Positions 1 to 35,796 of a DNA stretch of 35,796 nucleotides are shown here, piece by piece. How positions within the stretch are numbered: the stretch's first letter is position 1; each line of letters begins with the position of its first letter. Position numbers and translations under genes: made by a program. The notes under the pieces are model-generated. The model worked only from the letters and a program-made list of their open reading frames with translations, did not search any database and was not told where the DNA came from. Source of the stretch: Pedosphaera sp. (GTDB taxonomy: Bacteria; Verrucomicrobiota; Verrucomicrobiia; Limisphaerales; UBA1096). Location: assembly GCA_022451065.1 (NCBI GenBank), contig JAKUOU010000002.1:2262-38057 (forward strand), given 5' to 3'.

Positions 1-1
1 C

Positions 2-1639
2 CAAACCGGTGGCGTGAATTCCGCCCTTTTTGTGAAAGCGCTGCGCGACAAGAATCCGCGTGTCCGATTGCAGGCCGTCATCGGCCTGGCCCGGCTTGGG
101 AACCCACACAAGTCCCTGCTCAACATTGCGGCGGAACCGGTCGACAACTCGCCGAAGAATCGAGTTTATGCCAATAACAAGATCATCCCGCACATCGCTC
201 GAAAGGCACTGGTGGAAACCGGTGCGGCGCAAATCTGCCTCGACGGCATTGCCAACGAACAAACCCAACAGGCCGCGCTGGCCGCGCTGCAGGAAATGCA
301 CAACACCAAAGCGGTCGACGGCCTGATCCAAAAACTGCAGGAGACGACAAATGCACCGCTCAATACCGCAATACTTGCCGCACTAGGCCGGCTGTATCAC
401 GTCGATAAACGGTGGACCGGCAAACGCTGGTGGTCCACACGGCCTGACGACAGGGGACCCTACTTTGAACCAGTTCAATGGGAGGCTTCTCCTCGCATCC
501 GCGCGGCGATCAAGACCGGATTCGATCAGCTCAGTATCAGCTACAAGCCGCAGGTTATTGCCAGTTTGAAGTTCAATCGCATCGACCCAGCCGCGCTGGG
601 CATCGACACCAATATCGACGAGGCGCTGGCGTTCATTGCCTCGGCCTCGCTCGGCACCATTGCCATCGAACCGCTTCGCAAGGCGGCACTCGATCGTGAC
701 CGTGATACGAAGGTTCGCTCCGAAGCCTTCAACTCGCTTGGCCGGATCACCGGCAACGAGGCGTTCAACACGCAGTTGTCCATCATCAGCGAATGGCAAC
801 AGCACAGTGCCGATCAAAAAAGTTTCGCTCCAACTTTGCGGGAGTTCATTTACGAACCGAGCCACCTTGGCCGTCCGAAGGTGTTGCGCGATGCCGCGCG
901 CAAACAAAAAGGCGCAGCCAAGGTCGTCACGTACCGGATCGCGCTGCAACTCGAGCAGTCACCGCTGGCCAATGATTACCTTCGCAGGATAATGGTCGAT
1001 ATCATCCGTCGCGGATCCAAGAACGTCGAGTTGTTGACCGCCATCGCCGACTCCGGCTTAGTCGGTCATCGTGAATTGGTGGCAACCGCCGCCAAGTCTA
1101 AAGATGCCGCCTTGGCCAAGGTTGCAAAGGCCACATTGGCCAAGCTGAACGTCATCCCAGCAGACGACAAGCGGCGTATTGTTCAACTCGGCCACAACGA
1201 AGCCACCGCACTGCTGTTGCAAGCCAAAGGTGATGCCACACTTGGCAGCCAGTTGTTTGCCCGACAGGCCTGCATCGCCTGCCACACCACCTCACAGGAT
1301 CAACCGCAGAAAGGTCCCTACCTCGGCGACGCTGGCAAAAAATGGAAGCGCGCCGACCTGATCCAATCCATCCTCAAGCCAAGCGCCGTGGTCTCACAGG
1401 GATTCCAGACACAGTGGTTCGAGTTGAAAAACGGCACAACGTTGGAGGGTTTTGTGACCGGCGAAAAGGATGGTGTCGTCGATCTGCGCAACATCGCTGG
1501 AATCGTGCAGAATTTTAACCGATCGAACGTGGCCAAAAGTGGCACGCGCGCGACTTCGATGATGCCGGAGGGCCTGGCTGCCGGCTTGACCGTCAACGAA
1601 ATGGCCAGCCTGATAGACTACCTGCAGTCACTCAAATAG
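2..1639 (+). CDS. PVC-type HEAT-repeat / heme-binding CxxCH protein, C-terminal part (5' truncated by window)
   Basis: Frame is open to the window edge (QTGGVNSALFVKALRDKNPRVRLQAVIGLARLG). HEAT-like repeats are followed by a C-terminal cytochrome c-type module, GSQLFARQACIACHTTSQ...KGPYLGDAGKKW, as in the TIGR02603-type PVC heme-binding domain. Confidence 0.85.
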   Translation, partial: QTGGVNSALFVKALRDKNPRVRLQAVIGLARLGNPHKSLLNIAAEPVDNSPKNRVYANNKIIPHIARKALVETGAAQICLDGIANEQTQQAALAALQEMHNTKAVDGLIQKLQETTNAPLNTAILAALGRLYHVDKRWTGKRWWSTRPDDRGPYFEPVQWEASPRIRAAIKTGFDQLSISYKPQVIASLKFNRIDPAALGIDTNIDEALAFIASASLGTIAIEPLRKAALDRDRDTKVRSEAFNSLGRITGNEAFNTQLSIISEWQQHSADQKSFAPTLREFIYEPSHLGRPKVLRDAARKQKGAAKVVTYRIALQLEQSPLANDYLRRIMVDIIRRGSKNVELLTAIADSGLVGHRELVATAAKSKDAALAKVAKATLAKLNVIPADDKRRIVQLGHNEATALLLQAKGDATLGSQLFARQACIACHTTSQDQPQKGPYLGDAGKKWKRADLIQSILKPSAVVSQGFQTQWFELKNGTTLEGFVTGEKDGVVDLRNIAGIVQNFNRSNVAKSGTRATSMMPEGLAAGLTVNEMASLIDYLQSLK

Positions 1640-1642
1640 CCT

Positions 1643-1659
1643 TTGGCCAAGCGCTTGGC
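1643..1659. repeat. copy of the iterated palindrome TTGGCCAA, fused to GCCAAGCGCTTGGC
   Basis: TTGGCCAAGCGCTTGGC fills most of the 20-nt gap between two convergent genes. Confidence 0.8.
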
Positions 1660-2637
1660 TTATTCTTTAGCGGGGGCGGATTGCTTCAGATAGCGGAAGA
1701 AGTCCGAATCGGTGGAGAAAATAAGAGTATCCTCCTTGGACAGCGTGTTCTCAAAAGTCTCCATGGTCTTGAGGAACTCGTAAAACTCACGTGACTCGGC
1801 GCTTTGATTGAATGCATCAGCGTAGATTTTAACCGCCTCGGCATCGGCTTTGCCCTTGATTTGCTGCTGCTCCAAATAGGCTCCAGATGTAATTGTTTTT
1901 AACTCCCTTTGCTGTGTCCCCAAGATCTTGGCTGCCTCGCCGTCGCCCTCGGAACGGAACTTGGAGGCAATCCGAGAGCGCTCGGAAATCATGCGCTCAA
2001 AAATCTTCAACCGAACCTCTTGGGAGTAGTTGATCCGCTTGAACCGGAAATCGAGCAACTCGATGCCGAACTCCTCCTTTAGATTCGGCCCGGCATTGTC
2101 CAAAACCTGCTGCGCCAGAGCCGAACGGCCCTGATTGAATGGCTTTAACTGGGATTCGTCATCAAGCACATTGGCCTCGGGGATAACCGCCTCGCGCTGC
2201 CTTGAGCGGATGACCTCCACGAGGTCGTTCGCCGCCACAACTATCCTTGCCTCACCATCGAGAATATCGTCGAGGCGCGACTGGGCACCAGATTCATTCC
2301 GCACTTTCTCGAAGAAAAGCTTGGCATCAACAATACGCCAGCGGGCGTAGGTGTCGATGAAGACGAAGAGCTTGTCCTTGGTGGTCACCTGGTTGGGAGC
2401 GCCGTCCCACTCGAGGTATCGTTTCTCAAACGCATGCACTTCGTTGATGAATGGATAACGGAATTTAAGACCCGCTTCTTCCTTACCTGGACCATTGATT
2501 GGACCGCGGACAATCTTGCCAAACTGTGTAACAAACACCTGCTTTGTTTCGTCGACGATATATACCGACGATGAAACCAAGAGGAACACGATGAAAAGCA
2601 GGATGCCGATGAATACTGAGGTAAATTGCTTAAACAT
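1660..2637 (-). CDS. hflC: SPFH/band-7 protease modulator HflC
   Basis: MFKQFTSVFIGILLFIVFLLVSSSVYIVDETKQVFVTQFGKIV, membrane anchor plus SPFH domain. Adjacent to hflK; its ATG overlaps the hflK TGA (TGATG). Confidence 0.9.
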   Translation of the reverse strand: MFKQFTSVFIGILLFIVFLLVSSSVYIVDETKQVFVTQFGKIVRGPINGPGKEEAGLKFRYPFINEVHAFEKRYLEWDGAPNQVTTKDKLFVFIDTYARWRIVDAKLFFEKVRNESGAQSRLDDILDGEARIVVAANDLVEVIRSRQREAVIPEANVLDDESQLKPFNQGRSALAQQVLDNAGPNLKEEFGIELLDFRFKRINYSQEVRLKIFERMISERSRIASKFRSEGDGEAAKILGTQQRELKTITSGAYLEQQQIKGKADAEAVKIYADAFNQSAESREFYEFLKTMETFENTLSKEDTLIFSTDSDFFRYLKQSAPAKE

Positions 2638-3659
2638 CACTTGGCCTCCTGATTAAGGTTTAACAGTGGAAGCAGCCCTTTGGCATCTTGATCCATGATG
2701 ACCTTGCGGGGGCCCTGCTCCACGACAACCCCCCCCTTGCCGTCATCTCTCTGTTGCGTAGCAAGAACCTTGCCGATAGTCTCAAGGTAGATTCGTTTTC
2801 GAGTAACTTCGGGCGCCTTTTGGTAAGCGCTGAAAACCTGCTTGAACAGATCCGCATCACCCTGGGCCCGATTGACGCGCTCAACAGCATAACCCTTGGC
2901 TTCCTCAATTGTTTTCTCAGCCTCACCGCTCGACTTGGGAATGATCTTGTTATAATCAGCCTGAGCCTTGTTGATCATCGAGGAGCGTTCCTGCTGGGCC
3001 TCGTTGACGTCGTTCCATGATTCCTTGACAGCTTCAGGCGGATTGACGTCCTGCAGGATCACCTTGTCGAGCTTGATTCCCAATTCATACTGGTTGGCCA
3101 AGGACTGCAACTTGTCCTTCACCTCCTGCTGGATCTCGCTACGCCCCGAGGTGAGCACCTCGTTGATCGTACGATCCCCCACAACCTCGCTCATGACCGC
3201 CTCGTTCATGGCGCGGAATGTCTCAACCGCGTTCCGTACCTTGAATAGATGATTGTAGGAATCGGAAACCACATACTGCGTAGACCATTGTACATCAGCG
3301 ATGTTGAGGTCGCCGCTGACAATGAGGGATGCATCAGCCTGGTCGCGACTCCTTGGCGAATAACGGGTACGGGTCCCGGCAGCTTGAGTGGCGAATCCAA
3401 ACTCCAGTTTTTTCACCGTGGTGACCTCGACGTGTGTAACCTTGTCAATGTTAAACGGTAACTTGAAGTGCAGGCCCTGCTCGGTCACCGGTTGGCCAGT
3501 GAACTTGCCCAGACGCTGAACGATTGCCTCCTCCCGGGGATCGACCTTGTAAAAACAGGTCATCACCCCGACGCCGACCAGCACCACCACAACCCCGCCG
3601 ATGATCAACTTGTTGATGGCAGCCGGGTTAATTCTTATTTCGTTCGGAAAATCAACCAT
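2637..3659 (-). CDS. hflK: SPFH/band-7 protease modulator HflK
   Basis: N-terminal TM helix, KVDPREEAIVQRLGKF, LDKVILQDVNPPEAVKESWNDVNEAQQER. Paired with hflC. Confidence 0.9.
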   Translation of the reverse strand: MVDFPNEIRINPAAINKLIIGGVVVVLVGVGVMTCFYKVDPREEAIVQRLGKFTGQPVTEQGLHFKLPFNIDKVTHVEVTTVKKLEFGFATQAAGTRTRYSPRSRDQADASLIVSGDLNIADVQWSTQYVVSDSYNHLFKVRNAVETFRAMNEAVMSEVVGDRTINEVLTSGRSEIQQEVKDKLQSLANQYELGIKLDKVILQDVNPPEAVKESWNDVNEAQQERSSMINKAQADYNKIIPKSSGEAEKTIEEAKGYAVERVNRAQGDADLFKQVFSAYQKAPEVTRKRIYLETIGKVLATQQRDDGKGGVVVEQGPRKVIMDQDAKGLLPLLNLNQEAK

Positions 3660-3704
3660 AGATCGAAAGAGGGAGTCTGGTGCCGCGGAGAGTCGGTTGC
3701 AAGT

Positions 3705-5297
3705 TTAACTGTTCTTCCTCCCAACAACCCTCGAGGCACCCAGTCCGATGATAAAGATCGACAGTGTGCCAACGACCGTGATCATGTTCGCGTGGAACGG
3801 ACTACGCAGCCACCCCAAATCGCCCTCCATCTCCGGCGTAAAAGTCATCCACAGGATCACCAGCAGGCCAATTGTCGCGCCGACGGCTGCCCCGGCGTTG
3901 TTGGCACGGCGACTGATGAAACCCAGCAGGAACAGCCCCAGCATGCCGCCGGCAAACACGCCGCTAATCTTCCACCACGCATCGAGAATGCTTTGCACGC
4001 CCATCATTGCAAGAGCAACGCCGGTGCCAATGCCCCCCCACACAACCGTCATTACCCGCAGGAAAAACAGGCTCTGCGCCTCGTCGGCGTCTGGCCTGAA
4101 CCAGCGCCGATAAAAGTCCTGCAGCGCGATGGTCGACGAACTGTTTAGGCTGGTGTCGATGCTACTCATCGCGGCGGCGAACAATGCGGCAATCAACAAT
4201 CCGGCCAGGCCAACCGGCATTTGGTTGGCGATAAAATGCGGCAACACCCTGTCGCCGTAATCGCCTGGCTGCATGCCACTGGCCAGGCGCTTGGCCTCAG
4301 TTAAGGCCTCGAGCGAGTCCTTGGTTAAGCCGGGGAATTGATCCGTAACCAGTTCACTCGCTTTGGCCAATTTTACTTCCTCCAGTAACCCAGGATTCAC
4401 CTGATAATAGGAAAACAGAATTGACCCGATGAAAAAGAACATCAACGCCACTGGCATATACATCAGCGCACCCATCCACACTGAGCGACCGGCCGCCTTC
4501 TCGGAGTTGGCGGCGTGGTAGCGTTGAACAAAATTTTGGTCGATTCCGAAGTTGGTTAGGTTAATGAAAATACCGTAGAATAAAACCACCCAGAAGGTCG
4601 ACTCGGCCAGACTTGGCCCGAAGTCGCCCAAGCTGAACTTGTCCGCCTCAATGGCCAAACTCATCGCCTGCCCCGCCCCCTCCGGCATGCCGGAAAGAAT
4701 TAGGATCACCACCACTGCGGCTCCAAGGGTTAGGATGACGCTCTGGATGGCGTCGGTCCAAATCACCGCCTCGATGCCGCCCATCAGCGTGTACAGCGTC
4801 ACGGCGAAGCCGGAGACAATGATGATCGTCGCGATGTCCCAGCCGGTCAGCGCGTGCAACCCCACCGCCACGCCAAACATGATTGTCCCCACGCGGGAAA
4901 CCTGTGTGAGAAGATAACAGACGACCGCATATACCCGTGCCCAGGCACCAAAACGCTTTTCCAGATGCTCATACGCCGACAGGCCGGCGTGTCGGCGGTA
5001 AAACGGCACAAACCACTTCACGGCGATGAACGCCGCGATCGGGAGCGACAGGCTGAAAACAAAACTGTTCCAATTGGAACCATACGCCTTGCCCGGCACA
5101 CCGATAAACGTGTTGCTACTGAGATAAGTGCCGAAGATCGACAGCCCGCACACCCAGCCGGGCAACGAGCGGTTAGCCACCGTGAAGCCCTCAACCGTTC
5201 CGCTGCGTTTTCGAAAGTAAAACCCCGAGCCGATCAATAGCGCGAAGTAAATAAAAAGGACGACAAGGTCCGGGGTTCGCAACGCGGCCAGTGTCAT
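3705..5297 (-). CDS. sodium:solute symporter (SSS family)
   Basis: Many TM helices; SSS-type segments GWVCGLSIFGTYLSSNTFIGVPGKAYGSNW and FAAAMSSIDTSLNSSSTIALQDFY. Likely start MTLAALRTPDLVV at 5297, overlapping the sulfatase stop (ATGA). Confidence 0.9.
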   Translation of the reverse strand: MTLAALRTPDLVVLFIYFALLIGSGFYFRKRSGTVEGFTVANRSLPGWVCGLSIFGTYLSSNTFIGVPGKAYGSNWNSFVFSLSLPIAAFIAVKWFVPFYRRHAGLSAYEHLEKRFGAWARVYAVVCYLLTQVSRVGTIMFGVAVGLHALTGWDIATIIIVSGFAVTLYTLMGGIEAVIWTDAIQSVILTLGAAVVVILILSGMPEGAGQAMSLAIEADKFSLGDFGPSLAESTFWVVLFYGIFINLTNFGIDQNFVQRYHAANSEKAAGRSVWMGALMYMPVALMFFFIGSILFSYYQVNPGLLEEVKLAKASELVTDQFPGLTKDSLEALTEAKRLASGMQPGDYGDRVLPHFIANQMPVGLAGLLIAALFAAAMSSIDTSLNSSSTIALQDFYRRWFRPDADEAQSLFFLRVMTVVWGGIGTGVALAMMGVQSILDAWWKISGVFAGGMLGLFLLGFISRRANNAGAAVGATIGLLVILWMTFTPEMEGDLGWLRSPFHANMITVVGTLSIFIIGLGASRVVGRKNS

Positions 5298-6619
5298 TTG
5301 TTGAGGCTTGCGGAGTCGTAGTCCGGTTGCGACATGGCACCGGTTTCGACGTCGCGCTTCCACGCCGCAAGCGCGGCCGCCATGCGCTTGGCCCGTGCGG
5401 GATGCCGCTTGGCTAGGCTCATCGACTCGCCGGGGTCATCCTCCAAGTTGAACAGCCCGCCCTTTTGGCCGGCCACGAACTTCCATTGGCCGTCGCGGTG
5501 CGCTTGGCCTTTCCAGAAAAACTGCCGTTGGCCAAGCGAGCCGTCGCCATACAACACCGGCCGCAGACTAACGCCATCAAGCGCGTGCCCCTTGGGTGCC
5601 TTGGCCCCGGCCAGGTCCAGCATTGTTGGCATGAGGTCCAGCGAGATGACCATCTCGTCGCTCACCTGACCCGGCGCGATTCTGCCCGGCCACCAGGCGA
5701 TACCTGGTACGCGGTGACCACCTTCCCATACCGTCCCCTTTTTGCCGCGCAACGGAAAACGGTAGCCCTCCGGGCCACCCATATAGGCATGACCGTTGTC
5801 GGAGCAGAAAATCACGAGTGTGTTTTTCTCGAGCTTCAACTCGATCAACTTGTCGAGCACCTGGCCGACGCACTCGTCCATCGCGGTCATCATCTGGACG
5901 TAGGCTTCCTCGACCGGGGTTTTCTTTTTACCTCGATCCTTTTTCGGGCCGCGCTGGACAGGGCTGTCCGGCCCTTGGAATGGCGAGTGCACCGCCTCAT
6001 GCGCCACGTACAGGCAGAACGGCTTGGCCTTGTTTACGTCTATAAACCGCAGCGCGTGCCTCGTAATCAGATGCGTCGAGTAGCCCTCCTCCTTTACTGT
6101 CTTCAAGCCGTCCCACCAGTCGTACACCTCCATCCGGTCGTAATGCGAAAGGTAATCGATGTTGCCACTAACGAACCCGCGAAACTCGTTGAAGCCGTGG
6201 TGCATCGGATTGAATTTTTTACGGTAGCCAAGATGCCACTTGCCAAAAATAGCCGAGGTGTAGCCTGCCTGCGCCAGCAGCTCCGGGAACGTATGCTCAC
6301 TCGGCCACAGTCCGCGATGGTGATCCGGCACCTTCGGGTCGGCGTTGATGACCGACGGCACGCCGGCGCGTTCCTGATAGCGGCCGGTCAGCAAACCGGC
6401 GCGCGTCGGGCTGCACACCACGCCACTCGAGTGGTAGTCGGAGAAGCGCATCCCCTCGCGGGCCATGCGATCGAGGTGCGGCGTCTTGAGCCAGCCACCG
6501 TATGCACTGGTCGCGTTGTAGCCCATGTCATCGGCCATGATGACGACGAAGTTCGGCTTGGCGGCGTTGGCACTCAATAACGCCAGCATCGTGCAAATCA
6601 GGCTGATGGTTTTTTTCAT
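5294..6619 (-). CDS. secreted arylsulfatase-type sulfatase
   Basis: Signal peptide MKKTISLICTMLALLSANA; KPNFVVIMADDMGYN; formylglycine motif VVCSPTRAGLLTGRYQ; GKWHLG. Confidence 0.93.
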   Translation of the reverse strand: MKKTISLICTMLALLSANAAKPNFVVIMADDMGYNATSAYGGWLKTPHLDRMAREGMRFSDYHSSGVVCSPTRAGLLTGRYQERAGVPSVINADPKVPDHHRGLWPSEHTFPELLAQAGYTSAIFGKWHLGYRKKFNPMHHGFNEFRGFVSGNIDYLSHYDRMEVYDWWDGLKTVKEEGYSTHLITRHALRFIDVNKAKPFCLYVAHEAVHSPFQGPDSPVQRGPKKDRGKKKTPVEEAYVQMMTAMDECVGQVLDKLIELKLEKNTLVIFCSDNGHAYMGGPEGYRFPLRGKKGTVWEGGHRVPGIAWWPGRIAPGQVSDEMVISLDLMPTMLDLAGAKAPKGHALDGVSLRPVLYGDGSLGQRQFFWKGQAHRDGQWKFVAGQKGGLFNLEDDPGESMSLAKRHPARAKRMAAALAAWKRDVETGAMSQPDYDSASLNK

Positions 6620-6626
6620 CGCAGAA

Positions 6627-9600
6627 TCAGTTGCGGCCCTGCTGGACAAGGAACCGAATTAAATCGCGCAATTGTCCGCGCTTCAAACCCGCAGTGAGCC
6701 CAGCCGGCATGGCGCTGCCAATCTGAGCCTGTGAACGAACCTGATCGTGCGGAATTTGAATCGTCCCCGGCTGGCTGAGCGGTCGAAGCAAAATATCCTT
6801 CGAGCGCGACCGCTGCTCGTAGCCCTGATGAATCGTTCCCGACCGGGTAGTGACCTGCATCAGGCTGAAGCCCTCCTTCACGTGACGCCCAGGCCACAGC
6901 ACCTCCTCGATGATCCTCTCCGTGCTGAGCGTGTTGCCGATGGTATCGAGTTCCGGCCCGATGAACGGAATGCCGTTATTTGTCGCCGGGCCGATTTTAT
7001 GGCACACCGCACAGCCGGCCGTCTGAAACGTTTGACGACCGTTCACTGTGTTGCCTTTGGTCGACTCCTTGGCCAGGGCAGCGACAAACTCCGCACTGTA
7101 AGCAGGCACCGTATTTTTAATGCCAGCCGTCTGGCTCAGGAAATTCATCAACTCAATCTCACTGCTGCCAAGCGATTGCAGCTTGGCCAAGGCTGCGGCC
7201 GCCGGCCCGGCCTCAAGTTTTCGCTTGGCCAAGGCAACCGTCAGCGCTCTGCCACCGCCCTCGCGTTTTAAAAACGGTGCCAGTATTCCAGCTGAATCCA
7301 CGCCGCCCACCAGCAATCGGGCACCGTGATCGGCGGCGGTGCTCATGCTAAGACGGCTCAGGCTGTCGAGCGCGGCCAGTTTCAGTTCCTCCGTCGCATC
7401 GCCGTAATCGATCAGTTTGGCCAAGCGCTTGGTGTCGTCGCCTCCCAACAAGCCGAGCGCTCGAACCGCAGCCAGGCGGATCGCCCCTACCGACTGGTTG
7501 TCATCTACCAACGAAGCGACATCATCGTGCAAATCCGCCACCTGCCATAGGCCGATCAGGCCTAGCGCCTGCTCGCTCAATTCAGCTTGGTCACTTCGCA
7601 ATGCCGAGCGGAGAACAGCAGCCAAGTCGCCTTCCGGCTTCACTCTGCGAGAGGCAGATGCGGTGTTCAGCGCAGCCAACGCCAAGGCGTGACTTTCCGC
7701 TGAACGGTGAAAGCCCGGCTCGAATATCGCTCGTAATTCCACCTCCCCACCAATGCCGGCGATGCCGGTGAAGATCCCGCGTCGCCCCTCTAAGCCAATC
7801 TCATCCGACTTTGCCAAGTCTATCAGCTTGGAAAGCATCGTTTTTGAACCCCCTTTTTCAAGCACGGCCGACAGTGCGCCAATGTTGTCTTTAAAATCCA
7901 AATCACCAGCGGTCAGTGCCGCCATCCAAACTGGTTCCTGATGACGCACCGCCTGCGTGAATGCGTAGTCAATCCACTTGTCGCGTGGATGCTTCATGAC
8001 CGCCAGCGCCGCGACCTTGATCGCCCCGGGATAAGGTGTTTGGCCGCATGCCAAGGCCGCCTCGAGCCGCACCTGCGGGTGGGGATCGTTCGCCCCCATT
8101 GCCAGCCACTCAACCGGCTTGGACAAGCGATCATGCCAACGGCCAACGATGCGTGCCGCGAAAGCCCGCGCCCGGTGGTCTTTCGCGCGCAAAACGCGCC
8201 GGAGCAATTGAGGTTGCACCGATTCGATGGTCGCACAAAGGGCCAGCGCCTCGAATTGATGCCGTTCAAACAACTTGTCGTCGTTTTCCAATCGAAGCGC
8301 CCAACGCACCGCCGCTTCGCCGACCTGCGACGAATCACGTTTACCTAACTCAAACTTGACCTGCTGGCGCGTCCAGCGCTCAGGCGACTTCAGTTGCTCA
8401 AGCAATTCCTCAATCGATTCTCCAACAATCTTTGGCTTAGGCGCAAGCAGACTGTCCTTGAGACTCATACGCCAGATTCGACCGTGGTGTAAATCACGCG
8501 TGGGATCCCGAAAGTAGTCATCCTGATGACAGATGATGGAGTTGTAAAAGTCGGCAATATAAATCGCGCCATCGGGGCCAATGCGAATATCAACCGGCCG
8601 AAAATTGCGGTGGCTCGACTTTAGCACCGGCTCCTTCCAATCGAGTTTAAAGCCGGAACCGTCCGGCATCAGCGCGAAGCGTTTTACAGTGTTTGACTTG
8701 AAATCATTCAACACAAATTGCCCCTGCATGGACTCCGGCAAGTGCCGGCCGTTGATCATCTCCACGCCACAATAGCCACCGGGATTTCCGATACGGTCCA
8801 GCCGCAATCGATGCTTCGCTGGAATCGATGCCGGCGTGAGATAAGAAATGCCACCAGCACCATCGACGACCAGAGACTGGCCCCAGTCGTCAAACACAAT
8901 GCCCCACGGATTCCCCGGCCCCATGAAGTCGTCGAGCAACCCGTGGAGTTGCAAACGACCGGGTCGCAATCGATACACCCCCGCTTGGTAAAGCGACGAC
9001 ACGCCCCACGGTGTTTCCACCCGTGACTCGATACCATCGCCTTGGCAGAAGAACAGCTCGCCGTCGGGGCTCCACGTAAACGAGTTGATCGCCTGATGCG
9101 TGTCGCCTGTGCCAAAGCCGCTCAGCAGGACTTGCCGCTCGTCTGCATGGCCGTCGTCATCAAGATCCCGTAGAAAAAGCAAATCGGTCGCCTGTCCCAC
9201 ATACACGCCACCATCGGCGGTCTCCAGCCCAGTTGGGATGTTGAGGCCGTCAGCAAACACCGTTGAGCGGTCGGCCTGGCCGTCACCGTCCGTATCGGTG
9301 AGTTGGATGATTTTGTCGTTGGGAATCTCGCCCGGCTTCAGGTGCGGATACGACCAGGTGCAGGCGACATACATCCGGCCCTTCGCGTCCCAGCGAATCG
9401 TGAGAGGATTGGCCACACCGTGTTTTTCCGACGCGAACAAATTCACGGCAAAGCCCTCCGCCGGCTTGAATGCTTTCAGTTCGTCCCCCGGAGAACTGGC
9501 CGGAGTTGGAGGGGGCAACTCAAGCTGCACCGCTACCTTCGGCTTGGACAAGCCCTTTGCCACCGCGGTCACGTTCGTCTCGGCTGCGGCAATCAGCACC

Positions 9601-10466
9601 GGGAGCTTGTCGCGCTCGTCGCGGATGCTCGGGATGTTTTTCCGATTGCCGATACTGAACACGCGCCGGTTGTCATCGCCAAACAGGCATTTCCAGTTGG
9701 CCGGACGCCAATAGTCAAACCACAGCCTGTGCTTTTCCCGTACAGCCGTAAGCAAATCGTCCAACCCTGCAAAACCATTTGGACGGTCAATGCCCATACT
9801 GACGGCAGTGCGGCTGGCCAAGGCCGCCTGTTTATCGGGCGCGACATGCTGGCCGTTTTGGGTAAGGGGCAACTCTTCGTTGGTAAAAAGATCAACAAAG
9901 ATCGACTTGTGTTTCACGGCCTGTTGCCGCAACGCCTCAATATATAGCTTTAGGTCATCATTGCGCGATGTCAGATCGGGGAGAAGCGGGTTAGTGGCTT
10001 TTTCAAACGGAATCGGCGACAAGACAACCAAGCGGCGGTTGTTCTTTGTTAACCGTTCAAACAGCCTGTCGGTTGCTTGGCTGAATGCCTCGACTCCGCG
10101 ACCACCGGCAAAAGCTTCGTTTTTGCCGAGCTGCACCAGTACAGCAGTGGCTTTCAGGTCGTCGAGTTGCTTCTCCAGATTGCCCAAGGCGTTGATGCCA
10201 CGGTAGCCACCACGCCGCCATCGCTCCGTTTCTGTACCCAGCGCGAACACCGTGTCCGCCTCCCACGACAGATCGCGAAACTTTGGCGGCTCGTTCTTGA
10301 AACGCCATGTCAGCAGCGTCTCCAAGTGCCCGCTGCGCTGAGCACGCACCATGTCCGTGCCGCCGAGGAACACAACGACATCATCCCGGGCCAATTCCGG
10401 CAGCGGCTCTTCGGCGGCCGCGCCAAGACCGCTTACAAGCATGCATAAGAATGAAACGATTTTCAT
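6627..10466 (-). CDS. multidomain PVC protein: SGNH/GDSL-like domain + PQQ/NHL-like dehydrogenase (beta-propeller) + HEAT repeats + heme-binding CxxCH domain
   Basis: ORF track 6627..10679; signal-peptide start MKIVSFLCMLVSGLGAAAEE at 10466 (alternative 10487). N-terminal SGNH-like DDVVVFLGGTD, propeller GFAVNLFASEKHGVANPLTIRWDAKGRMYVACTWSYP, C-terminal TAGCAVCHKIGP. Confidence 0.88.
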   Translation of the reverse strand: MKIVSFLCMLVSGLGAAAEEPLPELARDDVVVFLGGTDMVRAQRSGHLETLLTWRFKNEPPKFRDLSWEADTVFALGTETERWRRGGYRGINALGNLEKQLDDLKATAVLVQLGKNEAFAGGRGVEAFSQATDRLFERLTKNNRRLVVLSPIPFEKATNPLLPDLTSRNDDLKLYIEALRQQAVKHKSIFVDLFTNEELPLTQNGQHVAPDKQAALASRTAVSMGIDRPNGFAGLDDLLTAVREKHRLWFDYWRPANWKCLFGDDNRRVFSIGNRKNIPSIRDERDKLPVLIAAAETNVTAVAKGLSKPKVAVQLELPPPTPASSPGDELKAFKPAEGFAVNLFASEKHGVANPLTIRWDAKGRMYVACTWSYPHLKPGEIPNDKIIQLTDTDGDGQADRSTVFADGLNIPTGLETADGGVYVGQATDLLFLRDLDDDGHADERQVLLSGFGTGDTHQAINSFTWSPDGELFFCQGDGIESRVETPWGVSSLYQAGVYRLRPGRLQLHGLLDDFMGPGNPWGIVFDDWGQSLVVDGAGGISYLTPASIPAKHRLRLDRIGNPGGYCGVEMINGRHLPESMQGQFVLNDFKSNTVKRFALMPDGSGFKLDWKEPVLKSSHRNFRPVDIRIGPDGAIYIADFYNSIICHQDDYFRDPTRDLHHGRIWRMSLKDSLLAPKPKIVGESIEELLEQLKSPERWTRQQVKFELGKRDSSQVGEAAVRWALRLENDDKLFERHQFEALALCATIESVQPQLLRRVLRAKDHRARAFAARIVGRWHDRLSKPVEWLAMGANDPHPQVRLEAALACGQTPYPGAIKVAALAVMKHPRDKWIDYAFTQAVRHQEPVWMAALTAGDLDFKDNIGALSAVLEKGGSKTMLSKLIDLAKSDEIGLEGRRGIFTGIAGIGGEVELRAIFEPGFHRSAESHALALAALNTASASRRVKPEGDLAAVLRSALRSDQAELSEQALGLIGLWQVADLHDDVASLVDDNQSVGAIRLAAVRALGLLGGDDTKRLAKLIDYGDATEELKLAALDSLSRLSMSTAADHGARLLVGGVDSAGILAPFLKREGGGRALTVALAKRKLEAGPAAAALAKLQSLGSSEIELMNFLSQTAGIKNTVPAYSAEFVAALAKESTKGNTVNGRQTFQTAGCAVCHKIGPATNNGIPFIGPELDTIGNTLSTERIIEEVLWPGRHVKEGFSLMQVTTRSGTIHQGYEQRSRSKDILLRPLSQPGTIQIPHDQVRSQAQIGSAMPAGLTAGLKRGQLRDLIRFLVQQGRN

Positions 10467-10546
10467 GTCGTGGAAAAGTAACCGCATGGGATTAAGCCAC
10501 AGTTGGCTCCGCCAAACGAGTCCCGTCTGCACTTGGCCAGGCTCGA

Positions 10547-11377
10547 CTATCGGCGGGGGAGCTTGGGTGGGGCGGAGCGTTTCTGCAGCCAGAGGACATC
10601 CTCGTTCCTCGGCGAGGGAACAAAAACAGGGATGTTGACGCCCTTGCGGATCGGCACGGAGGTGCGGGGGTCGAGCCACTTTTTGATGACCGCATGGCCG
10701 TCGGCCAGCGTCACGCCCCCGGCGTTGTTGTGGTAGCTGGCCGGATAATCCACCCAGCGCGTGGCATTGGGGTTGCGAGGATTATAGCCGTTCATGTCCA
10801 CGGCAAAATAACCGTTATTGATGCGGTCTTCACGCTGGTCGAGAACCACGTACAACTCACTCAACGGCTTGCCGGCAGCATCGGAGAGCTTGCGGATAGG
10901 ACGATAGCCGGCCTGCCACTGCCGCAGCGAAGGCGGGTTGAGGAATCCGTTCATCGAGATGCTCCGTACACGCGGCAATTGCTTGCCTCCGTGCCGCGAC
11001 GTGCTCATGTCGGCGGGACACTTCCAAATACCCAAACTCCGATGGTACGGCCACAGGTGGCTCTGCATGAGGTAAACCGTGTTAGTATTGTCCGGCACCG
11101 ACTGCGCGTAGTTGAGCCACCCCTGTACCCATGAGTTGAAGCGAGTGGAGTAAATGGCGTTCGGCACCAGTTTGTCATCGTTGTCGTCCGTATACATCGT
11201 CCACGAGAAACTCATCTGCCGCAGGTTGTTCATGCAGCTGATGCCGGTCGCCTTGGCCTTCGCCTTGGCCAGGGCCGGCAGCAGCATGCCGGCGAGGATC
11301 GCGATGATGGCGATCACCACCAGCAGTTCAATTAGCGTGAAGCCGTTTGTTTTTCGATTGGCTAAATGTATTCTCAT
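10547..11377 (-). CDS. type II secretion/prepilin-like protein with N-methylation motif and H-X9-DG domain
   Basis: [32 protein letters not shown] prepilin signal. C-terminal [19 protein letters not shown] matches the H-X9-DG motif. Confidence 0.93.
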
Positions 11378-11576
11378 GTAGTCGGTTCAATGGAAACGCT
11401 CCAATAAACACTTTTTTACCGATGAGATTTCCTTTTCGGTTATTGGTCGCACGAAGACTCCCCTCATCCACCCCCAAACGCAACGCCAAATCCAACCAGT
11501 TTGCCTCATGTTTTTCCGATTGCTTGACCGTGCCTGGGCATTCCGACACCATCGGCCAACTTAAATTTTCAATATT

Positions 11577-13079
11577 ATGACCACGCAAACCACTGCCGGC
11601 AAACCACTGCTTCCCGAGGTGCAAATGTTTCTTTCCAAGGAAGTTCACAGCGCCTTAATCGGCGGCCAGGAGGTGATTGCCTCCAATGGGGACACGTTTG
11701 ACACCCGCGATCCCGGGACCGGGGAGAAACTCGCCACGGTGTCCAACATGCAACCGGACGATGTCGAACGAGCCGTTGCCGCCGCCCAAAAGACATTCGA
11801 CGAAGCCGACTGGGCGCGCCTGCCGGTGAATGAACGTGGTGTGCACCTCATGCGCCTGGCGGATGCCGTGGAGCAACGCAAACCCATCATCGCACAAATT
11901 GAAGCGCTGGACTGCGGCAAGATCGAGGCCCAGGCGGCTGATGATGTTCAAAACTTCATTGATACCATTCGGTATTTTTGCGGCCTCGCTCAGGGACTCT
12001 CCCTGGATACCGCCATTCCGGTTGCCGGTCATGAGGCGTCCGTGGTGAGACATGCCTGGGGCCCGTGCGGCTTTATTGTGCCCTGGAACTTTCCATTTCT
12101 GCTCTGCGGCTGGGGCATTGGACCCGCCATGGCCGCCGGCAACACCTGCGTGGTGAAACCGGCCGAAGACACGCCACTCTCCGCCCTTTACGTGGCGCAC
12201 TTGGCAAAAGAAATCGGCATCCCGGACGGTGTGATCAACGTCATTCCCGGTGTGGGTGAAGTGACAGGCGCGGCGCTTTCTCAAAACCCCAACATTTGCC
12301 GGATGTCCTTCACCGGCTCACCTGAGGTGGGTCGTTTGGTGGCTAGAGAATGCGGCCAAAACCTGATCCCGGTGAAACTTGAACTGGGAGGCAAGGGAGC
12401 AGCCGTCATCTTTGATGATGTCGATATCCCAGAAGCCGCCGACAAACTCGCTCAAGCCATCACCTTCCACACCGGCCAGGTTTGTTGCGATGCCACGCGG
12501 TGGCTGGTGCAGAAAACCATCTATGATGATTTTGTGAATGCTGCAGTGGACCGGCTCAAGGCAGTCCAGATCGGGCATCCCCTTGGCGACGGCACACAAA
12601 TGGGTCCGGTTGTCAGTGAAGTGCAGCACAAGCGCGTGCTCGGTTATCTGGAGAAAGGCACTGCGGCCGGTGCGGAAACTGTGCTCGAGGGCGGCGCTGC
12701 CCAAGTTGAGGGCTGTGCCGGTGGCCACTATGTGAAACCAGCGTTGCTATCTGGCTCACTGGATAATGTCGCCGCCCGAGAGGAAATTTTTGGACCGGTC
12801 GCCTATCTCGCATCGTTCAACGATGAAAGCGAAGGCATCCGCCTGGCCAACAACACCGACTACGGGCTGGCCAATAGTGTCTGGTCCAGCGACCTCGAAC
12901 GATGCAAACGTGTGGCCGCTCAATTCGAGACCGGAAACGGCTGGATCAACTCGCACAATGTGGTTGTGCATGGTGTCCCTTATGCCGGTGTCAAAAAAAG
13001 CGGAATGGGCGGGGGTGTCGTTAGCCTGGAAACGTTGCTCGATTACTACCGCAACATCTCCGTCATTCGGCCACTTTAA
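11577..13079 (+). CDS. NAD(P)-dependent aldehyde dehydrogenase
   Basis: PWNFPFLLCGWGIGPAMAAGNTCVVKPAEDTPLSA; SFTGSPEVG; ELGGKGA; catalytic Cys region TFHTGQVCCDATR; EEIFGPV. Confidence 0.95.
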   Translation: MTTQTTAGKPLLPEVQMFLSKEVHSALIGGQEVIASNGDTFDTRDPGTGEKLATVSNMQPDDVERAVAAAQKTFDEADWARLPVNERGVHLMRLADAVEQRKPIIAQIEALDCGKIEAQAADDVQNFIDTIRYFCGLAQGLSLDTAIPVAGHEASVVRHAWGPCGFIVPWNFPFLLCGWGIGPAMAAGNTCVVKPAEDTPLSALYVAHLAKEIGIPDGVINVIPGVGEVTGAALSQNPNICRMSFTGSPEVGRLVARECGQNLIPVKLELGGKGAAVIFDDVDIPEAADKLAQAITFHTGQVCCDATRWLVQKTIYDDFVNAAVDRLKAVQIGHPLGDGTQMGPVVSEVQHKRVLGYLEKGTAAGAETVLEGGAAQVEGCAGGHYVKPALLSGSLDNVAAREEIFGPVAYLASFNDESEGIRLANNTDYGLANSVWSSDLERCKRVAAQFETGNGWINSHNVVVHGVPYAGVKKSGMGGGVVSLETLLDYYRNISVIRPL

Positions 13080-13337
13080 TGCATAAGCACGCCTGTATGG
13101 CTAAAAACAGCTAAGCTTGTCGGTTTCGAGCTCTCCTCAAAGTCGATTTAGCGCCACCAAATTACATCCATCAACTAGAGGAAGATCAAACGAAAAAAGG
13201 TCGCCGGTTCGACCACGAACTAACGACCTCAAATGACTTTTACATCATTTAAGCAGGGAACCTGTAGCGTGAACTACTGGCGTTATCCCCACCGACCTGA
13301 GGGTGTCTTAGCGTCGTGGTTTATGCAAACAAAAGGG

Positions 13338-14237
13338 TCAATGCCTGGCCCAGCGGCCCCAAACGCGCAGATACTCAGGGATGACCAATTCCCCGTCCTC
13401 GTTTGTGTCCAGCGCCTTGAAAACTCCGTTGGCCAATTTCTCGTCCTTTAGCTTTCCACTGGCTAAGAGTTCCTTTGCGGTCAACCGGTTGTTACCGTTG
13501 GCATCCATATCACTGAATATCACCTTGGCTTCGTCAGTGATAAGTCGATTTTCGACATACTCAGCCTCGGAGACGAAGCCGTCGTTGTTTGAGTCCGATG
13601 CCTGAAAGATGCCCTGTCTTGACTGAGGGGTCAGATAGGCGCCGTTCTCAATGTATTCCTTTTTTGAATGTCGTCCGTCCCTATCAGCATCAGTGAAACC
13701 GAAGACACGACGGTAGTTGGCCAATTCGCGTTCGGTACCCCCATGCCGCCCTTTTGCGCCAAAAAGTTGAAGAATCTCACGAGTTGAAACTCCTCCGATT
13801 TGCTTTGCAACCGGCGGAAGTGGCTTCAACGGCTGAGTGACGGAGGCACGGGAGCGATCTGGGATTCCACTGCCACCTCTGCCGCTCCGGTTGGCACCAA
13901 AGTCCGGGCGCAATTCTTCTGCTGTGAGTTTGTCGTCCTTGTTTTTGTCGAGCTTCTTGAGTGCAGCCACAGCATCCTCGATTTCCTTGGCGGAGATTTC
14001 CCCGTTCCTGTCGGCGTCAAGCGCGGTCATGATTGGAAGCACACGCATAAAGCCACCCCGACCAGCTTGTCCACCGAACTGTGGGCGTCTTCCTCGATCT
14101 TCGCCCCGCTCTCCGCGGTCAGGACGTTCACGGCGAACGTCACCCTCACGTCCTCCACGTTCCTGTGCAGTTGCATCACCCGTCACCATGCCGAGACATG
14201 TCGCGGCCATCATTAATCTAAAAATCAGTTTGTTCAT
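13338..14237 (-). CDS. secreted EF-hand domain protein
   Basis: Signal peptide MNKLIFRLMMAATCLGMVTGDATAQ, then Arg/Gly-rich segment, then repeated EF-hand loops DADRNGEISAKE, DKNKDDKLTAEE, DADRDGRHSKKE, DSNNDGFVSEAE, DANGNNRLTAKE, DTNEDGELVIPE. Start moved in from ORF-track 14282. Confidence 0.88.
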   Translation of the reverse strand: MNKLIFRLMMAATCLGMVTGDATAQERGGREGDVRRERPDRGERGEDRGRRPQFGGQAGRGGFMRVLPIMTALDADRNGEISAKEIEDAVAALKKLDKNKDDKLTAEELRPDFGANRSGRGGSGIPDRSRASVTQPLKPLPPVAKQIGGVSTREILQLFGAKGRHGGTERELANYRRVFGFTDADRDGRHSKKEYIENGAYLTPQSRQGIFQASDSNNDGFVSEAEYVENRLITDEAKVIFSDMDANGNNRLTAKELLASGKLKDEKLANGVFKALDTNEDGELVIPEYLRVWGRWARH

Positions 14238-14527
14238 CGCACCAAAAAGAGACTGGTCGCTGTGTACGTTTGTAATGTTCAATTAGTTACAACTTAAAGC
14301 TGCGTCCTAGGCAAACCAACTTCAGTCCGCTCCCTGTATCCTCCGCCCAGGAAACCGCGACGACGCCCGGCAACAGAGCTCTCAACAGCATCGCCCTAGT
14401 CAAACGAGTCATTTGCGCTTGGCCAGCTTGACCTGAATGAACTCGATCAGGGCAGCAGTCAACCACACCGCGGCAAACAACGGCTTTTCTTTCAGGTTTG
14501 GCCAAGTTGGCATAGCCTTGGCGTGTC

Positions 14528-15832
14528 ATGTCATCGCCAAATGAACCGATTGGCCAGGCGGACCTCACCGAGGGGGATGTCAATCTCTCCGAACGCCGCC
14601 GAGGCTGGCAGCTGGCCAACGTAGACGACGCGACGCGCGAAACACTCGCCCGCGACGAACAGGCGTTCCTGCACCAGTCACTCTCCACGCCGTGCCTCAC
14701 CGAGTTGACCGGCTGCGATGGCATTTACCTGTCCGATGCCGCCGGACGGCGCACCATGGATTTTCACGGCAACAGCGTCCACCAAGTCGGCCACGCACAC
14801 CCGTGGGTCATCGAGGCGGTCAAGCGGCAGCTCGACGAATTGGCCTTCTGCCCTCGGCGCTTCACCAACCGGCCGGCCATCGAACTCGCCGAGCACCTGG
14901 CCAGACTCGCGCCGGGTAACCTGGCCAAGGTACTGTTTGCGCCGGGCGGCACGGCGGCCATTGGCATCGCGATGAAGCTTGCCCGCTACGTCACCGGCCG
15001 GCACAAGACGATCTCGATGTGCGACTCGTTTCACGGCGCGTCGCTGGACGCCATCTCGATCGGCGGCGAGGCGCTGTTTCGCGACGGACTCGGCCCGCTT
15101 CTGCCCGGCTGTTTTCACGTCGCTTGGCCAAGCGCGGCGGCGGACGCCGAGGCCATCGAAAAGATCCTCATCGAAGAGGGCGACGTCGGCGCGGTGATCG
15201 CCGAGCCGATGCGCTGCACCACGATCGAACGGCCCCCGGATGCGTATTGGCGGCGCGTGCGCGAACTGTGCGATCAACACAGCGCGTTGCTCATCTTCGA
15301 TGAAATTCCGCTCGCGCTCGGTCGTACCGGTCGAATGTTTTGCTGCGAGCACAGCGGCGTGACGCCAGACATCCTTGTGCTCGGAAAGGGTCTCGGCGGT
15401 GGCGTGATGCCAATGGCCGCAACAATCGTCCGTGCTGATCTCGACATTGTGCCGCAGCGTGCGCTGGGCCATTACACACACGAGAAAAGTCCAGTTGGAG
15501 CCGCGGCAGCGCTGGCCACGCTCGACGTGATTGAATCGGAAAACCTACTCGAGCGCTCAAGTAAATTGGGGGCCGAAACACTAGAGCGATTGGGCAAATT
15601 GCAGCAACGCCACAATGCCGTCACCGACGTGCGCGGCCTCGGTCTCGCGATGGGCGTGGAAGTGAACAGCCCTGACACCGCCGAGCGCGTGCTGTACGAC
15701 TGCCTCGCAAACGGCCTGAGCTTCAAAGTCTCCGGCGGCACCGTGCTCACCCTCACCCCGCCGCTGACCATCACCGACGAGCAGATGGCCAAGGCCCTCG
15801 CCATCCTCGACAAGGCGCTTGGGCGGCTTTAG
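14528..15832 (+). CDS. pbfA: class III aminotransferase-fold PLP enzyme, PbfA-like ((R)-1-hydroxy-2-aminoethylphosphonate ammonia-lyase candidate)
   Basis: GDVNLSERRRGWQ...FLHQSLSTPCL...MDFHGNSVHQVGHAHP...FAPGGTAAIGIAMKLARYVTGRHKTISMCDSFHGASLDAISIGGEALFR...LIFDEIPLALGRTGRMFCCEH...VLGKGLGGG. The fold is certain. The PbfA assignment rests on recalled resemblance of the N-terminal and substrate-side motifs. Confidence 0.6.
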   Translation: MSSPNEPIGQADLTEGDVNLSERRRGWQLANVDDATRETLARDEQAFLHQSLSTPCLTELTGCDGIYLSDAAGRRTMDFHGNSVHQVGHAHPWVIEAVKRQLDELAFCPRRFTNRPAIELAEHLARLAPGNLAKVLFAPGGTAAIGIAMKLARYVTGRHKTISMCDSFHGASLDAISIGGEALFRDGLGPLLPGCFHVAWPSAAADAEAIEKILIEEGDVGAVIAEPMRCTTIERPPDAYWRRVRELCDQHSALLIFDEIPLALGRTGRMFCCEHSGVTPDILVLGKGLGGGVMPMAATIVRADLDIVPQRALGHYTHEKSPVGAAAALATLDVIESENLLERSSKLGAETLERLGKLQQRHNAVTDVRGLGLAMGVEVNSPDTAERVLYDCLANGLSFKVSGGTVLTLTPPLTITDEQMAKALAILDKALGRL

Positions 15833-17271
15833 CGAGTGTGCGCCCGAGTGGCTTGCATCAGTCGTTGCATCCTCGTGAACACTTTTTTGGCCGAGTCTCG
15901 CTTGGCCAGGTTGGTATATTCGTCGGGGTCGGACTTGTAGTCATACAACTCCACGCCGTGTTTTCCGTCACCCCACTCTGTGTAGCGGTAGCGCTCGGTG
16001 CGAATGGTGTGGCCAAGTTGATTGTTTTTTTTGACTCCAGGAATCTTCCCGCGTATTCGCGTCACCGTGAAGGCGGCTTGGCGCACCTTGGCCTTGGGGT
16101 TGTTCAGCACTGGCATGAGGCTTACGCCATTGAGATGAGCCGGCTTGGCCAAGCCGCAAAGGCCAGCCAGCGTGGGGTAGAGATCGATCAACTCGGCGAG
16201 CGAGTCGCTGGATTGACCGGCGTTTTTCATGCCGGGGATCGAGAGAATGAGCGGGACGCGGGCGCTGCCCTCAAACAGGTCACTCTTCTGCCAAAGACCA
16301 TGCTGGCCAAGGTGGTAGCCATGGTCGGAGAAGAAAACGACGATTGTGTTATCAGCGAGCTTGAGCCGGTCGAGCGTGTCGAGCAGTTTGCCGACGCAGG
16401 CGTCCATCAGCGAAATCGACGCATAGTAGGCCTGAATGATTTCACGGCGCTTGGCCAGGGACAACTCGCGCTGGTGCACCCGGTCGGCGAGCGCAGCGGG
16501 TGGGATGTCGTCACGGTCGCCGGGCTTTTCCATCACGGGATCAATCTTGTCGAGTGGATACAGGTTGGCGTAGTGCGCCGGGGCGACGTATGGGGTGTGC
16601 GGCCGGAAGAAGCCCATCGCCAAAAAGAACGGCTTGCCAGTTTTGTCGGGATGATTTTCCTCGATCAATCGGATTGCCTCGAGTGCGCCCTTGCCGTCAG
16701 TGTGATCGTCGTCGCGGCTCTCGACGATGCGCCAACTAAGCGTGCCACCGTATTTTCCCTTCTGCAACGTGGCGACCGGCTCTAGCTCGGTGCGGTCGAT
16801 GCCGATCGGGTTGATGACCGTGTTCCACGATGCGGCATCGTCCTTACCGTCGGTGCCGATTTGAAGCGGCACGCCGTAGTGATAAATCTTGCCGACGCGG
16901 GCGGCGAAGTAGCCGTTGTTCATGAAATGCTGCGACAGCGTGGTAATGCCCGGATGGCGTTCGCGGAAGTCACCGGCGTTGGAGAGCACGCCAGTTTGCT
17001 CGGGATATAGGCCGGTCATGAGCGAGGCACGGCTAGGGTTGCAGACGGGGTACTGACAGTAGGCGCGATCGAAGCGCATGCCTCGCCTAGCCAAGCGATC
17101 GATATTAGGCGACTGGACGAGTGGATGGCCGTAGCAGCCAAGGTCGTTATTGAGGTCGTCCACGGCGATGAAAAGAACATTTGGCTTGGCCTTGGCCTCC
17201 GGTCCCAGGTTGGCCAAGCAGAAAATGGCTAACACTGCGGCGGTGGAGAAAACTTTTTTGCTAAAAAACAC
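15829..17271 (-). CDS. secreted sulfatase, iduronate-2-sulfatase-like
   Basis: KPNVLFIAVDDLNNDLGCYGHPLVQSPNIDRLARRGMRFDRAYCQYPVCNPSRASLMTGLYPEQTGV (CNPSR formylglycine motif). Start uncertain: GTG at 17271 precedes a signal peptide (VFFSKKVFSTAAVLAIFCLANLGPEAKA); the ORF is open to 17421. Confidence 0.9.
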   Translation of the reverse strand: MFFSKKVFSTAAVLAIFCLANLGPEAKAKPNVLFIAVDDLNNDLGCYGHPLVQSPNIDRLARRGMRFDRAYCQYPVCNPSRASLMTGLYPEQTGVLSNAGDFRERHPGITTLSQHFMNNGYFAARVGKIYHYGVPLQIGTDGKDDAASWNTVINPIGIDRTELEPVATLQKGKYGGTLSWRIVESRDDDHTDGKGALEAIRLIEENHPDKTGKPFFLAMGFFRPHTPYVAPAHYANLYPLDKIDPVMEKPGDRDDIPPAALADRVHQRELSLAKRREIIQAYYASISLMDACVGKLLDTLDRLKLADNTIVVFFSDHGYHLGQHGLWQKSDLFEGSARVPLILSIPGMKNAGQSSDSLAELIDLYPTLAGLCGLAKPAHLNGVSLMPVLNNPKAKVRQAAFTVTRIRGKIPGVKKNNQLGHTIRTERYRYTEWGDGKHGVELYDYKSDPDEYTNLAKRDSAKKVFTRMQRLMQATRAHTR

Positions 17272-17423
17272 GCAAAAAACATAACAAAAACCGGGTAAAT
17301 CGAAAGGTAATTCACCACCAATAATTGCATGAATTCGGTTAAAAAAAGTGTTTACACACCAACAATGCAGATGCAACGTCTCCGCGTCCGAGGCGGGCTG
17401 TCTCTCCGGCCCACACCCCAATC

Positions 17424-18587
17424 ATGAAATTGAAATATCGTTTGCAGGAATTGCGTTGGGTAAGCGCAATCTACCTCATCGGCACAATGTTGACCACGCT
17501 CATTGGCTTGCCGCTTTTCCTTTATCAATTTGGAAGCCAGATTAACTGGTGGCTGCACGGCACCATGTTTGTCGGGATGTTTATCGCCTCGGGCTTGAGC
17601 ATCACACTGGGGTATCACCGGCTGTTTTCTCACTTATCGTTCAAGGCCAAGTGGCCGGTGCGGCTGTTCACCCTCATCTTCGGCGCCACGGCGATGGAAA
17701 ACTCCGCACTCGAGTGGTGCTCGGACCACCGCCGCCACCACAAGCACACCGACGATGATGACGACCCTTACAACATTCAGCTTGGCTTCCTCCATGCGCA
17801 TATTGGCTGGGTGATATTCCGCCCGATCGGAGGTGACGTGCCGCTTACCAATGTCAAGGATCTCAAGAACGACCCGCTGATACGGTGGCAGCACAATTGG
17901 TGGGGGGTGATCGGGATCGCCGTCGGCTTTGGCCTCCCCGCGCTTATCGGCTGGCTCGCGGAGGGCGGCATCGGCGCGGCGGCCGGATTGCTAATCAGCG
18001 GCGTGGCCCGACAGGTCATGGTTCATCACATGACCTTTTTCATTAACAGCCTCTGCCACACCCTCGGCACCCAACCGTACTCGAACAATTGCTCCGCAAA
18101 GGACAGTTGGTTCATGTCGCTCTTCACCTTCGGAGAGGGATACCACAACTTTCACCATGAGTTTCAGCACGACTACCGCAACGGCGTGAAACCGTGGCAG
18201 TTCGACCCTACAAAGTGGAGCATCCGCGTTCTGGAGAAACTTGGGCTCGCCTCGAATCTCCGCCGTGTCCCTAACGAGACCATCGCCGTGGCTGAGATCC
18301 TGGAAAAACAGCGACAACTCGACGAACGGCTTTCCAGGAACAGCGAGACCATCTGTAAAAAAGCCCAGCGCCTCTTTACCGAGGCTCAGGAGGAACTCGC
18401 AGCAGCGCACGAGACCTGGGAAAAATCCAAGAAGGAATACGCCCACGCACTACGCCAACAGATCGACACCACCAAGGAACAACTGGGCGAACTGAAACAG
18501 CAGATGGAGCAGTCCGTGTTGACCTTGCGGCAGGCGATCCGCGACTGGAACAACGCCCACCGGGGGCTTGTCCTCCAACTTGCCTAA
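17424..18587 (+). CDS. acyl-CoA (delta-9 type) fatty acid desaturase with C-terminal coiled-coil extension
   Basis: His boxes HRLFSH, HRRHHKHTD, GEGYHNFHHEFQHDYRNG; NSALEWCSDHRRHHKHTDDDDDPYN. Confidence 0.93.
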   Translation: MKLKYRLQELRWVSAIYLIGTMLTTLIGLPLFLYQFGSQINWWLHGTMFVGMFIASGLSITLGYHRLFSHLSFKAKWPVRLFTLIFGATAMENSALEWCSDHRRHHKHTDDDDDPYNIQLGFLHAHIGWVIFRPIGGDVPLTNVKDLKNDPLIRWQHNWWGVIGIAVGFGLPALIGWLAEGGIGAAAGLLISGVARQVMVHHMTFFINSLCHTLGTQPYSNNCSAKDSWFMSLFTFGEGYHNFHHEFQHDYRNGVKPWQFDPTKWSIRVLEKLGLASNLRRVPNETIAVAEILEKQRQLDERLSRNSETICKKAQRLFTEAQEELAAAHETWEKSKKEYAHALRQQIDTTKEQLGELKQQMEQSVLTLRQAIRDWNNAHRGLVLQLA

Positions 18588-18767
18588 GCCAGCTGATTTG
18601 CCAGTTTCATTATGCGGGACGGCAACTCGCACGCCGTATTTGTATTTCACACCCCCACCTGACTATCGACTCAGTCAATACATCCATTGATTTTATCAAT
18701 GACCCAGTTTTAGCGAACCTGCACTAGATTAACGCCTGCCAGCCATGGCTGGCTCATTGCTCAATAG

Positions 18768-18795
18768 CCCCGTCTACGAGAAATCGTGGGCGGGG
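18768..18795 (+). other. strong intergenic hairpin with GAAA tetraloop
   Basis: CCCCGTCTACGA-GAAA-TCGTGGGCGGGG: 12 continuous pairs (two G-U), GNRA-type loop. Confidence 0.6.
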
Positions 18796-18878
18796 TAACT
18801 TATTTTCGATCGCACCCGGCCAAATGCAACAACGGGTTTGCCTCCTCCCTGCCCTTCCGTCACCATCCGGCCACGACA

Positions 18879-19946
18879 ATGTTTCCATTGAAAATCAAAC
18901 AGTTCATCAAAACAATTTCGGCGGTGTTGGCGTTTGCCTTTGCCAGTTCGGCAGTCGCCAAAGATTCCAAGACACTCGATGTTTACTGGGTCGATGTCGA
19001 GGGCGGCGGCGGCACACTGATCGTCACCCCCGCCGGCGAATCGATCCTCATCGACACCGGCATGCCGGGCGGCCGCGACCCCAAGCGGTTGCACGAAGCC
19101 GCCACCCAGATCGCCGGCGTAAAGCAGATCGACCACCTCATCGTCACGCACTTTCACATCGACCACTTCGGGGGAGCGGCGGAGTTGTCGGAGAAAATGC
19201 CGATCAAAAACGTGTGGGACAACGGCATCCCGAAACGCGATCCTGACGGAAAAGCCAACTCCAACTTTTTGCTCCGTATTAAGCCGTATCGAAATATGAA
19301 AGTCGACAAGCGCCATGTCATTCAGCCCGGCACTGAACTCCCTCTCAAACAAATCGACGACCAGCCCAAGATCCGCATCCGATGCGTGGCGGCAATGAAG
19401 AAGTTCGTGCCGGCGCCCGAGGGAACCTTGCGCAATCCGCTTACAGATAAGGTCAAGTGGATTGCCGAGGACACCACCGACAACGCCAACAGCATCGCGG
19501 TGATCGTCGAACTGGGCGACTTCCGTTTTTGGGATGGCGGCGACCTTACGCAAAACACCGAGACGCGCCTCGTCACACCGGTCAACCGAGTCGGCACTGT
19601 GGATGTTTACCAGGTGAACCATCATGGGCTCGACTTCAGTAACAACGCCGTGTTCATCCAGAGCCTCGCGCCGACCGTCTCGGTGATGAACAACGGCGTA
19701 ACCAAGGGCTGCGGCGCGTCGTCTTTTGCAGCCGTCAAAAGCGCTAAGATCAGGGCGATGTATCAGCTCCACAAGAACCTGCGTGCCGACATCGAGAACA
19801 ACACCTCGGACGAATACATCGCCAACCTCACGCGTGACTGCGACGCACACCACATCCACATGTCCGTCGCACCCAACGGCAAAAAATACACTATCAGCAT
19901 CCCCGACAAGGGACACAGCCGTACTTACAACACGCGCAGGAAATAA
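18879..19946 (+). CDS. secreted MBL-fold (ComEC-like) metallo-hydrolase
   Basis: Signal peptide MFPLKIKQFIKTISAVLAFAFASSAVA; LDVYWVDVEGGGGTLIVTPAGESILIDTGMPGG; zinc motif THFHIDHFGG. Confidence 0.85.
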   Translation: MFPLKIKQFIKTISAVLAFAFASSAVAKDSKTLDVYWVDVEGGGGTLIVTPAGESILIDTGMPGGRDPKRLHEAATQIAGVKQIDHLIVTHFHIDHFGGAAELSEKMPIKNVWDNGIPKRDPDGKANSNFLLRIKPYRNMKVDKRHVIQPGTELPLKQIDDQPKIRIRCVAAMKKFVPAPEGTLRNPLTDKVKWIAEDTTDNANSIAVIVELGDFRFWDGGDLTQNTETRLVTPVNRVGTVDVYQVNHHGLDFSNNAVFIQSLAPTVSVMNNGVTKGCGASSFAAVKSAKIRAMYQLHKNLRADIENNTSDEYIANLTRDCDAHHIHMSVAPNGKKYTISIPDKGHSRTYNTRRK

Positions 19947-19979
19947 CTGTGACCACCGGCCAAGCGTTAGCCGGGCGAC

Positions 19980-21137
19980 ATGATTTACCTCGACCACCTC
20001 ACGACCACGCCGCCGCTGCCGGAAGTGGTCGATGTCATGCAGCCTTGGCTACGCGCGCAGTTCGGCGCAGCGGCCTCACTGCACAAGCTCGGCCTCGAGG
20101 CGCGCGATGCCATCGACGAATCACGGGCGCGCCTGGCCAAGCTGGTGAACGCCGCCGAGCCGGAGGAAATTATTTTCACCTCCAGTGGCACTGAGGCAAT
20201 CAACCATGCGGTCAAGGGTGTCGCCCTAGCCAACCACCGTTTTGGCAGCCACATTGTCACCACCGGGATCGAGCATCCGGCTGTACTTGGCTCAATCGCC
20301 TGGCTCGAAAGCCAGGGCTTCAGCAGCACGCAAGTCGGCGTCGATGGCCAAGGCCGTGTCGATCCCGGCGCACTTGGCCAAGCGATGACCGACGAGACTA
20401 TTCTGGTCTGTTTGCACCATGCAAACCACGACCTCGGCACGGTGCAATCGATCACCGATGTGGCCGAACTCACCAGCGCGCGCAGCATCCCGCTGTTCGT
20501 CGATGCCACCGCAAGCGGCGGGTGGCTACCAATTAATGTACAGCAACTTGGCGTCGATCTGCTGGCCCTGGCACCGCACCGCTTTTACGGCCCGAAAGGG
20601 GTTGGTGTCCTGTACAAAAACCGGCGTGCGCGCGTTGAAAAACTCCTTCATGGCGGGATGCAGGAAAATGAGTTTCGTGCCGGCACGGAAAACGTGGCCG
20701 CGATCGCCGGAAGCGGAGTCGCCGCTGAACACGCCAAAGCTGCGCTTGCCCAAGGGGCGGCACACGCGACCAAGCTGCAAGTGCGACTGCTCAAGGGCAT
20801 TAGACAAGCCGTCGAGGGGGTTCACTTGAACGGCCCAGAGCCGGACGACGGGCGGCTGCCGCATCAGCTCAACCTCAGCACTGAGGGCGTCGAGGGAGAA
20901 GGTCAGGCGCTGATGCTCGACATGCAGGGCGTCGCCATTGCCGCTGGGGCGGCGTGTACGACACGGTCGATGCGCCTGCCCCCTGCCCTTCTCGCCATCG
21001 GCCGCGACGCCGATCTGGCCAAGGGTACCACTCTTTGGGGGATCGGCCGCGACACCACGGAGGCGGAGATCGACTTGGCGGTCGAGTCATTCGCGGTAGT
21101 CACGGCTAGGTTGCGCAGCATGACGACGGCTCATTAA
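19980..21137 (+). CDS. cysteine desulfurase (NifS/IscS)-like protein lacking the PLP-binding lysine
   Basis: Class V fold: TSSGTEAINHAVKG, GIEHPAVLGS, FVDATASGGW, APHRFYGPKGVGVLYKNRR, GGMQENEFRAGTENVAAIAG, AAGAACTTRSMRLPPALLAIG. The usual HK is HR here. Confidence 0.85.
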   Translation: MIYLDHLTTTPPLPEVVDVMQPWLRAQFGAAASLHKLGLEARDAIDESRARLAKLVNAAEPEEIIFTSSGTEAINHAVKGVALANHRFGSHIVTTGIEHPAVLGSIAWLESQGFSSTQVGVDGQGRVDPGALGQAMTDETILVCLHHANHDLGTVQSITDVAELTSARSIPLFVDATASGGWLPINVQQLGVDLLALAPHRFYGPKGVGVLYKNRRARVEKLLHGGMQENEFRAGTENVAAIAGSGVAAEHAKAALAQGAAHATKLQVRLLKGIRQAVEGVHLNGPEPDDGRLPHQLNLSTEGVEGEGQALMLDMQGVAIAAGAACTTRSMRLPPALLAIGRDADLAKGTTLWGIGRDTTEAEIDLAVESFAVVTARLRSMTTAH

Positions 21138-21216
21138 TTTGTCGGCGCAGTTGGCAAAGTTCGCTTGAAATCCGGATGCACATCGTGTAGATAGTCGGCA
21201 CGGAGCGAATTTCAAC

Positions 21217-21453
21217 GTGGCTGAAATCGAAGACAAATACGAGGAAAACACTGCCGGCAAATATTTTGTGGATGAACAGTGCATCGACTGTGATCTCTGC
21301 CGCGAGACAGCACCATCCTGCTTCACTCGGAATGACGACGGGGGCTACTCCTTCGTCACAAAACAACCGGAGAACGAGGAGGAGGAGGAACAGTGTAAAG
21401 AGGCTATGGATGGCTGCCCTGTGGAAGCCATCGGCGACAACGGCGCCGACTAG
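21217..21453 (+). CDS. small acidic 4Fe-4S ferredoxin
   Basis: GTG start; KYFVDEQCIDCDLCRETAPSCF...CKEAMDGCPVEAIG. Confidence 0.9.
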   Translation: MAEIEDKYEENTAGKYFVDEQCIDCDLCRETAPSCFTRNDDGGYSFVTKQPENEEEEEQCKEAMDGCPVEAIGDNGAD

Positions 21454-21473
21454 GCCGACCGAGCTCATTTTTT

Positions 21474-21516
21474 AGCAGGCCCATAGCCAAAGACGACTGA
21501 GGGCCTGCTGTTTTTC
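21474..21516 (+). terminator. rho-independent terminator after ferredoxin
   Basis: Perfect 9-bp stem AGCAGGCCC (21474-21482) / GGGCCTGCT (21501-21509) followed by GTTTTTC. Confidence 0.85.
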
Positions 21517-22787
21517 TAGCCGGTCTTCTGCAACCGGCGTCTCAGCAGTTCCAATGCCTGGTGCACCGTAGCATGCTTAAATGTCTCGCGGTCGTACGGG
21601 TGGAATTTGCGGATCGCCAACGGCCGGCCACCTCTCGACGCCACGCCCAGCCAAACGGTGCCGACCGGCTTGTCCGGCGTGCCGCCGCCCGGCCCGGCGA
21701 TGCCGGTAACGGAGAGGGCGTGATCGGCCCCACTCACCGTCAAGGCACCCTCAACCATCTCGATGGCCACCGATTTGCTCACCGCACCGTGTTCCGCGAG
21801 GGTCGATTCGCTCACGCCCAGCAGTTTTTGTTTCATTGCGTTGCTGTACGTCAGCACACCGCCGGCAAAGATCGCCGATGCGCCGGGCACGTTGGTGATG
21901 TGGTGCCCGAGAAAACCGCCGGTGCACGACTCAGCGACAGCCAAGGTTTCGCCGGCGGCGATCAACCGCTCGACCACCACCTCTGCGATCGACTGGTCGT
22001 CTATGCCGTAGATTTGTTTGTCGATTGCCACACGAATAATCGACTCTGCATCAGCAATCAACTGCGGCATTTCCGAACCGTAACCACAAAGCCGGATGTC
22101 CACCTGACCAGTGCGTGCGCAAAAACCCAGATCGAGCCCGAGATCCATAAGTGGTTTCAACTGGTCGAGTAGCATATCCTCCACCATCGACTCGCCAACA
22201 CCCAAGCTCCGCAGTGTTCGGCAATGAAACTCCTGCTTGAGTGGCAAAGATTTTTTGATGAACGGCAGCACTTGGTCATCTACCATCGGCCGCAACTCGC
22301 GCGGCGGACCGGGTAGCATCAGCAGCCAAGCCGGCCCGCCGCTGTCCCGGAATGGGTTTGGCGACAGCTCAATGGCCAGGCCGGGGGCAGTACCGTTTTC
22401 GTTCGGGAACACCACCGCGCCTTCCGGCACGTGTGCCTGCACCAGCACCGTCCTCGGCATCGGGCGGTTGCGCCTGGCAAAGAATCGTTCGATATGATCG
22501 GCAATGGTGTCATCCCGGCGAAGCGACTTGGCCAGGAGATCGGCGATCAACTCGCGCGTGATATCGTCGGAAGTCGGACCAAGTCCGCCTGTGGTGATAA
22601 CGAGGCCGGCGCGGCCAAGCGCCGCCTTCACTGCATCGCGGATCGCCGGGCCGGTGTCCGGTACGGTGACTTGACGCGAAATGGTGTAGCCACCGTCAGC
22701 GAACCGTTGACCAAGCCATTGCTGGTGGGTGTTGAGCACGCGGCCAAGCAACAGCTCGGTGCCGGTGTTGATGAGTTCGATCTCCAC
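21516..22787 (-). CDS. cinA: CinA family protein (molybdopterin-binding-like domain + nicotinamide-nucleotide amidase)
   Basis: VEIELINTGTELLLGRVLNTHQQWLG; TTGGLGPTSDDITRE; C-terminal AVAESCTGGFLGHHITNVPGAS, SVTGIAGPGGGTPDKPVGTVWLG. ORF track extends to 22880; GTG at 22787 looks like the true start. Confidence 0.93.
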   Translation of the reverse strand: MEIELINTGTELLLGRVLNTHQQWLGQRFADGGYTISRQVTVPDTGPAIRDAVKAALGRAGLVITTGGLGPTSDDITRELIADLLAKSLRRDDTIADHIERFFARRNRPMPRTVLVQAHVPEGAVVFPNENGTAPGLAIELSPNPFRDSGGPAWLLMLPGPPRELRPMVDDQVLPFIKKSLPLKQEFHCRTLRSLGVGESMVEDMLLDQLKPLMDLGLDLGFCARTGQVDIRLCGYGSEMPQLIADAESIIRVAIDKQIYGIDDQSIAEVVVERLIAAGETLAVAESCTGGFLGHHITNVPGASAIFAGGVLTYSNAMKQKLLGVSESTLAEHGAVSKSVAIEMVEGALTVSGADHALSVTGIAGPGGGTPDKPVGTVWLGVASRGGRPLAIRKFHPYDRETFKHATVHQALELLRRRLQKTG

Positions 22788-22815
22788 TGCGCGGCGCGTG
22801 AATATCGGGGCAGTG

Positions 22816-22847
22816 CTTGGCCAAGGCAAGCTTGGCCAAGCACTTGG
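22816..22847. repeat. cluster of two TTGGCCAA palindromes plus a half-site
   Basis: CTTGGCCAAGGCAAGCTTGGCCAAGCACTTGG upstream of the divergent cinA and rhodanese genes. Confidence 0.8.
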
Positions 22848-22890
22848 CCTTTGATTGACCTTGTCCAAGTGCAGGCGCATTCTGCTGCCT

Positions 22891-23265
22891 ATGAAACATT
22901 CTCCCGGTTTTCTGGCTGTAGTCGATGAAGCACGAACGCGAGTGAACGAGATCGACCTGGATCAGACCCGCCAACGCCTAGCGAACAACCCGGAAGCCAT
23001 CCTGATGGACGTACGTGAGGACAAGGAATGGGTGACCAGCCACGCAGCAGGCGCCGTTCACTTGGGCAAAGGAATCCTCGAGCGCGACATCGAGTTGGTG
23101 GTGCCGAACAAGGGTGCGGAAATGATCATGTACTGCGGCGGGGGATTTCGCTCGGTGCTCACGGCGGAGGTGGCTCAGCGAATGGGCTATACGAATGTCC
23201 ACTCGCTCATCGGCGGCCACAAAGCGTTCGTCAACGCCGGTTGGGATATGGAGAACGGTGAATGA
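22891..23265 (+). CDS. rhodanese-like domain protein
   Basis: MKHSPGFLAVVDEARTRV...ILMDVREDKEWVTSHAAGAVHLGKGILERD...MIMYCGGGFRSVLTAEVAQRMGY with the active-site Cys loop. Confidence 0.92.
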   Translation: MKHSPGFLAVVDEARTRVNEIDLDQTRQRLANNPEAILMDVREDKEWVTSHAAGAVHLGKGILERDIELVVPNKGAEMIMYCGGGFRSVLTAEVAQRMGYTNVHSLIGGHKAFVNAGWDMENGE

Positions 23266-23276
23266 CAAGCCGCTGC

Positions 23277-23296
23277 TTGGCCAAGTACCTGGCCAA
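23277..23296. repeat. inverted pair of the TTGGCCA element between convergent genes
   Basis: TTGGCCA-AGTACC-TGGCCAA in the 36-nt gap between the rhodanese and korB stops. Confidence 0.75.
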
Positions 23297-23301
23297 TGTA
23301 G

Positions 23302-24219
23302 CTACTTCATCTTATTGAAGTTGGCCTGAAGGATGTCATGGGCCTGCTGGCCCTTGAACTTGCTCTGGGCAGCCTCGATGACTCCGGTCTCAAGGGCGTT
23401 CTTCGTCGGGCGCTGCACCTGGTAGAAGATGCCAAAACGGCCCGGAAAATCCTCCCCGGCCACGGCATACGCCGCCGCCTCATCGGTGGGATCGTGATCC
23501 TCCGGCATGAGTTTGAACTCGCCTCCCTTGCGGGGATTGGAGCTGTCAAATGCACCCGCGAAAAACTCGGTGCACTCACTTAAGCACTCGATGAAACTGA
23601 AGCCGTCATGATCCATCGCGGCGTCCATCATCTCGAGCAAGTGCTTGGGATTGGTGTGCGACGTTCGGGCCACAAAAGTCGCCCCGGCCGAGATGGCGAG
23701 CTTCATCGGGTTGACCGGCTGGTCGAGCGCACCCCAGTTGTCGGTCTTGCTCTTGAAACCAATCGGCGAAGTCGGCGATGTTTGCTTCTTAGTCAGGCCG
23801 TAGACGAAATTATCCATGACCACGTAAGTCATCTTGACGTTTTTTCGGGCGGTGTGGACAAAGTGGTTACCGCCGATGGAGAAGGCGTCGCCGTCGCCGC
23901 CGAAGGTGAATACGTGCAAGTCGGGTCGCGAGATGGAGAGTCCACTGGCGAAGGATAACGCGCGACCATGAATGTAATGCACGCCATGTGCCTGCACAAA
24001 GTACGGAAAACGGCTGGAGCAGCCGATGCCGGCTACGGTGGTCACGCTCTCGTGAGGGATGTTTCGCTTCTGGATCAGTTTGTAATAGATGGAGAGCACG
24101 GAAAAATCACCGCAGCCCGGACACCAAGTCGGCGTATCGGCGGTGATCTCTTTTTTGGTCACCGGTTGGCGTTCCCCGGCGTCCTGTGAGGATTGCTCTA
24201 TTGTTGCACTGTCACTCAT
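23302..24219 (-). CDS. korB: 2-oxoacid:ferredoxin oxidoreductase, beta (TPP) subunit
   Basis: TWCPGCGDFSVLSIYYKLIQKRNI; GIGCSSRFPYFVQAHGVHYIHGRALSFASGL; TFGGDGDAFSIGGNHFVHTARKN. Confidence 0.92.
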   Translation of the reverse strand: MSDSATIEQSSQDAGERQPVTKKEITADTPTWCPGCGDFSVLSIYYKLIQKRNIPHESVTTVAGIGCSSRFPYFVQAHGVHYIHGRALSFASGLSISRPDLHVFTFGGDGDAFSIGGNHFVHTARKNVKMTYVVMDNFVYGLTKKQTSPTSPIGFKSKTDNWGALDQPVNPMKLAISAGATFVARTSHTNPKHLLEMMDAAMDHDGFSFIECLSECTEFFAGAFDSSNPRKGGEFKLMPEDHDPTDEAAAYAVAGEDFPGRFGIFYQVQRPTKNALETGVIEAAQSKFKGQQAHDILQANFNKMK

Positions 24220-24234
24220 CTTGTTTAAATTGTA

Positions 24235-26058
24235 TCAGGCAGTGACCGGCTCTTCTGCTCTGCTCGCCTTTACCCGCTCGATGATTTCCGAAACCTTCCA
24301 CCGACGGGCGGCTGTCTTGTTGATGCCTTTGATGCGCGCATCGGCAAACCGGGCGCGGAGTACGCCGGCCAACTGGCCGTAGCCGTAGACACCGCCGTCG
24401 TTCATCTCGACGACATAGACCGAATTAAACCGCGAAAAAATGGCATCCAAACCATTCGGCAATGGGTTGATGTGTTTGATGTGCAGTGCGGACAAGGCAT
24501 CGCCATTGTTGCTGAGTTCTTCCACCGCCTCGAGGAGAGGCCCCTTGGTCGATCCCCAGCCCACCAGCAGCACGTCACCGGAGTCCGCCCCGTACACCTC
24601 AGGGACGGGCAATTCATCCGCAAGTGTCTTGAGCTTGTTGCGACGTTTTTTTGTCATCGCGATATGGTTCACCGCATCACCGCTGGGATGCCCCGACTCG
24701 TCATGCTCCAGGCCAGTCACCACGGGGTAACGGCCATCCTCAATCCGCGTGCCGGGAGCCCGGTGTTGGCTGAGCCCGTCTCCGGACGACAAGTCGTACG
24801 GCTTGTGCGACGGAACGGGGCTCAAGTCCAGTTCAACATCCTTACAAATCGTTTTCAGATCCGGCTCGTTGAAAGCCTCGATGCGAGTGGCTATGGCCTG
24901 GTCACTGAGCACGAACACGGGGACGCTGAATTTGCGAGCAATATTCACCGCCTCGATGGCGGTATAAAAACAATCCTCAACGTCGGAGGCGGCCAACACC
25001 ACACGGGGCGAGTCGCCGTGGCCACCGTACAAGGCGATATTGAGATCTGACTGCTCGACATCAGTCGGCAAACCAGTGGAGGGGCCGCCGCGTTGCACGT
25101 CGATAACCACCAGCGGCATCTCCGCCATGACAGCCCACCCGATGGCCTCTGTCTTCAGTGAAATACCCGGGCCGCTCGATCCGGTGACCGCCACATGCCC
25201 GCCGTAGCTCGCGCCTATCGCCATCGAGACGGAGGCTATCTCATCCTCGCACTGGATGAACGACCCGCCGTACTTGGGCAACTCGCGTCGGAGCAATTCC
25301 ATGATGTCCGACCACGGCGTGATAGGGTAACCGGCACCAAAACGAACCCCTGCGGCGATCAGCCCGTAGCCGATCGCCTCGTTCCCGGACATCACCACCT
25401 GGTTCGAACGCTCAGCACCGCCCCTGGCTAGGCGAAACAGATTGGAGATATCGCCAGACTGATAACGACAACCAGCCTGGAAGGCGTCCATCGCCGTCTT
25501 CACGATGCTTTCGCCCTTGCCACCAAACCGCTCATTGATTAGCCGCTCGAGCTTCGTCGTATCGAGGCTGAACATCCCGGCGATCAAGCCAAGCGCATAA
25601 ATGTTCTTGCCCTTGTCACGGGCAGTGCCGCCGATCGCCTCGACTGTCAGGCTGGAGATGGCGATACCAATGTGCCGATACTTGGTCAGCCATTCTTCAC
25701 ACGGTTCCACGTGGTCACTGTCGTAAACCAGAATGCCCCCCTTGGTGAGGTTATTGACATGATTATCGTATGAGTGCTGGTAAAAGGCAAAAAGCACGTT
25801 GGCTTTGTCACCGGGGCTCAGCACCTCACCGGAGCCAAGGCGCACCTGAAAAATGGATGCTCCTCCCGAGATGGTCGACGGGATCGTCATCATGGTCATG
25901 ACCTCTCGCTCGCGCCTCCCCGCCAACCGCGCCAAGAACCCACCGATGGACTGGATCCCGTCTTGGGAGTTACCAGCGAGTCGAATCGTCGCTTCAGAAA
26001 TATCGGATGCCCGGGAATCGTTCCCGTTATTGGCCTCCGAAACAGTCGTCTCGCTCAT
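24235..26058 (-). CDS. korA: 2-oxoacid:acceptor oxidoreductase, fused gamma-alpha subunit
   Basis: N-terminal gamma domain (SGGASIFQVRLGSGEVLSPGDKANVLFAF), alpha domain GNEAIGYGLIAAGVRFGAGYPITPWSDIMELLRRELPKYGG, EDEIASVSMAIGASYGG. Start MSETTV at 26058. Confidence 0.92.
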   Translation of the reverse strand: MSETTVSEANNGNDSRASDISEATIRLAGNSQDGIQSIGGFLARLAGRREREVMTMMTIPSTISGGASIFQVRLGSGEVLSPGDKANVLFAFYQHSYDNHVNNLTKGGILVYDSDHVEPCEEWLTKYRHIGIAISSLTVEAIGGTARDKGKNIYALGLIAGMFSLDTTKLERLINERFGGKGESIVKTAMDAFQAGCRYQSGDISNLFRLARGGAERSNQVVMSGNEAIGYGLIAAGVRFGAGYPITPWSDIMELLRRELPKYGGSFIQCEDEIASVSMAIGASYGGHVAVTGSSGPGISLKTEAIGWAVMAEMPLVVIDVQRGGPSTGLPTDVEQSDLNIALYGGHGDSPRVVLAASDVEDCFYTAIEAVNIARKFSVPVFVLSDQAIATRIEAFNEPDLKTICKDVELDLSPVPSHKPYDLSSGDGLSQHRAPGTRIEDGRYPVVTGLEHDESGHPSGDAVNHIAMTKKRRNKLKTLADELPVPEVYGADSGDVLLVGWGSTKGPLLEAVEELSNNGDALSALHIKHINPLPNGLDAIFSRFNSVYVVEMNDGGVYGYGQLAGVLRARFADARIKGINKTAARRWKVSEIIERVKASRAEEPVTA

Positions 26059-26220
26059 CGAGAATATGAAATAAATTTGCCCCATCCGCCCCCAAGAGGT
26101 GGGGACGACGGCGGCGAAAGTAGCAATCTTTTTGGACGTGTCAAACGATTATCCATTCTAATGGAAAATATTTCATTTACTTCTCCACCATGATCGTTCC
26201 GAGCATGAACTTGGCCAAGT

Positions 26221-26835
26221 TCACTCCTCCATCCCACCCCGGATCAGGGCCATCAATCCGCCGTACTCCGTGGCTGATTCGAACTGCGGAAACTCCGCCT
26301 TCACGCCGTCCGGAGGCCGGAACAGATAGCCGGTGTCAGCCTCACCGAGCATCGTCGTGTCATTGTACGAGTCGCCAGCGGCAATCACTTTGTAATTCAG
26401 CCCACGAAACGCCGCCACGGCTCTGCGTTTCTGGTCCCGCTGCCGCAGCCGATAGTTGGCCACGCGCCCTTCCCCGTCGATCTCTAGCTGGTGGCACAAC
26501 AGGGCCGGCCAGGCCAGTTGCCGCATCAGCGGCGCGGCAAACTCCTCAAACGTATCCGACAGGATGACCACCTGCGTGATCGAGCGCAGCTCGTCGAGAA
26601 ACGCCCGGGCGCCATCCAGCGGAGCGAGCGTTCCAATTACCTCCTGAATGTCTGCCAACTTGAGGTCGTTCTCGGCGAGGATGGCCAAGCGGCCGGCCAT
26701 CAACTCGTCGTAGTCCGGGATATCGCGAGTAGTCAGCTTGAGCTGCTCGATCCCGGTCTTCTGGGCAAAGGCAATCCAGATCTCCGGAACCAGTACCCCC
26801 TCGAGATCCAACGCGACGATGATTTGTTGCTTCAT
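26221..26835 (-). CDS. thrH: bifunctional phosphoserine phosphatase / homoserine phosphotransferase ThrH
   Basis: IVALDLEGVLVPEIWIAFAQKTGIEQLKLTTRDIPDYDELM...VVILSDTFEEFAAPLMRQL...VIAAGDSYNDTTMLGEAD; close to ThrH motifs. Confidence 0.9.
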   Translation of the reverse strand: MKQQIIVALDLEGVLVPEIWIAFAQKTGIEQLKLTTRDIPDYDELMAGRLAILAENDLKLADIQEVIGTLAPLDGARAFLDELRSITQVVILSDTFEEFAAPLMRQLAWPALLCHQLEIDGEGRVANYRLRQRDQKRRAVAAFRGLNYKVIAAGDSYNDTTMLGEADTGYLFRPPDGVKAEFPQFESATEYGGLMALIRGGMEE

Positions 26836-27277
26836 AGCTTTGCGTACCCTCAAGTGAAAACAGCGCGCACGGTTGTCCGCGCTGCCGCCAAATCAATCAA
26901 GCCGAAACGCATCTGGCCAAGCGCTTGGCTACTAGACACCCTGTTGCTTTTTGCACAGAAGTGAAAAGATTGGACGGCCACCCGCTGGTTCTTGCTTGTC
27001 CAGGCGCTGGGCTAATTTAAACAGGCGAACAGTCCATTTTGTTTCGCAAACCCGATGTAAGGGCGCTCCCATCCGGGCTTGACTGTGCGAACCGGCAGGC
27101 AAGCCAGAATGCATGGTACAGAAAATGCCCTTGCGTGGCCCACCTGTCAGCGAGCAGTCGGAGTGAACCATTGACATCACTGACATAGCAGGGAGTCGTG
27201 CGAGCAGAAAGGCCCGGTCATTGAGTTTTAACCAAAAAAGACTTGATAACCCATGGCATAAGCACCCCTAATGGGCG

Positions 27278-27303
27278 AGGGCCTAAAGCAGGCCCTTGTT
27301 TTG
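27278..27303 (+). terminator. terminator/attenuator-like hairpin upstream of glutamine synthetase
   Basis: AGGGCC-TAAAGCA-GGCCCT followed by TGTTTTG, about 55 nt before the GS start codon. Short stem, imperfect U-tract. Confidence 0.45.
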
Positions 27304-27356
27304 TCGCTTGGCATGGTACCAAGCGGTTTGGCGCATTTTCACCTATACTATCTATC

Positions 27357-28373
27357 ATGAGCAAAGCAAAACTCGAATACATCTGGCTGGACGGCTACAA
27401 GCCGACCCAAAGCCTGCGAAGCAAGACCAAGGTCGAGACCGATTTTGGTGGAACATTGGAAGACTGCCCCGTGTGGTCATTTGACGGCTCATCGACCGAG
27501 CAGGCTGAAGGCAGCGACTCCGATTGCCTCCTGAAGCCGGTTGCCCTGTTCCCGGACCCCGACAAGGTCGGTACTGATAACTGGCTGGTCATGTGCGAAG
27601 TTCTCAACGCCGACGGCACCCCACATGAGTCTAACGGTCGCGCCACCATTGACGACGACGATGATGATTTCTGGTTCGGCTTCGAGCAAGAATACGTCTT
27701 GTGGGACACAGACACCAATCTACCGCTCGGCTTCCCGAAGAGCGGTTTTCCCGGGCCGCAGGGCCCATTCTATACCTCTGTCGGTGCTGCCAACGCAATC
27801 GGCCGAGACATCGTCGACGAGCATTTGCAAATCTGCCTCGATGCCGGCATCAACGTCGAGGGCATCAATGCCGAGGTGATGATGGGCCAGTGGGAGTACC
27901 AAGTGTTCGCCAAGGGCGCAGCCCGATCCGGCGACGAAATCTGGGTTGCCCGATATCTGCTCGAACGTATCGGTGAACGTTATGGGGTCTCCGTGAACCT
28001 GGAGCCGAAACCCATTAAAGGTGACTGGAACGGCTCCGGCATGCACGCCAACTTCTCCAACGGAGCCATGCGCGACCAGGGCGGCGAGGATCTCATGAAC
28101 AAAATTTGTGAAGAGTTCGGCAAAAACATTGCTGAGCACATCGAAGTATACGGTGCCGACAACAACCAACGCCTTACCGGGCTTCACGAAACTCAGTCGA
28201 TCGATCAATTCTCATACGGAGTCTCCGACCGTGGCGCTTCCATCCGCATTCCGGTAGGCACTATTGACGGTGGCTGGAAAGGCCGCTTAGAAGATAGGCG
28301 TCCAGCGTCCAACGGTGATCCGTACAAAATTGCGGCCGTCATCATCAAGACCACCAAAAAGGCTCTGGCTTAA
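27357..28373 (+). CDS. glutamine synthetase, GSII (eukaryotic-type) family
   Basis: EYIWLDGYKP...LRSKTKV; PVWSFDGSSTEQAEGSDSDCLLKPVALFPDP; FGFEQEYVLWD; PLGFPKSGFPGPQGPFYTSVGA; GDWNGSGMHANFSN; GVSDRGASIRIP. Confidence 0.95.
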   Translation: MSKAKLEYIWLDGYKPTQSLRSKTKVETDFGGTLEDCPVWSFDGSSTEQAEGSDSDCLLKPVALFPDPDKVGTDNWLVMCEVLNADGTPHESNGRATIDDDDDDFWFGFEQEYVLWDTDTNLPLGFPKSGFPGPQGPFYTSVGAANAIGRDIVDEHLQICLDAGINVEGINAEVMMGQWEYQVFAKGAARSGDEIWVARYLLERIGERYGVSVNLEPKPIKGDWNGSGMHANFSNGAMRDQGGEDLMNKICEEFGKNIAEHIEVYGADNNQRLTGLHETQSIDQFSYGVSDRGASIRIPVGTIDGGWKGRLEDRRPASNGDPYKIAAVIIKTTKKALA

Positions 28374-28400
28374 GACCGACCTCAATCCCTTTAAACATAA

Positions 28401-28429
28401 GACCGGCGAACAATCGCCGGTCTTTTTTT
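28401..28429 (+). terminator. rho-independent terminator after glutamine synthetase
   Basis: Perfect 9-bp stem GACCGGCGA-ACAA-TCGCCGGTC followed by TTTTTTT. Confidence 0.95.
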
Positions 28430-28478
28430 GTTGGCCAAATACCCTATCCCGCTTGGCCGAGTGCTTGTTCCCTCGTCA

Positions 28479-29144
28479 TCAATTACCTTGTTGAGCAACA
28501 GTGTCAATCAGGCGAACCGCGATCACGACCGACAGCAAAAGCAGAAGGAGCCCCGAAACATGGGAAAACCGGACGAGTGTTTTGTCGGAGAAGCGGTTTC
28601 GCACCCTTGCACTACCGAATACGAGTATCAAGAACCAGGCAGCAATGCCCAAGCCGGCACCGGCGACGCAGGACATGCGGCTTTGCCATGCAGACTGCAA
28701 TGTCCCGTTAGCCAGCAGCACCGCCGAGATCATAATCCAGAACAGGAGCACGTTGGGGTTCACCAGCACCCGGACAAAGCCGGTCCAAAACATGGTGTGG
28801 GGATGCAGCCGCTGCTCAATCATTCGGGCGCGTTTTCCCTGAACAGTCACGGTGTCCGTCAGCAGGTATCGGATTCCAAAAAAGGTCACCGCAAGAAAAC
28901 TGATCAACTCCACCGTTGCACGGAGCGTGGAATTCTCAAACAGATTGGCAAACCCGCCAAACGCAATGACACAATAAATCATCTCCATCAGCAGCGCGCC
29001 CAACGCGATGATTAGCGCCCGTGTCCGCCCAGTGTGGATGCCCTCCTCCATGATGGCGACGTTGATCGGCCCCACCGGCACCGCGCACACAAAACCGGTC
29101 AGTGCCCCCGCACCGACGGCCAACACATAGTCCATAGGACTCAT
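28479..29144 (-). CDS. LysE/RhtB-family amino-acid exporter
   Basis: GALTGFVCAVPVGPINVAIMEEGIHTGRTRALIIALGALLMEMIY; several TM helices. Confidence 0.88.
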   Translation of the reverse strand: MSPMDYVLAVGAGALTGFVCAVPVGPINVAIMEEGIHTGRTRALIIALGALLMEMIYCVIAFGGFANLFENSTLRATVELISFLAVTFFGIRYLLTDTVTVQGKRARMIEQRLHPHTMFWTGFVRVLVNPNVLLFWIMISAVLLANGTLQSAWQSRMSCVAGAGLGIAAWFLILVFGSARVRNRFSDKTLVRFSHVSGLLLLLLSVVIAVRLIDTVAQQGN

Positions 29145-29162
29145 TTGCAGGCGGCACCGGGC

Positions 29163-30023
29163 TTATTCGTCGTCAAAGTCTTCCTCAATTTCCCTCCTCA
29201 GTTTTCGTGACAAGCGAGGTCGCACAAACCCGTAAACCAGATACGACGTGAAGATCAGCGGCAGCACGATTGGCACGAGGTATTTCCACAAAAAAACAAA
29301 GCAAGCTACCACCACCACCGCGCCGACAAACTTGGCGAACGGACGCCGTGAGCGGAAATCCAGTTTCTTGAACGAGGGATACTTGATCTCGCTGACCATC
29401 ATCACCGACAGGAACACCAGCACCACCAACAGCACCCAGCGCCACGAACTCGTGGGTAGGTTCTCTGCATCAAGCCAGACGAGAAACATCGTCAACGAGG
29501 CTACCATCGCCGCGGAAGCCGGGATGGGGAAACCGAGAAACTCCCGGCTGTTCCCGGAGTCGGGCATCACCGACAGACAGTTGTAGCGGGCTAACCGAAG
29601 TGCGCCGCAAAGCAGGTAGACCGATGCCACCACCAGGCCAAGTGTCTCAAAGTCGTGCAGAATCACCCGCTGCATCAGGAACGCCGGCGCGGCTCCAAAC
29701 GAAATAATGTCCGCCAGTGAGTCGAACTGGAGCCCAAACGGGCTTTCCTTCCCGATCAGGCGCGCGATTCGTCCATCCAGCGCGTCAAACACAAATGCCC
29801 CCAGGATCAGCCAAAGGGCGTTCTTGATTTTCTCAATGTCCGTCAGGCTGAAAACCGGCCCCTCCGACCCGGTCGGGTCGGGCACCACCTGCACAATGAA
29901 CGTCAGCGCAAGGAATCCGCACAGCAGGTTGCCTGCAGTCATCAGGTTGGGGAGTAAATAAATGCGCAACCGCTCCCCGGTGGCAGGTGTGTCCGGCAAC
30001 GATTCTGGTATTTCGTCGCTCAC
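29163..30023 (-). CDS. pssA: CDP-diacylglycerol--serine O-phosphatidyltransferase
   Basis: CDP-alcohol phosphotransferase motif DALDGRIARLIGKESPFGLQFDSLAD; TM helices. GTG start at 30023 overlaps the upstream stop (GTGA). The longer ORF-track version to 30683 is out of frame over perM. Confidence 0.92.
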   Translation of the reverse strand: MSDEIPESLPDTPATGERLRIYLLPNLMTAGNLLCGFLALTFIVQVVPDPTGSEGPVFSLTDIEKIKNALWLILGAFVFDALDGRIARLIGKESPFGLQFDSLADIISFGAAPAFLMQRVILHDFETLGLVVASVYLLCGALRLARYNCLSVMPDSGNSREFLGFPIPASAAMVASLTMFLVWLDAENLPTSSWRWVLLVVLVFLSVMMVSEIKYPSFKKLDFRSRRPFAKFVGAVVVVACFVFLWKYLVPIVLPLIFTSYLVYGFVRPRLSRKLRREIEEDFDDE

Positions 30024-31225
30024 GATACTGCAGACGCCTCGCTGGAATGCACACGATCCTTCCAGACGTAACGGAACATCACCGTGCGCAGCGCCGCGGT
30101 CAACGGAATGGCCAGCACGCCGCCCATGATGCCCCCCAAAAGAGTGGTGCCCACCATCACGGCGACAATGATCGTGAGTGGATGCAGCCCTACCCGGTCT
30201 CCGATGATCTTGGGCGAGATGAATAGCCCCTCCATTGTCTGCACCGCCGCGAACACAACTAAAACGAGAATCGGCTTGAGCCAACCGTCGTCTGGCACAA
30301 ATTGAATCATTGATAGGACGAACGCTGGGATGATGCTCAACGCCACCCCGAGATACGGGATGATGCTCAGCAACCCGGCCATAACACCCAGCAGGATCGC
30401 GTATTCCAGGCCGATCACCAGAAAACCAGTCGTGAGCAGTACCCCCACGCACATCGCCACCAGGACCTGGCCGCGGAAAAATACAATTAGGCAGTCGTTG
30501 ATAGAGTGCAGCACAAACACAATCTCCTCCTTGACCCGCGACTCGTGCACTGGCAGATAATCGGTCCAATTCCGCTTGATGCCCCGTTTCTCGAGCAGGA
30601 AGTAAAACACATACACCGGCACCAGGGCCAAGCCAGCCAGAAATCCAAACAACGACATGACTTTCTTTAACTGCTCCAGGCACCAGGTCGATATTTTCGC
30701 CACAGCATCAACCATAAACTCCCGCACCTTCTCGTTGGTCACACCGACATTCTTCATCCACTCCCGCGGCATCTCGAACCAGACCGGCTTGGCCGGTGCA
30801 TTGGTGGACGTGTTGGTCGGCTTGGCGGGATCGCCCGTTTTGACGATCGAACTCACGCTTACCTGAAACTTCTTGGCTTGTTTCGGGAACTCTGTCGTGA
30901 GTTCGTTCACCTGCGAAATCAACGACGGCACCACCGAAGCCACCACTCCCCCCACCAGCAGCACAGCGATGCAGAAAACCAGAATAATCGCATTCTGGCG
31001 CTTGAAGCCGCGTTTCTTCTGAAACCAATCAACAATCGGGTCGAGCAAATAGGCGATGACCCCGGCAATCGCCAGCGGGATGAGCACCGAGGACAGCGCA
31101 TTGACCACCCATCCCACCCCAAGGGTCAACAGAGCGATTAGCGCCAGCAGAACCCCCACAGCCAGCGCCGTGACCGAGGTCCAGAGGATCTTGGCCTGCT
31201 TCTCGGTTGGTGGAGGGTATGCCAT
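30020..31225 (-). CDS. AI-2E/PerM-family transporter
   Basis: TM-rich; LALVPVYVFYFLLEKRGI; GLLSIIPYLGVALSIIPAFVLSM; SPKIIGDRVGLHPLTIIVAVMVG. Confidence 0.9.
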   Translation of the reverse strand: MAYPPPTEKQAKILWTSVTALAVGVLLALIALLTLGVGWVVNALSSVLIPLAIAGVIAYLLDPIVDWFQKKRGFKRQNAIILVFCIAVLLVGGVVASVVPSLISQVNELTTEFPKQAKKFQVSVSSIVKTGDPAKPTNTSTNAPAKPVWFEMPREWMKNVGVTNEKVREFMVDAVAKISTWCLEQLKKVMSLFGFLAGLALVPVYVFYFLLEKRGIKRNWTDYLPVHESRVKEEIVFVLHSINDCLIVFFRGQVLVAMCVGVLLTTGFLVIGLEYAILLGVMAGLLSIIPYLGVALSIIPAFVLSMIQFVPDDGWLKPILVLVVFAAVQTMEGLFISPKIIGDRVGLHPLTIIVAVMVGTTLLGGIMGGVLAIPLTAALRTVMFRYVWKDRVHSSEASAVS

Positions 31226-31231
31226 GGAAAC

Positions 31232-32047
31232 TTATTCCTGCCCCAGTTCGACGGCCCGCTCCGTCGCCGAGCGCACGGCGTTGATGAGCGCATTGCGCAC
31301 GCCGCCCTCCTCGAGTTCGTGCACGCCTTCGATCGTCGTGCCGCCCGGGCTGCAAACCATGTCCTTGAGCTCACCGGGATGCTTGCCGGTCTCGAGTACC
31401 ATCTTCGCTGCGCCAAGCATTGTCTGCGCGGCCAACCGGGTGGCGATGTCACGCGACAGACCCGCCGCCACGCCGCCATCGCTCAATGCCTCGATGATCG
31501 TGTAGCCGTACGCCGGCCCACTGCCGCTCAAGCCGGTCACCGCATCGATCAGGCTCTCCTTAACCTCGTAGGCCACACCGACGGCGCACAGCAGCCGCTT
31601 CACCAACTCGCCGTCGTCTGACGTTGCCGCTTGGCCAAGCGCGTAGCCGCAGGCGCCCTCGCCAACCAATGCCGGCGTGTTGGGCATTACGCGCACCACC
31701 CGCGCGAGTCCACCGCACGCCTCGTCGAGCTTGGCCAGGCGCACGCCGGCCAGGATCGAAATCACGAGATAGCTCCCGTCAAACTGGTCGCGCACCGTCT
31801 CCGTTGCCTCGTCGAGTTGATGCGGCTTGAATGCCAAAAAAATAACCTTGGCCTTGGCCAGTACGTCGGCGTTCGAATCAGTCGTTTCGCAACCGACCGC
31901 CTGGCCGAAAGCCTTGCGCCCGGCCGGAACCGGATCACTGGCGATGAGGTTCTCCGGCGCAACCAAGCCCGAGTCGACGAAGCCTCTGGCCAGGGCGGCC
32001 GCCATTCTGCCAGCGCCAATGAACCCGATGATGGGCGTCTCATTCAC
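31232..32047 (-). CDS. proC: pyrroline-5-carboxylate reductase
   Basis: IIGFIGAGRMAAALARGF; FLAFKPHQL; RVMPNTPALVGEGACGY; GLSGSGPAYGYTIIEALSDGGVAAGLSRDIATRLAAQTMLGAAKM; SPGGTTIEGVHELEEGGVR. Confidence 0.95.
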   Translation of the reverse strand: MNETPIIGFIGAGRMAAALARGFVDSGLVAPENLIASDPVPAGRKAFGQAVGCETTDSNADVLAKAKVIFLAFKPHQLDEATETVRDQFDGSYLVISILAGVRLAKLDEACGGLARVVRVMPNTPALVGEGACGYALGQAATSDDGELVKRLLCAVGVAYEVKESLIDAVTGLSGSGPAYGYTIIEALSDGGVAAGLSRDIATRLAAQTMLGAAKMVLETGKHPGELKDMVCSPGGTTIEGVHELEEGGVRNALINAVRSATERAVELGQE

Positions 32048-32101
32048 GCACGTCCCTTATCAAATTTCTTCCCTGTCGTAAAGATAAATTGCCCGTGTGC
32101 G

Positions 32102-32761
32102 TCACCGTCCCAGCCTTGCCTTCAGTCCGGCAAACTTGTCAGCGTACCGCTTGGCCAGGCGTTCGAGTTCGTCCCAGTTCTCACCGGCGATAATCTCCTT
32201 TTTCAACAAGGCTGAGCCGGTGCCCAGGGCCACCGAGCCGGCGGCGAGAAACGCATCCATCGTATCAAGATTCACTCCACCGGTGGGAATAATTTTCAGG
32301 TGCGGCAGTGGCGCGAGTAGCGACTTTATATAGCCAGGGCCAAGCGTGTCGGCTGGGAATATCTTGATGAAATCCGAGCCGGCCTCGTACGCCGCCTGCG
32401 CCTCGGTCGGCGTGTAGGCGCCCAGCATCACCGGACGGTCCAACGCATGCGCCGCCTCAACAAGCGACGGCCGGACGATCGGGCTGACGATGTACCTCGC
32501 CCCGGCGTCGATCGCAGCCCGGCAGGTGTCATCGTCGATCACCGTTCCGACGCCGAGCAGGATCTCGTCGCCAAGCTCGCGATCGATCGTCCGGACGGCC
32601 TCGAGCGCGTTGGGGATGCTCATTGTCAACTCCACAGCCCGGATGCCTCCACCGACGAGGGCCTGGGCCAACGGCAGCGTCCACTCGGGTCGAGGAACGC
32701 GCACGATGGCCACCAGTCCCTCGGCCTCGATCCCCGAGACGATCTTCTCCCGGTCGCTCAC
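32102..32761 (-). CDS. eda: bifunctional 4-hydroxy-2-oxoglutarate / 2-dehydro-3-deoxy-6-phosphogluconate (KDPG) aldolase
   Basis: GLVAIVRVPRPEWTLPLAQALVGGGIRAVELTMSIPNA; LGVGTVIDDDTCRAAIDAGARYIVSP; FIKIFPADTLGPGYIKSLLAPLPHLKIIPTGGV. GTG 32761 overlaps the upstream small ORF stop; alternative GTG 32779. Confidence 0.92.
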   Translation of the reverse strand: MSDREKIVSGIEAEGLVAIVRVPRPEWTLPLAQALVGGGIRAVELTMSIPNALEAVRTIDRELGDEILLGVGTVIDDDTCRAAIDAGARYIVSPIVRPSLVEAAHALDRPVMLGAYTPTEAQAAYEAGSDFIKIFPADTLGPGYIKSLLAPLPHLKIIPTGGVNLDTMDAFLAAGSVALGTGSALLKKEIIAGENWDELERLAKRYADKFAGLKARLGR

Positions 32762-32922
32762 TTGGTTTTCTGGAACCACTTGGCGCCAGCCTTGATGTTG
32801 TGCTTTACCGAGTCGAGCCGTATTATGAACGAGGCAAACGCCGGCTCCACAAGTTCGAGCGTATGCGGAATCTGCACTCCGTCCACTTTTTTGTAGTCAC
32901 AAAAAATCACCTTGTTAGTCAC
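32758..32922 (-). CDS. small ORF (about 50-54 aa) upstream of and overlapping eda; resembles the C-terminal tail of LolA-like lipoprotein-sorting domains
   Basis: VTNKVIFCDYKKVDGVQIPHTLELVEPAFASFIIRLDSVKHNIKAGAKWFQKTK*, below the ORF-track cutoff. Upstream AGGAGG; stop overlaps the eda start as GTGA. Confidence 0.45.
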   Translation of the reverse strand: MTNKVIFCDYKKVDGVQIPHTLELVEPAFASFIIRLDSVKHNIKAGAKWFQKTK

Positions 32923-33151
32923 CTCCTGCCCTTATATCTCGGCGGTGGAGGTAACACCGGCGAGCGGCCATGTCGCGGCATCAAGATGGAACATGTCTAC
33001 CGCAGCGGCTGAGTAACGCTTGATTGTCATTTTCATCTGGACAGCGGCAGTCTGTGGCTTGGCGTACGGTTTGGCAATGAACTTCGCGCTTGTAAGCCGT
33101 CCGCAAAACAAGTAGGAAATCCGAGCCGGGTATCGGTGTTGGGTGCATATC

Positions 33152-33616
33152 ATGGAGCTCGCTGATTTTCTCACCAAGGAACAGGTTGTCACAGACTTGA
33201 AAGCCTCCGATCGCTGGGAGGCAATCGAGGAACTGATTGATTTGCTGGTCGATAGTGGACAGATCAAACCCGACCACCGCGAGGCGATTATCTCCATCGT
33301 CAAGAAACGCGAGACCTCGATGAGCACCGGCATTGGCTTCGGGATCGGCATCCCGCATGCCTCGACCGACCTGATCGACAACGTCACCGGCGCGTTTGGC
33401 CGCAGCAAGGACGGTGTGAATTTTGATGCGCTCGACAACCAGCCGGTCAACCTCGTGATGCTCTTCCTCGTGCCGCAGGGCCAATTTCAAAAACACCTAC
33501 ACACGCTGGCCAAGATCGCGAAGATGCTGCACAAGAAAGAATTCCGCAAGTCACTCGAGGATGCCGAAGATGCGGCGGAGATGTACCAGATTATCCGCAG
33601 CTCGCAAGAGGGCTAA
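33152..33616 (+). CDS. PTS EIIA type-2 (PtsN/fructose-like) domain protein
   Basis: MELADFLTKEQVVTDLKASDRWEAIEELIDLLV; phospho-His motif STGIGFGIGIPHASTDLIDN; LFLVPQGQFQKHLHTLAKIAKML. Confidence 0.9.
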   Translation: MELADFLTKEQVVTDLKASDRWEAIEELIDLLVDSGQIKPDHREAIISIVKKRETSMSTGIGFGIGIPHASTDLIDNVTGAFGRSKDGVNFDALDNQPVNLVMLFLVPQGQFQKHLHTLAKIAKMLHKKEFRKSLEDAEDAAEMYQIIRSSQEG

Positions 33617-33679
33617 GCCGGTGCCATTTTCCCATTCGGCCAAGCCGACTTGTTCCCGCTTGGTCAAGCGACACGAATC

Positions 33680-35398
33680 GTGATCCATCTCGTCCTACAG
33701 GAAAAACTGCAACAAGCTATCCTCACTCTCATGCCTGGGGCCGACGTCTCGAGCGTCCTTGTCCGGCCCTGCCCTGAGCCGAAGTTTGGCGACTACCAAA
33801 CCAACGCACTCATGGGCTTGGCCAAGCGCGACCAACTAAACCCGCGTGAACTCGCCGCCCAGGTCGTCGAGCAGCTCAACGTCGCTGATTGCTGCGAACC
33901 GGTTGAGATCGCCGGACCGGGTTTTCTTAATTTCCGACTCAAGACCGAAGCTCTCTCCGCAGCCCTCGTCAGTGCCGCCAATGGCGAGCATCTGTTTTAC
34001 CGCGCTACCACCGAGCCGCGTACCATCGTCATCGACTACTCATCGCCTAACGTGGCCAAGCCGATGCACGTCGGCCACATCCGCTCGACCATTCTCGGCT
34101 ACACGCTGGCCCGGACCTTCCGGCTGCTCGGTCACAGGGTTGTCACCGATAACCACATCGGCGACTGGGGCACGCAGTTCGGCAAACTACTCGTCGGCTG
34201 GAAGGATCATCTCGACAGGGATGCACTTAGCCAGGACGCCCTCGCCGAGATGGAACGCCTCTACAAGCTCGTCAACTCAGCCTCCGACAAGGACGGAAGC
34301 GTCCTCACTCGCGCCCGGGGTGAACTTGTCAAGTTACAGGACGGCGACACCGAAAACCTCGCCATTTGGCACGAGATGATCGACCTGTCGCGGCATCAGT
34401 TCGACGAGATTTACGGCCGCCTGGGGGTCGAGTTCGACGAAACGCTCGGTGAAAGTTTTTACAACGCCCGCCTCAAGGGCGTCGTTGATGAACTCATCGC
34501 GCAAGGCATCGCAGAGGAAAGCGACGGCGCGCAGGTCGTCTTTTTCAACGACCACAAGTCGCTCAAAAAACACCCGGCGATCGTCCGGAAAAGCGACGGT
34601 GCGGCCAACTACACCACGACCGACCTTGCGACGCTCGAGCACCGCCAAGACAGCTGGCAGCCGAGCGAGGTCATCTACGTCACAGACGGCCGACAGCAAC
34701 TGCACTTCCAGCAACTCTTCGAGCTGTATAACCGCTGGAAGCCGGGCCACAGCATGAAGCTCAAACACGTCTGGTTCGGCGCGATCCTCGGTGAGGACGG
34801 CAAACCGTTCAAAACGCGCAGCGGCGAGATCGTCCGCCTTTCCGGCCTGCTCGACGAAGCCGAACAACGCGCGTTTGACGCCGTGAGCGAAAAGAACCCC
34901 GACCTCCCCGAGGAAGAGCGGCACAACATCGCCCGCGTGGTTGGCATTGGCGCGATCAAGTACGCCGACCTCTCCGGCAACCGCCAGAGCGACTACGAGT
35001 TCAGTTGGGACAACATGCTCGCGCTCGTGGGCAATACCGCGCCTTATCTGCTCTACGCCGTCACGCGCATCCGCAGCATCTTCCGCAAGCTCGGCGACGA
35101 GTCGCTGACACAGCCCGGGTCGTTCGCGCTTGACCAGACGGAGGAACTCACGCTGGCCAAGCACCTATTGCGCTTCGGCCTCGTACTCGAGCAGGTTATC
35201 GACGAGTGCCGCCCAAACTACCTCTGCAATTACATCTACGAACTCGCCGGTTACTTCGCCTCATTTTACGAGAATTGTCCTGTACTCCAGGCCGAAGGCG
35301 ACATACGCGCACAGCGCCTGGCCCTTTGCAACCTCACCGGCCAAGTGCTGAAAACCGGCCTCGAGACGCTTGGCCTCGAGACCACCGAGCGCATGTAA
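33680..35398 (+). CDS. argS: arginine--tRNA ligase
   Basis: IVIDYSSPNVAKPMHVGHIRSTILGYTLARTFRLLGHRVVTDNHIGDWGTQFGKLLVGW (HIGH-type motif); FKTRSGEIVRLSGLLDEA. Likely GTG start at 33680 (ORF track 33650). Confidence 0.95.
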   Translation: MIHLVLQEKLQQAILTLMPGADVSSVLVRPCPEPKFGDYQTNALMGLAKRDQLNPRELAAQVVEQLNVADCCEPVEIAGPGFLNFRLKTEALSAALVSAANGEHLFYRATTEPRTIVIDYSSPNVAKPMHVGHIRSTILGYTLARTFRLLGHRVVTDNHIGDWGTQFGKLLVGWKDHLDRDALSQDALAEMERLYKLVNSASDKDGSVLTRARGELVKLQDGDTENLAIWHEMIDLSRHQFDEIYGRLGVEFDETLGESFYNARLKGVVDELIAQGIAEESDGAQVVFFNDHKSLKKHPAIVRKSDGAANYTTTDLATLEHRQDSWQPSEVIYVTDGRQQLHFQQLFELYNRWKPGHSMKLKHVWFGAILGEDGKPFKTRSGEIVRLSGLLDEAEQRAFDAVSEKNPDLPEEERHNIARVVGIGAIKYADLSGNRQSDYEFSWDNMLALVGNTAPYLLYAVTRIRSIFRKLGDESLTQPGSFALDQTEELTLAKHLLRFGLVLEQVIDECRPNYLCNYIYELAGYFASFYENCPVLQAEGDIRAQRLALCNLTGQVLKTGLETLGLETTERM

Positions 35399-35401
35399 AC
35401 C

Positions 35402-35796
35402 GTGCCGGTGCGGAGCAACAGGTCGACCGACTCCCGCTGGATCACCATCCAAGGAGCGCGGGAGCACAACCTCCGCGACCTCTCAGTTCGCATCCCACGC
35501 AACAAGCTTGTCGTCGTCACCGGCGTCAGCGGTTCTGGCAAAAGCACGCTCGCGTTCGACATCCTTTTCTCCGAGGGCCAACGGCGGTTCCTCGACTCGC
35601 TCAATGCCTACGCCCGGCAGTTCGTCGAGCAGATGCCCCGGCCCGACGTTGATGCTGTCCACGGCCTACCTCCCACTGTCAGCATCGAGCAGCGCATCTC
35701 GCGCGGCGGCGGCAAAAGCACCGTCGCTACCGTCACAGAGATTTACCATTTCATCCGCCTGCTCTACACCAAGCTTGGCGTCATCCACTGCCCCGA
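35402..35796 (+). CDS. uvrA: excinuclease ABC subunit UvrA, N-terminal part (3' truncated by window)
   Basis: Hand translation from GTG 35402: [119 protein letters not shown]. Missing from the ORF track because it runs off the end. Confidence 0.93.

Follow-up and report, generated by a model that had tools for sequence, protein, structure and literature searches.

The IscS of the ISC pathway is regarded as sulfur supplier and platform at once. The window, by which we mean the whole stretch of 35,796 nucleotides analysed here, encodes an IscS/NifS-fold protein with an arginine at the position of the catalytic lysine (IscS* in the following), which raises the question of what such a protein could still contribute.

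Active-site residues and predicted fold

In canonical enzymes, Arg354 holds the carboxylate of the substrate. Lys206 binds PLP as the internal aldimine (PMC8300815). The reading frame of the window encodes an Aminotran_5 protein of 385 residues, running from ATG to TAA without a single internal stop. The gene, its informative codons and its downstream neighbour are:

19980..21137, plus strand: iscS*, IscS/NifS-fold gene without the Schiff-base lysine (ORF, alignment, AlphaFold model, Foldseek)
20427..20429, plus strand: codon of His150, which replaces Asn155 (alignment)
20511..20513, plus strand: codon of Ala178, which replaces the PLP-contacting Gln183, turning DATQ into DATA (alignment)
20577..20582, plus strand: codons cac cgc of His200-Arg201, the arginine corresponding to E. 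coli IscS Lys206 (alignment)
20955..20957, plus strand: codon of Cys326, the mobile-loop cysteine corresponding to E. coli Cys328 (alignment, model)
21033..21035, plus strand: codon of Leu352, which replaces the substrate-carboxylate Arg354 (alignment)
21117..21137, plus strand: shortened C-terminus SMTTAH and stop, without the SP[LM]W tail region
21217..21453, plus strand: [4Fe-4S] ferredoxin (Fer4_13), directly 3' of iscS* in every copy of the genus with a retrieved 3' flank

In the alignment to E. coli IscS (sequence of PDB 1p3w; AfIscS was represented by the sequence of PDB 4eb5), the arginine that the first-pass annotation had placed at the Schiff-base position is indeed found there, and His200-Arg201 sit within LALAPHRFYGPKG of the translation. 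The other substitutions claimed from the sequence, alanine for the glutamine of DATQ and leucine for the substrate-carboxylate arginine, are borne out as well, and the histidine and the sulfur-accepting cysteine said to remain correspond to His99 and Cys326. Thr71, Asp175, His200, and Thr236 are also kept. The serine before H-K is lost as claimed (Ala198 at E. coli Ser203), but this is a trait of the window subclade because serine is present in 78 of the 111 aligned copies of the order. Canonical IscS/NifS proteins such as E. coli IscS and human Nfs1 thus have the fold, the mobile-loop cysteine, His104, and Asp180 in common with the window protein, whereas the equivalents of their Lys206, Gln183, Asn155, and Arg354 are lost in it.

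The AlphaFold2 model of the monomer has a pLDDT of 90 and a pTM of 0.89. Segments with a pLDDT below 50 are the loops 223-229 and 325-329, of which the latter holds Cys326 and is predicted to be flexible. Foldseek matched the model at TM scores of 0.92-0.95 to human Nfs1 complexes, AfIscS, and E. coli IscS, its closest neighbours among solved structures, and the class I fold and loop architecture are accordingly present in the model. Against the NCBIfam NifS model the window protein scores 354.6 bits at a cut-off of 530.75, and it passes none of the curated NCBIfam desulfurase cut-offs. The HK paralogue of the same genome reaches 560.5 and lies above the NifS cut-off.

Conservation and canonical paralogues

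All orthologues of the genus (L004-L013; L040-L056, separate assemblies) have arginine at the lysine site, which is part of a PHR motif in all but one (PYR). Chance or a sequencing error is therefore ruled out. Among 293 sampled genomes of the GTDB order, homologues were found in 144, about half, at E <= 3.5e-81, and one copy each from 111 genomes was aligned. Position 201 is arginine in 103, lysine in seven, and alanine in one of these copies, so that the HR pair, whose conservation had been left to comparison with orthologues, is maintained far beyond the genus. Cys326 is present in all 111. At position 352, a single copy has arginine and the other 110 have Ile, Leu, Val, Thr, Ser or Met, and the position of Asn155 is mostly histidine (80 of 94 loci in the motif listing). 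The equivalents of Lys206, Gln183, Asn155, and Arg354 are lost together in IscS*, and the equivalent of Cys328 is kept in all 107 aligned family proteins, canonical and lysine-less. Most pairs have dN/dS ratios of about 0.10-0.20; a few pairs of very close sequences have higher values, 0.37 at most. Together with the order-wide conservation, this sustains the earlier suggestion of a repurposed fold rather than decay.

Outside the order, 288 further genomes of the phylum were sampled, and only three of them encode such a protein (E <= 1e-75); the fourth match at this threshold is a canonical HK protein. In one IscS* copy (L083 of G172) H-R is replaced by A-A (SAAAFGGP), and the loop cysteine is still present. 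Two relatives from one family of another order of the same class (L089 and L090) have Y-R and R-G at the H-K position. In a search of non-subscription literature, judged by title and abstract, no paper describing a lysine-less IscS in Verrucomicrobiota was found.

The window genome (86% complete) does encode canonical enzymes elsewhere, a check that the first-pass annotation had proposed. A canonical IscS with H-K, D-A-V-Q, and S-L-R-F-S is found on contig C176. A SufS with H-K is encoded on contig C169 in a sufBCDE-sufT-sufS-rhodanese-IscU-like operon, whose gene names were read from translations except for NifU_N and rhodanese, which were profile-scanned. A canonical IscS (E <= 1e-100) is also present in 126 of the 144 genomes of the order that carry IscS*.

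Gene context, IscU, and the C-terminal tail

Many of the order's other families have IscS* in an operon Rrf2/IscR-IscU-IscS*-ApbC/Mrp (iscR-iscU-iscS*-apbC); at the remaining loci it is accompanied by apbC alone or by neither apbC nor iscU. Defining a canonical-grade IscU by a NifU_N match of E <= 1e-40, 65 genomes of the order contain one, of which 64 also encode IscS*, and the two genes adjoin, or nearly so, in 62 of the 65. With one exception, these IscUs retain Cys37, Asp39, Cys63, Lys103, His105, and Cys106. The window genus differs from these relatives. The NifU_N search did not find a canonical-grade IscU in any of its sampled genomes, a SUF-type NifU_N is all that the window genome and its congeners possess, and the ApbC gene of the window genome lies elsewhere, away from iscS*. 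The IscU-like protein encoded last in the SUF operon (L003:336-833 on contig C169) has glutamate at position 39, reading CGE instead of CGD, as does that of a congener (L112).

In E. coli IscS, a C-terminal segment is part of the IscU interface, and deletion of residues 374-404 is reported to abolish IscU binding (PMC2854127). IscS* proteins adjoining IscU mostly retain a tail of the form SPMWDEFERGVIDSVI, and the window protein, ending in SMTTAH, lacks the SPL[YW] tail. Of 39 genomes with canonical IscU, 38 have the tail, versus 18 of the 72 without canonical IscU (Fisher p 1e-14). However, on the tree IscU changes only four times and the tail eight times, and the association is non-significant after phylogenetic correction. 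Because of these few independent changes it is suggestive, and we do not count it as independent proof.

The ferredoxin gene next to iscS* was also considered as a functional hint. Of 116 genomes of the order, 111 carry this gene, with identities mostly of 65-79%, and in the other families examined it does not lie next to iscS*, so that its adjacency is weak evidence. It may instead belong with the 2-oxoacid:ferredoxin oxidoreductase-like alpha and beta genes nearby (window 23302-26085, named from translation), which are in synteny across the genus. Another genome has about five ferredoxin genes in tandem that are related to the one in the window (G072:C1:2968356-2970436).

Other lysine-less IscS proteins

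After removal of the active-site columns from the alignment, the HR proteins form one clade (100/98), whose sister at 89/85 support is a clade of IscS proteins from Deltaproteobacteria MAGs (L015, L016, L019, L022, and L023). This N-Q clade has lost the lysine, Arg354, and Gln183 as IscS* has, and in L015, L016, and L019 iscU is located directly upstream, a pairing as in the IscS* relatives. It differs in having A-N-Q-F for the P-H-R-F of IscS* and in retaining Asn155 and the SPLY tail. A Syntrophobacterales-type genome (G584) carries an IscS of the N-Q type besides a homologue with P-A for H-K (L102), which groups with AfIscS.

AfIscS itself joined the lysine-less proteins in a first tree that included the active-site columns, and it separated from them once these columns were removed. 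AU tests on shared ancestry with AfIscS gave p values of 0.27-0.56 (0.555 for one clade), which neither establish nor reject a single origin of all lysine-less IscS proteins. The likeness of the two proteins is considerable. AfIscS (PDB 4eb5 and 4hvk; D199K mutant 4r5f) and the window protein have the class I IscS fold in common, both lack the Schiff-base lysine, have DATA for DATQ and leucine for the substrate arginine, and have kept the loop cysteine. AfIscS is a partner of IscU, like the IscS* relatives with iscU. AfIscS, with a natural aspartate at the lysine site, is reported to be inactive and to ligate the [2Fe-2S] cluster on IscU through a cysteine (PMC7585200). The parallel to AfIscS drawn in the first-pass annotation holds for the residues (N-D for H-K, DATA, and TLLLTLG in AfIscS). 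The cluster-ligand role, however, is not directly transferable because the window genus has no canonical IscU and the tail is truncated. AfIscS is furthermore archaeal, has the SPLY tail, and has N-D where the window protein has H-R. The Methanosarcina acetivorans IscS1 is also reported without the catalytic lysine and encoded in an iscSU pair (PMC7585200); it is archaeal and uncharacterised and is compared here by its published description.

Possible function of IscS*

IscS* keeps the class I fold, the cofactor-ring residues His99 and Asp175, and the mobile-loop cysteine. It would form no internal aldimine with PLP and would lack the usual means of binding the cysteine carboxylate; cysteine desulfuration is therefore most likely absent. 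That the loop cysteine is strictly kept although both lysine and arginine are lost points to a function as a thiol or ligand. From the sequence comparisons, we regard it as likely that IscS* is an IscS-derived pseudo-desulfurase that was ancestrally a partner of IscU and has only the thiol or ligand function in the window genus. The ancestral protein was probably a stoichiometric IscU partner. Sulfur would come from another source (canonical IscS, SufS, rhodanese, or sulfide), the loop cysteine would accept a persulfide or ligate the nascent cluster on IscU, and the cluster would then be handed to the ApbC/Mrp carrier. For the iscU-bearing relatives, the model that fits best by analogy is an AfIscS-like platform whose mobile cysteine ligates the cluster or accepts a persulfide. 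Because the dedicated IscU and the docking tail are gone in the window genus, IscS* probably keeps only the thiol or ligand function there and would work with a different protein, perhaps the IscU-like one encoded in the SUF operon.

Concerning the cofactor, the pocket seems to be kept: Asp175 (111/111) and His99 (107/111) are nearly invariant, which means that the protein may still bind and use a cofactor of the PLP type, Thr71 is found in 104 of 111 copies, and position 201 has a positive charge in 110. Aminotransferase-fold dehydratases without the lysine, such as ColD, catalyse other reactions with non-covalent PLP or PMP, and IscS* might still be an enzyme of this kind. We consider this unlikely given that the amino-acid-carboxylate arginine is lost in 110 of the 111 copies, that the pocket is otherwise variable at the Gln183 and Asn155 positions, that the gene context is Fe-S assembly, and that the positive charge is absent from the N-Q clade and AfIscS.

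The rhodanese gene at 22855-23265, which is in synteny across the window genus, and the invariant Cys326 on its presumably flexible loop would also fit a pure persulfide relay, in which rhodanese or canonical IscS loads Cys326 and the sulfur is passed on without cluster ligation. But the rhodanese gene lies past an oppositely oriented cinA gene, and no rhodanese was found beside IscS* in the other families examined, which makes this reading somewhat less probable still.

If Arg201 or another residue stood in for the lysine, a weak cysteine desulfurase activity could have been kept. The seven copies with lysine at position 201 could point in this direction, but Gln183 and the usual SxR motif (the latter as judged from the motif listing) are absent from them too, and those placed in trees fall among the arginine copies, so that the lysine seems dispensable there. 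The lysine of GPKG (Lys206 of the window protein) was considered as a substitute and rejected, being lysine in only 96 of the 111 copies, nor does the site have any other conserved lysine. With the inactivity reported for the natural-aspartate AfIscS (PMC7585200), we regard residual desulfuration as very improbable. That iscS* is just a decaying or mis-sequenced iscS, as the missing catalytic residues might suggest, is hardly credible and is refuted by the low dN/dS ratios, the recurrence of these residues in independent assemblies and across many families, the intact ORF, and the well-folded model.

The lysine-less protein of the window is thus real and conserved, and it is probably a pseudo-desulfurase, a variant of the AfIscS kind and not a separate category: as in AfIscS, the lysine is replaced, Arg354 and Gln183 are lost, and the cysteine is kept, although the encoding together with a canonical IscU is seen in its relatives and not in its own genus. 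More tentatively, and with somewhat less than even confidence, about half of the sampled genomes of the order might contain a dead IscS, sulfur release and scaffolding would have been split, and the IscS* of the window genus may have outlived IscU and gained an IscU-independent cysteine function. For annotation, this means that the automatic name cysteine desulfurase can mislead across much of a bacterial order. AfIscS is no longer just a curiosity of archaea but stands among at least three groups of lysine-less proteins that can be recognised. With a large natural family in which the chemistry is gone while platform and cysteine persist, the two roles of IscS would become experimentally separable.
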